A DNA stretch of 64,000 nucleotides. Origin: Leptothoe kymatousa TAU-MAC 1615. Its GTDB lineage: Bacteria > Cyanobacteriota > Cyanobacteriia > Phormidesmidales > Phormidesmidaceae. Shown in pieces: positions 1 through 64,000 of the stretch (positions within the stretch are counted from its first letter, which is position 1; the number at the start of each line of letters is the position of its first letter). A model generated the notes under the pieces. That model saw only the letters and a program-made list of their open reading frames with translations. It was not told where the DNA came from and ran no database searches. The translations under genes were made by a program, and so were the position numbers. Location: assembly GCF_018739865.1 (NCBI RefSeq), contig NZ_JADOER010000004.1:627067-691066 (forward strand). Reading direction: 5' to 3'.

Positions 1-855
1 ATCTAGGGCGGGGGGGTAGCCTGCGCCGTGGTAGTCCCGCAGGTCTGCTTCGCTATCGATATTGTTGCCCTGGTCTTTGCCATCTTGGGTGCCGCCGTCG
101 CCGAGAAAATGTTTGGCGGTGGCAATGACGTGCTGGCTGTTGAGAAAGCTGTTAGTGCCTAGCTCTCCTTGTAAGCCTTGAACTACGGCAGAGGAATATT
201 TGGCAACGATGTCGGGATCTTCTGAATAGCTTTCGTAGGTGCGGCCCCAGCGATTGTCTCGCACTACGGCTAGGGTGGGGGCAAAGGTCCAGTCCATGCC
301 GGTGACGATCACTTCACGGGCGGTCACTTCGCCGATTTGTTGCATGAGGGCGGGGTTGTGGGTGGCGCCTAAGCCAATATTGTGGGGAAAGATTGTTGCG
401 CCGATAATGTTGTTGTGGCCATGGACGGCATCGGTGCCCCAGAGAATTGGAATGGCGGTGTGCCCATTGGTTGTATCCATGGACGCGGTGTAGAACTCAT
501 CGGCTAGGGCGAGCCATTTGTCTGCTGCGGCGCGGACATCGTTCTGGGGGGCGGAATTCCCGCCATTGAGAACTGATCCCAGCCGATAGCGACGCACATC
601 CTCTGGGGTAACACTGCTGATGTCGGCTTGGATGGTTTGTCCTACCATTTCCTCGATGGTCATGGTGGCCATGAGTTCGGTAATGCGCTGTTCGATGGCT
701 GGGTCGATTTCTGCCCCGCCGGTGGTGGTGGGCCAGTTTTTGGGGCTGATGGTGCCAGGGGCATTGCTTTGCCCCCTGCTACTGGCGGCGGTATAGGCGG
801 CAAAACCACCCAGCACGAGTAAGAGGAGTAGGGGACCAAGCATCTTGAGTTTCAT
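1..855 (-). CDS. Glycoside hydrolase family 3 protein (C-terminus cut off by the window edge)
   Basis: Read by eye on the minus strand: an ATG at 853-855 opens a frame that runs to the left edge without a stop (285 codons). The N-terminus is a hydrophobic signal segment (MKLKMLGPLLLLLVLGGFAA). The mature part has the family 3 pattern: an ITELMATMTIEEMVGQ helix, a GTDAVHGHNN segment, DWTFAPTLAVVRDNRWGRTYES and the conserved AKHFLGDGGT substrate-binding stretch. Family 3 enzymes release terminal beta-linked glucose or N-acetylglucosamine; the exported form with this N-terminus resembles ExoP-type beta-glucosidases. The nucleophile Asp and the second domain lie outside the window, so substrate cannot be judged. 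It stands alone, divergent from the next gene. Confidence 0.85.
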   Translation of the reverse strand, partial: MKLKMLGPLLLLLVLGGFAAYTAASSRGQSNAPGTISPKNWPTTTGGAEIDPAIEQRITELMATMTIEEMVGQTIQADISSVTPEDVRRYRLGSVLNGGNSAPQNDVRAAADKWLALADEFYTASMDTTNGHTAIPILWGTDAVHGHNNIIGATIFPHNIGLGATHNPALMQQIGEVTAREVIVTGMDWTFAPTLAVVRDNRWGRTYESYSEDPDIVAKYSSAVVQGLQGELGTNSFLNSQHVIATAKHFLGDGGTQDGKDQGNNIDSEADLRDYHGAGYPPALD

Positions 856-1125
856 AGGGCAGCTGCGGAGGAAATCTTAAACCGAACTGGGTAATCGGAA
901 CGAGGATTATTGATTAGCTTTTACAGTCTGGGTAACTGGCTATCCGTACCCAAATTATGAATGCTGGCACTAGAGTTCCCTGTTGAGCATCCGGGTTGCT
1001 GCGGATAATTCGAAAATTTGAATACTAGCTACGGTGGCGGTGTACTTGGTCAAACTATTAAGGGGGTTCTCAGTCTTTCTTCAGCTGTAGTGTTTACTCT
1101 GGTTAGAGTCCTCAAAGCTTGAACC

Positions 1126-1641
1126 ATGACGATAGTATCCCGTGCGGTCCCTTTTGCGATCGCAACTCTCCTCGCCATCTCCACCCCGGTGCTAGCCCAG
1201 CCTGCGCCAGGTTTGCAAACGATGACAGTCGATCGGCTAGGGCAAATTTTACAGTCGGAGTTGAGGACGCTAGAGGGCGAAGATGGCCGGTGGCAATTTC
1301 AGATCGGTGAGCGCACCGTGATTGTCTTAGCCGATGCGGATAGCGATCGCATGCGAGTCTTTAGCCCGGTCATATCCGTAGACGCCCTCACCGGACCGCA
1401 GGTACAGGCGATGCTAGCGGCCAATTTCCACACCGCCTTAGATGCCCGCTATGCCGTCACCGATGGCACCGTCGTCGCAGTTTATGTCCATCCATTAAGC
1501 ACCCTACAGGGAGACAACTTCCGTTCGGCGCTGCGACAGGTGGTGAGCCTAGCCGAAACCTTCGGCACCTCCTATTCCAGCAATGAACTAAACTTTGGCC
1601 TGGGTCAGCGCCAGCGCCCCAGGGGGGTGGAAGAAATCTAG
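1126..1641 (+). CDS. Exported protein of unknown function
   Basis: A 171-residue protein with a clear signal peptide: short charged start, hydrophobic AIATLLAIST core and a cleavage-like VLAQ at about residue 25. The mature part (TMTVDRLGQILQSE..., then alternating strands such as RTVIVLADADSDRMRVFSPV and a helix ALTGPQVQAMLAANF) looks like a small alpha/beta protein. The pattern 'strand-rich core, then AALDARYAVTDGTVVAVYVHPLS' recalls the YbjN/secretion-chaperone-like fold, but this is only an impression. It is flanked by a divergent GH3 gene and a convergent EAL gene, so no operon partner indicates a role. A HIP1 octamer lies inside the coding region. Confidence 0.6.
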   Translation: MTIVSRAVPFAIATLLAISTPVLAQPAPGLQTMTVDRLGQILQSELRTLEGEDGRWQFQIGERTVIVLADADSDRMRVFSPVISVDALTGPQVQAMLAANFHTALDARYAVTDGTVVAVYVHPLSTLQGDNFRSALRQVVSLAETFGTSYSSNELNFGLGQRQRPRGVEEI

Positions 1642-1667
1642 TGGGCCGGTGCTTATGACTAAGCAAA

Positions 1668-3707
1668 TTAGGCTTCAACGGGTTGGGGAAATAGGTGCAC
1701 AATGTCATCCGGATGCATCGGTTTTCCCAAATAAAACCCCTGAATAATGTCTACACCGCAGGCCTGGACAAAATGCAGCTGAGCTTCCGTTTCCACCCCT
1801 TCAGCGACGACGCAAAACCCTAGGTCATGGCAGAGGTCGATGCTGGACTTGAGTAAAATTTGCCCCCGTTCCAGTTCTCCTTGGGGGGGCATCACCAGAT
1901 TGCGATCCAGTTTAATTTCATCGGCATCCAGGGTTAATAAACTGGTCAAACACGAATAGCCGGCGCCAAAATCATCAATGGCAATTTTGTGGCCTGCATA
2001 CCGTAGTTCAGCAATGACTGATGCGAGGGCATCTAGCTGAATCGTATAGGTATGCTCCGTAATTTCAATATAGAAATGTAGCTTGTGCGCCTTGGCACGG
2101 GTAATAAAGCGTTGGACGGCCTGTTTATCCAGGAGAAAGTCCTTGTCAAAGTTGATGCTAATAATGGGGACACAAACCCCTAACTGTTTCCATTTAGCGG
2201 TCTGTTCAAAGACTAAATCAATCACCTTGCTATCTATGGCCTTGGACAAGCCCTGTTGATAGAGTGCGGGCAAAAAACTAGGCTGTAACGTGTTACCGTT
2301 TTTATCTTTTAATCTTAATAACGCCTCCATGCCAATAAAATTTAGGGTTTGGGCATCAAACTTAGGCTGAAAATGCAGCAGTAAAGTGCCCCCCCTAAAC
2401 TGCTTTAGAATTTTTTCTGCGGTGTTAATTTGAGTGAGCCGACTATTTTGGTCCTCAATAAATACACGCTCTTCATAATGGTTTAGTTCCTCAGAAAAGA
2501 AGCCATAGGCATCTTTCTTTAGGTAGCTAACCAACGACGATGGCACTTTATATTGGCGGTTAACTAAAACAAGAAATGGCCAATAGATTAAGGCATCCGC
2601 TGCGATACAAAGTAACTGAATAATAACAGCGAAAATAGAACCGTCCGATGCCACATAGGCACTGTATATGGGGGGAGACATCCAGTGCGTTGGTGTCAAA
2701 GCGATATCGAATAAACCTAGATTAATAGCGCCTAAGGCAATGGCCATATTGACAAATGGAGCTAGGAAAAAAGGCAAGAAGAAAACGGGATTTAAAATTA
2801 TTGGTAGGCCAAATAGTAAGATTTCATTCACGTTAACTAGGGAAAAGAATAAGCCTAGCCGCGCAATGGATTTAAAGTGCTGATTTTGATGGGTGAATAG
2901 GATCAAGAAGGGAATCACAAATGTGGATCCAGACCCACCGATGTTCATAAATACATCATGGAAGGTCTTAAATTTAACCCCCGTGGATTGCCCAACGGGG
3001 ATATCCTGCAGTAGCTGAAAGATGCCTTCAGAGGTATGTTCCCCATGGAACCCTAGGATCCAAGTAGAAAGGGAAACTGTTTTATATAGAATCAGCTGCT
3101 GAATATCGCTGAGGTTATGTAGGCGAGGTAGCCAGTCTGCAATGGCTGCGATCGCACTGCTGTGTAGACACAGATAGATGACTTGACTAAGCACCTCTAT
3201 GCTGAGAATTGTTAGCAGGCTAGGGACAGCTAAATTAACCGTTTTCCGTAATTTTGGACTGATATTTTTTGAGGATTTAAATAACCTAAGTGCACGAAAA
3301 CTTGAGAAAAAAGATAGCCCCCTAACGGTAATAAACGATAGTAAAAGACTAACCACTATCGAGGCATTGCTAGATGTGAGCTCCGACGTTGCATTAATGC
3401 CGAGGAAGCCCGATGCCCTAAAAAAACAGACCATGCCGATTAACATGGTCCCAATTTGATCTAATTCTTGCTCTTTTGCTAATAAGCTACTGAGCGATAG
3501 ATTTAAAAATAACGGGATTAGAAAAAAATATAATCGATTTATTTCAGCTGCATTGATCAGGGCATTCTTAATGCCTAAAAAATCGAAAATTGGCGTGAAA
3601 TTAGAGAGTAAAACTAAAATATTCATTGCCAAAACAATTGGCAAGAGAGAGGTAAATGCTTCTCGTATAATTAGAAAAAGCCTAAATTTTGTAAAGTCTC
3701 TCAACAT
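1668..3707 (-). CDS. PTS EIIC-like membrane domain fused to a c-di-GMP phosphodiesterase (EAL) domain
   Basis: 679 residues. Residues 1-395 hold about ten hydrophobic segments and resemble the EIIC permease of the lactose/cellobiose PTS family (FHGEHTSEGIFQLL and LTPTHWMSPPIYSAY lie where the sugar-binding loops would be). Residues 430-679 are an EAL domain with the key residues present: MEALLR (the EAL motif, about 460), FYIEITE, DDFGAGYS, the catalytic lysine in IKLDRNL, and VVAEGVE. The cytoplasmic half should therefore hydrolyse cyclic di-GMP, possibly gated by a sugar or other ligand bound in the membrane half. There is no EIIA or EIIB domain and no PTS gene nearby, so a sensory rather than transport role is inferred. 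The gene is visibly more AT-rich than its neighbours, suggesting transfer. Confidence 0.85.
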   Translation of the reverse strand: MLRDFTKFRLFLIIREAFTSLLPIVLAMNILVLLSNFTPIFDFLGIKNALINAAEINRLYFFLIPLFLNLSLSSLLAKEQELDQIGTMLIGMVCFFRASGFLGINATSELTSSNASIVVSLLLSFITVRGLSFFSSFRALRLFKSSKNISPKLRKTVNLAVPSLLTILSIEVLSQVIYLCLHSSAIAAIADWLPRLHNLSDIQQLILYKTVSLSTWILGFHGEHTSEGIFQLLQDIPVGQSTGVKFKTFHDVFMNIGGSGSTFVIPFLILFTHQNQHFKSIARLGLFFSLVNVNEILLFGLPIILNPVFFLPFFLAPFVNMAIALGAINLGLFDIALTPTHWMSPPIYSAYVASDGSIFAVIIQLLCIAADALIYWPFLVLVNRQYKVPSSLVSYLKKDAYGFFSEELNHYEERVFIEDQNSRLTQINTAEKILKQFRGGTLLLHFQPKFDAQTLNFIGMEALLRLKDKNGNTLQPSFLPALYQQGLSKAIDSKVIDLVFEQTAKWKQLGVCVPIISINFDKDFLLDKQAVQRFITRAKAHKLHFYIEITEHTYTIQLDALASVIAELRYAGHKIAIDDFGAGYSCLTSLLTLDADEIKLDRNLVMPPQGELERGQILLKSSIDLCHDLGFCVVAEGVETEAQLHFVQACGVDIIQGFYLGKPMHPDDIVHLFPQPVEA

Positions 3708-4190
3708 TGCTGCGGCATACTTGTGCTGGGCTCATTTTATAAGTATTCCCGATTTTGAAGCTAGCTAGTTTGACGCTGTCTGTTTTGATGCAAAAGTTTA
3801 ATTCATCGTTAGTAAAAGACGGCTGTTCAGGGTTATGAACTTAAATGCTTGGCAGCAGTAATCTGGGAATTTGGCAACAATAATTGTGCCTGACTTCTCT
3901 GCGGTGAAAACCAGATTTACATGGTTGTGCGCTAGGGGGGAAATACTGATTTTCCTAGAGAAAAATGATTTAACCGTTCTTGGTTTGCTACACGCTTTAC
4001 TACAGACCTGATGGACAGACAGACATTCCTGGTGTAGGTTGCGAAAATGCAGTGAAGCCCAACACCCGAAACGGCTACGCCAGGGCTTTAGTGCAGCCAT
4101 GCGGCTTTGCCCAAGCTACAACAGACCAAAGGTTTCGAGCATTTTGTCGGTCAACCCGCTATGGATGTTAGTCGTTGCCTGGGGCAGTCC
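3708..4190. other. Intergenic stretch with no supported gene
   Basis: 483 bp between the EAL gene and rtcB. Small frames exist on both strands (for example minus 3798-4100), but none has a ribosome site, a recognisable motif or a codon pattern like its neighbours. The EAL promoter should lie in its left part because that gene starts at 3707. I see no repeat or RNA gene here. Confidence 0.5.
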
Positions 4191-5372
4191 CTATCCTTTG
4201 ACGCAAATAACCTGTTTTAGGGTGGCGACGACTTCTACCAAATCTTGCTGATTGGCCATAACGTCATCGATGGGTTTATAGGCTGCCGGAATTTCGTCAA
4301 TAATTCCTTTGTCCTTGCGACATTCAACCCCTTCAGTTTGGGCGATTAGGTCGTCTAATGTATAGGTATCTTTAGCTTTGCTGCGGGACATAACGCGACC
4401 GGCCCCATGGCTGCAGGAGCAAAAACTATCGTGGTTGCCCTTGCCCTTCACGATGTAGGATTTTGTGCCCATGGAGCCGGGGATGATGCCATAGTCGGTG
4501 GGACGTGCTCTTACGGCCCCTTTGCGGGTGACGTAAACATCGCGGCCAAAATGTTCTTCTTGCTCGGCATAATTGTGGTGGCAGTTGACGGCTAGCAATG
4601 GCTTGAATGGTTTGCCTCCACCGAGATGTTTTTCGATGATGTGCTTAAAGCGGGCCATCATTTCTTCTCGGTTTTGCAACGCATAGGCCTGGGCCCATTG
4701 CAGATCGTTCCAATAGCTGCGGAATTCGTCGGTGCCCGCAACAAAGTAGGAAAGATCGGGGTCGGGTAGTTTTTCGTTGGCTAGCTTCCGTAGGTTTTTG
4801 GCGGTGCTAATGTGGTTTCTGGCCAGCATGTTGCCAATGTTGCGAGAGCCGGAATGGAGCATCAGCCACACGTTGTCTTCGGTGTCGATGCACACTTCAA
4901 TAAAGTGGTTGCCGCCGCCCAGGGAACCCATTTGGCTAAGGGCTTTTTTCTCTAGATGTTGCACCCCTTTGTGCAGGTCTTTAAAGCTGCGCCAACCCTG
5001 CCAGTTGTGGACAGATTTGTTGATCTTTTTATTGCTGTCAAAGCCGGTGGGAATGGTCGCTTCGATTTCTTTGCGGATTTTTTTGAGTTTGCCGTCTAAT
5101 TTTTTGCTGCTGTAGGGGGTTTGGATGGCGCACATGCCGCAGCCAATGTCGACACCTACGGCTGCGGGCACCAGGGCCTCGTCGGTGGCAATGACGGAAC
5201 CCACCAGGGCCCCTTTGCCCAGGTGAACGTCGGGCATTAGGGCGACGTGTTTGTAGACGAAGGGCAACGAGGCAACGTTTTTAGCCATTTGGATCTCTTT
5301 CGAGCTGAGATCGTGGTTGGCCCAGGAGAGGACGGGTTTATTGGTTTTGAAGGGAACGTTGTTATACGGCAT
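4191..5372 (-). CDS. rtcB: RNA-splicing ligase RtcB
   Basis: 393 residues, the short bacterial form. RtcB joins RNA 2',3'-cyclic phosphate or 3'-phosphate ends to 5'-OH ends using GTP and Mn2+. Diagnostic stretches are all present: MPDVHLGKGALVGSV, the metal-binding VGVDIGCGMCAIQ, GSLGGGNHFIE, MLHSGSRNIG, NCHHNYAE, PGSMGTKSYIV and CSHGAGRVMSR, whose His is the GMP-accepting residue. It follows the kinase-phosphatase-ligase gene by 12 bp on the same strand, so the two form an operon. The neighbour can remodel RNA ends (5' kinase, 3' phosphatase), which supports a joint role in repair of broken RNA. Regulation is not visible; no rtcR-type sigma54 activator is adjacent. Confidence 0.93.
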   Translation of the reverse strand: MPYNNVPFKTNKPVLSWANHDLSSKEIQMAKNVASLPFVYKHVALMPDVHLGKGALVGSVIATDEALVPAAVGVDIGCGMCAIQTPYSSKKLDGKLKKIRKEIEATIPTGFDSNKKINKSVHNWQGWRSFKDLHKGVQHLEKKALSQMGSLGGGNHFIEVCIDTEDNVWLMLHSGSRNIGNMLARNHISTAKNLRKLANEKLPDPDLSYFVAGTDEFRSYWNDLQWAQAYALQNREEMMARFKHIIEKHLGGGKPFKPLLAVNCHHNYAEQEEHFGRDVYVTRKGAVRARPTDYGIIPGSMGTKSYIVKGKGNHDSFCSCSHGAGRVMSRSKAKDTYTLDDLIAQTEGVECRKDKGIIDEIPAAYKPIDDVMANQQDLVEVVATLKQVICVKG

Positions 5373-5384
5373 GGTGAGGACAAT

Positions 5385-7508
5385 CTATTGGTATACCTGG
5401 TTCATCCAGGTTTGGACAAAATCGCGCCGGTGTACATCGGTCCAGGTGAGCCAGGTGTCTTGGTCCACATGATCGGTGACTGCGTCAACCAGGGGCCAAA
5501 AGGCTTCGTCCAGTTCTTGTTTGAACCGTTGGGGCTGGGCGTACATAAATTTGGACTTTTTTGGGGTCATCCTGGCTAGGAATTTGGTGCGTAGGTAGTA
5601 AGGGCTTTTGAGTTTGAGGGCAAAGCTGCCGTCGGTGGCAAGGCGGACCATAAAGCCTTCGTGCTCGACGTGGTGAGACTTGCTGATGGCATCGGCAAAG
5701 GTGCAGGGAAACCAGGTGGGACGCGGTGTTTCGAGAATAGCTGCGATCTCATCCAATTCCGCCTCTTGTTTAAACCCACCCCCTAAAATACCGCCCCCAA
5801 TCAGGTGCAGCCCATGGTCTTCCGGGGCGTATTGAATAATGTGGGGATCTTCGGGGTGGATCGCCTCCCACAGTAAGGTAACGTTGCGATTTTCCCTTAA
5901 CCAGCCCAAGACTCGGCCATATAGGCCGTTCTTATAGAGCAGCGATTGGGCATAGTCCACATATTCTCCTTGAAAAGACCCAGAACAGGTAACGACGACC
6001 TGGGTGTTGTCGTAGGGATGGAGAAACGTGCTGACTAAAAAGCCGTTGAGTTTTTCGACCGCAATAATCTCTGTTGCGGGGGGCAGGGTGGTGCCCCGTT
6101 CGAGATAGTTAAAGGTGCGAGGAAAGGGCTGGTTGACCGGGTTGCCATCTAAGCCCACAACGATACCCCGAGCTTGTTTCAGTTCAGGATGGTCATCCCA
6201 GGCTGTGGGGGTGAAAAAGGCTTTGGAGGTGTACTTATATAGGGTGAGCCGAGACTGGCTGACGTGCTTGACCAGCTTTTTAGACACCAACGGTTCCATT
6301 TGTTTTGCAAAGCTGGGGGGGCTATGTCTGTGGTTAAACTCGCAGGGGATTTGCACCTGCTCCTGGGCGGGGAGGCGCATGGCGGTGAGGGGGCCGCCAA
6401 ATCCGGCGCCGGTTTCTAAGGAATAGGTGCGTTCTCCTGGGGAGGTGAGGGGAATGTGTCCCCGCACGACGCTTAAGCTGCTGGTCTGGCGGAAATGGCC
6501 ATCGGTGTCGTAGTTTTCGTTAATGCGACAGCGCCCATACACCCGCTCTTTGTCGGGCTGTAGCACGGGGTCGAACCACTCGATATCACCGTGGCACAGC
6601 ACATAGTTGCCATAGCGGTAGAAGGAGGGCAGCGACCAAATAAAGTCTTTTACCTGGGTTTGGTAGGTTTTGTCGCGCTGTAGGATTTTGTGCAGGGTGG
6701 CCCGGGTAGATTTGCTTTTGATATTGTCGCCGTGGAGGCCGCGGGCCAGATTGTTGTCGTGGTTGCCGCGTACGCAGTAGTGGCCCGCCGCCACAGCCTG
6801 CCTCACCAGGTCTAGCACTTCTAAGGATTGGGGGCCGCGATCCACCAGGTCGCCGAGAAAACATAGCTGGCGTCCGTCTGGGTGGTGAAAGTCTTGGTCG
6901 TAGCCCAGGGTGTGGAGCATGGTGTGGAGCGTTTGGGCCAGGCCATGGATATCGCCGATGACATCCAGTTGGGCGCTGTCTGGAATGGTGGGGATGTCCA
7001 CAGCCAGGGTGACATCCCCTGGGGCGACGGTGAAGGGCCATTGGGAATCGGTTTGGATGCGATCGCAGAACTTTTCCACCACCGCCGCGGGCACCACACA
7101 GCGCCGCTGTTTATTTTGCCGCTGCACCCGTTCTCGGGGCGGGTTAAAAATCACCACCTGCACCGGCACCCCTAGCTCATCGGCAAGGGTGGCAAAGGGT
7201 TTGCGTTCCTTATCGCTAATCAGGGTGGCATCCACAACGGTGGTTAGTCCGGCCTTGAGGCGGGCCCGCACCACGTTTTCTAAGGTGGCAAAAATTAGCC
7301 GATCGTCCGTGGCCAGGGGGCGATGGGCCACCTGGCCATCGACTACGGTTTGGCCGGTGCCAAAAAACGTTTGACGCAGGGCATCGCTGGACAGCACCAA
7401 TGCGGTCGGGAGATGCTGACATGCGGTGGATTTACCGGACCCCGGCGCGCCTGACAGCAGCACAAGACTGCCAATTTGAATTGAAATTTGGGTGGTGGGA
7501 CTACTCAT
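5385..7508 (-). CDS. Three-domain polynucleotide kinase / 2',3'-phosphatase / RNA ligase (Pnkp-like)
   Basis: 707 residues. Domain 1 (about 1-165) is a P-loop kinase with GAPGSGKS at 20-27 and a VVDATLISDKER segment. Domain 2 (about 180-400) is a calcineurin-type phosphoesterase: GDIHG, GDLVDRGPQS, GNHDN, a later CHGDIEW and GHIPL carry the metal ligands. Domain 3 (about 430-707) is an adenylyltransferase/ligase: nucleotidyl lysine in EKLNGF near 485, LLWEAIHPEDP, EGFMVRL (motif IV) and LKLKSPYYLR (motif V). Bacterial Pnkp of the Clostridium type has the same order of activities; this one is shorter. Because motifs I, IV and V look complete, the ligase domain is probably active. It is the first gene of an operon with rtcB, giving two mechanistically different RNA ligases in one unit. 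Confidence 0.9.
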   Translation of the reverse strand: MSSPTTQISIQIGSLVLLSGAPGSGKSTACQHLPTALVLSSDALRQTFFGTGQTVVDGQVAHRPLATDDRLIFATLENVVRARLKAGLTTVVDATLISDKERKPFATLADELGVPVQVVIFNPPRERVQRQNKQRRCVVPAAVVEKFCDRIQTDSQWPFTVAPGDVTLAVDIPTIPDSAQLDVIGDIHGLAQTLHTMLHTLGYDQDFHHPDGRQLCFLGDLVDRGPQSLEVLDLVRQAVAAGHYCVRGNHDNNLARGLHGDNIKSKSTRATLHKILQRDKTYQTQVKDFIWSLPSFYRYGNYVLCHGDIEWFDPVLQPDKERVYGRCRINENYDTDGHFRQTSSLSVVRGHIPLTSPGERTYSLETGAGFGGPLTAMRLPAQEQVQIPCEFNHRHSPPSFAKQMEPLVSKKLVKHVSQSRLTLYKYTSKAFFTPTAWDDHPELKQARGIVVGLDGNPVNQPFPRTFNYLERGTTLPPATEIIAVEKLNGFLVSTFLHPYDNTQVVVTCSGSFQGEYVDYAQSLLYKNGLYGRVLGWLRENRNVTLLWEAIHPEDPHIIQYAPEDHGLHLIGGGILGGGFKQEAELDEIAAILETPRPTWFPCTFADAISKSHHVEHEGFMVRLATDGSFALKLKSPYYLRTKFLARMTPKKSKFMYAQPQRFKQELDEAFWPLVDAVTDHVDQDTWLTWTDVHRRDFVQTWMNQVYQ

Positions 7509-7646
7509 GGTGAGTGCTTCAAACGACTACAGCTAGATTTCGGGTGCCGGTGGAGAAAACTATGGGATTCAAACTAGGCTGCCCCAGGATAACGTTGCCA
7601 ACGCCGTTTTGTGGGAATGGCGTGGCACCGTCAATGCATCAAAAAA

Positions 7647-7675
7647 AGGCCTAGGGAGAAAGTCCCCCTGGGCCT
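7647..7675 (-). terminator. Intrinsic terminator after the duplicated Spy-like gene
   Basis: On the minus strand a GC-rich stem (AGGCCCAGGGGG pairing with CCCTAGGCCT) is followed directly by seven T residues (plus-strand A run at 7641-7647). It lies downstream of the gene ending at 7749. Confidence 0.75.
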
Positions 7676-7702
7676 GGTGTGTGCTGTTTGGTCGTGTTAA
7701 TT

Positions 7703-7766
7703 AACGGCGTTGGCCCCTAACGGCGTTGGCCCCTAGCGGCGTTGGCCCCTAACGGCGTTGGCCCCT
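7703..7766. repeat. 16-bp tandem repeat across a gene end
   Basis: Four copies of a 16-bp unit (AACGGCGTTGGCCCCT, one copy with a G) at 7703, 7719, 7735 and 7751, followed by a degenerate partial copy. The unit encodes the Arg/Gly/Gln-rich tail of the minus-strand protein. Because 16 is not a multiple of three, each copy shifts frame and the stop codon (7749-7751) is formed at a unit junction. Confidence 0.9.
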
Positions 7767-8456
7767 GCGTTGGCTCCGCATTTCCTGCATCTGGGCCTGT
7801 TGCTCGGCGGTGAGCACACCTTCGGCGGCGGTGTGGGCTGTCTGCCGAATTTCCTGGAGCTGGGTGCGCTGGTCTTCGCTCAGGTCCAAACCCCGCATGG
7901 CGCGCATCCATTCCCGACCGGTTTTATCGGCGACGGCTGTGCGCTGCTCTGCGGTCAATACGGCTTCCGCCTGGGTGCGGGCATTCTCTTTGATGGCATC
8001 CAGTTCGGCCTGTTGTTCGGTGGTGAGGTTCAGGGCCTCGGCGCGGCGGCTGTGTCGCTGTCCGTGGCGTTCTGCTTTCATGGCCTGCAGCTGGGTTTGC
8101 TGCTCATCGGTCAATACTTCATTCATGGCGGCGCGGGAGTCTTCCCGGATGGATCGGAGCTGGGTGCGCTGCTCTTGGCTTAGGTCCAATTGGCGCATGG
8201 CGCGTTTGAGTTCGCGTCCTTCCACATCGCCTACTTCGGCCTGTTGGTCCGCCGTCAATACGGTATTTATCTGGGTGCGAGCATTCTCTTTGATGGCATC
8301 CAATTCGGTTTGCTGTTGGGCCGTGAGATTTAGCGCCTCCACCATTTGCCCAGGGAGGGCGTGGGCTCTATGGGCCTTGAATATGGCGGTGGTACCTAGC
8401 ACGGCGGTCAACATGAGTACGCCGCTGACACATTGTTTGATGGTGGGAAAGTTCAT
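7749..8456 (-). CDS. Spy/CpxP-like periplasmic protein with an internal duplication
   Basis: 235 residues. Signal peptide at the N-terminus (VSGVLMLTAVLGTTAIF, cleavage near AHA). The mature part is helical and rich in Gln/Glu/Arg and contains repeated L-T-x-x-Q motifs (LNLTAQQQTELDAIK, VLTADQQAEVGD, LDLSQEQRTQL, VLTDEQQTQLQ), then the whole block again from about residue 138 (LNLTTEQQAELDAIK, VLTAEQRTAV, LDLSEDQRTQL). LTxxQ proteins of the Spy/CpxP type are periplasmic chaperones or envelope-stress sensors. The paralogue at 8737-9144 carries only one block, so this gene looks like an in-frame doubling. The tail is Arg-rich (SQRRGQRR). It lies near a divergent two-component system, a possible functional partner by analogy with Cpx. 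Confidence 0.75.
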   Translation of the reverse strand: MNFPTIKQCVSGVLMLTAVLGTTAIFKAHRAHALPGQMVEALNLTAQQQTELDAIKENARTQINTVLTADQQAEVGDVEGRELKRAMRQLDLSQEQRTQLRSIREDSRAAMNEVLTDEQQTQLQAMKAERHGQRHSRRAEALNLTTEQQAELDAIKENARTQAEAVLTAEQRTAVADKTGREWMRAMRGLDLSEDQRTQLQEIRQTAHTAAEGVLTAEQQAQMQEMRSQRRGQRR

Positions 8457-8620
8457 GGGGTTGGTGTGTTTAGTGATGGCCTTATCCTAGCTAGGGGCAA
8501 TTCTTTTTGGCGTCTAGCGGGAGTCATCTCTAACCAGGGCTACGGGCATGGCCTAATCATGACTTTAGTCACTTGTCAGCCCGGCGGTGCCTGGGAAATG
8601 GGTGCCCCCTATAAAAGAAA

Positions 8621-8647
8621 GGCCCAGGGGGATATTGTCCCTGGGCC
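8621..8647 (-). terminator. Intrinsic terminator between the two Spy-like genes
   Basis: GGCCCAGGG at 8621-8629 pairs with CCCTGGGCC at 8639-8647; read on the minus strand the stem is followed by a T-rich stretch (TTTCTTTTAT). It would end the transcript of the gene at 8737-9144, so the two paralogues are likely separate transcripts. Confidence 0.65.
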
Positions 8648-8736
8648 GAGGTGCCCTCTAGAGTTGCTGTGACAGTATTCTTAGCTGTGGGTTAACGGCG
8701 ACGACGGCTGCGCCGCTGTGACCGTGTGGCCGTGGG

Positions 8737-9144
8737 TTAACGACGACGATTGCGCCGCTGGGACTTCATTTCCTGTAGCTGGGCTTCCTGTTCGTCGGTG
8801 AGTACCTCATTTACAGCGGCGCGGGAGTCCTCACGGATGGACTGGAGCTGGGTGCGCTGCTCTTCGCTGAGATCCAATTGGCGCATGGCGCGTTTGAGAT
8901 CGCGCCCTTCCGCATCCCCCAGTTCGGCCTGTTGGTCCGCCGTCAATACCGCATTCACCTGGGCCTGGGCATTTGCCTTAATGGCGTCCAATTCAGTTTG
9001 CTGTTGGGCCGTCAGATTTAGCGCCTCGGCCATCCGCTCAGGGAATGCCTGGGCACTATCAACCTTGACCATGGCGGTGGCACCCACCAGAGTGGTAATC
9101 ATAAGAGCGCCGCTGAGACATTGTTTGATGGTTGGCAGGTTCAT
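8737..9144 (-). CDS. Spy/CpxP-like periplasmic protein, single-block form
   Basis: 135 residues with a signal peptide (LSGALMITTLVGATAMV, AQA before the mature start). It carries one set of LTxxQ-type motifs (LNLTAQQQTELDAIK, VLTADQQAELGD, LDLSEEQRTQLQ, VLTDEQEAQLQ) and an Arg-rich tail (QRRNRRR). Sequence and upstream region are close to those of the duplicated neighbour at 7749-8456, so the pair arose by tandem gene duplication. Expected location is the periplasm, binding unfolded proteins or moderating an envelope sensor kinase; the substrate is unknown. The two-component genes start about 240 bp away in the opposite direction, leaving room for a shared control region. Confidence 0.75.
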   Translation of the reverse strand: MNLPTIKQCLSGALMITTLVGATAMVKVDSAQAFPERMAEALNLTAQQQTELDAIKANAQAQVNAVLTADQQAELGDAEGRDLKRAMRQLDLSEEQRTQLQSIREDSRAAVNEVLTDEQEAQLQEMKSQRRNRRR

Positions 9145-9384
9145 AGGTTTGATTGTTTGGTGTGTTGAACGATGGCCTTATCCTAGCCAGGGTGAGTTCT
9201 CGGTAGCATCTAGCGAGAGTCATCTCTGGGGGCGGTTAAAGTCACGGTGTCGCCATGACTTTCGTCACTAGTCGGTTTTTTGGGCCGGTTTGGTCTGTAG
9301 ACTTCGGTTAGGGTAAAGAACAGCCCTGCCCCCATGGCAAAAGCCTAACGGCAATATCCAACGCTAATCTTCAGCAGTCTTTCC

Positions 9385-10626
9385 ATGACGACCCGCGCCA
9401 TTCAGTTTCAGAACCACCCGTTTCGGTTTTTGCTCTACCTGGAGTGGGGCCTGTTGGCGGTGTCCATTACCGGCATTTTGACCATGCCCCCAATGCGTGA
9501 AATTGGGCGCCGTGGCTTGTCCAATGGGGTAGCCCCCGCCTTTACCCACTGGCCCTTATTCACCGTGGGCTGCCTGCTGTTGTTTGGGCTGTTGGGGCTA
9601 TATTTACCCACCAAAGGGTTTTGGCTGAGGCTGGGCCACATTGCCGCCCAAGTGGCCCTAATTTTGGTCACCTCCGGGCTGATGCTCCGGGGGGCGCGTC
9701 TGTTTCCGTTTATTTACCTGGTATTAGTCATCCGTAGCTGTCTCATGGTGGGGTTGGTGGGCCGCATCACCGTGACATCCCTTGCGTTTCTCTTGTTTAT
9801 GACCACCCTGGGGTTAAAGTTTCGCTCTGTAGGGGGGCGGGTGCCCCGCCCGGTGCGCCACCTGGTCGGCAGTCTGCAAATGAATCTAGTCGTTTTCTTC
9901 GGCTTGTCTTTGGTGTTTACCCTGTTGTTGGTCAACGCCCTCCTCAACGAGAGAACGATTCAGACCCGACTACAAAAAGCAAACGAAGACCTGAAGCGGG
10001 CTGCGGTCCAGACCAAACAACTGGCAACCGCCGAAGAACGCAGCCGCATCGCCCGCGAGATCCACGACTCCCTCGGCCATTCCCTCACCGCCTTAAATAT
10101 TCAATTGGAAGGTGCGATCAAACTGTCCCAGCGGGATCCGCAAAAGTCTCAACAACTACTCACCGAAGCAAAACGCCTTGGCTCCGTGGCCCTGCAGGAT
10201 GTGCGACAGTCCGTGGCCACCCTGCGGAATAAATCTCCTAACCAAAAATCTCTGCAGAGCCAGTTAAATACCCTGATTGATACCCTGACGGCGAGTACCG
10301 GCATTACCCCGAGCATCAACCTGCAAATATTAAAACCCTTGCCCGAGGCCATGGGGGCCGCCCTCTATCGCCTCGTGCAAGAAGGCATTACCAATATTGT
10401 TAAACATGCCAACGCCACGGCGGTGGAGCTCAGTTTGATGGTGGATGACCAGGGCACAAGACTGCTGTTGCGAGATAACGGCGATGGGTTTGACATTAGC
10501 CAAACCTCCACAGGCTTTGGTCTCCAAGGTATGCGGGAACGGGCCCAGGCCATTGGCGGCCAGCTCACCGTCAACAGTCGCCCCGGCGAAGGCTGCGAAA
10601 TTCGGTTGACGGTGCCTGGCACCTAG
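9385..10626 (+). CDS. NarL-family sensor histidine kinase (HisKA_3 type)
   Basis: 413 residues. The N-terminal 190 residues contain about five hydrophobic segments and no large periplasmic domain, so the signal is probably sensed in or at the membrane. A short coiled coil (TIQTRLQKANEDLKRAAVQ) leads to the dimerisation helix with the phospho-accepting His in REIHDSLGHSLT. The ATP-binding part ends with DNGDGFDIS, GFGLQGMRERA and the terminal strands. This is the DesK/LiaS-type arrangement. The response regulator gene starts 65 bp downstream on the same strand, so they form a pair. Divergent Spy/CpxP-like genes nearby suggest, without proof, that the system responds to envelope stress. Confidence 0.9.
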   Translation: MTTRAIQFQNHPFRFLLYLEWGLLAVSITGILTMPPMREIGRRGLSNGVAPAFTHWPLFTVGCLLLFGLLGLYLPTKGFWLRLGHIAAQVALILVTSGLMLRGARLFPFIYLVLVIRSCLMVGLVGRITVTSLAFLLFMTTLGLKFRSVGGRVPRPVRHLVGSLQMNLVVFFGLSLVFTLLLVNALLNERTIQTRLQKANEDLKRAAVQTKQLATAEERSRIAREIHDSLGHSLTALNIQLEGAIKLSQRDPQKSQQLLTEAKRLGSVALQDVRQSVATLRNKSPNQKSLQSQLNTLIDTLTASTGITPSINLQILKPLPEAMGAALYRLVQEGITNIVKHANATAVELSLMVDDQGTRLLLRDNGDGFDISQTSTGFGLQGMRERAQAIGGQLTVNSRPGEGCEIRLTVPGT

Positions 10627-10691
10627 GGACGTGCCCAGCGTGCAACGTTTCCCACAACAGAAATCGGTAATCAGAGTCACAGAACACAACC

Positions 10692-11390
10692 ATGAATCAA
10701 GCTGCCCAACAACCCAATTCAGACAATATTGCCGTCATGCTGGTGGACGATCAGCAACTGATTCGCCAGGGCCTCAAAACATTGCTAGATCTAGAGGACG
10801 ACATTACCATTGTCAGCGATGCCGACAACGGCCAGACCGCCCTCAAGCTGCTAGAACAACTAGCCAACAACAACCAGCTGCCCACCGTTGTGCTGATGGA
10901 CATGCGCATGCCCATTATGGACGGAGTGGCCGCCACTACGGAGATCGTCGCCCGCTATCCCACCATCCAAGTGCTGGTGCTCACCACCTTCGACGATGAT
11001 GACCTGGTGGCCAAAGCCATGGCCGTTGGTGCCAAGGGCTATTTGCTTAAAGATACCCCCTCAGAAGAGCTGGCCCAGGCCATCCGCACCGTTGCCAAAG
11101 GCTACAGCCAGTTTGGCCCCGGCATCCTGGAAAAAATGCTCTCTGGGAAACAATCCCCCGATGTGGACATTCCCGCAGGTTTTGACGAGCTCACCCCCCG
11201 CGAAAAAGAAGTCCTGCGGTTAATCGGCACCGGCGCCAACAACCGCGAAATCGCTGAAACCCTGTTCCTTTCAGAAGGCACTGTCAAAAACCACGTCACC
11301 AGACTACTGGGCCGATTAGGCCTGCGCGATCGCACCCAAGCCGCCCTGCTTGCCGTGAAACTCTCTTCCAAACTCACCGCGGACGAATAA
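10692..11390 (+). CDS. NarL/LuxR-family response regulator
   Basis: 232 residues. Receiver domain (about 15-135) with the acidic pair in VMLVDDQQLI, the phospho-accepting Asp in VVLMDMRMPIMDG, and the conserved Lys in GYLLKDTPSEEL. A LuxR-type helix-turn-helix follows (LTPREKEVLRLIGTG, NREIAETLFLSEGTVKNHV). It is the partner of the kinase immediately upstream. Likely targets are the divergent Spy-like genes, an inference from position only. Confidence 0.92.
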   Translation: MNQAAQQPNSDNIAVMLVDDQQLIRQGLKTLLDLEDDITIVSDADNGQTALKLLEQLANNNQLPTVVLMDMRMPIMDGVAATTEIVARYPTIQVLVLTTFDDDDLVAKAMAVGAKGYLLKDTPSEELAQAIRTVAKGYSQFGPGILEKMLSGKQSPDVDIPAGFDELTPREKEVLRLIGTGANNREIAETLFLSEGTVKNHVTRLLGRLGLRDRTQAALLAVKLSSKLTADE

Positions 11391-11502
11391 ACCGAAGTCG
11401 GAGTTCGGAATTGGGCATGGCCTTTGGTGTTGCCTGTTTTGCTGAAAATGAGATCCGGGCATACGACCGGTGTCAGCAGGGGATTCCATCAGGGTGATCC
11501 AT

Positions 11503-12201
11503 CTACAAAACCCACTCCAGCCCCACCCCCAGCCGACTATCCGTCGCCCCCGGTGCAAACTGCCACTCCATATCCGTCGCTAGCCGCAGCCGATCCGTCA
11601 ACCCATAGCCAAATTCCAACTGCGTAATCATCACCGCATCCTCCTCCGTCGGGCTCACCCAGCTCTGGGTATAGGCAAAATCGGCCCCACCGCCCCGCGA
11701 CGGAATCACCTTTACTTGAAACCCCACCTGGATGCCACTTTCGCTATAGTCCACCGCCTCCACATGGCGATAGCCCACAATGGGGGCCACATTCACATAG
11801 CCCCCCAGGGGCAGCACGTAGTAACGCACATGGGCGCCGTAGGCCTTGCGATCGCGATCGTTGCCATCAAAATTGGCCACATAGTCCCCATTCACCGTCA
11901 CCGGCAAATCGCCCATAAACACATCTTCCACGCCAATGGCCAGCCCCCGCTCATCCTGGCTAGATGGAAATAGCCCGTATTGCAGCTGCAGCCGGGATGG
12001 AAAACTGGGCCTGTGGCGAATATCCTCTAGCACATCCGGCGTTTCCTGGAGCCATTCCTGCAACACCGGGCTGCTTTCGACGGTGCCCGGCGGTAGCTCT
12101 AATTCGGGCTGTGCCATCGCCATCCCCCCATGGAGGCAACCCACCACTGCCAGACCGTTGCCAATTCCCTTGAAAGCCTTAGTCATGGTGACCCAGCCCA
12201 T
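11503..12201 (-). CDS. Exported beta-barrel-like protein of unknown function
   Basis: 232 residues. A signal peptide (AVVGCLHGGMAMAQP) precedes a mature region rich in alternating aromatic and polar residues: RLQLQYGLFPSS, VTVNGDYVANFDGN, YGAHVRYYVLPLGGYVNVAPIVGYRHV, SGIQVGFQVKVIPSRGGGADFAY, and a terminal LGVGLEWVL. Such amphipathic strands and a C-terminal aromatic-containing strand suggest a small outer-membrane barrel. The start at 12201 is supported by a purine-rich ribosome site just upstream (GAGGGAAGGG). The next gene upstream, an EnvC-like peptidoglycan protein on the same strand, ends 35 bp away, so the two may be co-transcribed and both act in the envelope. I do not recognise a named family. 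Confidence 0.6.
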   Translation of the reverse strand: MGWVTMTKAFKGIGNGLAVVGCLHGGMAMAQPELELPPGTVESSPVLQEWLQETPDVLEDIRHRPSFPSRLQLQYGLFPSSQDERGLAIGVEDVFMGDLPVTVNGDYVANFDGNDRDRKAYGAHVRYYVLPLGGYVNVAPIVGYRHVEAVDYSESGIQVGFQVKVIPSRGGGADFAYTQSWVSPTEEDAVMITQLEFGYGLTDRLRLATDMEWQFAPGATDSRLGVGLEWVL

Positions 12202-12236
12202 TAATACCCTTCCCTCATTGATTGTGCGATCGCCCC

Positions 12237-13388
12237 TTATAAAAAGCCCATGGGATCCACCGGACTACCATTACGACGCACCTCGAAGTGTAAATGTGGC
12301 CCCGTCGATAATCCCGTAGAACCCACCGCCGCAATCGACTGTCCCTTCTTCACCTTTTGCCCTTCCTGCACATTCAATCGACTCGCATGGGCATAGAGCG
12401 TCGTCAGGCCGCCCCCATGGTCAATAATCACCGCATTGCCATAGCCCCCATACCAGCCCGAAAAAATCACCTTGCCAGAATCCGCCGCCACAATGCCCGT
12501 GCCATAGGCGGCCCCAAAATCTACCCCCCCATGAAACCGCCGATAGCCCAGCACCGGATGAAATCGCGAACCAAATCGGCTAGTGATAGCCCCCGCCGTG
12601 GGAATGCCCATTTGGCCCGTGCCCAGGATGCCGCTGGCCGCCGCAATCCGCTGGCGAATTAAACTAGCCAAACTTTCAGAATCCTTCACCAGCTGAGCCT
12701 GGGCCGCTTCCAGGGCACTGCGATTGTCCTTCAATCGGGCAATTAGCTGGGTTTGTTGCCCCGCCTGGGCCTCATACTGATCTCGCCGGGCCAATAGCTG
12801 CTGACGCAGTAGGGCAATGGAATTCTTCTGGGCTTCCACCCCCTGCTGCTGCTGCACAATCAGGTCCGCCTGGCCCTGCAACTCCGCCATAAAGTCCCGA
12901 TCCGCCTGGTAAACCTTGCCCAGCAAATAGCGCCGCTCCAAAAACTCATTCAAATTCTCACTTTTTAGCAGCACCGCCCAGCCCTCCGCATCCTTCTGCC
13001 GTTGCATAAACTGCAACCGGCGCACCGCCGCAATGCGGGCTCCCTCATACTCTTCCTGGGCTTGGGTTAGCGTATTTTCTAGCCGCTTCAGCCGTTTTTG
13101 CGCCTCACCAATTTGAAACTCCGTATCCTCAATCTTTAAATTGGTGATCGTAATACTGTCCTGCAATCCATCTAGCTGCTCAGCCGCTTGCCGTTCTAGA
13201 CCCTGCAGTCGGTTTTGCTCAGCTTCTAAATCTTCCTGCTGTTGTTCTATATTTTCCTGTTGCTGCTGTAGCTTTTCCAACGGCGCATTATTTTGAGACT
13301 GGCCCAATGCCAGGGGCACCAGAAACAAAATACAAATTACTACACTGGCAAAGAGAGATAGAAATCGCCTGATTTGTTTTGCCGTCAT
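12237..13388 (-). CDS. EnvC-like murein hydrolase activator / M23 peptidase
   Basis: 383 residues. A signal segment (LFASVVICILFLVPLALGQ) is followed by a long coiled coil (about 30-240, heptads rich in Gln/Glu such as QQQENIEQQQEDLEAEQNRL). The C-terminal LytM/M23 domain (about 265-383) retains metal-ligand motifs: RFHGGVDFGA and HLHFEVRR, plus TTLYAHAS. Division-associated EnvC proteins lack these ligands, so this protein may be a working endopeptidase. Expected role: cleavage of peptide cross-links in peptidoglycan, or activation of an amidase, during septation or cell separation. Its gene is followed closely by the barrel-like protein. Confidence 0.88.
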   Translation of the reverse strand: MTAKQIRRFLSLFASVVICILFLVPLALGQSQNNAPLEKLQQQQENIEQQQEDLEAEQNRLQGLERQAAEQLDGLQDSITITNLKIEDTEFQIGEAQKRLKRLENTLTQAQEEYEGARIAAVRRLQFMQRQKDAEGWAVLLKSENLNEFLERRYLLGKVYQADRDFMAELQGQADLIVQQQQGVEAQKNSIALLRQQLLARRDQYEAQAGQQTQLIARLKDNRSALEAAQAQLVKDSESLASLIRQRIAAASGILGTGQMGIPTAGAITSRFGSRFHPVLGYRRFHGGVDFGAAYGTGIVAADSGKVIFSGWYGGYGNAVIIDHGGGLTTLYAHASRLNVQEGQKVKKGQSIAAVGSTGLSTGPHLHFEVRRNGSPVDPMGFL

Positions 13389-13554
13389 TGGTTTGGCAGG
13401 AACTGTCTGAAATCACCGATGAAACACACGAAGGACATCATAGTCTGACTTTGCGGTTCAAAAAAGGCCGTTGCCGCGCTCCGGCCCAACTGGACCTGTC
13501 AAATCTAGGCAAATAGCCAAGTTCGGCGGATCTGTTTATTTTCTAAAATCGGCC

Positions 13555-14211
13555 CTAACTTTCAAGCGGGGCAATACAGTCAGCCACCTCATTGCGGGGG
13601 CTATTCACCAAGGCACTCACCGGATAGGCCTCCATGGCATCCGCGCTGTAGGGCCGTAATAAGTCCTGCACCTGCTTTGGCGGTGCCGTCAGCCAGCGGT
13701 CATAGCCATCCTCAGGAATAATCACCGGCATGCGATTGTGGATGGGGGCCATCAGTTCATTGGGGTCCGTCGTCAGAATGGTGCAAGTTTCCAAATAGCT
13801 ACCATCGGCCCCTTCCCACTGCTCCCACAGTCCCGCAAAGGCAAACAGCGGTCTATTGTGCAGATGAATATAAAAAGGCTGTTTCTTTTTGTTGCTGGCA
13901 GTGCGCTGCCATTCGTAAAAACCATCGGTAGGGATCAAACAGCGCCGTCGTTTGAACGCAGCACGAAAAGAAGGCTTTTCCGCCGCCGTTTCCGAGCGGG
14001 CATTGATCAGCCGATAGCCAATTTTGTAATCCTTGGCCCAGGAAGGCACCAGACCCCACTGAAAGATACGATATTCGCGATTGGCAATAATGGCAGAAAC
14101 CGGCTGGGCTGGGGAAATGTTGTAGCGTGGGGGCGGTGCAGGCTCTGACGTAAGTTGAAACGCTGCGGCCAGCTCTTGGCCAGAATGGGTTTGGGTATAG
14201 CGACCGCACAT
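13555..14211 (-). CDS. SRAP-domain protein (HMCES/YedK family)
   Basis: Start chosen at 14211, eight codons inside the longest frame, because it gives the invariant N-terminus MCGRYT: after Met removal Cys2 becomes the residue that forms the thiazolidine cross-link with abasic sites in single-stranded DNA. Other family marks are YNISPAQP, WGLVPSWAK, INARSETAAEKPSF, RRCLIPTDGFYEW and TTDPNELMAPIHNRMPVII (the catalytic His). Length 218 residues is normal. The protein shields abasic sites in ssDNA during replication. It stands head to head with the DUF952 gene, whose start is about 57 bp away. Confidence 0.93.
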   Translation of the reverse strand: MCGRYTQTHSGQELAAAFQLTSEPAPPPRYNISPAQPVSAIIANREYRIFQWGLVPSWAKDYKIGYRLINARSETAAEKPSFRAAFKRRRCLIPTDGFYEWQRTASNKKKQPFYIHLHNRPLFAFAGLWEQWEGADGSYLETCTILTTDPNELMAPIHNRMPVIIPEDGYDRWLTAPPKQVQDLLRPYSADAMEAYPVSALVNSPRNEVADCIAPLES

Positions 14212-14267
14212 AAGTAGCCATCTGAACTGCGACAATTGTACTGAACTTTTTGTGGGAGGTGCATGGG

Positions 14268-14612
14268 ATGGACTTGCTATATCGTATTGCTCCGGCGGCG
14301 GCTGTGCAGGCGGCAGAGGCCCAGGGCTATTTTGAGTCGGCGGACCTAGCGGCTGAGGGCTTTATCCATTGTTCGTTTTTGCATCAGGTGCTAGGGGTGA
14401 GTCAGCGGCACTATGGGGGCCAGCAGGGGCTAGTGTTGTTTAGCATTGACCCGGCGGCGGTGGATTGTGAAATTCGGGTGGAGAATACGTCCGGTGGGAC
14501 AGAGCTATATCCCCATATCTATGGTCGGGTGCCCTGGGCGGCGGTGCAGCAGGTTTATGCAGATACCTATGATCAGGCCGGTGTGTTTGTTCTGCCAGCG
14601 GAGTTGCGGTGA
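14268..14612 (+). CDS. DUF952 family protein
   Basis: 114 residues from the ATG at 14268, which follows a good ribosome site (GGGAGG at 14254-14259); an upstream TTG would add six residues. The sequence matches the DUF952 pattern: LLYRIAP, GFIHCSFLHQV, LVLFSIDPAAV, VRVEN-like strand and LYPHIYGRVPW. Members are small single-domain proteins resembling glutathione S-transferase-related or ADP-ribose-binding-like folds, with no proven reaction known to me. It is divergent from the SRAP gene and followed 26 bp later by an exported repeat protein. Confidence 0.8.
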   Translation: MDLLYRIAPAAAVQAAEAQGYFESADLAAEGFIHCSFLHQVLGVSQRHYGGQQGLVLFSIDPAAVDCEIRVENTSGGTELYPHIYGRVPWAAVQQVYADTYDQAGVFVLPAELR

Positions 14613-14638
14613 TGGGCGAGTGTTGAAAAAGTTAGCCC

Positions 14639-15292
14639 ATGGATAAGGTGAACCGACCCATGGTTTTGGGAACGTTCACTGTATATCCAAGTGCGCTTTC
14701 AGGGACTCCTAAACTCGTGATAACTTTGCTGGCTCAACGTTTGGTATCGAAAAAAGTTCTCTCTTTACTCTGTTTAGGAGGGTGCTTCACTGGGATTACG
14801 CTACACGGTTCATTCCAGGTGTCTCATGCGATCCCCCTATCGACAACACTTCCCTTAACAGAAGAGACCATCTCTTTTGATGAGAGCACACTGGCCCAGG
14901 GCTTTTCTCCTGAGACGTCGGCCTACAGCAAGTATCGCAATTTGTTGCAGGTGTTGAACTGTCCAGAGGATGGGGCGGTTTATGGTAATTTCCATGATTA
15001 TGGCTACTGGGATGGTGGGGCCTGGTGTGGTGAACAGGGGGCGGCTGGCTACTGGGTGTGGTCTGCCCCCAACTGGTATGTGTGGCAGGATAAGGTGCCG
15101 GAGTATGCCAATGCGGGGAAGTATTCGAGTTTACTGCAGGTGATTTATTGCCCTGGGGATGAGTCCACCTATGGTAGCTTTGACGACTACGGGTATTGGG
15201 GCGGTGGTCCCTGGTGTGGCGACTATGGCAAGGCTGGTTTTTGGGTGTATTCTGCGCCCAATTGGTATGTGTGGGAAGTCGATAGCGAATAA
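14639..15292 (+). CDS. Exported protein with a duplicated Trp/Tyr-rich domain
   Basis: 217 residues. The N-terminus contains a hydrophobic segment (VLSLLCLGGCFTGITLHG) that should act as a signal, perhaps from a later start than the first ATG. The mature part is two copies of a domain of about 55 residues: copy 1 from KYRNLLQVLNCPEDG to NWYVWQ and copy 2 from KYSSLLQVIYCPGDE to NWYVWE. Each copy has a DYGYWxGGxWCG core and a SAPNWYVW end, with two conserved Cys that could form one disulfide. The many aromatic residues suggest carbohydrate or surface binding, but no function is known to me. Confidence 0.65.
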   Translation: MDKVNRPMVLGTFTVYPSALSGTPKLVITLLAQRLVSKKVLSLLCLGGCFTGITLHGSFQVSHAIPLSTTLPLTEETISFDESTLAQGFSPETSAYSKYRNLLQVLNCPEDGAVYGNFHDYGYWDGGAWCGEQGAAGYWVWSAPNWYVWQDKVPEYANAGKYSSLLQVIYCPGDESTYGSFDDYGYWGGGPWCGDYGKAGFWVYSAPNWYVWEVDSE

Positions 15293-15349
15293 GGTTTTCC
15301 GCAAGAAACCCGATTTCTTACGAAGTCAGGATTTTGGCAAATACGGTGT

Positions 15350-15523
15350 GTAGGTTGTGGTTGAGCGGTCAGGATTTAATGCTCCATATCTAAAGCTCAA
15401 AACCGCGAAACCCAACGAGGGCGATAATTCCAAATGATCATTGGTATTAAAAATGATGGATTTTGCATTGGTTAGTGCTTGGGAACAGATTTGTTGGGTT
15501 TCGCTAGCTCAACCGCAACCTAC
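15350..15523. repeat. REP/MITE-like palindromic element
   Basis: 17-bp terminal inverted repeats with one mismatch (15350-15366 and 15507-15523, GTAGGTTG.GGTTGAGC) enclose a second inverted pair (CGAAACCCAAC at 15406-15416 and GTTGGGTTTCG at 15493-15503). Its right end overlaps the end of a broken REP-associated transposase, the usual partner of such elements. Confidence 0.8.
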
Positions 15524-15711
15524 GACGTGATGGCAAATTGTGGTTGTCTTGCAAATGGGCTTTGACGTTTGCTATTGGCAAGGTAGTGGCGAAAGCGGCG
15601 TAGGAAGAAGCAATAGTTTTCGCGTTCTAGAAAAATCCTTTGGCGGTTGTTGCCGCGATTGTAGAGGTGGTAGTACTGACCTGGGAGAAACTGCGTCTTG
15701 CGCCGTGGCAT
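15520..15711 (-). pseudogene. Truncated REP-associated tyrosine transposase (RAYT)
   Basis: 63 codons starting at the ATG at 15711 and beginning MPRRKTQFLPGQYYHLYNRG, the standard N-terminus of cyanobacterial Y1 transposases of the RAYT group, including the HLYNRGN motif region. Homology appears to stop after about residue 45 (FRHYL), and the remainder runs into REP-type sequence and a stop. Intact members have roughly 170-200 residues and a catalytic Tyr that is missing here, so this is a relic. Confidence 0.85.
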
Positions 15712-15784
15712 CGTCGAACCTGATGATTTGCTTGGTTTAGGATGCCCTGGATGAATGCGTCGGTTGCGATGCGGATGTTTTGCC

Positions 15785-15945
15785 TAGATCCCCGGTTTCA
15801 GGCGAAAGCTATCGCCTAGATCCCCGGTTTCTAGGGATCCCGAATTGCCAAGATCCTGGACTTGTTTAGAAACCGGGGATCTCATCCGGGAGCCCTAGAA
15901 ACCGGGGATCTCATCCAGGAGGCTTGCTGGAAACCGGGAATTTTT
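15785..15945. repeat. Inverted clusters of a short AGATCCCCGGTTTC repeat
   Basis: Two copies of AGATCCCCGGTTTC (about 15786 and 15819) face two to three copies of the complement GAAACCGGGGATCTCATCC (about 15869, 15898 and, degenerate, 15930). The unit is a dispersed palindromic repeat of a kind common in cyanobacterial genomes and abuts the end of the TPR gene. Confidence 0.75.
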
Positions 15946-15957
15946 CCAAGGAAGACG

Positions 15958-18900
15958 CTATTCCGCTGGACAAAGCTCTGCCAGGGAAATTCCTGTTGCC
16001 TGACTAACCGCTTGACATTGTTGTTGATACTCACCCACAGAAATGTTACGAATGCCATTGAGTGCATCGGTCATCCAACTTTGTGCCCATTGCATCCGAT
16101 CTTCTTGGCCCAACTCTTGCATAATAAAAAATGCTTGTTGAAGGGTGTCTAGGGCTTCTGGATATTGAGCCAGTTCAACGTAGACTGTGCCAATTAAATA
16201 GGTTCTAAACCCTTCACTAAATCTATCTTCCAGGGCTTGAGCAACAGCCAAGGCTTGTTTGTAATACTCTAATGCTTGCTCATCTTGATTTTGATCGTCA
16301 TAAATAGAACCAATATTGCTCAAGATGGCACCCTCTCTATCGGGAAGCTGAACCTCTCGACTAAGGGCTAATGCTTCCTGGTAATAGGTCAGAGCCGTAT
16401 CATACTCTTCTCTGTTTCTGTAGAGACTTGCAATACTTCTAAGGGTTGGAATTGCACTAGCTTTTCTGCCCAACTCACGGATAATTGCTAAAGAAGCTTC
16501 ATAGTATTCCAATGCCAAATCTTCTTGGTCTTGAGCACTATAAATTTCACCAATATTGTGGAGGGTAACCTCTTCGCCCGCGCGATCGCCCACCTCACGA
16601 CGAATCGCTAAGGACTCTTCGTAATACCCCAAGGCCTCACCATACTTCCCTTGATTGTCATAGACTAAGCCAATGTTGTTGAGAGTGACCCCTTCGCCCG
16701 CGCGAGCGCCCACCTCACGATTAATCGCTAAGGACTGTTCGTAATAGCTGAGGGCCTCAGCATAATTGCCTTGAGCACTATAAACTGAGCCAATTGCTCC
16801 GAGCCTCCCCCCTTCTTCTGCGCGATTACCCACTTCACGACTAATCGCTAAAGAATCCTGAAAAAAGTTTAGTGCTTCGCCATATTGTCCTTGGTTCCAT
16901 TTGAGAGTACCAATATTGCCAAGAGTGCCCCCTTCGCCCGCGAGATCGCCCACCTCACGACGAATCGCTAAGGACTCTTCGTAATACCCCAATGCCTCAT
17001 CATACTTCCCTTGATTGTCATAGACTAAGCCAATGTTGTTGAGAGTGACCCCTTCGCCCGCGCGATCGCCCACCTCACGACGAATCGCTAAGGACTCCTC
17101 GTAATACCCCAATGCCTCACCATACTTCCCTTGATTGGAATAGACCCCGCCAATGTTGTTGAGAGTGACCCCTTCGCCCGCGCGAGCGCCCACCTCACGA
17201 TTAATCGCTAAGGACTCCTCGTAATACCCCAAGGCCTCACCATACTTCCCTTGATCGGAATAGACTAAGCCAATTTCATTAAGTGTAGCTCCTTCAACTG
17301 AGCGATTACCTATTTCTTGAACAATAGCCAATGCTCGTTCGTAGTAGTTAAGAGCTTCCGGATATTGAGATTGTCGCCAGTAGGTATTCCCAATTTCATT
17401 TAGGCTTTCTGCCTCACCCCGTCGATTATCAATGGACTGATGAATATCCAGCGCCTGTTGATATTCCCCCAATGCCTCAGCATACTGCCCCTGAGTCTCA
17501 TATAATCCTCCAATGGTCAGGCGCATATCCCCCACACCGGCCTTGTCTCCCACTTCCGCAAACTCATCTATGGCTAGACGATAGTTTTGCCGTGCATCCT
17601 CATACTTATATTGATCAGCGTAGATTTGACCTATGCCCTTTAGACTCTCCCCTATTCCTTTATCATCCTGAATCCCTTCAGCAATAGTTTTGGTCCTACC
17701 ATAAGTAGTCAAGGCGGTTTCATACTCCCCTCGACGCCGCTGAATATCAGCCATTTTCTTCAGGCCATCTGCCATACCAAAGCTATCGCCAATAGTTTCA
17801 GCCAGTTCTACCGCCTCACCATATTTTTCCAGAGCCTTATCTGTCTCACCCTGAAAATCATATACATCCCCCATATAGCTGAGTATTTGTCCCTCTCCCA
17901 GTCGATCCTTAATTGCTATGGCAATGTCTAAACTCTCCTGGTGGGTGTTTAGTGCTTTTTTCGGATCGCCAGTAGCTAGGTAAACCCGCGCCAGGTGCAT
18001 CAGTGCCTGACTTTCCCCTAGCCGATCTTTCGTCTCGCGGGTAATGGCTAAATGCTGTTGATGAAACTCTAAAGCATCTGGATATTTACCCTGGTTGTAG
18101 AGTACCTCTCCCTTATTCCCTAGGGCCTGTCCCTCTCCCCGGCGATCTTGGATTTGTTTAGCAATGGTTAGATGCTTTTCATGGGCTGCTAGCGCAGTAG
18201 GGTACTGCCCAAGAATGTTATAAACTTCTCCGATATTGCCGTGGCTATAGCTTTCTCCTCGCTTATCTTGGGTCTTTTCAGTTTTTGTACGTCCTTCTTC
18301 TAAATACCCAATGGCATTTCTCAGGCCACCCAGCTCATAAAAAGTGTTTCTAAACCGCTGCAGTCCCAACGTACCAATCGAGAACCGTAAGGCCTCTTGC
18401 ACTTGATTGCGACGTTCTACAGCATCATCGCGTAGTTTAGTTGCTTCTTGTAATTCGTCTTCCCTAACGAGTTGTTCCTGCTCTAATTGACTGACATTCT
18501 GTTGTAATGTCCCAACATTCTGCTGTAGTAAACCCAATTCGGACTCAGCCCCGGTTAACTGAGTTTGCACATTGCCCAACTGGCTATTTTTAGACGCTAA
18601 ATCCTGATTCAGACCTGCCACCTGTCCACGAATAGCCTCAGCCTGTTGCTTAGCAGTTTGGGTTTCTGTCTGCGCAGTTTTTACCTCTTCCATGGATTTC
18701 TGATTAGCTTCTTTAAGTTGTTTATTGGCATCTCCCAGGGATTCATTATTCTGCGCTAGTTTATCGTTTTGAGATTCTAGTTTTTCAAACCTAGTTTCGA
18801 TAGATTCTAGTTTTTGTTCTGCGTTTTCAACTTGTTGAGTGGCTTGACTAGCTCTTGCACTTTCCGCAACGGCATGTCTACTAGCTAAAACGGTGCCAAA

Positions 18901-20352
18901 GATAGCTGTGCTCACCAAGCCAACACCCAACAAAGAAGAAAACCGAGTCCGCTTCCGTACCTTTCTAAGATCTTCCTTCGCATCCGCCAACTCATCATCC
19001 GCCCGCCGAATCGCCTTATTCTTCGTAGTCAACAACTGATTCTGCTGCGCCACCGTTGCCTGCACCGCCGCTAGCTCCGCCCGCAATCCCAGCTTCTGAC
19101 TCTCCACCAAATACCCATAGTCCAGCTTCCCCAAACTGCGGGTCTCCGACCAATCCAGCGCCTCAATCAGCTCCTCCCCCTGCAACAACAAACTATCCTG
19201 CGGGTCCGCCACCCACGCCTCCAGCTTCTCTCCATAGGGTCGAATGCTCGCCAAAGACTCCCGCACCCAATCCTGGGCAAACACTGCCTGATAAATCGGG
19301 TTATACACCAGCAGCTTGCTATCCTGCTCCACCACCAACCCCGACAACCGCAGCGCCATCTGCTTAGCACTGCCGTCTACAGGAATATATCCCTTTTCAA
19401 CAATCTCCTGATACAGGCTCAACAACTGTCCCGCCCGCGCATTCTCCCGCAGCCGATCCCGAATTGTTTTCAAATGGGGCGGCTCATCCTGCATCTCCCA
19501 GTTATCAATAATGTGGTCATGCACCACCTGGGCCACCAGCTCGTCCGCCGCAGGCTGCTCCCCCGTACGCTTCACCTCCTGAATCACCAACTGACAAACC
19601 TTTTGAGTCAAAAAAGGTTGTCCCCCCGTCCAGTGCAGCACCGCCCGCAACACCGCCTCCGGATCGCCCACACGCTCCCTTAACCCCGGCAACAACGGAG
19701 CCGCTTCCTTAAACGTAAACCCCGTCAGCTGCACCGCCCGACCAATATTAAACGGCGTCCGTTCTTTCGCTTGGATCAAATTTGTCGGTGTCGCCACCCC
19801 AATCAGCGCAAAGGTTAGTCGCCTATAGTCAGCATTCTCCGCCCGATTGTTAAAACACTCTCGAATCACCGCAAAGAAATCATCCGCCTCAAACTCCAAA
19901 CTGAGGACGCTGTCGATTTCATCCAAAAAGATCACCATGGGCTGGGCCACCGTCCGCAGCAACACATGGCTCAAAAACTTACCAAACCGACGCACCGGGG
20001 GCAGGTTATGGTTCTCCTCCCACCAATCATCCAGGTCGAAGTTTGGACTCAGCCGGTCAACACCAAACCGATCCACCAGGCTATCCATAATGCCGAAATA
20101 CCACTCCGCCGGTTCGATGGTAGTGGTCCCCAATCCACTCACATCCAAGGACGCACAGGCCACCCCCTCCGCCTGCAGTCGGTTAGACGTGCGCACCCGC
20201 AGACTAGATTTACCCATCTGCCGAGAGTTCAGCACATAGCAAAACTCTCCCGCCTTCAGCGCCTGGTAAAACTCTTCGTCCGCCGCACGCTCAACATAGG
20301 TTTGGGCCTCTGGCGGCAAGCTACCGCCCACTTGATATCGATACTCAGCCAT
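15958..20352 (-). CDS. AAA_35-type ATPase, transmembrane segment, coiled coil and long TPR array
   Basis: 1464 residues. Residues 1-370 form an AAA-like NTPase of the PF14516 kind: P-loop SRQMGKSS at 43-50 and Walker [12 protein letters not shown] near 140. A predicted membrane helix ([19 protein letters not shown], about 480-500) is followed by a Gln/Glu-rich coiled coil (about 505-640) and then about eighteen 40-residue tetratricopeptide repeats to about 1430 (consensus [25 protein letters not shown]). Several consecutive repeats are nearly identical at the DNA level, indicating recent expansion. The ATPase is probably cytoplasmic, with the TPR part a protein-binding sensor. Its neighbour upstream, on the same strand, combines a CHAT protease with the same kind of ATPase, so the pair may act as a regulated-proteolysis or defence module. 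That role is inferred. Confidence 0.85.
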
Positions 20353-20474
20353 GATTTTTACAGGGGGTTTGCATCAGGAAAGTAATCGTTTAACGAACGT
20401 TGTCCCTTAAGCCAAGGCTGAGGGATCGTTTAAGGATGTGCGCGAACGCTTTGTGAGCCCTAGCGATACCTGGT

Positions 20475-20575
20475 TCCCCTTCAGAAGGGGAACCGTCAGG
20501 GAGGGGTCTGGATAACGTGCGCAAACAGTCGAAGACCCCTCCGCCTTCGGCACCTCCTCTTCTAAAGGGGAGGAA
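20475..20575. repeat. MITE-like inverted repeat between the two ATPase genes
   Basis: Two inverted arms around a short centre: GAGGGGTCT (20501-20509) against AGACCCCTC (20533-20541), each flanked by self-complementary runs (GGTTCCCCTTCAGAAGGGGAACC on the left, CTCCTCTTCTAAAGGGGAGG on the right). The pattern is that of a non-coding dispersed cyanobacterial repeat. Confidence 0.7.
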
Positions 20576-20627
20576 GTTGCTCAACTGTTTCTTGTTGAGG
20601 ATTTTATCCATATTCAATTCCCTCACC

Positions 20628-22337
20628 TCACAATCGCGACTGAAAATACTGCCTATATAGCCCACATAACGGCACCACCGCATTGCCGTCATACTTCACC
20701 AGCCCCATACTGTGCAGCTTAAACGCTTCCGTGGAGCCAATCTGTACCGGCTGATAGCTGGGAATCACCTGCTTAAACGCACCCAGCAAATCTGGATCCG
20801 CCTCCAAATTCAGCAAATGCCGCCGCAGATGATCGCTATACAAACCACCCTCCGTAGGCGCTTGCTCCATCAGCTGGGTCAGACTGATACGCCCCCGCGC
20901 CAGCTGATACAGCGCTGCCCGCATTAGATAGGGATGTCCCCCCACAAGGTCGATTAGCTGTTGCTTTTGGTGGGCTCCGAAGTCTAGCTGATGGCGGGTG
21001 ATCAGGGTTTCGATTTCCTCTGTGTTTAACTCCCGTAGCTCAATGGGCAGACCCACATTAAACGGCGAACGGTTGATGCTGAGGGGCACATACACCTCTT
21101 TGGAATGAACGATCACCAGATTGAGCTTGCGCCAGAGGGGATTGGTTTTACCCTCTTCGTGCCATACCCGCAACATGCCAAAAAAGTCCGTGGCGATTTC
21201 AGGATGTTCAAACACCTGATCCACTTCGTCAAGGCCTAGAACAATGGGCTGATCCAGTTCTTTGAGCAAATATTTTTCAAAGTAACGCTGACAGCGACGC
21301 ACAATCCCCCGCGCCCCTTTCCAATAGTCCGCCAGCCGATCTTCTAGGTCCAGCTCCTCGGTAACGCTGCAGCAAAACCACTGGAGAAATTCGTCCAAGT
21401 TATCCAGGGTGGCATTGTCCGAGGTTTGAAAGCTAAGGCGCACGGTTTCGAATCCTTGGGATTGGGCATGGGCCAAAGTCCGCACCAGCAATGAGGTTTT
21501 GCCCAACTGTCGTGGGGCCTTGATGCGAATGAGTGACCCTGGGCGCACTACGGTCTCGTAGCAGTCAGCTTCGATGGGGTGCCGCTCTACGTAAAAGGGC
21601 GAATCCAATGGCACTAACCCTTCTGGCTCTTCCAGCATTACAGACGGTTGAGCGACAGCTCTAGAGCCAGCTGGCGGGGACTTAGGGGCTGGTGGAGCCG
21701 AGGGGGCGGGTTCTTTTATGGGAGCGCTTACCGTTGGCTCAGGAGCGGCGGGACGTTCATTGGATGTTTCTGCAAGTTCTTTGCGTACTTTGAGCACCGG
21801 GGTGGAAACTTCGTCGATGCCTTCTAGGGCAATGGCCGATAAACCCACTTTGTAAGCAAAGGGGACGGGATGGCCGTAGCCCAAGGCATCGTAAAAGCCA
21901 ACGGCAAATTCGATGGCGGCTCGATCGCCGATGGCATCGGTCATTCCGACTACGTAATCTACATGCTTTACGACAGCCTCTGCCTGCACCTGGGAATAGC
22001 AGGCATTGAAGAGGACGCATTTAACATTGGGGAATAGGCCAAACAGTCGAGAAAGTGCCAGACCACTGACGGGTTTGGCCTCACCGATATCGCTTTCTAG
22101 CAGCAGACCTTTGGCACCTGCCCCATGCCCCGAAAAATGAACGATCTCTGGCTGATATTTCAGCATGGCCCTGCGTAGATCATCAGGGCGGGTGGCCCAT
22201 TGGGACACCACGTTAAAGCTGTCCCGCTCGGCTGACAGGTTCAGGCCTTCTTGGATTTCTCTGACTTCTTCATCTAATCGCAAACGGCTCGTATCCGAAG
22301 GATTCGCCGTCAGGATCAGGATTGTCTTGGCTGCCAT
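20628..22337 (-). CDS. CHAT-domain (caspase-like) protease fused to an AAA_35 ATPase
   Basis: 569 residues from the ATG at 22337 (a TTG 30 bp upstream is possible). Residues 1-185 are a CHAT domain: KTILILTANPSDTSRLRLDEE opens it, the catalytic His is in FSGHGAG (about 71) and the catalytic Cys in LFNACYSQ (about 113). A Pro/Ala-rich linker (about 186-230) leads to an AAA_35-type NTPase with P-loop APRQLGKTSLL near 275-285 and a Walker B-like VLGLDEVDQVF near 380. CHAT peptidases cut partner proteins in programmed-death and anti-phage systems; the ATPase half probably switches it. The adjacent AAA_35-TM-TPR gene is a likely partner. No obvious cleavable effector (gasdermin, sigma factor) lies next to it. 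Confidence 0.88.
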   Translation of the reverse strand: MAAKTILILTANPSDTSRLRLDEEVREIQEGLNLSAERDSFNVVSQWATRPDDLRRAMLKYQPEIVHFSGHGAGAKGLLLESDIGEAKPVSGLALSRLFGLFPNVKCVLFNACYSQVQAEAVVKHVDYVVGMTDAIGDRAAIEFAVGFYDALGYGHPVPFAYKVGLSAIALEGIDEVSTPVLKVRKELAETSNERPAAPEPTVSAPIKEPAPSAPPAPKSPPAGSRAVAQPSVMLEEPEGLVPLDSPFYVERHPIEADCYETVVRPGSLIRIKAPRQLGKTSLLVRTLAHAQSQGFETVRLSFQTSDNATLDNLDEFLQWFCCSVTEELDLEDRLADYWKGARGIVRRCQRYFEKYLLKELDQPIVLGLDEVDQVFEHPEIATDFFGMLRVWHEEGKTNPLWRKLNLVIVHSKEVYVPLSINRSPFNVGLPIELRELNTEEIETLITRHQLDFGAHQKQQLIDLVGGHPYLMRAALYQLARGRISLTQLMEQAPTEGGLYSDHLRRHLLNLEADPDLLGAFKQVIPSYQPVQIGSTEAFKLHSMGLVKYDGNAVVPLCGLYRQYFQSRL

Positions 22338-22518
22338 AGCGTTTGGCAAATTGGGGGCGTGGGGCAAATGCCTGTACTTACTCTAATCTTTGTGGAAAGA
22401 ATATTTCCAGTCACTTAATTAAAGATCTTGATACGGCTTTTGCCGATATGTCTATTACCCCCAAGGGTGCTTTTGGGCTTCGGCTTCGCTCAGCCCACGG
22501 TAACTTCGCCCAGCCCAC

Positions 22519-22619
22519 CTACAATGACTCTGGATTCACCCCTAATTCCCTGAGCTTTGCTTCCAATGCCTGAATCCGCTGCTGATCCGCTTGCCTAAGT
22601 TCCCGCTCAGCTAAGGATC
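22519..22619 (-). pseudogene. C-terminal remnant of a Uma2/DUF820-like gene
   Basis: In one minus-strand frame the DNA encodes a charged helix, RELRQADQQRIQALEAK followed by LRELGVNPESL and a stop at 22519-22521. This is the typical coiled-coil tail of cyanobacterial Uma2-type restriction-endonuclease-fold proteins. No start or nuclease domain is attached; the frame begins exactly where the DUF4058 gene ends, in a different frame. Confidence 0.6.
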
Positions 22620-23372
22620 AATGCCTGAAAGGATGCCTTGTATCCAGATATTTTCTGCCTCAGGCAGCGATGGTTTTAATGGTTGAGTGTAGTCAATAGA
22701 CAAATCAAACCGAGCGCGGGTGTAGATGTCATTCAAAACGTCTTGTAGCTCTACCACCGGTTCAGCATCATCCGTTAATAACGGAATCGGAATGTTTGGT
22801 AATGGCTCAGTCAGGCCAAAGGCATAAAGGTCAGCGGCAGGGCGGCTATGGCCACGACTTACCAAAATGCGATATGGGGCCTCGATAGTTGCTAGAACCG
22901 GCATCGGCTCCCCAACTCGCAATAGGTCAATTTCAATTAGATTTGTTTGAGATTGCAAAATCTTTTGGCGTTTGGTTTGATAGGTCTCTCGACCAGTGCC
23001 AGAACGTTTGTTTTTGGGCGATAGCACTTCAATCACGCAGACAATATCGCCCGATTGCGTCAGACGTACTTCCAAGAATCGTTCGGTGACCTCGGCGGGT
23101 ACAGGTACTTGTACGGGGATAGGTTTAGTCGCCGTAGCCATTGTCTGTGTAGGAGTTTTTGCCTGACTGCTACCCACGGCCACATCTGCAATGCCCACCA
23201 ATAGCCCCTCTTCCACGCTGGTATAGATACGCTCTTCGATGGAGACTCGATATTTTGGGGCTACCTGGGGCGTAATGGCATCTGCGATCGCAACAATCAA
23301 ACGATTATGCACCTGATGCCACAGGGCAGAATGCTCCAAATAAGGATTCATGCCAGGGAAGGGATTTTTCAT
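22611..23372 (-). CDS. DUF4058 family protein
   Basis: 253 residues. The N-terminus MKNPFPGMNPYLE is the signature of DUF4058, a family very abundant in cyanobacteria and often multi-copy. Other typical segments are RVSIEERIYT, a long strand pair ending VIEVLSPKNKRSGTGRE (the E-V-L-S-P-K-N-K motif resembles the core of PD-(D/E)xK nuclease-like folds), and NLIEIDLLRVGEPMP. The enzymatic activity, if any, is unknown to me. The conserved acidic and Lys residues would fit a nuclease-like active site, but that is conjecture. The stop codon coincides with the junction to a relic gene tail. Confidence 0.85.
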   Translation of the reverse strand: MKNPFPGMNPYLEHSALWHQVHNRLIVAIADAITPQVAPKYRVSIEERIYTSVEEGLLVGIADVAVGSSQAKTPTQTMATATKPIPVQVPVPAEVTERFLEVRLTQSGDIVCVIEVLSPKNKRSGTGRETYQTKRQKILQSQTNLIEIDLLRVGEPMPVLATIEAPYRILVSRGHSRPAADLYAFGLTEPLPNIPIPLLTDDAEPVVELQDVLNDIYTRARFDLSIDYTQPLKPSLPEAENIWIQGILSGIDP

Positions 23373-23405
23373 GGCTAAGCGCTCTCCACTGGTCTCCAGT
23401 CTAAT

Positions 23406-24011
23406 TCAACCTTTCCAGCTCAGGGCAACGATGCCAAACCCCGTAATCAACACCCCAAATACACGATTCACCCAAACCAGCCGTCCCGGTGTCAGCCAGT
23501 GCCGCAGCCGCGACACCCCACTGCTAAGCAAACACCACCACAGGGCGGAGCCCAAAAATACACCACCCACCATCACCACCGCCTGGCCATAGCCCAGGTC
23601 GGACGGGGCAAATCCGGCAAATAGCAAAATAAAGGAAAAAATCGTGGCTGGGTTGGTCAGCGTGAGACCAAAGGTGGATAAAAACGCCCCGGCTAACCCG
23701 GTTTTGCTAATTTCGGCGGGCTTATCGGCGGGCTTACTGAGAAACGTGGTGACGCCCAGATAGCAGAGAAACAGACCGCCAAGAATGCCCAGCCATCGGG
23801 CCTGGTCGGTAAGGAAATTAGACACAAAGGCCAGACCAAAGGCGGCCACTGCCCCATACACCCCATCCGCCGTTGCCGCCCCCAACCCCGACAGCAACCC
23901 CGCCATGGCCCCATAGGTCAAACTCCGACGAATGCATAACAACCCAATGGGCCCGACGGGGGCCGCAATGGCAAATCCCAGAATCAAACCACGGAAAAAT
24001 AAAAAAATCAT
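23406..24011 (-). CDS. LysE/RhtB family amino-acid exporter
   Basis: 201 residues with about six hydrophobic segments. The first helix carries the family pattern GFAIAAPVGPIGLLCIRRSL (the PVGP motif), and a second conserved stretch is LTLTNPATIFSF. Members export amino acids or related compounds across the inner membrane. The gene lies 12 bp downstream of an Lrp/AsnC regulator on the same strand, the usual pairing in which the regulator senses the exported amino acid. The substrate cannot be told from sequence. Confidence 0.88.
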   Translation of the reverse strand: MIFLFFRGLILGFAIAAPVGPIGLLCIRRSLTYGAMAGLLSGLGAATADGVYGAVAAFGLAFVSNFLTDQARWLGILGGLFLCYLGVTTFLSKPADKPAEISKTGLAGAFLSTFGLTLTNPATIFSFILLFAGFAPSDLGYGQAVVMVGGVFLGSALWWCLLSSGVSRLRHWLTPGRLVWVNRVFGVLITGFGIVALSWKG

Positions 24012-24023
24012 GGCAACCCTCCA

Positions 24024-24470
24024 TCAAACCGCCAATGCCGTCGTTTCCTTTACCGTCGATAGGGCAATCGATGTCTTGGTTTGCAAGATCCCCGATAGCC
24101 CCTTGATCTCTTCGCTGAGAATGCGTTCCAAATCCGCCATTTTGCCGCACCGCACCTTCAGCAAATAGTCACCGTCTCCGGCCACGTGATGACATTCCTG
24201 AATTGCCGGGGTTGAGCGCACATAGTCCAAAAATGTCTGGCGATACTTTGGCTGCTCTAATACCACCGTCACAAATGCCGTAATGTCGTAGCCCAGCTCC
24301 ACCGGGTTGACCACCACCCCATAGCCCTGGATGATGCCCCGCGTTTCTAACCGGCGGATGCGATCGCGAATGGCGGGGGACGACACCCCAAACCGACTGG
24401 CCAAATCGGACCAGGTCACCCGCCCATCCACCATTAAGGCCCCTAAAATTTTGCGATCTAGCTCATCCAT
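24024..24470 (-). CDS. Lrp/AsnC family transcriptional regulator
   Basis: 148 residues. An N-terminal winged helix-turn-helix (LDRKILGALMVDGRVTWSDLASRFGVSSPAIRDRIRRLE) is followed by an RAM ligand-binding domain (ITAFVTVVLEQ, ECHHVAGDGDYLLKVRC, GILQTKTSIALSTVKE). This is full length for the family. It is first in a two-gene unit with the LysE exporter and probably controls it in response to an amino acid. The AT-rich region upstream (24471-24600) is the likely operator. Confidence 0.9.
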   Translation of the reverse strand: MDELDRKILGALMVDGRVTWSDLASRFGVSSPAIRDRIRRLETRGIIQGYGVVVNPVELGYDITAFVTVVLEQPKYRQTFLDYVRSTPAIQECHHVAGDGDYLLKVRCGKMADLERILSEEIKGLSGILQTKTSIALSTVKETTALAV

Positions 24471-24813
24471 CTAATTTATTTTTAAAGACTTTTTTGAGTT
24501 TTTTACTCTTAAAATAAGACCCTAAATCTATTTAGGCTTTAAAAATAAGAAATAGATAGGTTTTTGTTTGATATTTAAAATTGTATTTTTATTTACGCAG
24601 GGTCTAGCCCCCCATTCGGTCATTTGATGGGTAAGAATTATTACTATCAAAACAGGGTGTAGTACGTAGGCGTGCTAGTCGCCCTGCACTACCAAAAAAT
24701 GTCGTTGCTGATTCAAAGGTTATTTCTGGGTTTCGTTGGCAGCTTTGGCCACAAGGTTATACATTGCAGAACCCACGCGGCCTGTTTGAGGCTTAGCAAC
24801 GCTGAGAACTTAT
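24471..24813. promoter_or_regulatory. AT-rich divergent intergenic region between lrp-type gene and tldD
   Basis: 343 bp, strongly AT-rich at 24475-24595 (runs of T and A with TTTTTTGAGTTTTTTACTC), unlike the GC-balanced genes on both sides. It must hold the promoter of the Lrp/LysE pair and that of tldD. No distinct hairpin or gene was found. Confidence 0.45.
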
Positions 24814-26247
24814 ATGCATAAACTTTTGTCTGACGTCGTGGCTGCTGCGACGGTGTCCGCCGATTGGATCGGTATTCGAACTGTTAAAGATATTAGTAGG
24901 GCCTGTGCCATCCGGGACGCGCACCCGGAGCGCAATAGTCAGCACTTTGGCCATGGGGCCATGGTGGAGGTGCTGGCCCAGGGCCAGTTTGGCTATAGCG
25001 CCACCAATAACCTCAGTGCCGAGTCTCTGTCGGCGGCGATTGTCATTGCTTATAACCAGGCTGTGGCCGCCAGCGCCTGGTCGGTGCATCGGTTTACCCC
25101 GGCGGCTAGGCCCAAGGCAACCGGGTCCTACGTTTCCCCCCATCAGCTAGAGTCCATTGCCCCGGGGGAATTAAACGAGATTTTATTGCAGGTGTGCGAC
25201 CGGCTCAAGGTGTCTGACAAGATTGCCCAGACCAGTGCAACCGCCAGGAGCCACGACATTGAAACCTGGTTTGTGAGCAGCAATGGCTCGGACATTTACC
25301 AGCGGCAATGTTTGGTCGAAACCCATTTTGGCACCATTGCCCAAGATGGCCCCACCACACAGCTGCGCACCGACCATGGTTATCTGGCCCATAGCTACCA
25401 AGGTGGGTGGGAGCTATTCCCCGGTGTGGATCTTTGGCAGCGGGTGCAGCAGGTGGGGGAGCAAGCGGTGGAGCTGCTCTATGCAGACAATTGCCCCGAT
25501 GTGGCCACCACCCTGGTGCTGGCCCCGGACCAGATGATGCTGCAAATCCATGAGAGCATTGGCCACCCCCTGGAGCTAGATCGCATTTTGGGCGACGAGC
25601 GTAACTATGCGGGGGGCAGCTTTATTAAGCTAGAAGACTTTGGTGCCCTCACCTATGGCTCTGAGCTGATGAATGTCACCTTTGACCCCACGGTGGCCGG
25701 AGAGCTGGCCAGCTATGGCTTTGACGATGTGGGTACCCCGGCCACCCGGGAATATTTGATTCGGTCTGGCAAATTGGAGCGGGGGTTGGGGGGTCTGGAA
25801 AGCCAGCAGCGTGCCCAGGTGCCGGGGGTGGCCAACGCCCGCTCTTCGTCCTGGAACCGCCCCGCCATTGATCGCATGGCCAATATCAATTTAGAGCCTG
25901 GGGATCGCTCCTTTGGGGAGATTATCGCCAACATTGACCATGGCATTTATATGGAGACCAATCGCTCTTGGTCCATTGACGACCAGCGCCATAAATTTCA
26001 GTTTGGCTGCGAATATGGCCGGCTGATCGAAAACGGTCAGCTCACCCGCACCCTTAAAAATCCTAACTATCGCTCGATTACGCCGCAGTTTTGGCACAGT
26101 TTGTCCCAGGTGGGAGATCGCAATACTTGGGAAATCTATGGCACCCCCTTCTGTGGCAAAGGGGAGCCCAACCAGCTGATTCGGGTAGGCCACGGTGCGC
26201 CGGTGTGTGCATTTGACAATATTGAAGTGTTTGGGGGTGCGGTATGA
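24814..26247 (+). CDS. tldD: TldD family metalloprotease
   Basis: 477 residues. The zinc site motif HESIGHPLELDR (HExxxH) is present near residue 245, and the C-terminal third has typical TldD sequence (GTPATREYLIRSGKLERGL, NINLEPGD, DHGIYMETNRSWSIDDQR). With TldE it forms a heterodimeric protease that degrades unfolded peptides and matures some modified peptides (microcin B17-type, CcdA degradation in E. coli). tldE overlaps its stop codon by 4 bp (ATGA), so the two are translationally coupled. No peptide precursor gene was seen nearby, so a housekeeping role is likely. Confidence 0.93.
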   Translation: MHKLLSDVVAAATVSADWIGIRTVKDISRACAIRDAHPERNSQHFGHGAMVEVLAQGQFGYSATNNLSAESLSAAIVIAYNQAVAASAWSVHRFTPAARPKATGSYVSPHQLESIAPGELNEILLQVCDRLKVSDKIAQTSATARSHDIETWFVSSNGSDIYQRQCLVETHFGTIAQDGPTTQLRTDHGYLAHSYQGGWELFPGVDLWQRVQQVGEQAVELLYADNCPDVATTLVLAPDQMMLQIHESIGHPLELDRILGDERNYAGGSFIKLEDFGALTYGSELMNVTFDPTVAGELASYGFDDVGTPATREYLIRSGKLERGLGGLESQQRAQVPGVANARSSSWNRPAIDRMANINLEPGDRSFGEIIANIDHGIYMETNRSWSIDDQRHKFQFGCEYGRLIENGQLTRTLKNPNYRSITPQFWHSLSQVGDRNTWEIYGTPFCGKGEPNQLIRVGHGAPVCAFDNIEVFGGAV

Positions 26248-27611
26248 CGGACGCAGTAGCAGCAACAATTGCGGAAAAAGTTTCCCTTAAGGAAATTATC
26301 TTTGGGCAGCTGGCCGATCGGGTGGCAGCGAATGTCCCCACAGCCACCCATTTCACCTTGACCCTCAGCGGTGAGGACAGCCAATTTAGTCGTTTTAACC
26401 GGGCCCGCGTGCGCCAAACGGGGCAGGTGAGCGATGGCAATCTGACGTTGACGGTGATGCAGTCCGAGCGCACCGCCGCTGCCACCCTGCCTTTTGTGGG
26501 GGACTTTGAGGCGGATTGGTCGCTGCTAAAAACGGCTTTGGCCGATTTGCAGACGATGGTGCCCCAACTGCCGGTGGACCCGTTTGTGGTGTTGCCGACG
26601 GGGACCGCCACCAGCCGCACGGTGAACCATGGGCAGGTGCTGGCGACGGATGCGATCGCAGCCACCCTGCTATCTCCGGTGCAGTCCCTCGATTTCACCG
26701 GCATCTATGCCGGGGGCCTGATCTTTCGCGGCTATGCCGATTCGGCCGGTCAGCGCCACTGGTTCGAGGGCACCAACTACAGCCTGGACTTTTCCCTATT
26801 TGATGACCAAAATCGAGCGGTGAAGGGCACCGTTGCCGGTAGCCAGTGGCAGCAAGCAACCTTCCTCGACAAAATTGACCAGGCAAAACAGCAGCTGGCG
26901 ATGCTGGGGCGACCGGCTAAAACCATTGAGCGGGGGCAGTATCGCACCTACTTAGCGCCAGCGGCAGTGGCAGAGCTGTTGCACATGTTCTCCTGGGGCG
27001 GTGTGGGGGAAGCGGATTTGCAACAGGGCAACAGTGCCTTTGGGTTGTTGCGCCAGGGCCAGCGCCAGCTATCGCCTAAATTTACCCTGCAAGAAAATTT
27101 TCAGCAGGCTAATGTGCCCCGCTTCAATGCCTATGGTGAAGTGGCGCCGATGCAGCTGCCGGTGATCCAGCAGGGGCAGCTGGTGAATAGTTTAGTCAGT
27201 TCCCGCAGCGCCAAGGAATACCAGGTCACATCGAACTATGCCAGCCGGGGCGAGCATTTGCGGGCCCCTGAAATCCTGGCGGGGAGCCTCGGAGAAAATA
27301 AGATTTTGACCGCCCTAGATCGCGGGCTGTATCTGTCTAATTTGCACTATTTAAATTGGAGCGATCACCCCAACGGTCGTGTGACGGGCATGACCCGCTA
27401 CGCTTGTTTCTGGGTGGAACGTGGGGAAATTGTGGCCCCCATCGACAACCTGCGTTTTGATGAGAGCCTATATCACTGCTTTGGTGAGGGGCTGGTGGAC
27501 CTCACCGACTGTCAGGAGACGATTCCCAATACGGATACCTACGATCAGCGCAGTTTGGGCGATAGCCGGGTGCCTGGGATGTTGGTGGATGAGTTTACTT
27601 ACACCCTATAG
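26244..27611 (+). CDS. tldE: TldE/PmbA family protein
   Basis: 455 residues, the non-catalytic partner of TldD. It lacks the HExxxH motif and carries PmbA-type segments (FTGIYAGGLIFRGYADS, WFEGTNYSLDFSLF, YRTYLAPAAVAELLHMFSWGG, SNLHYLNWSDHPNGRVTGMTRYACFWVERGE split across the C-terminal part). It starts within the stop codon of tldD. TldE shapes the tunnel through which peptides reach the TldD zinc. Confidence 0.92.
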   Translation: MTDAVAATIAEKVSLKEIIFGQLADRVAANVPTATHFTLTLSGEDSQFSRFNRARVRQTGQVSDGNLTLTVMQSERTAAATLPFVGDFEADWSLLKTALADLQTMVPQLPVDPFVVLPTGTATSRTVNHGQVLATDAIAATLLSPVQSLDFTGIYAGGLIFRGYADSAGQRHWFEGTNYSLDFSLFDDQNRAVKGTVAGSQWQQATFLDKIDQAKQQLAMLGRPAKTIERGQYRTYLAPAAVAELLHMFSWGGVGEADLQQGNSAFGLLRQGQRQLSPKFTLQENFQQANVPRFNAYGEVAPMQLPVIQQGQLVNSLVSSRSAKEYQVTSNYASRGEHLRAPEILAGSLGENKILTALDRGLYLSNLHYLNWSDHPNGRVTGMTRYACFWVERGEIVAPIDNLRFDESLYHCFGEGLVDLTDCQETIPNTDTYDQRSLGDSRVPGMLVDEFTYTL

Positions 27612-27744
27612 CGGGGTTGCGAGCAACCTAAACCGCTTGACTTTAAAGGGATGATGTTGTTTATCTGTGGGTGACTCTAGCTTCCCACTGGTTCCTGGTG
27701 ATAAAGGCCATTAGACTAAGTAAGCAATATTTTATGGCTCTGTC

Positions 27745-28896
27745 ATGGCAGAACAATCCTGGGCTAAGTCCCAGCCTGACTCATCGCAACGACTGACCAT
27801 ATCTATTAGTAGTGTCGTGCTGTTGATTGCGGCGGTACCGATGCTAGTGCTGCTGTGGCAGTTAAAAAGTTTGCTGCTATTGGTGATGATTTCGGTGGTG
27901 CTGGCCTGCTCGATTGCGCCAGTGGTGGATTGGGCCGAGCAATATCGAGTGCCCCGCTGGCTCAGTGTGATTTTGGTCTATCTCACCCTGATTGGTGGCC
28001 TGGTGCTGCTGGGGGTGTTGATTGGCCCGACGGTGTTTGAGCAGTTGGAGCGCATTATTCGCCGTGTGCCGGTTGCTCTCCGGGGCCTACTCAATGAGGC
28101 GGATGCTTGGGTGACGGCGTTTACGGATACTAGCTCCTTCACCACCAACGAGCTATTTACCCAGCTAATTGATGTGCAAAGCCTGGTTAGCTGGAGTATT
28201 AAGTCTAGTCAACAGCTGCTCGTCCGTTCCTATGGTGTCACCGCTGGCATTTTGGGGGGCGTGCTAAGTCTGGTGCTGGCCCTGTTTGTGTCGGGGTATA
28301 TGGTGGCGGACAGCCGCACCCTGACGAAAAATCTGACGCGCCTATTGCCCACTCCCTGGGATGAAAAACTGCTGGACCAAATGCCCCCCATGGGCCAGCG
28401 CATTGGGGGGTATTTGCGGGGTCGATTTGTGGTGTCATTTGTGCTGTCCTTGGCCACCAGCGTGGGGCTTAGTTTGCTGGGGCTCAAGGATTTGGCGGTG
28501 GGTCTAGGCGCGATCGCAGGTGTCACTAACCTGATTCCCTTTCTCGGTCCCATCCTCGGCGCGATTCCGGCTCTGTTGGTGGCCATACCCCAGGGCGGGT
28601 GGACTTTTTTGTGGGTTTTGCTGCTGTATGTCGTAGCCCAAAACTTAGAAACCTATATCCTTGATCCATTATTAGTGGGGTCTTCCGTCGGGGTGCACCC
28701 GCTCTATCAGCTATTAGCGGTGCTGGGCGGGGCCCAAGTCCTTGGCATTATTGGGGCGTTGATCGTCCCCCCGTGGATTGCGGGGGGCGCTGTGTTGCTT
28801 GAGAACCTATACCTGCGACCCAAGTTAGCCACTGAGCGCCAGCTGCGTCGCAGTAGCATCTTGACCGAATTAACCACGTTTAAGACGGATCGTTGA
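27745..28896 (+). CDS. AI-2E family (PerM-type) transporter
   Basis: 383 residues with the family layout: two to three helices at the N-terminus (VVLLIAAVPMLVLLWQL, LLLVMISVVLACSIAPVVDW), a soluble middle region and four to five helices at the C-terminus, with the conserved LIPFLGPILGAIPA stretch and DPLLVGSSVGVHPLYQL. The family contains a quorum-signal exporter and Na+/H+ antiporters; specificity cannot be deduced. The start follows tldE by 133 bp. A four-copy tandem repeat begins at its stop codon and may act as its terminator. Confidence 0.88.
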   Translation: MAEQSWAKSQPDSSQRLTISISSVVLLIAAVPMLVLLWQLKSLLLLVMISVVLACSIAPVVDWAEQYRVPRWLSVILVYLTLIGGLVLLGVLIGPTVFEQLERIIRRVPVALRGLLNEADAWVTAFTDTSSFTTNELFTQLIDVQSLVSWSIKSSQQLLVRSYGVTAGILGGVLSLVLALFVSGYMVADSRTLTKNLTRLLPTPWDEKLLDQMPPMGQRIGGYLRGRFVVSFVLSLATSVGLSLLGLKDLAVGLGAIAGVTNLIPFLGPILGAIPALLVAIPQGGWTFLWVLLLYVVAQNLETYILDPLLVGSSVGVHPLYQLLAVLGGAQVLGIIGALIVPPWIAGGAVLLENLYLRPKLATERQLRRSSILTELTTFKTDR

Positions 28897-29071
28897 CCCC
28901 ATTGGCCGTAGATATGTCGCATATGGGGCCATTACACCATTGACCCCATTGGCTGTGGATATTCGCATATGGGGCCATTACGTCATTGACCCTATTGGCT
29001 GTGGATATTCGCATATGGGGCCATTACGTCATTGACCCTATTGGCTGTATATGTCGGATATGGGGCCATTG
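28893..29071. repeat. Four tandem 46-47 bp repeats, each a potential hairpin
   Basis: Units begin TTGACCC(C/T)ATTGGC at 28893, 28940, 28986 and 29032. Each contains CCC(C/T)AT...ATGGGG arms able to pair, separated by 18-20 bp. The first unit includes the stop codon of the upstream permease. Spacing is constant with no unique spacers, so it is not a CRISPR array. Confidence 0.9.
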
Positions 29072-29350
29072 ATTTATGAGGTTTGTATAAAGGGTTGGGA
29101 CCCAAAAATACGTCTGCATCGTCCTTGGGTACGTCCGGCGGTTGATTTTCGACCGTACGTACATTTGAGCGATAACTCAGCAGTAGCCTTGCCCTAAATT
29201 CACCAAAGACCCTACCCTTAAGCAGGGTTCATTGATGTATTGGAGGACGGTTGTCATTGTCTAGGAAAGGTAAATTTTTACAGTTTTGCCTGTTAAGGCG
29301 CTGGTAAACCTGTCCTAATGCACTGAGCAAGTTCCTATATTTAACGTTTA

Positions 29351-29442
29351 GGCGTTGCTGATCCTCGGGATGATTTTATTTGCCATAGTCTGGCCCTAAA
29401 GCCAGCTGTGTAGATCGCTTTATTCCCTAAATCAGTAACGGC
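29351..29442. repeat. Short MITE-like element, copy 1
   Basis: 92 bp bounded by GGCGTTGCTGAT and ATCAGTAACGGC, near-perfect inverted ends, with an inner GGGATGATT. A second copy of nearly the same length is at 44295-44384. It lies in the otherwise gene-free stretch 29072-29557, upstream of the sulfate-type transporter, where no other feature was seen. Confidence 0.75.
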
Positions 29443-29557
29443 AATTTTTATAGCTAGTTTGTTGTCCTCTATATGGCTGCCTTAGCTACGAGTCCGCTGG
29501 TTTTTGACCTGAAGGTTGGCGTGGATACGGTTGTCTATCGGTCTGACTAAGCAATTT

Positions 29558-31357
29558 ATGACTATTGATATTGATATTCTTATGACCCTTGGGGTGACGG
29601 CCGTTGCCCTAGTTATGTTTGTGGTGGAGCTGGTTCCCGCTGATGTGACGGCCTTTGGGGTAATGGTGGCCCTGATGGTGCTGGGCCTGGTGACGCCTCA
29701 GGAAGGAATTGCGGGGTTTAGTAATTCTGCCACCATCACTGTGATGGCGATGTTTATCCTGAGTGCGGGGATTGCCCGCACGGGAGCCTTGCAAAAGGCC
29801 AGTACCTGGCTGATGAAATGGGGGGGCAAAACCTGCCGTCGCCAAATTTTTGCCCTGGGGCTGATTGTGGGGCCCATGTCTGGTTTGATTAACAACACGG
29901 CGGTTGTTTCGGTGTTCTTGCCGATTATTGAAGACTTTTGCCAGCAGCATCGCATTTCTCCGTCTAAACTGCTGATGCCGCTGTCCTTTGCCACCATTTT
30001 GGGCGGCATGCTAACGGTGGTGGGCACATCCACCAGTGTGTTGGCCAGTGGCCTATCAGATCAACTGCAATATGGTAGTTTTTCCCTCTTTCAATTTATT
30101 GAGTTGGGGGCGGTGGTCTTTGTGGTGGGTCTGCTCTATCTCACCTTTGTCGCGCCCCTATTGCTGCCGACTAGAGACGCCGCTGGCAATAACCTGAGCC
30201 AGGAATATGGCCTGAAGGAATATGTCAGCGAAGTGGTGATTACGCCCCGGTCTAGTTTGGTGGGCCAAACGTTGCAAACCAGTCAATTGCAGCGTCGGTT
30301 TGACCTGGACGTGTTGGAAATTATTCGCAATGGCAACCACTTTCCCCAGCCGTTGGGGGATAAATCCCTATGTGCGGGCGATATTCTGCTAGTGCGGGGG
30401 GGGCGCAACCACCTGTTGAAAATTCGCGATGGCGAAGGGATTGAGATTTTGCCCGATGTGCAGTTCGGGCAAAAGTCTTGGCAGGCGGACCTGAGCTCTG
30501 GTCAAGAAGGGGTGGCCGAGGTGCTGGTGATTGCTAACTCCAATGTGGTGGGGTCTACCCTGAAAGACCTGCGGTTTCGTCAGCGCTATAACGTGACGGT
30601 GCTGGCGATTCGTCGAGGTCAGGATTTGGTGCGCGATCGCATGGGTAAAGTCCGGCTGAAGTTCGGCGACTTGCTGTTAGTGCAGGGGCCCAAGCAAAGT
30701 TTGCTAGGTTTGCAAACCAGCCGAGATCTGCTGGTGCTAGAACAGCGCGACCTGGAAACCCTACGCTCCGACCGGGCCAATCTGGCTATGTTCATCGGGG
30801 TAGCCGTTGTGGGGGTGGCCGCCTTCACCCCCATCAATATCCTGGTCACCTCCCTGGCAGGGGTGATGGTGATGATTATGACCGGTTGCCTCAAGCCCGG
30901 TGAACTTTACCAAGCTGTGCGCTGGGATGTCATTTTTCTGTTGGCCTGTTTAATTCCCCTGGGCACCGCCATGGAGCGCTCCGGGGCAACGGCTTGGCTT
31001 GCCCAGCAACTAATTGCCGTGGGAGGCAGTCTATCCGGATATGGATTACTGAGCGCGCTCTATATCCTGACAACGGTGCTATCTAGTATTTTGTCTAATA
31101 GTGCCGCTGTAATTCTGCTGCTGCCCGTGGGGGTAAAGGTTGCCACCGAACTAGGACTGAATCCGTTTACCGTAATGTTTATCATTACCTTTGCGGCGTC
31201 CAACAGTTTTATGACCCCCATTGGCTACCAGACCAATACGATGGTGTATACCGCCGGTGGCTATCGATTCCTTGATTTTGTTAGGGTTGGGGGGCCACTC
31301 AGTCTCCTGTTAGCCATGGTTACACCCCCGCTGGCCATATGGTTTTACGGTCTGTAG
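29558..31357 (+). CDS. SLC13/DASS-type anion permease with two TrkA-C domains
   Basis: 599 residues from the ATG at 29558 (a TTG 42 bp upstream is an alternative). Halves of a 12-helix DASS transporter flank a soluble insert: helices at about 1-190 (with the SGLINNTAVVSVFLPII motif), two TrkA-C/RCK-C domains at about 205-395 (VGQTLQTSQLQRRFDLDVLEI; STLKDLRFRQRYNVTVLAIRRG), and the second helix set with LSSILSNSAAVILLLPV and NSFMTPIGYQTN. This layout is shared with algal SLT sulfate transporters and bacterial sodium/sulfate symporters. The next gene, cysC, handles activated sulfate, supporting sulfate as substrate. Confidence 0.85.
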   Translation: MTIDIDILMTLGVTAVALVMFVVELVPADVTAFGVMVALMVLGLVTPQEGIAGFSNSATITVMAMFILSAGIARTGALQKASTWLMKWGGKTCRRQIFALGLIVGPMSGLINNTAVVSVFLPIIEDFCQQHRISPSKLLMPLSFATILGGMLTVVGTSTSVLASGLSDQLQYGSFSLFQFIELGAVVFVVGLLYLTFVAPLLLPTRDAAGNNLSQEYGLKEYVSEVVITPRSSLVGQTLQTSQLQRRFDLDVLEIIRNGNHFPQPLGDKSLCAGDILLVRGGRNHLLKIRDGEGIEILPDVQFGQKSWQADLSSGQEGVAEVLVIANSNVVGSTLKDLRFRQRYNVTVLAIRRGQDLVRDRMGKVRLKFGDLLLVQGPKQSLLGLQTSRDLLVLEQRDLETLRSDRANLAMFIGVAVVGVAAFTPINILVTSLAGVMVMIMTGCLKPGELYQAVRWDVIFLLACLIPLGTAMERSGATAWLAQQLIAVGGSLSGYGLLSALYILTTVLSSILSNSAAVILLLPVGVKVATELGLNPFTVMFIITFAASNSFMTPIGYQTNTMVYTAGGYRFLDFVRVGGPLSLLLAMVTPPLAIWFYGL

Positions 31358-31612
31358 GCAAAAATTAGATGTTTAGTTGGGGTAAGCAATCTGCTATTAA
31401 ATTATGTGGCGTTGCTGTGTGCGCAGTAACGGCAACTATACCAAGCTTACTGACGTCATAGATTTGGAGGCTAAAACTTTTCTCTGAAGGAACAATAAAT
31501 GACTAAGTTTGCAACGTGCTTTCTGTTACCCTTGTGTAAAGATTAGTAACGTATACTACTAGTTGAACAGATATGGGTAGTTACCAAATATAGATTTTAG
31601 GAGTATTTTTAA

Positions 31613-32155
31613 ATGCAGCATCGTGGCGTCACAATTTGGTTTACCGGTTTGAGTGGTTCTGGTAAAACCACCATTAGCCAAGAAATTGAAAAGAAACTGC
31701 GGGCCGCTGGTGCCAAGCTTGAGGTGCTAGATGGCGACATCGTTCGCACTAACCTCACTAAAGGTTTGGGCTTTAGCAAAGAAGATCGCGACGAGAATGT
31801 TCGTCGTATTGGTTTTGTTTCCCATTTGCTAACTCGCAATGGTGTCATTGTTCTAGTCTCTGCTATTTCTCCTTACCGGGCAGTGCGTGACCAGGTGCGC
31901 CAGCGCGTTGGCGATTTTGTGGAAGTCTATGCCAATGCCCCTGTGGAAGTTTGTGAACAGCGTGATGTGAAGGGCCTTTACAAGAAAGCCCGCTCCGGTG
32001 AAATTAAGAACTTCACCGGTATCAGCGACCCCTACGAAGAGCCCCTGAATGCTGAAGTTGTTTGCGAGACTCACAACGAGAGCCTGGATGAGTCTGTAAA
32101 TAAGGTGATGGCGAAGCTAGAAGAGCTAGGATATTTGTCTCCTGTTGCCGCTTAA
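31613..32155 (+). CDS. cysC: Adenylylsulfate (APS) kinase
   Basis: 180 residues. It phosphorylates adenosine 5'-phosphosulfate at the 3' position with ATP to give PAPS. Features: P-loop FTGLSGSGKTT, DGDIVRTNL, GFSKEDRDENVRRIGF (substrate-binding FxxxDRxxNIRR), ISPYR, and VKGLYKKARSGEIKNFTGI. A good ribosome site (TTAGGAG) precedes the ATG by 11 bp. The upstream sulfate-type transporter suggests a shared sulfur role, but a 255-bp gap leaves co-transcription open. A strong hairpin follows the gene. Confidence 0.95.
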   Translation: MQHRGVTIWFTGLSGSGKTTISQEIEKKLRAAGAKLEVLDGDIVRTNLTKGLGFSKEDRDENVRRIGFVSHLLTRNGVIVLVSAISPYRAVRDQVRQRVGDFVEVYANAPVEVCEQRDVKGLYKKARSGEIKNFTGISDPYEEPLNAEVVCETHNESLDESVNKVMAKLEELGYLSPVAA

Positions 32156-32200
32156 TCACAGTCTCTTGCCTGCAGTTTTTAGCTGGGGCAGCCAATAAGC

Positions 32201-32237
32201 AACAAGGCCAGCCCCTGTTAAAGGGGTTGGCCTTGTT
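32201..32237. terminator. Bidirectional terminator between cysC and cpcF
   Basis: A nearly perfect 16-bp stem (AACAAGGCCAGCCCCT / AGGGGTTGGCCTTGTT) with a small loop sits between two convergent genes, so it probably ends both transcripts. Confidence 0.8.
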
Positions 32238-32268
32238 GTTGATGCAAGGGGATAACATCCAAAGCATT

Positions 32269-32898
32269 TCACTTGTCCAGGTTTTCCAAGGCCCATTGTG
32301 CCCTAGCTTGTACGGCTAGGGTGGCATCTGTTGTTGTTACCCGCTCTAAGCATTGGATGATGTTTGTTGTGGCGTTAACCAGCGCCAGGGATTCTAGCCC
32401 GACAACCGCAGCGTAGCGAACCACCCACTCGTCATCCTGGGTAACCTGTAGCAGCACATCTTGGCATTGTTGCTGCGCCTGGGTGCGTTCTGTCGTGGGC
32501 ATATCATTCCAGTTGATATTGCCTAGGCCCCGGGCGGCAGCCCGCCGTACGCTGAGGGAAAAATCATTGGCGGCGGCATTTAAGAGTAGTGCTAGCCCCC
32601 TTGGATCGCCGATGCCCGCCAAGGCTCGAATGGCCCACGCCCGAGCCCCATAGTTATAGCCATCTAGATTTTCCAATAGGGAGGAGACGGCGGGCACACC
32701 AATTTGGATCAGCCCTTCCACCGCAGCTACCGCAGCCCCAGGATTGTTAAACCCTAACACCTGAATTAATGTGGGGATAGAACGCTCATCGTTAAGGTCA
32801 GCCAAGTCTTCGACTGCATCCAATAATCCTTGGGCCGAATCCGCCTCATTAACGGCTTGCAAACAGATTTCAAATGTTTTAACTGGCAGCACCATCAC
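32269..32898 (-). CDS. cpcF: Phycocyanin alpha-subunit phycocyanobilin lyase, subunit CpcF
   Basis: 209 residues built of HEAT-like repeats (ERSIPTLIQVLGFNNPGAAVAAVEGLIQIG, PRGLALLLNAAANDFSLSVRRAAARGLGNI, DDEWVVRYAAVVGLESLA). CpcF pairs with CpcE to attach phycocyanobilin to Cys84 of the phycocyanin alpha subunit. It overlaps the end of cpcE by 4 bp (ATGG/TGATG type overlap) and is the last gene of cpcBAEF. The order B-A-E-F without cpcC or cpcD in between differs from the common cpcBACDEF order. Confidence 0.92.
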   Translation of the reverse strand: MMVLPVKTFEICLQAVNEADSAQGLLDAVEDLADLNDERSIPTLIQVLGFNNPGAAVAAVEGLIQIGVPAVSSLLENLDGYNYGARAWAIRALAGIGDPRGLALLLNAAANDFSLSVRRAAARGLGNINWNDMPTTERTQAQQQCQDVLLQVTQDDEWVVRYAAVVGLESLALVNATTNIIQCLERVTTTDATLAVQARAQWALENLDK

Positions 32899-33722
32899 AA
32901 TAACCCATCCATTAATTCCATCACCCGTCGACCCTCGTTGGTGAGGTCGAGAGACGTTGCCTGTTTGTTGAGCTGATGTTCTAGCACCCCTTTGAGGGCA
33001 ATGAGTTTCATGCTATTTTCTGCCAGGGTATTGGCAATCGCATCGGCCCCTGCCAAATATCCGATGGCGCCCAAGTCCATTAGGGCTGCCCGTCTTAGCT
33101 GTAGCTGATCGTCTGCTAAAACAGAGACTAACCGCTCCGCATACTGGGCCTCGGCTGTAATTTGGTACATGGCCCGCGCTGCGGCATTGCGCACCTGGGG
33201 GACATCGTGCTCTAAAAAAGGTTCAATGATGGATACTAATTCTGGATTACCGAGGGTTCCCAGGGCTTCCAAAATAGCGTTGTAGGGTTGTACCAGGTGT
33301 GGCTTTCCCGGTACTTGAATCGCGGCGGCTAATCCCCCGTCCAATAAGGCGGCTAAAGCGGGAACTGCAGAAGAGTCTCCTAAACTTTCCAGGGATTGGG
33401 CTGCGGTTTCCCTCACATAGTAGTCGTCGCAGTGGAGACACTTGATTAATGCAGGCACTACCTGGTCGTAGCCTTCCCCAATTTTCCCCAGGGCCCGTGT
33501 TGCATTTCTGCGCAGAGGGTAGCCACCATCTGGTGAACGATCTGATTCGTCTTCTAGGGCCGTTAATAAAGCTGCAATGGCGTTAGGTTGGCGAATGCGC
33601 ATTTTTCCTAACCACCAAGCCGCATAATATCGCAACCCTGGATCAGCTGTTTGGTTGATATTGATTAATGCTTGGTCAACGGTTAAAGGTTGACCATCTG
33701 GGTTATGGGGAATACCGCTCAC
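32895..33722 (-). CDS. cpcE: Phycocyanin alpha-subunit phycocyanobilin lyase, subunit CpcE
   Basis: 275 residues of HEAT-like repeats with CpcE-type sequence: LTVDQALININQTADPGLRYYAAWWLGKMR at the N-terminus, GGYPLRRNATRALGKIG, CDDYYVRETAAQSLESLGD and PYNAILEALGTLG. Together with CpcF it forms the E/F-type lyase specific for alpha-phycocyanin. The gene lies 133 bp downstream of cpcA beyond a hairpin that should lower its expression relative to the pigment-protein genes. Confidence 0.95.
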   Translation of the reverse strand: MSGIPHNPDGQPLTVDQALININQTADPGLRYYAAWWLGKMRIRQPNAIAALLTALEDESDRSPDGGYPLRRNATRALGKIGEGYDQVVPALIKCLHCDDYYVRETAAQSLESLGDSSAVPALAALLDGGLAAAIQVPGKPHLVQPYNAILEALGTLGNPELVSIIEPFLEHDVPQVRNAAARAMYQITAEAQYAERLVSVLADDQLQLRRAALMDLGAIGYLAGADAIANTLAENSMKLIALKGVLEHQLNKQATSLDLTNEGRRVMELMDGLL

Positions 33723-33749
33723 TACTTATCTAACGTATACATACAACAA

Positions 33750-33804
33750 TCCCAGAGGTGATAGAAAACACTAGATAAACCAGCGCTTGTAAACACCTCT
33801 GGGA
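33750..33804 (-). terminator. Stem-loop between cpcA and cpcE (probable attenuator)
   Basis: TCCCAGAGGTG (33750-33760) is perfectly complementary to CACCTCTGGGA (33794-33804). It would form at the end of the cpcBA message, with weakly T-rich sequence after it on the minus strand, so partial read-through into cpcEF is plausible. Confidence 0.7.
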
Positions 33805-33855
33805 AAATATTGAAACTTAACTACTACAGTATTGAACCGCAGAGCTAAGACTCAA

Positions 33856-34344
33856 CTAGCTAAGAGCGTTGATTGCGTAATCAATGTAAGCGTTAGCTTC
33901 AGTAGCCGCTTGACCACCTAGACCGTGGCTAGACTTGATGAACTTCAGCGCTTCGATATACCAGCTAGGAGACAATTCGTAGGCACGATTGATCTCATCT
34001 AGACCAGCTACCAAGTACTCATCCATGGGACCAGTACCACCAGTTACCAAGCAGTAGGTAACCATGCGTAGATAGTAACCGACGTCACGAACACACTTGG
34101 CTTTACCTTCTGCAGTAGAAGCATAGGTAGGACCAGGAGTAGTTGTGGTGTAAGGAAACTTGCTGTAAACGGCGTTTGCTGCACCAGAGCATAAGGCATC
34201 AGCCTTAGCAGTCAAACCTTTAGCGGCTTCCATACAAGCAGCAGCTCGTTGGAAACGACCAAATGCAGACTGAATCTCGGTGGAACTCAGGAAACGACCT
34301 TGTGAATCAGCAGCTGATACTGCTTCAGTCAATGGGGTTTTCAT
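33856..34344 (-). CDS. cpcA: C-phycocyanin alpha subunit
   Basis: 162 residues, the standard length. The bilin-binding Cys84 is in [17 protein letters not shown], and typical alpha-phycocyanin stretches are [20 protein letters not shown] at the start and [18 protein letters not shown] near the end. One phycocyanobilin is attached by CpcEF encoded downstream. A ribosome site (GGGAGAT) precedes the start. It is 116 bp behind cpcB in the same operon. Confidence 0.98.
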
Positions 34345-34460
34345 TGCTTGAGATATCTCCCAAAGTTGCTAAATAGACTTACAGAAAAAGCAAAGAGGCG
34401 ATTAGAGAACTCTCTTTCTCTGTTCAAAACCAAACTCGCTAAGAATACTTAGGACGTTAC

Positions 34461-34979
34461 TTAGGCAACTGCAGCAGCAGCGCGATCAAAGTAGCCGGAA
34501 ATCTCAGCCATGAGATTGGAACAGTCGCCAGAAGTAATGCCGTTGGAATCGTTAGCGATCGCAAGGGCAGCTTCCTTCATTTTCTGAACGCCAATGGCAA
34601 CAGAAGCACCGGGAGTACCAAGGGCAACGTAAGTCTCGCGAAGACCGTTCAAACAACGGTCGTCAAGTACGCTGGCATCGCCAGTGAATACAGCGTAGGT
34701 TACGTAGCGCAGGATAATTTCCATATCGCGTAGGCAGGCAGCGTTACGACGGCTAGTGTAAGCGTTACCACCGGGAGCGATAAGGGAAGGCTGCTCTGCA
34801 AACAAAGCACGGGCAGCGTTAGTTACGATAGCGGATGCATTACTGGTAATGCGGTTAACAGCGTCCATACGCTTGTTGCTGTCAGCAACCATAGCGGACA
34901 AAGCATCCAATTGAGCACTGCTGAGATATTCGCCTCTTGCATCAGCCTGGGAGACGACCTTAGCAAACGCATCAAACAT
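34461..34979 (-). CDS. cpcB: C-phycocyanin beta subunit
   Basis: 172 residues. Both chromophore cysteines are present: Cys82 in [18 protein letters not shown] and Cys153 in [10 protein letters not shown]. The conserved Asn72 region (GGNAYTSRR) that is methylated in beta subunits is intact. The start is preceded by a strong ribosome site (TTTAGGAGAG). It opens the cpcBAEF operon; a long leader of more than 400 bp separates it from the pebAB terminator hairpin. S-type (Cys82) and T-type (Cys153) lyases are available from genes in this window. Confidence 0.98.
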
Positions 34980-35392
34980 AGATTGACTCTCCTAAATTTG
35001 ATTCGTCGAAGTAAGTTTCCAAAAAAGTGGGGACGAGAACCCGTAAAGCAACTGCATTTAAAAACAGTTTCAAACCATAGATAGGCGAATGCAGACAATC
35101 TGAAACATCTTTCACAGAAGCCATAATCATCTCAGCAAACTTCGCTCTCCCCAATTTGAAGATTAAAGCGAATAGGTTACGAATCTAAGAAAGTTAAAGA
35201 AACTTTACCAGTTGCAATATTGATGACATTGGCATCCAGAAAAACAGCCACAAACCTGTCTGTTAAAAGCCAACAGTTTATTTTATATACTGCGACGGGG
35301 TCGCAATATATTACAAATTATAAGGGTTTTAAGGAATTGGTGACACAGAAAACATTTTTTAAATGCTCCTATGGGTAAGCGCTGAAATGCAA
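34980..35392 (-). promoter_or_regulatory. cpcB promoter and leader region
   Basis: About 410 bp, AT-rich, with no supported gene (a short frame 34972-35154 is out of frame with cpcB and overlaps its ribosome site). It contains runs such as TTTTATATAC and AATATATTACAAATTATAAG around 35281-35320 bracketing a small palindrome TGCGACGGGGTCGCA. Long leaders are usual for cpcBA. Exact promoter elements cannot be fixed by eye. Confidence 0.55.
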
Positions 35393-35426
35393 GTGTAGTC
35401 AGACATTGAAAAATGTCTGACTACAC
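35393..35426 (-). terminator. Perfect hairpin after pebB
   Basis: GTGTAGTCAGACATT (35393-35407) and its exact complement (35412-35426) form a 15-bp stem with a four-base loop, 80 bp downstream of the pebB stop on the minus strand. It should separate the pebAB transcript from cpcBA. Confidence 0.75.
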
Positions 35427-35506
35427 GAAAAAGTTCTCCTGTCAATCTAAAGATCGCAGTAAAAACAATATTTTTGTGGATGGATTTTAGCGTTTGCTTG
35501 ACAACG

Positions 35507-36250
35507 TTAAGCGGCCTGCAGGTGACGCTCCAAATCGAATAGAAAGCCGTGGATGTATTCCTCTGTCCATTCGGCGCCGTAATAGCGGGTGAGCATGCCT
35601 CGGGCTGGGTCCTTCTCGGCTCGATAGCGAATATAGCTTAGCTGGGCTGTTTCAATCGCTTTGAGACGCTCTGGATCTGTTACGGGTTGCGCCTGCTGTG
35701 CAAAGCCGATATAGGCGTCTAGATAGCCTTTGAAGGCGTTAAACACATGGGTGTTAACGTCCTCTAGTTCCGTGGGTCGAGTCCAGAGAAAGGCGGGAGA
35801 AAAGAACGGCTGGGCCTCTGCTGGAAAATCGCCCCCCCAGGGTAGAACTTTCTGATATTGCTCAAACATGGGCATGATCGGGTCGCTATAGCGCGCCTGG
35901 TAGTCTCGGCTATCGCGAAACAGGGGCTGCATGTCAATGGCGATCAGATGGCCACCGGGGAGGGTGACTAGGTCTCCACCAAAAAAGGGTAGGTCGTAAT
36001 TTAGGTGGGGGAAAATAACAAAGTTAAGCACCTGTAGGCTGTCACCCGCTTGCACATGGGCGGCCCGAATCTGTCTGAGCTTCGGAGAGCAGTAGCCATG
36101 GCTTGTGGTCTGTACGGTGACTTCCCGCTTACCTTTGCCGGTGGTGGCGGTTTTGCTTTCAAACCCGTCGGGTATGGGATATGGAGATAGGTCTAAGCGC
36201 TCTTGGAGTGTCGCGATCGCATAGTCTAAAAATGGTTGATATAAAGTCAT
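35507..36250 (-). CDS. pebB: Phycoerythrobilin:ferredoxin oxidoreductase
   Basis: 247 residues. PebB reduces 15,16-dihydrobiliverdin to phycoerythrobilin with electrons from ferredoxin. The sequence carries family marks of ferredoxin-dependent bilin reductases: [60 protein letters not shown] and the C-terminal [31 protein letters not shown]. The N-terminus ([12 protein letters not shown]) is typical of PebB rather than PebA. It follows pebA by 82 bp on the same strand. The product feeds the phycoerythrin encoded 17 kb away. Confidence 0.95.
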
Positions 36251-36332
36251 GGCAACAACTACAAAAGGGCACCACGAAAGGATGCCCTAGTAAAATTACA
36301 TTAACAATGGAAAAAACTAACCCTATGCCACC

Positions 36333-37061
36333 CTAGTGGGCTTGAACGGCCAGGGGCACGGCATCTTCAAACAAAAATTCGTAGAGAAAACGGTCGGCCC
36401 ATTCTGAACCAAAGTAGCTGGTGAATAAACCGTGGGCTGGATCGCGCTCAGCACTGTATTGGTCGTAGTCAATCTGAGCCTTCTTGACCCGGGCGATTTC
36501 CGCATCGGTGGTCAAAGGTTCAGCATCCGCTAAGAGCTGCCAGTAAAGGTCTAGGTAGTCCTTAAATGCCGATAAGACCCGCGTAGAAACGGTTTCAGTG
36601 TCCGTTTTGGCAAATAGTAGATACTTTGAGAAGTACTGGTTGGCATCGTAGAACTTCATTTCCAACCCCTGGGCTAGCTCAGCGTAGTTGTCGCGAAGTT
36701 CCTTAAGCGGCATTAAATACTTGGCCTCATAAGCTTCGTCCTGAAACAGAGGCTGAAAGTCGAGAACAATTAAATTCTTGACCTTGCCAAAGGACAAAAA
36801 GTCAATCCCTAGCAACGGTACGTCGTAACAGTGATTGGGATAAAGGACACCATTAAAGATCTGGGCACCTTTGCCAGCGTCAATGTAGGTGTAGCGAATT
36901 TTTCGTAGTTCAGGTGACTGATAGCACCAGCTCTGGATAGATGCTGGGTTCCGCCCTCGTTCACTCATTCTGCATTCCAGACCTTCTGGAATAGCTCGTG
37001 GTTGGAGTTCAAATTTCTCTTTTAAAGAGGCTTCTAAATGCTCTAGAAACGGGCGGTACAT
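36333..37061 (-). CDS. pebA: 15,16-dihydrobiliverdin:ferredoxin oxidoreductase
   Basis: 242 residues. PebA performs the first reduction, biliverdin IXalpha to 15,16-dihydrobiliverdin, and hands the intermediate to PebB. Recognisable parts are MYRPFLEHLEASLKEKFELQ, ESWCYQSPEL-like IQSWCYQSPELRKIRYTYID, NHCYDVPLLGIDFLSFGKVKN, LDFQPLFQDE and the C-terminal SAERDPAHGLFTSYFGSEWAD. It is placed between an S-type lyase gene and pebB on the same strand, a likely operon for PEB synthesis and attachment. Confidence 0.95.
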   Translation of the reverse strand: MYRPFLEHLEASLKEKFELQPRAIPEGLECRMSERGRNPASIQSWCYQSPELRKIRYTYIDAGKGAQIFNGVLYPNHCYDVPLLGIDFLSFGKVKNLIVLDFQPLFQDEAYEAKYLMPLKELRDNYAELAQGLEMKFYDANQYFSKYLLFAKTDTETVSTRVLSAFKDYLDLYWQLLADAEPLTTDAEIARVKKAQIDYDQYSAERDPAHGLFTSYFGSEWADRFLYEFLFEDAVPLAVQAH

Positions 37062-37176
37062 TTGTCTTCGCCTTAACTTTATAACGGTTACGACAGATAC
37101 CCTCTGCCATTTGCAGCATAAGAGATATATGAGGGCAGTGTCTTGAATCTTAGAGACAAAGACACATTCCTTTACA

Positions 37177-37767
37177 TCATGCTGAACCCAGCCGTTGGGT
37201 ATGGGCTTGAACCATGGTGCTCAGGTCGTCTGTCGTTACAAACCGCCGTTCTGAGCAGTAGGTCATGAGGTTAATGCCATTGGCTAAACGGGCTGTGCTA
37301 ACCCGCACGCGAAAATCATCTGAGAGAAACCAGCAGCGTTCCTGCCCTTGGTTTTTGTCATACTCATTGTCAATGGTGAGGACGCCATCCTCGGCAAAGC
37401 CATAGCGACCGACCACGGGCATATTTTCCACGTAGCCACGGTCCCGTAGCAGCTGTCCCGTGCGCCCTTGATCATCATTGGGGATATCCACAAGAATGGC
37501 CGCGTACTTAGAGTCGTAGGTAAATTCCTTGGTATTGGACTGCCATGAAAATTGAGCCCCCCCGCCCGCTTTGCTAGGGTCTACGCCTTGGTTCTGGCAA
37601 ATTTCAACGATGCGGGCATCGTCGGGCTCAATAACGTCCACAATCAGGTTTGATTCTCCTGATTCATCGGCGACGGAGTCAAAATGGTGAACGGCTCGTT
37701 GAATAAACCAGATGCCTTCGCTCTTACGAAAGAATTCCATCATGGTCATCGGAGATTTAAATGGCAT
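37177..37767 (-). CDS. S-type (CpcS/CpeS family) phycobiliprotein lyase
   Basis: 196 residues from the ATG at 37767 (an upstream TTG at 37785 is less likely). The fold is a lipocalin-like barrel; family marks are MEFFRKSEGIWFIQRAVHHF, GESNLIVDVIEPDD, a loop GQLLRDRGYVENMPVVGRYGF and ERCWFLSDDFRVRVSTARL. S-type lyases attach bilins to the Cys82/84 position of beta and allophycocyanin subunits. Position just upstream of pebA suggests handling of phycoerythrobilin, but three S-type paralogues occur in the window and substrate cannot be assigned from sequence. Confidence 0.85.
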   Translation of the reverse strand: MPFKSPMTMMEFFRKSEGIWFIQRAVHHFDSVADESGESNLIVDVIEPDDARIVEICQNQGVDPSKAGGGAQFSWQSNTKEFTYDSKYAAILVDIPNDDQGRTGQLLRDRGYVENMPVVGRYGFAEDGVLTIDNEYDKNQGQERCWFLSDDFRVRVSTARLANGINLMTYCSERRFVTTDDLSTMVQAHTQRLGSA

Positions 37768-38174
37768 GGGATCAGGTCCGTTCAAAGGGAATTTACTAAA
37801 AAATGTGTTCGGATGCGCTGTTAAACTGAATCTACATAAAGCAATGGCCTATGTTTCAGGGCGTTTGCGCGTCGGGTTAGGGATGGCCATGGGGCGCTGT
37901 TAGAGAAATCTTTTGGCTGGCCTCCTCAGGAGCTGTCAAGAAACGGCTTCATGGTGCTGCTTCATGGTGTATGCCTGAAAAGCTGGTTAAGCCATGATTT
38001 CAATGAACAAGACCATGATTTGAATTGTTCACAAGCCCTAACCTGGCGGATATTTCAACTCAATTTATTGCTACGGCGGGTGTCGCTGGCTCAGTGAATG
38101 GCAAAACAGTCGCCCCAAAGTAGACCACAAAACATTTTCAACAACAACGTCTTAATTAACGAGTTTAACTATCT

Positions 38175-39017
38175 ATGAGTCATCCCGAAACCATGAGTTT
38201 AGACGCACCTTTGTGGGAGCGTTTGTCAACTCAACGCGATCTATCCGGTGCCGATCTCTCTGGGAAGGATTTACGTGGGTTTGATTTGTATCGAGTAAAT
38301 CTAGCCGGGGCTAATTTGGCGGGGAGCTGTCTGCAGGGGGTAACCCTGATTGGGGCGGACTTAACCGGTGTTTCTTTGGTGGACGCCCAGCTACAGCAGA
38401 CGGACCTCCGGGGGGTGCAGCTAACGGGTGCCAACTTGTCTGGCGCAAATTTAACCGGGGCATTTATCCATCGCGCGGATGTGCGGGGGGCGAATTTTAG
38501 GGGCGCTATTTTAGAGGATGCCAAGCTAAATATTGCCCTCTATGATGAGCAAACTCAGTGGCCAGAAGGATTTCGCCATCAGAGCTCTGGGGCTGTGGGT
38601 CCCGGTGCCGTGCTCAATGGTGCATTTTTGAATACGGCCTATTTGCGGGGGGTGGATCTGCGGGGAGCCAAGCTTTTGGGGGCTTACCTTAGCGGTGCCG
38701 ATTTAACCGGTGCGATTTTGGATGATGCGAGCCTCAGTGGGGCCAATTTGCAAAAGGCGTTTCTGACCGGCGCTAGCCTGCGGAATGCTCGGGTAAGTGG
38801 CACCGAGTTTCAAAAGGCGGACATGCGGGCCACTGATTTAACCGGCGTAGAGTTTGACATGGTGGGCAATATTGCCGGAGCTGATTTCACCATGGCCCAA
38901 GGATTAACCCCCAATTCTAGGGGGCAACTGCTGGGCCGTGGTGCGGGGGAGTTAGATGTGTGGAATGGTCTCACCCGCAATACGACCCGCCGCAGTTTAG
39001 ACGTTGAAGGAGTTTAA
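38175..39017 (+). CDS. Pentapeptide-repeat protein
   Basis: 280 residues dominated by A(D/N)LxG pentapeptides (LSGADLSGKDLRGFDLYRVN, then further copies) that fold as a right-handed quadrilateral helix; a short non-repeat segment (EDAKLNIALYDEQTQWPEGF) interrupts it at about 115-140, and the tail (GRGAGELDVWNGLTRNTTRR) is unique. No signal peptide or membrane segment is evident, so it is probably cytoplasmic. It is divergent from the S-type lyase/pebAB unit and convergent, 21 bp apart, with another S-type lyase. A link with phycobilisome assembly is suggested only by location. Confidence 0.85.
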   Translation: MSHPETMSLDAPLWERLSTQRDLSGADLSGKDLRGFDLYRVNLAGANLAGSCLQGVTLIGADLTGVSLVDAQLQQTDLRGVQLTGANLSGANLTGAFIHRADVRGANFRGAILEDAKLNIALYDEQTQWPEGFRHQSSGAVGPGAVLNGAFLNTAYLRGVDLRGAKLLGAYLSGADLTGAILDDASLSGANLQKAFLTGASLRNARVSGTEFQKADMRATDLTGVEFDMVGNIAGADFTMAQGLTPNSRGQLLGRGAGELDVWNGLTRNTTRRSLDVEGV

Positions 39018-39038
39018 GGGTCGCATAGGGGCCGGCCC

Positions 39039-39572
39039 CTATGACCTGGTTTCTAAATATTGACCGATCATAATTTCCTGACCGGCCCGGGAGATGATGG
39101 TCTGCCGCGTACGGTAGTTGGCCCCCACCAGTTTGAGCTCTTCATCAAAGGTGGAGCCGCCATACTCGGTGTGCAGCTGCATGGTGTTGCGATCGCGCAG
39201 CTGATAGGTGGCCACCACCGGTTTGGGGGTGGCAAATCCGCGATCGCGATATAGCTTGTTGCCACGAATGCCAAATGCGGTGGCCCCGGTGGATTGTTTG
39301 CCGCTGGGGCTAATGTAATGGCTTTCCCAAGCAAACTGAATGCCACAGATCAGGGCATCTTCCATACCGTGGACGCTTTCTAACTCCACTAACGTAGGAT
39401 GACCGTTGGCCAAAAACTCAATGGTTAAATCGCTGACCACCTCCTGGGTTTCACCATTTTTCAGGGTGTAGTAGCGGCGTTTAGAGTTCCATTGACCAAC
39501 GGAGCGCTCAAAAAAACTAGTAGCGAGGGTTTCCAGACTTTGGACGGGGGTGGTAATCACGGACGATGACAT
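39039..39572 (-). CDS. S-type (CpcS/CpcU/CpeU family) phycobiliprotein lyase
   Basis: 177 residues with S-type lyase features: LATSFFERSVGQWNSKRRYYTL at the N-terminus, VVSDLTIEFLANGHPTL, QFAWESHY, GNKLYRDRGFATPKPVVATYQL and NYRTRQTIISRAG. The N-terminal motif with YYTL and the lack of the CpeS-type HHL segment place it closer to the CpcU/CpeU subgroup. CpcU acts with CpcS as a heterodimer in some species. Product: thioether attachment of PCB or PEB to Cys82/84. The gene stands alone, convergent with the pentapeptide gene. Confidence 0.85.
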   Translation of the reverse strand: MSSSVITTPVQSLETLATSFFERSVGQWNSKRRYYTLKNGETQEVVSDLTIEFLANGHPTLVELESVHGMEDALICGIQFAWESHYISPSGKQSTGATAFGIRGNKLYRDRGFATPKPVVATYQLRDRNTMQLHTEYGGSTFDEELKLVGANYRTRQTIISRAGQEIMIGQYLETRS

Positions 39573-39774
39573 AGGAGAAGGACCTTAGTTTAAGTGATGC
39601 GCCTGAATGCAAGCTATATCGAAAGAAGTTTGTATTTATTTACATTTAAGTTAGCGAAAACCCCAAAAAACAGCAATGAAGTCTGTTTAAAGGACGGTTA
39701 AGGATAGGGCTGGCCCTGGTTGGGTGCCAGTCAAAGCAAAGGTAGCAAAAGCCCAAATTGCGAGCTGTAGCTAT

Positions 39775-39986
39775 CTCTACAAAAATGCTCGGGGCTTTGG
39801 GGGGCTACGGTAGGACGCTAACTCTACAAAAATGCCCGGGGCTTTTGGGGACTACGGTAGGACGCTAACTATTTCCGTAAGCGGGCATTTTTCTTAAGCA
39901 TGTTGTTGGGTTTTTGGCGGCCGCTATGGCACCGGGCCTTGGTATGTTGTTGGATTTTTGGGCGGCCGCTACGGCACCAGGCCTTC
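39775..39986. repeat. Two adjacent pairs of imperfect direct repeats
   Basis: Pair A: CTCTACAAAAATGC(T/C)CGGGG... at 39775-39821 and 39822-39870, both ending GGTAGGACGCTAA. Pair B: ATGTTGTTGG(G/A)TTTTTGG... at 39900-39942 and 39943-39986. The second copy of pair B contains the stop codon and last codons of the HEAT-protein gene. The remaining intergenic sequence 39573-39774 shows nothing else I can name. Confidence 0.85.
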
Positions 39987-40628
39987 CAGGGCGGCGGCGA
40001 CCACCTTATGGTGGTCATCCTGGCGGAGCTCTATGAGGGCGGCTTGGGCCGCGTCAGCCTTGAACCGTTTGAGGGCATAGGCCACATGCATGCGGGTATG
40101 CCAACTCTGGTCTGTTCTCAGGGGTAAAATTGCGTCTAGGGCGGCGCTGGCTTGGTCGCTATTGGCCAGGGTGCTGAGGTGGTCTATGCCCGCGTTCATG
40201 ACCGTCAGGTCTGAGCCTTGGATGGCTACCAGGCAAATTTCTAGCATGTGGGCAGGACTTTTGAGGTCGATCATGGCGGCTAGGATGCTGCGCCGCACGA
40301 GCCAGTTGCTGTTGTGGTGAAAGGTGTTGACCAAATGGGGAATCGCATCGGCACCATACATGGCCAGGGAGTTGGTGGCTTCTGCCTGCACGTTGGGATC
40401 TGAGTCATGGTCAATCATGGACTGCAAGACGGTATATCCTTCTGGGCTACGCTTCCGGCCTAGGCCCATGGCCACAAAAGAGCGCACTAAAAAGGCCGCA
40501 TCGTCTTTTTTGCTAAGCAGTAGCGGACTGGCAATGTCAGCGTCATAATCTTTGAGGGCCACAATGCCCTTAAGACGCTCTTGAGAGTCGGCATGGCCAA
40601 GCAGCGTTTTGATGTCGGAGAGTTCCAT
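39969..40628 (-). CDS. HEAT-repeat protein, NblB/lyase-like
   Basis: 219 residues from the ATG at 40628; the longer frame from 40748 would run into a region shared with the divergent promoter and lacks homology-like sequence. It consists of five to six HEAT-type repeats (ERLKGIVALKDYDADIASPLLLSK, LVRSFVAMGLG, NVQAEATNSLAMYGADAIPHLVNTF, WLVRRSILAAMIDLKS). The overall pattern is like NblB and other relatives of CpcE/CpcF lyases, which act in bilin attachment, detachment or chaperoning. It is divergent, 110 bp away, from a phycobiliprotein-like gene, so the two may work together. Exact role unknown. Confidence 0.65.
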   Translation of the reverse strand: MELSDIKTLLGHADSQERLKGIVALKDYDADIASPLLLSKKDDAAFLVRSFVAMGLGRKRSPEGYTVLQSMIDHDSDPNVQAEATNSLAMYGADAIPHLVNTFHHNSNWLVRRSILAAMIDLKSPAHMLEICLVAIQGSDLTVMNAGIDHLSTLANSDQASAALDAILPLRTDQSWHTRMHVAYALKRFKADAAQAALIELRQDDHHKVVAAALEGLVP

Positions 40629-40738
40629 GGATAATCTGTGCCGGTGCAGGCACTGTTTCTGATAATAGCGATGCCCTGATTGTAACATTGTGTAACAATA
40701 ATGAGAGGCCAGTGTAAAGCGGCCCATGGATAAGGAAT

Positions 40739-41317
40739 ATGGCACCATCCCTCAGTCCCCACGTTAAGGAATTAATTGCGAAAGCTCGGATTGTTAGTTT
40801 TGATGGCTGGCAAGAACAGTTTGGCGCCGATGCGATCGCTCATCTGCAGTCCGCCGATGACCAGCGCGTCTATTTAGACGATGCGGCCCTAGCCGCCCTG
40901 CCCGCCGGTAAAATTTCTCAGCATTTGCGTCACCACGCCAGCGCCATTGTGGATGCTGCTCGGGCCCAAGTCTTGGCCCATTTTCCCGGCATTACTGAAC
41001 CGGGGGGCGGGCTTTATCCAGCCGTTCGCGCCGAAGCCTGTTGGCGAGATTTTTGGCACTTTTTGCGTTGCATTACCTACGGTGTGGCGGCCCAACGTAC
41101 CGATTACACCAGCAAAGCCGGGTTGGAATATATGGAGCAGCTCTATCAAGAACTGCAGGTTCCCCTAGATGCCATGGTGTACGGCCTCAAGGCCTTAAAG
41201 GTCGCCAGCCAAGACCAGTTACGTCAGCAGGGGGTGACCGTTGCCGATGAGCAGCTAGCCCCTTATTTTGACCATTTAATTGATTCCCTCAGTCGTTTTC
41301 AGACCGCCGATGCCTGA
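40739..41317 (+). CDS. Phycobiliprotein-like protein retaining the bilin-binding cysteine
   Basis: 192 residues. The centre aligns with phycobiliproteins: ITEPGGGLYPAVRAEACWRDFWHFLRCITYG corresponds to the region around Cys82/84 of CpcB/CpcA, with Cys101 and the Arg103-Asp104 pair that holds the bilin. The N-terminal 50 residues (HVKELIAKARIVSFDGWQEQ, then VYLDDAAL) are unlike CpcA/CpcB/CpeA/CpeB and may prevent normal hexamer packing. The C-terminus (YMEQLYQELQVPLDAMVYGLKALK) follows the globin-like pattern. It is therefore a divergent single-bilin paralogue, perhaps a minor antenna, bilin carrier or regulator. It overlaps the following ankyrin gene by 8 bp and is divergent from the HEAT protein. 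Confidence 0.8.
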   Translation: MAPSLSPHVKELIAKARIVSFDGWQEQFGADAIAHLQSADDQRVYLDDAALAALPAGKISQHLRHHASAIVDAARAQVLAHFPGITEPGGGLYPAVRAEACWRDFWHFLRCITYGVAAQRTDYTSKAGLEYMEQLYQELQVPLDAMVYGLKALKVASQDQLRQQGVTVADEQLAPYFDHLIDSLSRFQTADA

Positions 41318-42008
41318 CTTGTCCTCCATCCATGAGCCCTTTGTTAATGCCTGTATTCGTGGCGATTTAGCAACGGTTAAGCAGCGTTTAGTTGATGGTG
41401 CAAATATCGAAGGGATTTGGCGTAGCTGTACCGGCTTAATGTGGGCTGCGGCAGAAGGTCACTTATCGATTGTGCAGTTGCTTTTGGCTGTGGGGGCTAG
41501 GGTCAACGCTAGAAACGAAGTGGGTTATACGGCCATACTTTATGCGGCCGAGGCAGACCAACGAGATATTGTCCTAGCTCTGCTAGACAAAGAGGCCCAT
41601 ACCGATGTCAGTATTTGTAATCGATATCAAGAAACGATTTTATTGCTGATGGCACGCCAGGGCCATGGGGATATCGTGGAACGCCTGGTTCACCAAGGGG
41701 ATGACCTGCACCACACCAATAAAATTGGTGATACGGCCCTCTATTTGGCTGTGGGTAATGGCCATGGCCCCACCGTGGCCAGTTTGATTCGTTTAGGGGC
41801 TAGGGTGAATACGGCCAATATTGGTGGATGGACCCCGTTGATGATGGCCTCTGCCCGTGGGGATATTGACATTATTGAATTGCTCCTAGCCCAGGGGGCC
41901 GATGTCAGCCCTCAAAATAATTGGGGCGGTACGGCCCTGAGTGAGGCTAAGCAGTCATTTCGTTCCAGTCAAGCCGTAGCTTTATTACGGCAAGCGGGCG
42001 CCGAATAG
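41310..42008 (+). CDS. Ankyrin-repeat protein
   Basis: 232 residues from the ATG at 41310, which overlaps the stop of the phycobiliprotein-like gene, so translational coupling is likely. Six to seven ankyrin repeats are visible (TGLMWAAAEGHLSIVQLLLAVGARVNARN, YTAILYAAEADQRDIVLALLDKEA, DTALYLAVGNGHGPTVASLIRLGARVNTAN, WTPLMMASARGDIDIIELLLAQGADV). Ankyrin arrays bind proteins. The close coupling suggests that its client is the phycobiliprotein-like product or its lyase, which is an inference. Confidence 0.88.
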   Translation: MPDLSSIHEPFVNACIRGDLATVKQRLVDGANIEGIWRSCTGLMWAAAEGHLSIVQLLLAVGARVNARNEVGYTAILYAAEADQRDIVLALLDKEAHTDVSICNRYQETILLLMARQGHGDIVERLVHQGDDLHHTNKIGDTALYLAVGNGHGPTVASLIRLGARVNTANIGGWTPLMMASARGDIDIIELLLAQGADVSPQNNWGGTALSEAKQSFRSSQAVALLRQAGAE

Positions 42009-42514
42009 CTTATTTCTGAAACGGTGCTTTACAAGGGGAAATGTTGATCCTTAGATGGCTCAAAAGCCTTGACTACACATTTTCAGTTTTCTCCAGAATT
42101 CATCGTCTATTGTATCGTTTTGTATCTTTGCCCATGGGGCTTTAGGCTGTAGGGGGCAACGGGTTTAGTTGCTTTTATAAAGCTTGAAAGCCTATAATCC
42201 ATTAGGTTTTAGTGTTTTTTAGGAGGCGCGCAAAAGTCGATTTGGTACCTCTATCACTTTTGTTTCGACTGGGTTCATAATTCTTGATGATTAGAGACCG
42301 CTTTTATATAAGAAGATGAACTGTAGCGAGTGTTTATGCTCAGTTGTGGTCAGACTTGTTCAGATTGCATGATGTAGGTCAAAAGCTTGTTACTACAGGG
42401 TTTTGGGCTTGTTTGCAGTTTCAACAGTGCTTTAAGGGCATAGTCAACCCTAAGCTTCTTAACATTCCGAGATAAATTATTTAGACCATTGTTGTCGTCT
42501 AGGAGATAGCATTA
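42009..42514 (+). promoter_or_regulatory. Leader and promoter region of the cpe linker genes
   Basis: 506 bp with no supported gene. It precedes cpeC, which has a good ribosome site (TAGGAGAT at about 42500). The stretch is AT-richer than the flanking genes and probably holds the promoter responding to CpeR or light quality. I could not identify a convincing operator by eye. Confidence 0.5.
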
Positions 42515-43375
42515 ATGGCTTTTGGACCAGCTTCACGATTGGGCGTGAGCCTTTTCGACGAGACCCCTCCAGTCGAGTGGGTTCCTGGCCTTGATAGTGA
42601 GGGCCTCGAGTCTATTATCAAAGCCGTCTATAGACAGGTTTTGGGTAACGCTTATGTGATGGAGAGCGAGCGCCTAGTGGTGCCCGAGTCCCAGTTTAAG
42701 CGCGGTGAATTGACCGTACGCGATTTTGTTCGCGCCGTAGCGAAGTCTGACATGTATCGTGCGCGCTTTTTTGAAAGCTGCCCCCGTTATCGTTACATCG
42801 AGCTCGCGTTTCGCCATCTTTTGGGACGCGCTCCCAATGGTTTCGATGAAATGAAGGCCCACAGTGCCGTTCTCGATACTGAAGGGTTCGAGGCCGACAT
42901 CGATTCTTTCGTCGATAGTGATGAGTATCAGAACGTTTTTGGCCAGGACTTCGTCCCCTATATTCGTGGGTATAAGACTGAAGCATGCAACATGGTTGGC
43001 TTCACCCACACGTTCGAACTAGTACGCGGTGCTTCCAGTAGTTCCCTTAAGGGCAGTGTCAGCGGCAAGAAGCCCCGCCTGAACTCCATGGTAATCAACG
43101 CGATTCCTGGGCCTGTTCTATCTCCGCTGTCCGCTGGTGGTACCTTCCAGACTCCTGCTGATTCTTCCCGGTCTCGCCACGGTGTGGGCGCTAGTGCTAA
43201 CGGTAAGATCTACCGGGTTGAAGTCACTAGCTACCGTTCTAAGGCCTTTAATCGTGTGTCGAAGTTCCGTCGTGCCAATAAGGTGTACATGGTTCCCTTC
43301 GATAAGCTATCCGATGAATACAAGCGTATTCATAAGCAGGGCGGTGTAATTGCTAGCATCACCCTCGTTTCTTAG
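42515..43375 (+). CDS. cpeC: Phycoerythrin-associated rod linker CpeC
   Basis: 286 residues, the usual CpeC length. The N-terminus MAFGPASRLGVSLFDETPPV is characteristic of CpeC. A pfam00427 (REP) linker domain occupies about 25-165 (AVYRQVLGNAYVMESERL, DFVRAVAKSDMYRARFF, LAFRHLLGRAPNGFDEM, DSDEYQNVFGQDFVPYIRGY) and a C-terminal CpcD-type domain (pfam01383) about 230-286 (KIYRVEVTSYRSKAF, IHKQGGVIASITLV). It fills the cavity of one phycoerythrin hexamer and joins it to the next disc. It is first of the plus-strand linker genes, followed by cpeE after 105 bp. Confidence 0.92.
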   Translation: MAFGPASRLGVSLFDETPPVEWVPGLDSEGLESIIKAVYRQVLGNAYVMESERLVVPESQFKRGELTVRDFVRAVAKSDMYRARFFESCPRYRYIELAFRHLLGRAPNGFDEMKAHSAVLDTEGFEADIDSFVDSDEYQNVFGQDFVPYIRGYKTEACNMVGFTHTFELVRGASSSSLKGSVSGKKPRLNSMVINAIPGPVLSPLSAGGTFQTPADSSRSRHGVGASANGKIYRVEVTSYRSKAFNRVSKFRRANKVYMVPFDKLSDEYKRIHKQGGVIASITLVS

Positions 43376-43480
43376 AATCTGCGATTTAAGATGGTCAGGC
43401 TGCCTTTTGGCTTTAGCCTGGCTGTTCTTTAAATTCGTTTTTGTGTTGAGAACGTTTGAAAAAACAGTAGGAGATTTTCA

Positions 43481-44221
43481 ATGACAGCGTTTGAATTGTG
43501 GCCCGCAAGCAGCAGTGAAGATAAGCAAGCGATTATCCGTGCTGTATATCGTCATGTTTTGGGTAACCCCCATGTGATGGAAAGTGAGCGTCTCGTCAGT
43601 GCTGAGTCTCAGTTCTGCGATGGCTCCCTATCTGTTAGAGATTTTGTCCGCGCGGTTGGTAAGTCTGATTTTTACCGTAGCCGTTATTTCGAGTCCTGCG
43701 CTCCCTACCGCTTTGTAGAGCTAAACTTCATGCACTTTTTGGGACGCGCTCCCGAGAGTCAGGCTGAGCTTTCTGAGCACATTCGCCGTTGCGTAGAAGA
43801 AGGTTACGACGCAGAAATCGATTCTTACATCGATAGCGATGAGTACCAGGCGCGCTTTGGTGAGAATGTAGTTCCCTTCTACAACGCCAACTTGACTCAG
43901 GTGGGTCAGTCCCAGGTTAGCTATAACCGCATCTTCGCCATTGATCGTGGACCTGCCCAGGTTAGCAGCGCTGTTAAGTCTGCTCAGCTGGTTTCCCAGG
44001 TTGCCGGTGCTGAAAAGGGCAATAAGATTAAGGCTGCAGCGACTAACTTGAATGCGGGTACTACTAAGCGCTTCAAGATTAAGACCACCGCTGCTAAGTT
44101 TGATGCGCCTCGTCGCGTCAGCATGAACGAGTACATTGTTTCTGCTGATAAGATGACTCCTCAAATTCAGCGTATTCACCGCACTGGTGCGAAAATCGTG
44201 AGCATTACTGAAATTGTTTAA
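43481..44221 (+). CDS. cpeE: Phycoerythrin-associated rod linker CpeE
   Basis: 246 residues: REP domain at about 10-150 (AVYRHVLGNPHVMESERLVSAESQF, DSDEYQARFGENVVPFYNANL) and a CpcD-type domain at about 185-246 (RRVSMNEYIVSADKMTPQIQRIHRTG, ending VSITEIV). The start (ELWPASSSEDKQAIIRAV) and the end match the CpeE type. A clear terminator follows, so cpeC-cpeE is probably one transcript. CpeE links phycoerythrin hexamers within the rod. Confidence 0.88.
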   Translation: MTAFELWPASSSEDKQAIIRAVYRHVLGNPHVMESERLVSAESQFCDGSLSVRDFVRAVGKSDFYRSRYFESCAPYRFVELNFMHFLGRAPESQAELSEHIRRCVEEGYDAEIDSYIDSDEYQARFGENVVPFYNANLTQVGQSQVSYNRIFAIDRGPAQVSSAVKSAQLVSQVAGAEKGNKIKAAATNLNAGTTKRFKIKTTAAKFDAPRRVSMNEYIVSADKMTPQIQRIHRTGAKIVSITEIV

Positions 44222-44243
44222 TTTTTAGTGATGTGCGTCTTTT

Positions 44244-44276
44244 AAAGCCGCCTTGGATTTCAAGGTGGCTTTTTTT
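44244..44276 (+). terminator. Intrinsic terminator after cpeE
   Basis: AAAGCCGCCTTG pairs with CAAGGTGGCTTT around a five-base loop, followed by a T run (TTTTTTT), 23 bp after the cpeE stop. Confidence 0.9.
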
Positions 44277-44294
44277 CACTCATTAATGTTTTGT

Positions 44295-44384
44295 GGCGTT
44301 GCTGATGCTCGGGATGATTACATCTGGGAGATGCGGTTCTATTGAGCGATTGCCGGATCGGTTCATCCTCTAAATCAGCAACAG
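44295..44384. repeat. Short MITE-like element, copy 2
   Basis: 90 bp with ends GGCGTTGCTGAT and ATCAGCAACAGC, matching the copy at 29351-29442 in both ends and in the adjoining CTCGGGATGATT. It sits between the cpeE terminator and the four-REP linker gene; the rest of this 340-bp gap shows no other feature. Confidence 0.75.
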
Positions 44385-44561
44385 CTTTTTTGTCTGGGTA
44401 GGCTGAAGAATTATCTGCAAGATACGTCATTGTTTTCAATCCGGAGGCTCAGGAGTCTTGCTTAGGTAGCTTCTGCTTCATAGTTTTGTGAGGTCGCGGC
44501 TCTAGGGCATTGCTTAATTCAGACATAGCTGGTGTAGACGAAGGCAATTACTGACAAATTC

Positions 44562-47516
44562 ATGATCAACAACACTTTGTTCCGCCCTGAAGTATTGAAA
44601 ACTAACAGGAAGAAGTTTAATCCTGATGGTTTTGATTTGGCGGCAGCGCTCAAAAAAAGGAAAGCGGCTGAAGCGGCTGAAGCGGCTACTCCTCCAACGG
44701 CTGATTTTGACGTTAATAAAAACTACCTAAGTCCGTTCTCGGATGGTCAACCTGTGGAGTTGGTTGGCACCACATCTGTGACGGATTTGGATGTTGTTAT
44801 TCGGGCTGCCTACAAGCAGGTGTTTGGCAATGCCCACTTGATGGAAAGTGAGCGTTCGGCAAATGCAGAATCAAAGCTGCGCAGTGGCGAGATTACAGTA
44901 TTAGAATTTGTGCGTCAGCTGGCTAAGTCTGATCGCTATCGTGCGATTTTCTTTGAAAATTGTTCTAATATTCGCGCGGTCGAATTAAATTTCAAGCATT
45001 TGCTGGGACGGTCTCCAGACGGCAATGGGGAAATTTCTGAGCATATTCAGATTTTGGCGGAAGGCGGCTTTGAGGCTGAGATTGATTCGTACCTGGATAG
45101 TGACGAATATTTCCAGGCTTTTGGTACCGATTTTGTTCCCTATTATCGGGGGCATAAAACTCAGTCCGGTCGCTCTGTGTCTGGCTTTACCCATTCCTCT
45201 CAGTTGGTGAAAGGGGCCTCTAGTAGCGACAAGTCCATTGCCAACAATACCGCTCCTCAGGTGCAAGCTGGGTTGCTGGGGGGTGCCCCAACCGAGATTC
45301 AGCCTTTGGCCACGTTGCCGCTTTCTACGCCAGTGATTCCTCCCCAGGAGTATGCGGCTCCGGAGCCACAGCTGACTAAGGCAGATTATATTCCGGTGTA
45401 TAAGTCAGCGACGTTTTTGTCGGAGCCCGTTAGCCCCAGCGAGTGGGTGCGCGATTATAACGCTAAGCAGGCGGCCGCCACATTCCCGGCAGCGCGTTTG
45501 AGTCAGCCGGTGCAGCAGTTTTCCGGTGCTTCTATTGAAGATAAGGATATTCTGATTCGGTTGGCCTATAGGCAGGTGTTTGGCAATGTGCACCTGATGG
45601 AGAGTCAGCGGTTGCTGACGGCTGAGTCGCAGTTTAGGGACGGCACTTTTAACGTTAAGCAGTTTGTTTGTGCCCTGGCGAAGTCGGACGCTTATCGGGC
45701 GCTGTTCTTTGAGAGTTGCTCTAATATTCGCGCCGTCGAATTGAACTTTAAGCATTTGTTGGGTCGCGCCCCTGACAACTTTAAGGAAGTTTCTGAACAT
45801 CTTGGTATTTTGGCCGCGGGCGGTTGGAATGCTGAGATTGATTCCTACTTTGAAAGTGCGGAGTATGACCAGAGCTTTGGCACCGATACTGTGCCTTACT
45901 ATGTGAGCTACTCTACGCAAACTGGTAAGAATGTTGCTGGCTACAATCGTATCTTTGAGCTGGTTAAGGGCTTATCGAGTAGCGATCTCACCATTTCTGA
46001 GTCGATTCAAACCAGTCAGCGATCGCAGCTTCAAACCGATCTGCTCAAGGGCTTCCAGCCTAATAAGGAGAACGTCTTCAATCCCAAGGGATTCCAGTTA
46101 GCCAAGGCCGTTGGCGCTCCCGTCGTTGTTGCCAAGATGGATTCGGGTTCGGCCTCGATCACGGCTGCCTACACCGACGCTTTTGCCGAACAACAGCCGG
46201 TTGAGCTGGTGCCTGGAGATAGCACCGGGCAAATCGACATTGTTATCGAGGCGGCTTACAGACAGGTGTTTGGCAATGCCCACCTGATGGAAAGCGAGCG
46301 TTTCCCCACAGCCGAATCTCAGTTGCGGAATGGTGACATTACTGTTCTAGAGTTTGTGCGGGCCCTGGCGAAGTCAGATCGATACCGCACCTTGTTCTAC
46401 GAACGTTGCACCAACCTCAAGACAGTTGAGCTGAACTTTAAGCACCTTCTCGGTCGTGCCCCTGAGAGTGGCGAAGAGATTTCCCATCACATTCAAATCT
46501 TGGCTGAGCAAGGTTTCTATGCCGAAATCGATGCCTATATCGATAGCGATGAGTATTTCCAAACCTTTGGTGCCAATGTTGTTCCTTACTTCCGGGGCTA
46601 TCAAACCCAGACCGGTAAGGGAATGGCCAGCTATACCCACTCTTTCCAGCTATTGCGGGGTGCTTCCAGCAGCGACAAGCAGCTAAGTCAGTATGGCGCG
46701 GCTGATGTTGATCGGGCTATTCTCTCCAATCACTCCAGTCGCATTCCCGATATCTCTGAACAGACCGTACCTGTGGCAGACATTCGGCCTCAGCCCAAGC
46801 AGACGCCTGCCGTTGCTAGCCCCGACTACGCCTTTGGCCTAGATGCCACCAGCCCCCTATCGGCGGTTGAGCGTACGGCTATTTGGCAAGGGCAATACAA
46901 TGCCATGGCCAATGCCGACCCCGTTAAGCTTAGCCCTGGTGCATCCGATGGAGATGTCACCCTGGTGATTAACGCCATCTACAAGCAGGTGTTGGGCAAT
47001 GCTCACATTATGGAAAGTGAGCGGCTAGCCAGTGCTGAATCCCAACTACGCAATGGTGATTTGACCGTTCGTGGATTTGTGCGGGTGTTGGCCAAGTCAG
47101 ACTTGTATAAGTCTCGCTTTATCGATAATGCCCCCCGCTATCGCTGCCACGAGCTGAACTTCAAGCATCTTCTAGGCCGTGCCCCCGAGAGCTACGACGA
47201 GACTGTGTACCACAGTGCCATGGTCGACAACCATGGCTATGACGCGGATATTGATGCCTACATTGATAGTGATGAATATGAAACCGCGTTTGGTGAGCAT
47301 GTGGTTCCTTTCTATCGGGGCTATAAAACCCAGACTGGCAAGAGCCTGTTGGGCTATGTCAATATGTTTGACCTGCTCACCAGTGCGTCTACCAGTGATA
47401 AGGCGGGGTCCACTAAGGCCCGGGTGGAGAAGCGTCTCTCCTATGAGAATCCCATTAAGGTTCAACCGGTCACCGACGGTAACGTTCTGATTCAGAAGCT
47501 GTTTGGTCTGATCTAA
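44562..47516 (+). CDS. Multidomain phycobilisome linker with four REP (pfam00427) domains
   Basis: 984 residues. Four REP domains lie at about 62-205, 316-460, 543-690 and 787-935; each shows the (A/V)Y(K/R)QV(F/L)GN(A/V)H(L/I)MES(E/Q)[11 protein letters not shown] and DSDEY-type motifs (the second degenerate, ESAEY). No ApcE-type phycobiliprotein domain and no CpcD cap is present. A short motif FNPxGFxLA occurs before domain 1 (residue 18) and again before domain 3 (residue 505), so the protein looks like two [motif-REP-REP] modules in tandem. Pro/Ala-rich linkers of 80-110 residues separate domains. By analogy with multi-REP linkers of Gloeobacter and Anthocerotibacter, it should string together up to four phycobiliprotein hexamers. 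A terminator follows. Confidence 0.9.
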   Translation: MINNTLFRPEVLKTNRKKFNPDGFDLAAALKKRKAAEAAEAATPPTADFDVNKNYLSPFSDGQPVELVGTTSVTDLDVVIRAAYKQVFGNAHLMESERSANAESKLRSGEITVLEFVRQLAKSDRYRAIFFENCSNIRAVELNFKHLLGRSPDGNGEISEHIQILAEGGFEAEIDSYLDSDEYFQAFGTDFVPYYRGHKTQSGRSVSGFTHSSQLVKGASSSDKSIANNTAPQVQAGLLGGAPTEIQPLATLPLSTPVIPPQEYAAPEPQLTKADYIPVYKSATFLSEPVSPSEWVRDYNAKQAAATFPAARLSQPVQQFSGASIEDKDILIRLAYRQVFGNVHLMESQRLLTAESQFRDGTFNVKQFVCALAKSDAYRALFFESCSNIRAVELNFKHLLGRAPDNFKEVSEHLGILAAGGWNAEIDSYFESAEYDQSFGTDTVPYYVSYSTQTGKNVAGYNRIFELVKGLSSSDLTISESIQTSQRSQLQTDLLKGFQPNKENVFNPKGFQLAKAVGAPVVVAKMDSGSASITAAYTDAFAEQQPVELVPGDSTGQIDIVIEAAYRQVFGNAHLMESERFPTAESQLRNGDITVLEFVRALAKSDRYRTLFYERCTNLKTVELNFKHLLGRAPESGEEISHHIQILAEQGFYAEIDAYIDSDEYFQTFGANVVPYFRGYQTQTGKGMASYTHSFQLLRGASSSDKQLSQYGAADVDRAILSNHSSRIPDISEQTVPVADIRPQPKQTPAVASPDYAFGLDATSPLSAVERTAIWQGQYNAMANADPVKLSPGASDGDVTLVINAIYKQVLGNAHIMESERLASAESQLRNGDLTVRGFVRVLAKSDLYKSRFIDNAPRYRCHELNFKHLLGRAPESYDETVYHSAMVDNHGYDADIDAYIDSDEYETAFGEHVVPFYRGYKTQTGKSLLGYVNMFDLLTSASTSDKAGSTKARVEKRLSYENPIKVQPVTDGNVLIQKLFGLI

Positions 47517-47550
47517 TTGCATCCTCTCAGTTAGAGATTTGCAGTGTTTA

Positions 47551-47590
47551 AGCCCCATGACTTCCCAAAAGTAGGAAGTCATGGGGCTTA
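47551..47590 (+). terminator. Strong hairpin after the four-REP linker
   Basis: AAGCCCCATGACTTCC and its exact complement form a 16-bp stem around an 8-base loop, followed by AGTTTTGGTT. It isolates the big linker transcript from the next genes. The remaining 396 bp before the next gene hold a HIP1 site and otherwise nothing I can name. Confidence 0.85.
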
Positions 47591-47986
47591 GTTTTGGTTA
47601 GATGAATCGATCATTGGGCAAAACGTTGCGATCGCATAGCGCGATATCGCTTGTTTATTTGTCGCCTCTATTACTATTCGTTACGAAATATGTCCTTGAG
47701 AACATTAAGAAAAAACAAGTTGTTCTCATTTAGCCCTCAAAATCCGATATCAGTCTTAAATAGGGCCACGTTTTTGACCATTAGCTTTAGCGACGTCTAG
47801 GTTGTTCAAAACAGTGGGTTCAACCTAGGTATTTCCCCTGGATGGCTGTTGGCCTGGGACCTAATGCTAATAATACACAGAGATTATAGTTGGCCTGCTA
47901 TCTGTGAGCTGATCAGCGCTGTTTGCTGACTTAGCTCTAACGGTACGCCCTTTAGCAAACTCAAATTTATTTCGGAGGATTGTTCC

Positions 47987-48748
47987 ATGGCACTTTGGGT
48001 AACCAATGCTGTGCCCGTTGAACTTCGCCCCAATGCAACCGAGGATGACCTGCAAACGGTCATTCGTGCTGTATATAAGCAAGTTTTAGGCAACCAGCAT
48101 GTGATGGAGAGCCAGCGTTTAATTAGCGCTGAGTCTTTACTGCGTGATGGCGATATCACAGTTAGAGGATTCGTCCGGGCAGTAGCCCAATCAGAGCTTT
48201 ATCGCTCCCTCTTTTTTGAGAGTTCTTCGGCTTACCGTTTTATTGAGCTAAACTTCAAGCACTTGCTTGGTCGTGCTCCTCAAGAGCAATCAGAAATCGC
48301 CAACCATGTAGCGCTTTACAATGAGCATGGCTATGTAGCGGAGATTAACTCCTACATCGACAGCGATGAGTACACTGCCAGCTTTGGTGAAAATAGTGTG
48401 CCATCGGTGCGGGGTAACCAAACCCAGACGGGTGTTAAAAACGTTGGCTTCAACCGTACGTTTGCCCTTGAGCGCGGTGATGCTACTAGCGATCGCAGCA
48501 ACCAAGCTAAATTAATTAGCGATTTGGGTGGCAATTTAGCGACTAAAATTGCAGCGCCCCAAGCGGGGACCGGTCGGACCAGCACTAATAAGCGATTCCG
48601 GATTACGGCTAGTACCTCTACCGCTGCAGCCGCTCTGGGCCGTGTTAGCAAGCAGCAGTACGTTGTTTCCTATAGCCAGATGTCCCAGCGTATTCAGACT
48701 ATTTTGAAGTCGGGCGGCAAAATTCTGAGCGTCACTGAAACCAACTAG
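47987..48748 (+). CDS. Phycoerythrin-associated rod linker, CpeD paralogue 1
   Basis: 253 residues; ribosome site GGAGG 7 bp before the ATG. REP domain at about 15-155 ([59 protein letters not shown]) and CpcD-type domain at about 195-253 ([23 protein letters not shown]). The N-terminus [20 protein letters not shown] is of CpeD type and resembles the next gene closely, so the two are tandem duplicates. A hairpin between them could lower expression of the second. Confidence 0.85.
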
Positions 48749-48763
48749 GTTTAGCTCTCAGAT

Positions 48764-48795
48764 ACACCAGCAGAGAATTCATTCTCTGCTGGTGT
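48764..48795 (+). terminator. Hairpin between the two cpeD genes
   Basis: ACACCAGCAGAGAAT (48764-48778) and its exact complement (48781-48795) make a long perfect palindrome with a minimal loop right after the first gene, then TGTGTTGT. Without a strong T run it may act as a partial terminator or mRNA-processing/stability element rather than a full stop. Confidence 0.7.
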
Positions 48796-48860
48796 TGTGT
48801 TGTAAAAAAGTTCCGTGCCAGTCGCGGATTAATCATCACTATTCTTTAGGAGAAAAGGTT

Positions 48861-49613
48861 ATGTCCCTTTGGATTAATAATGAAGCAGTTGAGCTGCGCC
48901 CCAATGCTAGCGAAGAAGACCTACAGGTTGTTATTCGTGCTGCGTACAAACAAGTTTTGGGTAATGCCCATGTCCTAGAAAGTCAGCGTCTAACCAGTGC
49001 TGAATCTATGCTCAGAAATGGGGAAATCACTGTGCGTGGTTTTGTCCGTGCCGTTGCTACTTCGGACATCTATAAGGCTCGCTACTTCGATAATGCCTCT
49101 CCTTACGGATTTATTGAGCTGAACTTCAAGCATCTGTTGGGTCGTGCTCCCCAGGACCAATCTGAGATTGCTGAGCATGTGCAGACCTACAATGCATCTG
49201 GCTACGATGCTGAAATTGATTCTTATCTCGACAGTGATGAGTATCTGTCTGCCTTTGGTGAAAATGTTGTGCCCTATGCCTGTGGCGCTAGCCAAACGGG
49301 TGTGAAGAACGTGGCCTTTAACCGCATCTTTGCCCTAGATCGTGGCTATGCCGCTAACGATACTACTAAGGGTGCCAAGCTAATTAGCGATGTTGCCGGT
49401 AATCTGGGTACTAAGATCAAGTCCCCTGCTACCGCTTCTGGTGCCTATAGCAACACAGGCAAGCGTTTCCGCATTGTGGCCACCAAGGCTAACTTTGGTA
49501 GTCGGGTCACTAAGAGTAACTACAGTGTGGAAGTTGGCTTCAGTCAGCTATCTAACCGCATTCAGAACATGCAGCGCTCCGGTGCCACCATCGTTAGCAT
49601 TTCAGAAGCATAG
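48861..49613 (+). CDS. cpeD: Phycoerythrin-associated rod linker CpeD
   Basis: 250 residues from the ATG at 48861, which follows TTTAGGAGAAAAGG; a longer TTG-initiated frame would overlap the upstream hairpin and is rejected. REP domain at about 10-150 ([63 protein letters not shown]) and C-terminal CpcD-type domain ([23 protein letters not shown]). It links phycoerythrin discs, by family knowledge usually the core-distal or middle position. Confidence 0.9.
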
Positions 49614-49748
49614 GCCTAGGTTTCTGGCTTATTAGGCATGAAGTTTTTACGGTAGTGGCTCAACTTTTGGAGCGATTGTTTGTAAAAACTATCTTGCCTA
49701 ATGAGTCGGTTGTGTTTGAAAAGTTTGGTGTATTGCGAGGTAATAACC

Positions 49749-49988
49749 ATGGCAGGAATGATAACAACGGGTTGTGCCGGCGTCAGTGACTACGGCTCCC
49801 GTTCGGTGACAATCGATGTGGCTAATGTGGCCCGTCAAGATGTGGCAAAAACTAGCAACTATCAGGTGAAGGTTCCTTTTAGCCAAATGTCCCAAACCAT
49901 GCGAAATATCGCTGAGTTAGGCGGCAATGTGGTCGGCGTCTCTGTGTCTGGTGCGGCTCCGGCTTCGACTGGAAGTTCAGATGACTAG
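49749..49988 (+). CDS. Small CpcD-domain rod-capping linker
   Basis: 79 residues from the ATG at 49749. The entire protein is a pfam01383 CpcD-type domain: SRSVTIDVANVAR, then YQVKVPFSQMSQTMRNIAELGGNVVGVSV. Such small linkers cap the distal end of rods and limit their length. The Ser/Gly/Ala tail has no charge pattern. It is part of the cpeD-cpeS stretch and is paralogous to the CpcD-like gene at 50808. Confidence 0.85.
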   Translation: MAGMITTGCAGVSDYGSRSVTIDVANVARQDVAKTSNYQVKVPFSQMSQTMRNIAELGGNVVGVSVSGAAPASTGSSDD

Positions 49989-50152
49989 ATAGTCGTTACT
50001 ATTCTCCTCATGCTTAAAGCCTGCAGGTATTGACAGTCTCCCATTGTCTATCCTGTGGGCTTTTTGGTGCTATGGGGGAATGTCTTTCTGGCTTTGACCT
50101 GTGGGCGCAAGGCTATAAAATTAAAGGCCTACGCAAAAAAAGTTTTACCTCA

Positions 50153-50680
50153 ATGGATATTGAAACCTTTGTCGAACGCTCAATCGGTGAATGGCGATCG
50201 CAACGCAGCGCCCATCATTTAGCGTTTGGTCATTTCGAAGAAGTGCGCTCCACCATCAATATCGAATCGCTCACAGTGGATACCCCAGGAGTTTTAGACC
50301 TGTGTCAGCGTTATGAGGTGTCTCCTGAGCACATCGTTAGCCCGTTCAAAATGACTTGGGAAGGGGAATCTGACTGGGATGAAGATGAAGTCATGGCCGG
50401 TTCCACGATTTTAATCCCCGTTCCTGACAGTGCAACCACTGGGAAACTGCTGCGTGAGCAGGGGTATGCAGAGACCATGGAAGCGATGGGGTCTTATTGT
50501 CTCACCGATGACGGCACCTTTATTTTGACCACCGCCTATGACCGGGCAGCCGCGGAAGAAAAAATTTGGTTTGCGACGCCCAACTTGCGTTTTCGCGTGT
50601 CGTTGATTAAGACGAGCAGCGGTAAAGGCGTAACAACAGCGAGCTTCTCCTCAGAGGTAAGACGGGGCGTAAAAAGCTAG
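50153..50680 (+). CDS. cpeS: Phycoerythrin lyase CpeS (S-type)
   Basis: 175 residues from the ATG at 50153, giving MDIETFVERSIGEWRSQRSAH, the standard CpeS start; the frame is open 41 codons further upstream without homology-like sequence. Other marks are HLAFGHFEEVRSTINIE, GSTILIPVPDS, GKLLREQGYAETMEAMGSY and EKIWFATPNLRFRVSLIK. CpeS attaches phycoerythrobilin to Cys82 of beta-phycoerythrin. Its place between rod-linker genes and cpeT-cpeR mirrors the cpeCDESTR operon of Fremyella. Confidence 0.9.
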   Translation: MDIETFVERSIGEWRSQRSAHHLAFGHFEEVRSTINIESLTVDTPGVLDLCQRYEVSPEHIVSPFKMTWEGESDWDEDEVMAGSTILIPVPDSATTGKLLREQGYAETMEAMGSYCLTDDGTFILTTAYDRAAAEEKIWFATPNLRFRVSLIKTSSGKGVTTASFSSEVRRGVKS

Positions 50681-50807
50681 GTCGAAGATTTTTGGGCTAC
50701 TAAAATTTATGTAGATAGCTCAACGGACTTGCAGTTTCGTCAAGCAGACTTGCACTTTACTCAAGGGGAGCTATCCTTGGAGGCACTTTCATTAAGAGGA
50801 AACTCCT

Positions 50808-51170
50808 ATGGTAGGTATTACCAGTGGCTCTGCCTTGAGTGATGATCGCTCACGCGCTGTGGTGATTGATGTAGCTGGCATGGCAAATCAGACGATTTCC
50901 AGAGTTAGTAATTACCAGGTCAAGGTTCCCTTTAGCCAAATGTCGGCGGCTATGCGCACGATTTCCGCCCAGGGAGGGAAAGTGGTGCATGTTTCAGTTC
51001 AGGGTGGGCCGCCCCAAGCTCCCCAAACCCCACAAGAAACCCCAGATTCAAAACCGGCAAAAGCTACAACCAAGAAAACTGGCACCAAAAAAGCGGCTAA
51101 TAACAAAAAGAAAAATATAGTTTCCCGCTTGACGAATCGGAAGGGACGTCGTTCTAAGAAAACCTCCTAG
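50808..51170 (+). CDS. CpcD-domain linker with a lysine-rich C-terminal tail
   Basis: 120 residues. Residues 1-65 are a CpcD-type domain (SRAVVIDVAGMANQTISRVSN, YQVKVPFSQMSAAMRTISAQGG), very similar to the small linker at 49749. Residues 66-120 are a Pro/Gln stretch (GPPQAPQTPQETPD) and then a strongly basic tail with clusters such as KKTGTKKAANNKKK and RKGRRSKKTS. Normal CpcD caps lack such a tail. It could contact membrane lipid, nucleic acid or an acidic neighbour rod. A ribosome site (AGAGGA) precedes the start and a clear terminator follows. Confidence 0.85.
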   Translation: MVGITSGSALSDDRSRAVVIDVAGMANQTISRVSNYQVKVPFSQMSAAMRTISAQGGKVVHVSVQGGPPQAPQTPQETPDSKPAKATTKKTGTKKAANNKKKNIVSRLTNRKGRRSKKTS

Positions 51171-51193
51171 GTCTGTTGCGGCGCTATCAATAT

Positions 51194-51229
51194 AAAAAAA
51201 GGTCAGGCTATCACCCTGGCCTTTTTTTT
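51194..51229 (+). terminator. Intrinsic terminator after the basic-tail linker
   Basis: A-rich arm plus AAGGTCAGG pairs with CCTGGCCTT followed by a run of T, 24 bp after the stop codon. The following 310 bp up to cpeT hold a HIP1 site (about 51343) and probably the cpeTR promoter; no gene seen. Confidence 0.88.
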
Positions 51230-51539
51230 GCTTTGTATAGATGCGCCCTCACCTAGGTTGGGAAGATTTGGACACCTTAGTAATAGGGAAGTATGGTGTG
51301 ATGAAGACGCAGGCGTGTCATCCAATGTTGATATTTTGTAGTGCGATCGCATAGAACTGACTAGCGTCTAACCCCTATGCTTGCTTACACTAGAAACTAA
51401 AGGACTTCAGCCCAGGGCAATAGCAAAGTGAGCTTTACGATGTGACCAAGACTCTTTAAGAGACAATCACAACAGCTCATCACAATGTTGTTCTAAATTG
51501 AATAAAACGCTCGTCAATAATTTTAAGAAACTTTAAGAA

Positions 51540-52157
51540 ATGGTGCTTTCTAGCAGTGCTGACGTCTCTTACTCTCAGGATTTTGTAACCCTGGCCCGTT
51601 GGATGTCTGGGGATTTTAGTAATCAACACCAGGCGTTTGAAAACCCTAGGAAATTTGCCCATATCCGTATTTTTTTTCGTCCCCTTCCCTATGAGTTTTT
51701 CTCTGGAGTTGGGCTATATTCTGAGCAAACACAGGATTACGATCTCTGGAGTCCCTATCGTCAAGGTGTTCATCGCCTTGTGGATAAAGGCGATCATATT
51801 TATATTGAAAACTATGGACTTAAGGACCGGTTGCTATATGCCGGCTCTGGCCATAACCTAGACATTCTCAAAACCATTACCCCCGACTGTATTGAACGGC
51901 GAGAAGGCTGCTCGATGGTATTTAGGCGTGAAGGGGATACGTTCATTGGCAGCGTAGAGCCCGGCAAAGCCTGCATTATTCCTAAACAAGGAAAGATGAC
52001 CTACCTCACCAGCCACGTGGAAATTACTGAAAGCACCTGGATGAGTGTCGATCAGGGGATGGACGTGGAGACGGATGAGTACGTGTGGGGCTCCACAGAG
52101 GGCATTTTGACGTTCCGTAAGCGCGCCAGTTTTGACAATGAATTGCCGTTCATTTGA
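51540..52157 (+). CDS. cpeT: CpeT/CpcT-family (T-type) phycobiliprotein lyase
   Basis: 205 residues. T-type lyases attach a bilin to the beta-subunit Cys near position 153/165. Family features: LARWMSGDFSNQHQAFENP, HIRIFFRPLP, GLYSEQTQDYDLWSPYRQGVHRL, REGCSMVFRREGDTFIGSVEPGKAC and a DRGMD-like DQGMDVETDEYVWGSTEG. Given its place between cpeS and cpeR the likely target is beta-phycoerythrin. The last 15 codons lie inside the first unit of a four-copy tandem repeat that reaches the start of cpeR. Confidence 0.93.
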   Translation: MVLSSSADVSYSQDFVTLARWMSGDFSNQHQAFENPRKFAHIRIFFRPLPYEFFSGVGLYSEQTQDYDLWSPYRQGVHRLVDKGDHIYIENYGLKDRLLYAGSGHNLDILKTITPDCIERREGCSMVFRREGDTFIGSVEPGKACIIPKQGKMTYLTSHVEITESTWMSVDQGMDVETDEYVWGSTEGILTFRKRASFDNELPFI

Positions 52158-52296
52158 CGTTCCGTAGGCGCACCCGTTTTGCTAATGAGCTGCCGTTCAT
52201 TGGCAATGCCGTCAGGTGCACCCGTTTCGATCATGAACTCCCTTTCATTTGCAATTCCGTAAGGTGCGTCAGTTTTGATGATGAACTCCCTTTCTA
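52108..52296 (+). repeat. Tandem repeat derived from the cpeT 3' end, reaching the cpeR start
   Basis: Four imperfect units of 46-49 bp begin at about 52108, 52155, 52201 and 52250. Each runs (T)G(A/C)(C/A)(G/A)(T)TCCGT..GGCGC(A/G)CC.GTTTTG..(A)ATGA(A/G)CT.CC.TTC. Unit 1 is the end of the cpeT coding sequence; unit 4 supplies the ATGATGAACTCCCTTTCT start of cpeR. The intervening units are non-coding. Confidence 0.88.
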
Positions 52297-52688
52297 AAGA
52301 ACGTAAAACGACTAGAGAGATTGAAAAGACTACGGATCATCGACATTTAGACCTTAACGACCTTAAAGAACTTCGGGTTTCCATGCTTCCTCCCCAGGCA
52401 CAAAAAAAGATGAAATCGTGGATCCGCAGTCGTCATTTGATTCGGTCGGGCAATTTTTTTATTTTTGAAACCGTTGAGTATTCCACGGTGGAAAAGTTTC
52501 AAGACTGTTTAAAAGCCCTAGGGGGGACGTTAATCTCCGTCAAACCGATGAAAAAAATATGGATTGGCGATCATCGGCGAGTGGTTTTATATCAAGCCAA
52601 GGCGAGTTTGCACACGCCCCACCACGATCTGCAGCAATATTGGATTAAATACGGCAGCTTCCACACTCGGTTTGATGAACGGGCGTAG
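52275..52688 (+). CDS. cpeR: CpeR, activator of phycoerythrin gene expression
   Basis: 137 residues from the ATG at 52275, or 101 residues from the internal ATG at 52383. The conserved core is MLPPQAQKKMKSWIRSRHLI, NFFIFETVEYSTVEKFQ, GTLISVKPMKKIWIGDHRRV, LYQAKASLHTPHHDLQQYW and KYGSFHTRFDERA. CpeR, with weak resemblance to PP2C phosphatases, is required for cpeBA expression in chromatically adapting species and lies last in cpeCDESTR. Here cpeBA follows directly downstream. The first 36 residues are encoded partly by the tandem repeat and may be a secondary extension. No strong ribosome site marks either start. Confidence 0.9.
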   Translation: MMMNSLSKERKTTREIEKTTDHRHLDLNDLKELRVSMLPPQAQKKMKSWIRSRHLIRSGNFFIFETVEYSTVEKFQDCLKALGGTLISVKPMKKIWIGDHRRVVLYQAKASLHTPHHDLQQYWIKYGSFHTRFDERA

Positions 52689-52902
52689 GTTGGACATGGC
52701 CTACGATCCGGTGTTTGTTGGGGCAAAATGCTTGCCGTTCGGTGGCTCCAGCCTTTTGTATCGGATGATTGAGCTGCCTTGACAGGCCATCCGAACTGCT
52801 ATCAAAAATCTTAAAAATTAGAAAACTGTGTATCTTGTAACGGAATGTTGCTTTGTTTTCACTAACTGAGACATAAGGGCCCACGATTGCATATTGTTTT
52901 TA

Positions 52903-52940
52903 TGGTGATAAACGCAAACGAGACGAGTTTGTTATCACCA
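52903..52940 (+). promoter_or_regulatory. Stem-loop in the cpeBA leader
   Basis: TGGTGATAA (52903-52911) pairs perfectly with TTATCACCA (52932-52940), and inside it CAAAC (52915-52919) pairs with GTTTG (52927-52931). The structure ends 33 bp before the cpeB ATG, just ahead of the ribosome site (AAGGAGAG). As inverted DNA it could bind a dimeric regulator; as RNA it could stabilise the abundant message. Confidence 0.6.
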
Positions 52941-52955
52941 ACGAAAAGTTTTTAA

Positions 52956-53528
<573 letters not shown>

Positions 53529-53550
53529 GCCCTAAGCGAGATTGCTCTGA

Positions 53551-54084
<534 letters not shown>

Positions 54085-54149
54085 GTGATTGGGCCCCTAT
54101 CCTAAGGGTCGGTTACTAGATTAAGAGCTTGACTGCATTTAGGTAGTCG

Positions 54150-54240
54150 AAACCTGGAGATTCGTAAGGATCTCCAGGTTTGTTGTTGTTGTATAAACAT
54201 ACTAAAAATGGCTTCTTCTGATTTTGGAGAAGCCATTTTT
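54150..54240 (+). terminator. Tandem hairpins ending the cpeBA transcript
   Basis: First stem AAACCTGGAGA/TCTCCAGGTTT (54150-54181) followed by TGTTGTTGTT; second stem AAAAATGGCTTCT/AGAAGCCATTTTT (54204-54240) followed by TTT. The second is a typical intrinsic terminator; the first may protect the 3' end. Confidence 0.88.
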
Positions 54241-54841
54241 TTTACACGCTATTTTCTGACTGCTAATGCGAAATCCTGACTGATAGCGGCCGATATCGAA
54301 GGGCGGTTTCAGCAATAAGCCCAAGCCACATCCGTTAGGGATTGCCTTGGTCGGATTGCCACGTTTGAACCGGCCTGGCTGAATTCAAATTGGGAGTGTG
54401 ATCGCTGAAATAGAGGTTTGGACCCCTTACCTGCTCGGCATTCAATGGGGAACGGCTAAATTTGTAGTTTTGTAACATTTTTAAGCTTGTTACCGAGCAG
54501 CGCTCAGTCGCTGGCGCTTTGTTTTCAGGGTTAGAAATTGCATGGGCTATTCAATGGACCATGTTGCCAATCTAGTTAAAGCTGCATGGGACTAGGGTTT
54601 TCGTCCAAAAAAAAATAATCCTCGGGCCAGTGGAACCAAGCCGTTGATCGCCTTCCGGCTCAATTGACGGAAAACCTTTCCACTGATACGATCACGTCTG
54701 TATCCTCTGTCCCGTTTGGGTTTCAAACCCATACTGTTAAAGGGACAGAAATTGTAAAGCCACATTCTAATAATAGTCGAGACTTTTGCGATTATTTGAA
54801 GTGGTAGAGCTGTAAAAACTGTTTTTCTAAGGGCTTAGGAA
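54241..54841. other. Gene-free stretch upstream of the single-REP linker
   Basis: 601 bp without a supported frame on either strand. It presumably contains the promoter of the linker at 54842. A run AAAAAAAATAAT lies at about 54608. I saw no RNA gene or repeat of note. Confidence 0.45.
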
Positions 54842-55771
54842 ATGCTTAAAAAGTTGTCTGGTGTCTTGGAGCTAAAGCTGCCATTACTTGATAAGGGTGA
54901 ATCAAGTCGGCCAAAAGCTGCTGAGTCAAAGCCTGTTGCTGCCCCCAAGCCCCCTCAGGATACTAAGACTGCGGCTGCCGCTCCTGCCGTTAGCAGTCAG
55001 GCTGCACCAGCGAGTGCCGCTACAACGTTGCCAGCGAAGTATATGTCCGCCGTGGCGGGTAGCCCTATTGCTGAGTTTATTAACGAAACTGCATCCGTCG
55101 AGAATGCGGACCTAGTCATCGAAGCTGCCTATAAGCAAGTTTTTGGCAATGCTTATTTAATGGACAGCGAGCGTTCCAAGGTAGCCGAGTCTAAGGTGCG
55201 CAGCGGTGAGATTAGTGTTCTAGAATTTGTTCGCAGCTTGGCAAAGTCCGATCGATACAGAATGCTTTTCTTTGAAAAGTGTCCTAATGTCACTGCGGTT
55301 GAGCTCAATTTTAAGCATCTGTTGGGTCGTGCCCCTGACAGTTACGAAGAAATTGCTCAGCATCTTAGAATTTTGTCAGAAGAAGGATTTGACGCAGAGA
55401 TTGATTCCTATCTTGACAGTGACGAATACTTTTGTACGTTTGGGGATATGCAGGTCCCTTACGTTCGAGGCTATACCAGCCAAGTGGGTAAGTCCTCCGT
55501 GGGCTTCACCCGTTCCTTTGCGTTGTTTGGTGCCGCCTGCAGCAGCGATAAGTCTAAATTTGCAGATGCAGCTACTGCTGATCTGAAGCCCGGCTTGTTG
55601 CAAAGCTCCCCCGGCACTATTCCTCCCCTTAACCCAATTCCTGATTCAGCCGCCCAGGTTCCGGTTAAGGTGCCGATGCCTCGCTACCCTCAGGAGTTGA
55701 AGCTCATGGCGAGGGAGCTGTTGTCGGAAATTCAGGAAAGACAGGGTAAAGGCCCCTATTGCAATTACTAG
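54842..55771 (+). CDS. Single-REP phycobilisome linker with a long Ala/Pro-rich N-terminus
   Basis: 309 residues. Residues 1-65 are low-complexity (KAAESKPVAAPKPPQDTK, then AAAAPAVSSQAAPASAATT). One REP domain at about 75-220 ([63 protein letters not shown]). The KQVFGN and KVRSGEISVLEFVRSLAKSDRYR pattern is closest to domains 1 and 3 of the four-REP linker. There is no CpcD domain; the C-terminus ends in an amphipathic helix (ELKLMARELLSEIQERQ). It might anchor a rod to the core or to the membrane, or initiate a rod; CpcG-type assignment is not supported by sequence I can recognise. Confidence 0.85.
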   Translation: MLKKLSGVLELKLPLLDKGESSRPKAAESKPVAAPKPPQDTKTAAAAPAVSSQAAPASAATTLPAKYMSAVAGSPIAEFINETASVENADLVIEAAYKQVFGNAYLMDSERSKVAESKVRSGEISVLEFVRSLAKSDRYRMLFFEKCPNVTAVELNFKHLLGRAPDSYEEIAQHLRILSEEGFDAEIDSYLDSDEYFCTFGDMQVPYVRGYTSQVGKSSVGFTRSFALFGAACSSDKSKFADAATADLKPGLLQSSPGTIPPLNPIPDSAAQVPVKVPMPRYPQELKLMARELLSEIQERQGKGPYCNY

Positions 55772-55820
55772 GCTTGAACCCATGGGCAATGCCCTAGTTG
55801 GGCATTGCTTGGTTATATGC

Positions 55821-55861
55821 AAAATAGGGATGGTTCCCTTGAAGAGAACCATCCCTATTTT
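55821..55861. terminator. Bidirectional terminator between two convergent linker genes
   Basis: AAAATAGGGATGGTTC (55821-55836) and its exact complement (55846-55861) form a 16-bp stem; T runs follow on both strands (TGTTTTTG on plus). Confidence 0.9.
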
Positions 55862-55965
55862 GTTTTTGTGTCCTATGGCAAGGGTGGGCCATGGGCCGAT
55901 GGCAAAGCGGTTGAGAATGGGTTTGATACGTCAATATCCCCATGCTCAAACTGCCCGGTTAAGGT

Positions 55966-58314
55966 TTAACGGAAATTCCGCTGTTGCCACTTGTTCAGAC
56001 GGTTAGCGCCAATGGTGGCTAACGCCTGGGCTTCCATAAGTTCGCCCCGTAGTCGTTCAATTAAAGCGGCTTTTTCGTCAGACTGCCGGGAGGGACTGCT
56101 ACCCAAAACTGCTTTTGTCTGGGTGCCTTTTCTCAGCACAGATGCGCCAATGCTGGCGGAAGGACGCAGGCTTGCCAACTGTTGTTGCAGTTTGGCAATG
56201 AGTAAATCCTGTTCGCTAGTTTGGGGTTGGGGGGTGGCAGGCGTGGGTGTTGTTGTCGGTGGAGTAAATTTAAACACCTCTGCCAAAATATCTTGGGCAT
56301 CGCGGGGCTTGCTGACCTTGGGCTCCTGATAGGGCAGGATGCCATTGGTCACCCGTGGGCGATTATCCGTTAGATCCTTGTCGCTGCTGGAGGCTCCCTT
56401 GAGTAACGACAACATGTTGGTAAATTCCACCATGGTTTGCCCTGGAGCGCTTTCGTAACCTCGATAGTAGGGCACGATATTCTCACCAAAGGCGTTGTTG
56501 TACTCATCGCTATCGATATAGCTATCGATGTCGGCGGCATAGCCTTCGGTATCCAAAATTGCGCTGTGGGCCTTCATTTCAGCGAAGTTTTGTGGTGCCC
56601 GCCCGAGCAGGTGCTTAAAGTGCAGCTCCATGGCGCGATACCGATAGCAGTTGGTAAACCGAGACTGGTAGAGCTCCGATTTCGCCACCTGGCGCACAAA
56701 CTCGCGCACGCTAAGTTCTCCATTTCTGAGTTGAGACTCGGGCACTACCAAACGCTCACTTTCCATAATGTGGGCATTGCCCATCACCTGGCGATAAACT
56801 GCTCGAATGACCACTTCAATCTCATCTGTGGAAGCACCGGGGATGAGTTCGACGGGTAGGGTTTGTCGGAAGGGGGCATAGCCCTTGAAGGTGTGCTGGT
56901 TAGCAACTTGTTCGGGGGTGGGTTCGGGCTCTGCCTGGAGGAAGGTGGGGGTGTAGGTAATGTCGGCGGGGCTGCTTAGGGGTGCGATCTCATCAATCTG
57001 CTCAGCCATCAGTGCCTTGGTTAGCCGTGCTTGGGATTGATAGTAGGCAGGATTGTTGTCATTGCTCGCGTTACCGCGCAGCAGCCGCAAGAGATTGGCA
57101 AACCCCGCCACCTTTTGCCCGGTGGGAGACTGATGCCCACGATAATAGGGCACGGTGTTTTCGCCAAAGGCTAGCAGATATTCTTCACTATCCAGATAGG
57201 TGTCAATGTCTGCCTCAAAACCATGGGTTTCTAAAATGTTGCTATGGTCGGCAATGTCGCTATAGCTGTTGGGGGCACGGCCCAGGAGATGTTTGAAATT
57301 TAATTCAATAAACCGGCTGCGAGAGCAAGGCTCGAAAAAGCGGCTGCGATATAGTTCAGATTGGGCCACCGCTCGGATAAACCCACGCACACTAATTTGG
57401 CGATTGAGTAAAAGAGATTCGGCCTCTGCCAACGCCGCTCGCTCGCTTTCCATCACATGGGCATTGCCCAACACTTGGCGATAGACGGCTCGGATCACCA
57501 CATCAACCGCTTCCGACGAGTCATGGGCCCACAGTTCAACGGGGTCTGCTTCATTAAAGGCCTGGGTGCCCAGTTGAATGGCCTGCGGGTCGGCCTTTGC
57601 CACAGCTAGCTCAGGGTGCATGAGGGCATAGGCTTCAGCGGTGATGGGGGTGCGCCATTCGGTTTTGGGCCGGGTGACGGGGGCGATTTTGCCTACGGCA
57701 TTGCCCATGGTGGCCTGATTTAATCGGGCTTGTTGACTGTTGGCCACATTGTTGTCATGGCTGGCGGCCCCCCGCAATAGTTTTAGAAAATTGGGAAAAC
57801 CCGCCACTTTTTGCCCGGTGGGAGAGCGATGCCCGCGATAGAAGGGCACCGTGTTTTCCCCAAAGGTGCGGTAATACTCATCGCTGTCGAGGTAAGAGTC
57901 AATTTCTGTTTCGAATCCCGCAGACTCTAGAATGTCGCTATGGCTGGCAATGTCGTCGTAGCTGTTGGGGGCACGACCCAATAGGTGTTTAAAGTTAAGT
58001 TCGATGGAACGATTGCGCGAGCATGGCTCGAAGAACCGGGAGCGATATAGGTCAGATTTTGCCACGTGGCGCACAAAGTCGCGGACGGTGATGGCGCGGT
58101 TATGGAGCTGTGATTCGGCCTCTGCTAAGGTTGACCGTTCGCTTTCCATCACATGGGCATTGCCCAGCACCTGCCTGTAAACAGCGCGAATAACGACATT
58201 AACGGTTTCTAAAGAATCACTCGGCCATAACTGCACAGGATCTGTTTCATCAAAGGCTTGGGTGCCTAACCTAATGGCAGAATTGATAACAGGATTTGCA
58301 AATGTGCTGACCAT
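55966..58314 (-). CDS. Multidomain phycobilisome linker with three REP domains and a coiled-coil tail
   Basis: 782 residues. REP domains at about 25-170, 257-405 and 488-635. Domains 1 and 2 are very alike (each preceded by LGTQAF(D/N)E.DPV.LW, and both with [20 protein letters not shown] and FGENTVP.YRGH), so they arose by recent duplication; domain 3 ([22 protein letters not shown]) is closer to CpeC. The tail (about 660-782) has a Thr/Pro stretch and two helical segments each ending in a similar motif: LRPSASIGASVLRKG and ALATIGANRLNKW. No CpcD or ApcE phycobiliprotein domain. It resembles the three-REP linkers reported for Gloeobacter. Role inferred: chaining three hexamers and, through the tail, docking to another complex. 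Confidence 0.9.
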   Translation of the reverse strand: MVSTFANPVINSAIRLGTQAFDETDPVQLWPSDSLETVNVVIRAVYRQVLGNAHVMESERSTLAEAESQLHNRAITVRDFVRHVAKSDLYRSRFFEPCSRNRSIELNFKHLLGRAPNSYDDIASHSDILESAGFETEIDSYLDSDEYYRTFGENTVPFYRGHRSPTGQKVAGFPNFLKLLRGAASHDNNVANSQQARLNQATMGNAVGKIAPVTRPKTEWRTPITAEAYALMHPELAVAKADPQAIQLGTQAFNEADPVELWAHDSSEAVDVVIRAVYRQVLGNAHVMESERAALAEAESLLLNRQISVRGFIRAVAQSELYRSRFFEPCSRSRFIELNFKHLLGRAPNSYSDIADHSNILETHGFEADIDTYLDSEEYLLAFGENTVPYYRGHQSPTGQKVAGFANLLRLLRGNASNDNNPAYYQSQARLTKALMAEQIDEIAPLSSPADITYTPTFLQAEPEPTPEQVANQHTFKGYAPFRQTLPVELIPGASTDEIEVVIRAVYRQVMGNAHIMESERLVVPESQLRNGELSVREFVRQVAKSELYQSRFTNCYRYRAMELHFKHLLGRAPQNFAEMKAHSAILDTEGYAADIDSYIDSDEYNNAFGENIVPYYRGYESAPGQTMVEFTNMLSLLKGASSSDKDLTDNRPRVTNGILPYQEPKVSKPRDAQDILAEVFKFTPPTTTPTPATPQPQTSEQDLLIAKLQQQLASLRPSASIGASVLRKGTQTKAVLGSSPSRQSDEKAALIERLRGELMEAQALATIGANRLNKWQQRNFR

Positions 58315-58591
58315 TCACCGTCTCCAATTTTATAGTTGTGTCGACTGAACCAGGGCTATGTTCTAACGAGAAAACACAGGTACCTAGTCGTGCTAAATAG
58401 TGTGTATTGTTACCATTTTATTAAGATTAGGGTCTGGAAACCTTGATGAATTGTTACGACTCAGCTGTTTTGTGGCTCAACCCTAGAACGCCCCATCCAA
58501 AGCAGGAGGTTTGACCGATAATGGAAGGCGGCATAGGGGAGATAGAATACGGTTTCCTTCTCCATTCTGGATTCCTAACGGCACTACATCT

Positions 58592-59878
58592 ATGGACTCG
58601 CTACTAACTCAGCTGCATGAAAATCTAGAAAATCTTGAGAAGAGTCGTGGTGATCGTGTAGAAATTGAAAGCATTAAACGTCTGATTCGCGATCGACTAC
58701 CGGCGGTTGATACGGCGCGAGTCTTGCCCCATAGGAAAACACCCGCAGGGAAAACTAAGGTATTGCATATGAACTATATGCATAGCGATACCTCGAAAAC
58801 AACTGAAATAGAGTGTCTACGATTTTTTGCTAAAACCCTGGCTCAACTGGAGTTGCGTCTAGAAATTGTTACGGACGAGGGCTGTCGAGAGGAGATTGAG
58901 CGAGAACTCTCACAATCTGTTTATCAAGCCCTGGACTATGGTGTGGTCATCAGTCAGAATCCTGTCTCTAAGTGGGCTGAAGACAGTGTGGAATATTTGC
59001 AAAATGGTCAAATGGCGGTGCTGCAACCGTTTGACAATGAACTGCTTGAGTGGGCCATGACCGTGGGGCGAAAAGAACGATGGCAAGGGAAAATGAGTCC
59101 GTCCCTGTTGGAGGAGATTTTGCGGGACGATCATTTGTGGATTCTCTTGGGCGTCAGGGTGAATGAATTAAGAACGGGGTTAGAGTTAGAACGTGCCGCC
59201 CGGTTGCAAGGGCAGCATGTTGGCCATCTGAGGGCCTATATTGAGGGGGGCAATATGATTACGGGGGAGGATGCCACCGGTCAGCCAATTATTTTGGTGG
59301 GAAAGGATGCGATCGCAACCACCGCCCACATGTATCAACTCACCCCTGACGAAGCGAAAACCGTTATCGCTGAAGATTTTGGGTTAGATAGCATTGATCG
59401 GGTGATTGCGGTTGAGCAGCCAGGCAAATTTCACCTGGACATGGGCATGCTTTTCCTCGGCCATGGCAAAGTGATTGTCAATGACAGCAAAGCGGCCCTC
59501 AACGATGCCGTGGAAATGGCCGAGATGGTCCCGAGTGAAACCATGGCCAAAACGGCCACTAAGCTAACGCTGCAATGCAGTTTAGAAGACGACGCTGCCC
59601 AGGACTTACGGTTGGCAGGTCTAGAGGTGCGGCGAGAGAAACTGGAAAACGATGTGTTTTATAACTTCTTCAATGGTGAGTTTGTTCAGGGGGGAGACGG
59701 CTTAAACTATTACATTACCAACGGCAGCTTTAAAGATACCCAAGAGACCTTCGAAGCCTTGATGGTCAAGGAACTCCAGGTTGTTGAAAAAGTCTTTTTT
59801 AGTCCGCAGCCCGTGGCTCAAAAAAGTCTCCAAGAGCGTGGTGGGGTGGGTTGTCGTCTCAAAGGCTCAAGCCTGTAG
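58592..59878 (+). CDS. Guanidine-modifying-enzyme (pentein)-like protein
   Basis: 428 residues from the ATG at 58592 (an upstream frame start at 58511 is less likely). The C-terminal two thirds show pentein-type signatures: YIEGGNMITG (ExGG), KFHLDMGMLFLG (the H-x-D of the active site), and RGGVGCRLKG with a Cys near the C-terminus where the nucleophile sits in arginine/agmatine deiminases and amidinotransferases. The N-terminal 45 residues look like a helix (LTQLHENLENLEKSRGDRVE). This fits an arginine, agmatine or dimethylarginine-type hydrolase or transferase, with the substrate unknown. It is divergent from the three-REP linker gene and convergent with ppx. Confidence 0.6.
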   Translation: MDSLLTQLHENLENLEKSRGDRVEIESIKRLIRDRLPAVDTARVLPHRKTPAGKTKVLHMNYMHSDTSKTTEIECLRFFAKTLAQLELRLEIVTDEGCREEIERELSQSVYQALDYGVVISQNPVSKWAEDSVEYLQNGQMAVLQPFDNELLEWAMTVGRKERWQGKMSPSLLEEILRDDHLWILLGVRVNELRTGLELERAARLQGQHVGHLRAYIEGGNMITGEDATGQPIILVGKDAIATTAHMYQLTPDEAKTVIAEDFGLDSIDRVIAVEQPGKFHLDMGMLFLGHGKVIVNDSKAALNDAVEMAEMVPSETMAKTATKLTLQCSLEDDAAQDLRLAGLEVRREKLENDVFYNFFNGEFVQGGDGLNYYITNGSFKDTQETFEALMVKELQVVEKVFFSPQPVAQKSLQERGGVGCRLKGSSL

Positions 59879-59925
59879 TGTTGGTTTCGCCGCGGGTGGG
59901 GATAGGGGACTTATGGGTAAGAGCC

Positions 59926-60861
59926 CTAGAGCAAAAGGCCATAGCGGGCACCTCGAACGCTGACTTGGATTCGATCACTATCGAAGTGTTCCAGTAAGGT
60001 GAGCAAAATAAGTAACGCCGGTAAAATAATGTCGGCTCGTCCAGGTTCCATGCCGGGTAAATTTTCTCGCTGCTGCAGCGAACGTTGATTGAGCTGCTGA
60101 TAGAGGGTTGTGATGGCGGGGCGAGTGAGGGGATACCCATCAATTGCATCAATATCATAGCGTTGTAGTTTTTGAGACAGGGCCGCCAGGGTGGTGGCTG
60201 TGCCTCCAGTTAATAGGACCGTTGTTTCAGGCTTGATGGTGGGCAGTTGTTGAAATAGCCCGCCGATTTGCGATCGCAGATACTCAAACTGGTCTGTGGA
60301 AATTTGTTGACTTAGTTGATAGCGCTCCTGGACCACCACCGCCCCCAGGGGCACGCTGGTTTGATATTCAATCTTGTCACCTCGGCCATAGACTATTTCA
60401 GTACTGCCACCGCCAATGTCAATCACCAAATACGGTGTTTGGTGGTGGATGGACGATAGGGAACTCAACGCCCCTTTAAATGTGTAGTGGGCTTCTTCCG
60501 CTGGGCTCAGGATCCGCACATCTAAGTTCAAGCGGTGTTTGATTTGTCCACAAAAATAATCACTATTTTGGGCCCGGCGCAGGGCTGCGGTGCCAAAGCA
60601 AATCATCTTGGTTGGGGAAAATGTACGGGCCAGGGCCACGTAGTCGGTTAGCCCAGCCAGGGTGCGGGCCATGGCGGCGTCAGCCAGACATCCCGTGGCG
60701 ATCAGATTTTCCCCCAGACGGACTGTTTGGGCTCGGTCAATCACCGGTATCAGGGCGGACGGCATGCCCTGCTCCATGGCCGGCGCCGGTGTTGCGATCA
60801 GCAACAAAATTGAATTAGTACCAATATCAATGGCGACGACATGGGATGGGGAAGTGGCCAT
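59926..60861 (-). CDS. Ppx/GppA family phosphatase (exopolyphosphatase-like)
   Basis: 311 residues from the ATG at 60861. The actin-like ATPase-fold motifs are present: VVAIDIGTNSILLLIA (phosphate 1), GTAALRRAQNSD, YLVIDIGGGSTEIVYG (with the catalytic region LSPAEEAHYTFKGAL before it) and LLTGGTATTLAAL. This short form lacks the C-terminal HD-like domain of E. coli Ppx. Expected to remove terminal phosphate from polyphosphate or to hydrolyse pppGpp. It is transcribed towards the pentein-like gene, and divergent from glgP. Confidence 0.9.
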   Translation of the reverse strand: MATSPSHVVAIDIGTNSILLLIATPAPAMEQGMPSALIPVIDRAQTVRLGENLIATGCLADAAMARTLAGLTDYVALARTFSPTKMICFGTAALRRAQNSDYFCGQIKHRLNLDVRILSPAEEAHYTFKGALSSLSSIHHQTPYLVIDIGGGSTEIVYGRGDKIEYQTSVPLGAVVVQERYQLSQQISTDQFEYLRSQIGGLFQQLPTIKPETTVLLTGGTATTLAALSQKLQRYDIDAIDGYPLTRPAITTLYQQLNQRSLQQRENLPGMEPGRADIILPALLILLTLLEHFDSDRIQVSVRGARYGLLL

Positions 60862-61121
60862 GGCTGTTTCTATCAATCTGTGTTGCTTTGTAAAACAAAA
60901 TGCAATAAAAGGTAATCGAACTCAATGGAAATGGAGCTGTCGTTGTTAATTGAAGAAAAAATTTAGCTTCTGTGAGAGTCCTTGCTCCTGCTGGTTTGTC
61001 TGGGGATGGATGGTGCGCGGGAGCAAAAACAGTGTTAAGGAACTGGGGGCAAACCCGGAGACCGGGGTCAGAATATGGGGGAACTGTAGCCCTTGCGTCT
61101 AGAACTTACTCAACACCTACT

Positions 61122-63749
61122 ATGCGTCCGATTCGTACATTTAACGTTACGCCCACCCTGCCTCCGTCGTTAGCGCCGTTGAAGCAGCTAGCGGAGAACA
61201 TCCACTGGGACTGGGATGGCGGCACTATCGACTTGTTTAAACGCCTTGATCCTGAGCTGTGGGTATCCAGTCGCTACAACCCTATTCTGATGCTCAGCAC
61301 CATCAGCCAAGATCGATTGCAGGCGGTGGCAGAAGATGGTGGGTTTATTGCCCAAATGAGCCACGCTGTTGAGCGCCTAGAGCAGTATTTGCAGGAGACC
61401 TCTTGGTACGACGCCAACCGTCAACAGCCGACGGAAAATGAGTGCTACGCCTATTTCTCCATGGAGTTTGGTTTGACCACTTGTCTGCCTGTGTATTCAG
61501 GTGGCTTGGGCGTACTGGCTGGGGATCATCTCAAAACCGCCAGTGATTTAGGTTTGCCCTTGGTGGGTGTGGGCCTGCTTTACCAGGAAGGTTACTTTGC
61601 CCAGTACCTGAATGCAGATGGTTGGCAGCAGGAGCGCTATCCCATCAATGATTTTTACAATATGCCCCTGACCCTGGAACGGGATGCCCAAGGGAATGAG
61701 TTGCGCATCTCTGTGGACTATCCTGGCCGTAAGGTCTATGCGCGCGTTTGGCGGGTGCAGGTGGGTCGGGTGCCGCTGTATTTGTTAGATACCAACATCG
61801 AACCCAACGCCCCTGAGGATCAAGACATTTGCGATCGCCTCTACGGCGGTGACATCGACATGCGGATCCAGCAGGAAATGATGCTGGGGATCGGCGGTGT
61901 TCGCATGCTCCAAGCCCTAGCCCTAAAGCCTTCGGCCTATCACCTAAATGAAGGCCACTCCGCCTTTTTGGCCCTAGAGCGCATCCGCATTCTGATGAGC
62001 GATCAGAACCTAAGCTTTAGCGAAGCTCAGCAGGTGGCTAAGGCCAGCCAGCTGTTTACCACCCACACCCCTGTTCCCGCCGGTATCGACCTCTTCCCAC
62101 CCCATAAGGTCTTCCATTACCTAGGGCACTATGCCGCCCACTTCGGCCTATCCCATGAGCATTTTCTTGCGTTGGGTCGCGAAGTCGACAACGACAATGA
62201 GTCCTCCTTTAGCATGGCAGTCCTGGCCATTAAGATGGCCTCCTTTGTCAACGGTGTGAGTAAGCTGCACGGGGCCGTATCTCGTAAAATGTTTGGCGGT
62301 CTGTGGCCCCATTTGCCAGTGAATGAGGTGCCCATTACCTCCATCACCAATGGCGTCCATGCCCGTAGCTGTGTGTCTCGCTCCACCCAAGAACTCTACG
62401 ACCGCTACCTAGGCCCCACTTGGGATAGTGCCGATGCCAACGATCCCCTATGGGATAAGGTGAATGCCATTCCCGATGAAGAAATTTGGCGCAACCATGA
62501 GAGCTGCCGCTCCCATTTGGTCATGTCCGTTCGCGATCGCTTGTACAAAGCGGTTAAAGAGCGCGGCGGCTCCCACCTAGAAATGGAGCGTGCCCAAGAA
62601 GTCCTAGACCCCAGCATTTTGACCATCGGCTTTGCCCGTCGGTTTGCCACCTATAAGCGCGCCACCTTGTTCCTGCGCGATGTAGAGCGCCTACGCAAGA
62701 TTGTTGAAAATTCCCTTGGCCGTCGCGTACAGTTTGTGATCGCCGGTAAGGCCCACCCCAAGGATATTCCTGGTAAAGAGCTGATCCGCAATATTATTCA
62801 CTTCACCCGCGATGAAGGATTGGATCGCTCCATTGTATTTGTGCCCAACTACGATATCCACGTGGCTCGTTGGATGGTTTCGGGCTGTGATGTGTGGTTG
62901 AACAATCCTCGCCGCCCCCGCGAAGCCTCTGGCACCAGCGGCATGAAGGCCGCCATGAACGGTTTGCCTAACCTCAGTGTTCTAGATGGTTGGTGGGATG
63001 AAGCCGACTACTCCAAAACCGGTTGGCCCATTGGTTCTGGAGAAGACTACGAGGACCAGGAGTACCAGGACGAAGTGGAAGCCAACGATCTCTATGAGCT
63101 GCTAGAGAACGAAGTGGTGCCCCTGTTCTACGATCGCAATGACCACGGTATTCCCCGGGGTTGGGTGGCCAAAATGAAGGCCGCTATCCGGTTGAATACC
63201 CCCGCCTTCAACACGGCGCGCATGCTGCAAGAATATGCCACCCTGGGCTACTTTGCTGCGTCCGATCGCGGTCAGCGACTAATGGCTGAAGGCTATGCGC
63301 CAGCTAAGGCGTTGTCCAATTGGCAGTCGGAACTACACCACCACTGGCAGCACATCTCCATCGGCGAAATTTACCTCTCCCACGATATGGAGCTGCAGGT
63401 GAATGAGCCCCTCCAGGTCACGGCTCGGATTCATTTGGGCCATTTGCAGGCGTCCGATGTCTTGGTCGAGTTCTATCAAGGTGGCATTGACATTGATGGC
63501 GAGCTCCAAGGTGGTCAGGCAACATCCATGGTTTACCGTGGCCAAGACCCTGATGGTAGTAGCCTCTACAACCTAAATGTGGCCTATAGCCACAGCGGTC
63601 TCCAAGGGTTCTCATTGCGGGTATTGCCCCAACACGAGCATTTGAGTAGCCCCTATGCTACTCGTCTAGTGCTGTGGGCGGATCCCGATAATGTCCGCAT
63701 TGTCATTGGCCATGTGGAGTCTCCCTCCTTGGCCCAAGTTGGCGCTTAA
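61122..63749 (+). CDS. glgP: Glycogen/alpha-glucan phosphorylase
   Basis: 875 residues from the ATG at 61122 (MRPIRTFNVTPTLPPSL); an open extension to 60972 is not conserved-looking. It is of the short alpha-glucan phosphorylase type with an N-terminal DUF3417-like region (LAENIHWDWDGGTIDLFKRLDP). Catalytic parts are EFGLTTCLPVYSGGLGVLAGDH, YHLNEGHSAFLALERI, TTHTPVPAGIDLFP and the pyridoxal-phosphate lysine in GTSGMKAAMNG. The enzyme releases glucose 1-phosphate from glycogen chains in the cytoplasm. A two-part hairpin follows the gene. Confidence 0.96.
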   Translation: MRPIRTFNVTPTLPPSLAPLKQLAENIHWDWDGGTIDLFKRLDPELWVSSRYNPILMLSTISQDRLQAVAEDGGFIAQMSHAVERLEQYLQETSWYDANRQQPTENECYAYFSMEFGLTTCLPVYSGGLGVLAGDHLKTASDLGLPLVGVGLLYQEGYFAQYLNADGWQQERYPINDFYNMPLTLERDAQGNELRISVDYPGRKVYARVWRVQVGRVPLYLLDTNIEPNAPEDQDICDRLYGGDIDMRIQQEMMLGIGGVRMLQALALKPSAYHLNEGHSAFLALERIRILMSDQNLSFSEAQQVAKASQLFTTHTPVPAGIDLFPPHKVFHYLGHYAAHFGLSHEHFLALGREVDNDNESSFSMAVLAIKMASFVNGVSKLHGAVSRKMFGGLWPHLPVNEVPITSITNGVHARSCVSRSTQELYDRYLGPTWDSADANDPLWDKVNAIPDEEIWRNHESCRSHLVMSVRDRLYKAVKERGGSHLEMERAQEVLDPSILTIGFARRFATYKRATLFLRDVERLRKIVENSLGRRVQFVIAGKAHPKDIPGKELIRNIIHFTRDEGLDRSIVFVPNYDIHVARWMVSGCDVWLNNPRRPREASGTSGMKAAMNGLPNLSVLDGWWDEADYSKTGWPIGSGEDYEDQEYQDEVEANDLYELLENEVVPLFYDRNDHGIPRGWVAKMKAAIRLNTPAFNTARMLQEYATLGYFAASDRGQRLMAEGYAPAKALSNWQSELHHHWQHISIGEIYLSHDMELQVNEPLQVTARIHLGHLQASDVLVEFYQGGIDIDGELQGGQATSMVYRGQDPDGSSLYNLNVAYSHSGLQGFSLRVLPQHEHLSSPYATRLVLWADPDNVRIVIGHVESPSLAQVGA

Positions 63750-63803
63750 AGACTAAATCCATGGGCTTAACCCTTTAGGGGTAGCCCCATAGCCTGCTTG
63801 TAA

Positions 63804-63851
63804 CTAACCCACCGATGGGAACCTGGCCTCAGGTTTTTGTCGGTGGGTTAG
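63804..63851. terminator. Hairpin between glgP and the histone-deacetylase-family gene
   Basis: CTAACCCACCGA (63804-63815) pairs with TCGGTGGGTTAG (63840-63851), with an inner stem ACCTG/CAGGT (63821-63834). It lies between convergent genes and may serve both. Confidence 0.75.
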
Positions 63852-63896
63852 TCATAGGGGGCTGTTGTTGTCGCTGTAGCGCGGTTTTTTCCACGG

Positions 63897-64000
63897 TTAA
63901 TCTTTTGCCGGTGGGGTTGGCCCCGTGAGCCATCCCTCAATGGTGTGCAAGATAGCCTGGCTAAGGGCGCCATAGTCGTACCCTCCTTCCAGGCCAAACA
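63897..64000 (-). CDS. Histone deacetylase / acetoin-utilisation family protein (C-terminus only)
   Basis: Minus-strand frame open from the right edge to a TAA at 63897-63899; 34 codons encoding FGLEGGYDYGALSQAILHT and then IEGWLTGPTPPAKD. LEGGYD followed by a helix is the end of the zinc-dependent deacetylase fold (class II HDAC/AcuC family). The catalytic part lies outside the window, so substrate is unknown. Confidence 0.75.
   Translation of the reverse strand, partial: FGLEGGYDYGALSQAILHTIEGWLTGPTPPAKD

Follow-up and report, generated by a model that had tools for sequence, protein, structure and literature searches.

A stand-alone linker with four REP domains near phycoerythrin genes of Leptothoe kymatousa, a candidate multi-hexamer scaffold outside the Gloeobacteria

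Can a cyanobacterium outside the Gloeobacteria hold several phycobiliprotein hexamers together with one stand-alone linker protein? This question is raised by a 984-aa ORF, here called P1, in the window analysed (a stretch of 64,000 nucleotides from Leptothoe kymatousa TAU-MAC 1615; Table 1). We take the genus to belong to the "crown" cyanobacteria, having thylakoids; among named relatives the host genome groups with Adonisia turfae, Leptolyngbya PCC 7375, and Heron Island J, outside the Gloeobacteria. A Pfam search placed PF00427 on four stretches of P1 (632.4 bits in total, E 2.4e-193), and a whole-genome search recovered all four, with scores of 151.7-171.6 bits per stretch against a cut-off of 28.7, in agreement with the four such domains counted in a preliminary description of this DNA. 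Neither PF01383 (CpcD) nor PF00502 was listed for P1 by the Pfam search, and the same description's statement that the protein has no CpcD cap and no ApcE phycobiliprotein domain therefore stands. Rod linkers, for which CpeC, CpeD, and CpeE are names, have one REP followed by CpcD, as does CpcC, and P1 with its four REP and no PF01383 does not share this architecture; nor does it have the N-terminal PF00502 of ApcE, which is present in the two ApcE genes of the genome, or the two linker domains of MpeD. What P1 does share is the CpcN/Glr-type architecture (at least two REP, no CpcD, and no PF00502). Of the NCBIfam models, that for CpcG2 (NF058512) scored 422.9 against a cut-off of 420, a sum over four stretches, and those for CpcG1, CpcG3, and CpcG4 all scored below their cut-offs. 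An AlphaFold prediction made with four orthologs yielded a poor model (pLDDT 40.3, pTM 0.27), with helical blocks at the REP positions and spacers scoring below 50, too low in quality to support a fold search.

Table 1. Features of the P1 region by position in the window. Residue ranges of the REP domains are those given by the REP model built for this analysis.
Feature	Position	Strand	Basis or remark
r1, ordinary rod linker, REP + CpcD	42515..43375	+	Pfam
r2, ordinary rod linker, REP + CpcD	43481..44221	+	Pfam
P1, 984-aa linker, four REP (PF00427), no CpcD, no PF00502	44562..47516	+	ORF from ATG, Pfam, whole-genome search
P1 head peptide before REP1, residues 1-63	44562..44750	+	Alignment
Motif copy 1, FNPDGFDLA, residues 19-27	44616..44642	+	Exact pattern search
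P1 REP domain 1, residues 64-205	44751..45176	+	Pfam, whole-genome search, REP model
P1 conserved segment before REP2, residues 277-317	45390..45512	+	Alignment, G170 ORF
P1 REP domain 2, residues 316-458	45507..45935	+	Pfam, whole-genome search, REP model
Motif copy 2, FNPKGFQLA, residues 506-514	46077..46103	+	Exact pattern search
P1 REP domain 3, residues 546-687, 68% identical to REP1	46197..46622	+	Pfam, whole-genome search, REP model
P1 REP domain 4, residues 787-928, nearest P2-type REP, missing in the three-REP relative	46920..47345	+	REP model, identities, tree
r3, ordinary rod linker, REP + CpcD	47987..48748	+	Pfam
r4, ordinary rod linker, REP + CpcD	48861..49613	+	Pfam; start is an ATG inside the frame opening at 48792
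Stand-alone CpcD-domain protein, possible hexamer cap	49701..49988	+	True start may be further inside
Second stand-alone CpcD-domain protein, 120 aa	50808..51170	+	
cpeB, phycoerythrin beta subunit	52974..53528	+	NCBIfam NF058508 over cut-off
cpeA, phycoerythrin alpha subunit	53590..54084	+	NCBIfam NF058506 over cut-off
r5, 309-aa linker downstream of cpeBA, one REP, no CpcD	54842..55771	+	Pfam, identities, trees
P2, 782-aa linker, three REP, no CpcD; second stand-alone multi-REP linker	55966..58314	-	

P1 is a real gene under purifying selection, since it is full-length in five of the eight genomes of the genus and its dN/dS is 0.05-0.07 in four pairs (whole-gene dN 0.08-0.14 and dS 1.5-2.1, a dS above 1 being near saturation, with some regional dS values not computable and printed as -1.00). 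The full-length orthologs (L043-L046) show 78-84% identity; in two more genomes the gene is cut by contig ends, and it was not found in G002, of the same genus. In the head peptide, 16 residues besides Met1 are invariant in all seven aligned family members, three-REP and one-REP forms among them. When the 63-residue head was compared to the PDB, nothing related was retrieved, the sole chain matched being a replication protein (E 0.15). The conserved segment before REP2 is nearly directly fused to the head in the one-REP relative of G170.

The motif FNPxGFxLA, reported earlier ahead of domain 1 and again ahead of domain 3, was recovered at both places, beginning 45 residues before REP1 and 40 before REP3, and its occurrence is beyond chance. 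An exact-match DNA search of the eight genus genomes (the window's own genome being 75% complete) found two occurrences in every one of the five full-length P1 copies, a single one in the truncated G001 copy, and no others; a reversed control pattern gave zero matches in the same genomes. In a sample of 388 genomes, likewise searched by exact pattern, the only above-chance occurrences are in the P1 gene, in a three-REP relative (G336), and in the one-REP relative (G170). The three-REP relative has the order motif-d1-d2-motif-d3 and no d4. No mention of the repeated motif was found in the literature consulted, mostly titles and abstract openings, in line with the earlier suggestion that it is undescribed.

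The assignment of P1 to phycoerythrin is probable and rests mainly on its gene neighbours. In this window and in Heron Island J, P1 lies among REP + CpcD linkers on a contig stretch bearing cpeB, and in G336 a cpeBA pair (cpeA assigned by PF00502, size, and position) is 1.6 kb away from the three-REP form, which is adjoined by a two-REP relative of r5. In Leptolyngbya PCC 7375, P1 is surrounded by unrelated genes, and Adonisia and MAG.088 have this same site as judged by upstream DNA. The DNA upstream of P1 in the window had no match to PCC 7375 or MAG.088 and a match of only 16 bases to Heron Island J, and the flanks do not distinguish arrival of P1 in the linker cluster from its departure. 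CpeB was not found over cut-off in G003, with a full P1, or in G006, with a cut one, both being fragmented MAGs. The idea that stand-alone CpcD proteins are special to genomes with P1 was dropped, as similar small frames are present in other genomes too.

We give an even chance to the reading of P1 as a stand-alone phycobilisome linker of several REP, most likely belonging to the phycoerythrin part of the antenna, that acts as a scaffold for several hexamers and has an origin separate from that of the Gloeobacteria linkers. Each REP would fill the cavity of one hexamer, probably of phycoerythrin, and the spacers of 84-109 residues would hold the hexamers side by side in a chain or bundle, by analogy with CpcN and Glr2806, which are reported to do so with phycocyanin. 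Since P1 itself lacks a CpcD domain, it would not stack hexamers in the manner of a rod linker, and each hexamer that it held could bear another rod or be capped by a CpcD-type protein encoded separately. The repeated motif may serve to attach units 1 and 3 to partner surfaces of a single kind. The preliminary description had likewise read P1 as a linker of several hexamers that lacks the ApcE and CpcD parts, and the architecture, analogous to that of the Gloeobacter and Anthocerotibacter multi-REP linkers, is consistent with this. The spacers are the same across the five full-length copies (109, 84-87, and 97-98 residues) and are closer to those of CpcN (90, 79, 78, and 79) and Glr2806 (84 and 86) than to those of ApcE (111 and 55; 109 and 56).

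It is possible, though we think it unlikely, that P1 instead bundles, in the manner of Glr1262, the hexamers at the bases of as many as four ordinary rods, and does not line up single hexamers in a CpcN-like chain. Four REP + CpcD rod linkers share the cluster of P1, so rods could extend from the hexamers that it holds, and Glr1262 is reported to do so for three rods (PMC12525769). Nevertheless, Glr1262 has longer spacers (130 and 121) than P1 (84-109), whose spacers are nearer to those of CpcN and Glr2806, and the stand-alone CpcD proteins of the cluster could cap each hexamer. As small CpcD-only frames occur also in genomes that yielded no P1, they do not decide between bundle and chain.

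To place the domains, we used two trees, both short (142-143 columns). Tree 1 holds 83 of the 114 extracted domains; left out were the Adonisia P1 and P2 copies and single-REP rows, two further Glr2806-like rows, one of the two ApcE genes, G184, a second G213 protein, four one-REP-tail rows, and one contig-C1 single-REP row. Tree 2 holds 72 of the 114 and 16 new domains, leaving out ApcE, CpcG-like rows, and some others, mostly long-branched. The Glr1262, Glr2806, CpcN, and CpcJ rows were tied to PDB chains by full-length matches, and the labels Glr1263-1265 are presumed from gene order after glr1262. In tree 2, P1 d1-d3 form one clade with the domains of r5, G336, and G170 (100/98, 21 rows), within a larger part that also holds r1, P2, and d4 (96/86, 57 rows). 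CpcN, CpcJ, Glr1262, and Glr2806 fall in another part, together with the contig-C1 rod linkers (97/88, 16 rows), which we take to be phycocyanin linkers as they are located near a CpcB-like gene. The rod linkers r2, r3, and r4 of the phycoerythrin cluster are found in that same part, and the tree does not cleanly split phycoerythrin from phycocyanin linkers. In tree 1 the P1 clade sits on an unresolved fork, and the proteins of G212 and G358, presumably MpeD of marine Synechococcus as judged by size and host type, have d1 apart and d2 with r2-type linkers. In both trees P1 d4 groups with the P2-type linkers.

These trees bear on an alternative that we consider improbable, namely genuine descent of P1, by inheritance or transfer, from the CpcN/Glr2806/Glr1262 linkers of the Gloeobacteria, with a role in organising hexamers of phycocyanin. 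Its best matches among solved structures are indeed CpcN (714.6 bits), Glr2806 (492.8), and Glr1262 (473.4), ahead of ApcE (356.7), but such summed scores favour proteins with several REP; taken per domain, the best identity to CpcN, CpcJ, Glr1262, and Glr2806 is 49-57%, against 53-60% to ordinary rod linkers of phycoerythrin clusters and of Gloeobacter, a small margin, and 69% between r5 and d1. The spacers are similar, and an AU test does not reject a clade uniting P1 d1-d3 and r5 with CpcN, CpcJ, and the Glr linkers (p 0.11), yet the two groups are separated in both trees and joining them costs 18.0 lnL units. We favour an origin in which P1 probably grew by the addition of REP units to a single-REP linker and did not descend from the Gloeobacteria linkers. 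The number of REP among relatives with the same head ranges from one to four. The P1 family has forms with 1, 3, and 4, the P2-type linkers with 1, 2, and 3, and r5 with 1 and 2; REP counts from the class-wide protein searches are lower bounds, as these scored at most two candidates per genome and listed the best rows.

The preliminary description had called P1 a tandem duplication. This stands in part: units 1 and 3, each a motif plus a REP, are copies, but d2 and d4 are not a matching pair. A tandem duplication of a two-domain module (motif-REP-REP) is very unlikely, and we disfavour it. In its support, the motif lies ahead of both d1 and d3, which are 68% identical, profile comparison pairs the two motif regions (probability 74%, 14 columns), and the d1-d2 and d3-d4 linkers align (z 14.2). 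However, this linker match comes mainly from about 40 residues after REP that are alike in all unit pairs, and no match is seen between the segments preceding REP2 and REP4 (p 0.107; profile probability 1.7%). The d2-d4 pair is the least similar of the P1 domains (48%, against 62% for d1-d2), and the G336 relative has both motifs without d4. A d2+d4 clade is not formally rejected (AU p 0.129 in one test and 0.0538 in another), nor is a single clade of all P1 domains with r5 (p 0.453). Lastly, that P1 is an ApcE core scaffold that lost its phycobiliprotein domain can hardly be credited, for although ApcE too can have four REP (PMC12525769) and ApcE chains are among the PDB matches, the genome has two ApcE genes on other contigs, each with PF00502 and three REP, the REP domains of the one included in tree 1 fall outside the linker clade (99/92), and the spacers differ.

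In open-licence literature, consulted mostly as titles and abstract openings, we found no report of a stand-alone linker with at least three REP outside the Gloeobacteria. If the four-REP linker of the Adonisia/Leptolyngbya group is of separate origin and on the phycoerythrin side, then antennas of the chain or bundle type can arise anew, and REP number would be an evolvable dial for antenna size. We put forward, tentatively and with somewhat less than even confidence, that cyanobacteria outside the Gloeobacteria independently evolved multi-hexamer scaffolds, probably for phycoerythrin, through growth in REP number, perhaps giving phycobilisomes of a so far unseen shape, in which hexamers in chains or bundles would be docked by an FNPxGFxLA peptide private to these linkers. 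Leptolyngbya PCC 7375 and Heron Island J being named carriers of P1, the prediction is testable, and Heron Island J shows chromatic acclimation (PMC3916487).

Among known systems, CpcN of Anthocerotibacter panamensis (PDB 8imn) is the best solved-structure match, likewise a stand-alone multi-REP protein with similar spacers and neither CpcD nor a phycobiliprotein domain; it has five REP in contrast to the four of P1, lies in the other part of the tree, and has no FNPxGF motif by regular expression. CpcN is described as a chain-core linker of phycocyanin hexamers in a thylakoid-free host, and linkers of its type have been presented as evolutionary relicts exclusive to the Gloeobacteria (PMC10696076). 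Glr2806 and Glr1262 of Gloeobacter violaceus (PDB 9k9w) also have several REP, an N-terminal arm before the first, and, as in P1, no CpcD, here by a motif-free REP scan. Their hexamer attachment and bundling are described by cryo-EM, and both are presented as unique to Gloeobacter (PMC12525769). They differ in having three REP, phycocyanin hexamers, another clade, and no motif. MpeD of marine Synechococcus is a phycoerythrin linker made of two linker domains (PMC2246261), and so resembles P1 in its non-gloeobacterial host and probably in pigment but has two such domains to the four of P1. Closer to hand, the P2-type linkers (539-603 aa in the two-REP frames elsewhere) are also multi-REP and present in the P1 region, lack CpcD in the two scanned, and are nearest to P1 REP4, but have a C-terminal tail and no FNPxGF motif, and P1 REP1-3 form a different clade. 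The linker r5 has a single REP (two in G336) and no motif, but this REP belongs to the clade of P1 REP1-3, is likewise without CpcD, and is encoded beside cpeBA.

A Pfam scan of the whole of P1, the 984-residue linker under study, recovered four PF00427 (REP) stretches, with PF01383 (CpcD) and PF00502 (phycobiliprotein domain) both absent from the Pfam matches. The REP domains d1 to d4 span residues 64-205, 316-458, 546-687 and 787-928 and are separated by spacers of 109, 87 and 98 residues. The motif FNPxGFxLA occurs ahead of REP1 as FNPDGFDLA (residues 19-27) and again ahead of REP3 as FNPKGFQLA (residues 506-514). These matches and residue positions bear out the preliminary description of a four-REP linker without either additional domain and with the motif placed twice. 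The NCBIfam model for CpcG2 (NF058512) scored 422.9 on P1, barely above its cut-off of 420, with the four stretches added up, so automatic annotation could label such proteins CpcG2. Across four pairs, the whole gene yielded a dN of 0.08-0.14, a dS of 1.5-2.1 (near saturation) and a ratio of 0.05-0.07, which indicates that P1 is under purifying selection.

The window covers a cluster of phycobilisome genes, which also includes two bilin reductases, three CpeS-type proteins and one CpeT-type protein. The 192-aa phycobiliprotein-like protein fell below every NCBIfam subunit cut-off, the best being apcB (66 bits vs 228). A weak CpeB-model match in a similar-sized frame was seen in 7 of the 8 genus genomes, among the matches listed. 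The second of the two CpcD-only proteins has a long basic tail, and small CpcD-only frames also lie near linker genes in other genomes. The C-terminal tail of the three-REP linker P2 contains two stretches that look alike by eye, and P2 relatives carry one, two or three REP domains. The genome as a whole has 26 REP matches and is 75% complete, so absences from it are weak.

Linker and phycobiliprotein genes of the window (window positions) and ApcE genes elsewhere in the genome (locus positions)
Feature	Position	Strand	Remark
cpcA, phycocyanin	33856-34344	-	
cpcB, phycocyanin	34461-34979	-	
PF00502 phycobiliprotein-like protein	40739-41317	+	192 aa
r1-r4, rod linkers (n=4)	starts 42515, 43481, 47987, 48861		REP+CpcD
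P1	44562-47516	+	ATG start, 984 residues
Two CpcD-only small proteins	49701-49988, 50808-51170	+	between rod linkers and cpeBA
cpeB + cpeA	52974-54084		NCBIfam
r5, linker	54842-55771		single REP without CpcD, downstream of cpeBA
P2, stand-alone linker	55966-58314	-	three REP
ApcE (L077, contig C1)	14112-16829		PF00502 + three REP
ApcE (L078, contig C14)	1675-4371		PF00502 + three REP

Full-length P1 orthologs with 78-84% identity were found in Leptolyngbya sp. Heron Island J, Leptolyngbya sp. PCC 7375, Adonisia turfae and MAG.088, and thus the host genome of P1 does not belong to Gloeobacteria. Within the genus, the four-REP protein is complete in five of eight genomes and cut by contig ends in two (G001 retains residues 487-984, G006 residues 807-984); it was not found in the eighth, G002. 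That genome has r2- and r3-type linkers without P1 between them (L122 11914-12331) and a two-REP P2 (L093 8070-9761), which means that neither expansion is uniform across the genus. Among the matches listed from 388 genomes of the class, one long relative with the same head (residues 1-63) lies outside the genus, in G336 (same family, other genus). Its 751 aa, counted from the ATG, include three REP domains and both motifs, REP4 being absent, and identity is 58% over residues 1-734. In a shorter relative from G170 (273 aa, one REP; L115 7707-8528) almost nothing separates the head from the counterpart of P1's pre-REP2 segment; the gene adjoins opposite-strand genes that resemble carboxysome genes by eye. 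All seven aligned members share sixteen invariant head residues in addition to Met1 (N4-P9, R16, K18-P21, G23-A27). As an exact DNA pattern the motif was found in 15 of the 388 genomes, eight of which are accounted for by the P1 family (G000, G001, G003, G004, G005, G007, G336, G170). In each of the remaining seven it occurs once, and a regular expression detected no REP signature in the frames concerned (24-461 aa); six matches to a reversed control pattern in the same search put these occurrences at chance level.

The preliminary description had taken P1 for a tandem duplication of a two-REP module, which the domain comparisons disfavour. In a second domain tree, of 88 REP domains, d1, d2 and d3 form a single clade with r5, the G336 domains and the G170 domain (100/98, 21 rows), within which d2 groups with G336 d2 and the G170 REP (95/92, 6 rows) and d1 with d3 and r5 (98/91, 15 rows). 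The fourth domain instead groups with the first REP of P2-type linkers that have two REP domains, from G336 and G023 (91/85). Identities are in accord with this grouping: 68% for d1-d3, 62% for d1-d2, 59% for d2-d3 and 48% for d2-d4, and for d4, 63% to P2 d3 and 68% to G336 P2 d1. Together with the G336 relative that lacks d4, these placements and identities argue for growth by single units, the fourth of another flavour, rather than doubling. Constraining d2 and d4 as a clade gave AU p values of 0.129 with the first domain set and 0.0538 with the second, neither of which formally rejects it. A clade of all P1 domains plus r5 was not rejected (AU p 0.453, cost 0.78 lnL units), so a separate source for d4 is only possible. 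The d1-d2 and d3-d4 linkers do resemble each other (z 14.2), with most of the similarity just behind the REP, in a stretch that resembles its counterparts in all P1 units; no match was seen between the stretches ahead of REP2 and of REP4 (p 0.107; profile probability 1.7%). The two motif regions match each other with a probability of 74% over 14 columns. Because the series of one, three and four REP domains is unrooted, REP loss in G170 or G336 is possible.

Ranked by summed score, the solved structures that match P1 best are Anthocerotibacter panamensis CpcN and Gloeobacter violaceus Glr2806 and Glr1262, as would be expected had P1 descended from these Gloeobacteria linkers and organised phycocyanin hexamers. 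We consider such descent unlikely. With the CpcN, CpcJ and Glr genes of the genome set recognised via full-length matches to PDB chains, their best per-domain identity to P1 was 49-57%, slightly below that of rod linkers (53-60%) and well below that of r5 to d1 (69%). The per-domain phylogeny placed their domains elsewhere, with rod linkers of own-genome contig C1 (97/88, 16 rows). The wider part of the tree around them also takes in r2, r3 and r4 of the phycoerythrin (PE) cluster (96/86, 31 rows); P1 d1-d3, d4, r1 and P2 lie in the other part (96/86, 57 rows). The first domain tree did not resolve that higher fork. Forcing P1 d1-d3 and r5 into a joint clade with CpcN, CpcJ and the Glr linkers cost 18.0 lnL units, at an AU p of 0.11, which does not reject that clade. 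Convergence between P1 and the Gloeobacteria multi-REP linkers is tentatively favoured. Reading the split as PE versus phycocyanin is contradicted by r2-r4 standing beside the CpcN and Glr linkers.

The assignment of P1 to PE comes mainly from gene neighbours. In the window r5 follows cpeBA and P1 lies amid rod linkers, as it does in Heron Island J, and in G336 the relatives of P1 and r5 adjoin a cpeBA pair. Against this, P1 of PCC 7375 lies amid unrelated genes, and by upstream DNA those of Adonisia and MAG.088 are at the same site. CpeB exceeded its cut-off in 12 of 14 genomes examined; the two exceptions, G003 and G006, are fragmented assemblies. With confidence evenly balanced, we read P1 as a stand-alone multi-REP, multi-hexamer linker, most likely on the PE side and probably of separate origin. 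More tentatively, multi-hexamer scaffolds may have evolved independently outside Gloeobacteria, probably for PE, through rising REP number, with hexamers docked via FNPxGFxLA; a docking role is proposed for the motif from its conservation and repetition.

Other stand-alone multi-REP linkers were also encountered. Nine REP-counted genomes have two-REP P2-type relatives (G043, G184, G293, G255, G318, G023, G170, G336, G002), and two-REP proteins occur in G100, G212 and G358. The r5 relative of G336 that adjoins its three-REP P1 relative and cpeBA pair has two REP domains itself (L113 8377-10011). In an unrelated lineage, G213 encodes a three-REP linker with a terminal CpcD domain (L091 6903-8894), whose REP2 and REP3 are very close in the 88-domain tree; a second three-REP linker there (L092 6473-8410) extends to the contig end. 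MpeD, according to an excerpt of Six et al. 2007 (PMC2246261), is a chimera of two linker domains. Within the literature searched, what looks new is a four-REP stand-alone linker outside Gloeobacteria that carries a private repeated peptide and whose family members have one, three or four REP domains.

The earlier proposal of a multi-hexamer scaffold retains support from architecture, the duplicated module aside. P1 resembles CpcN, Glr2806 and Glr1262 in having an N-terminal arm and several REP domains without CpcD, and its spacers are about as long as those of CpcN and Glr2806. CpcN is reported to bind one phycocyanin hexamer per REP in a loosely staggered chain, with CpcD at each REP likely blocking rod formation (PMC10696076). 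In Gloeobacter, an extra hexamer is reported to be attached by REP1 of Glr2806, whose N-terminal arm sits on the core, and Glr1262 to gather three rods at their bases (PMC12525769).
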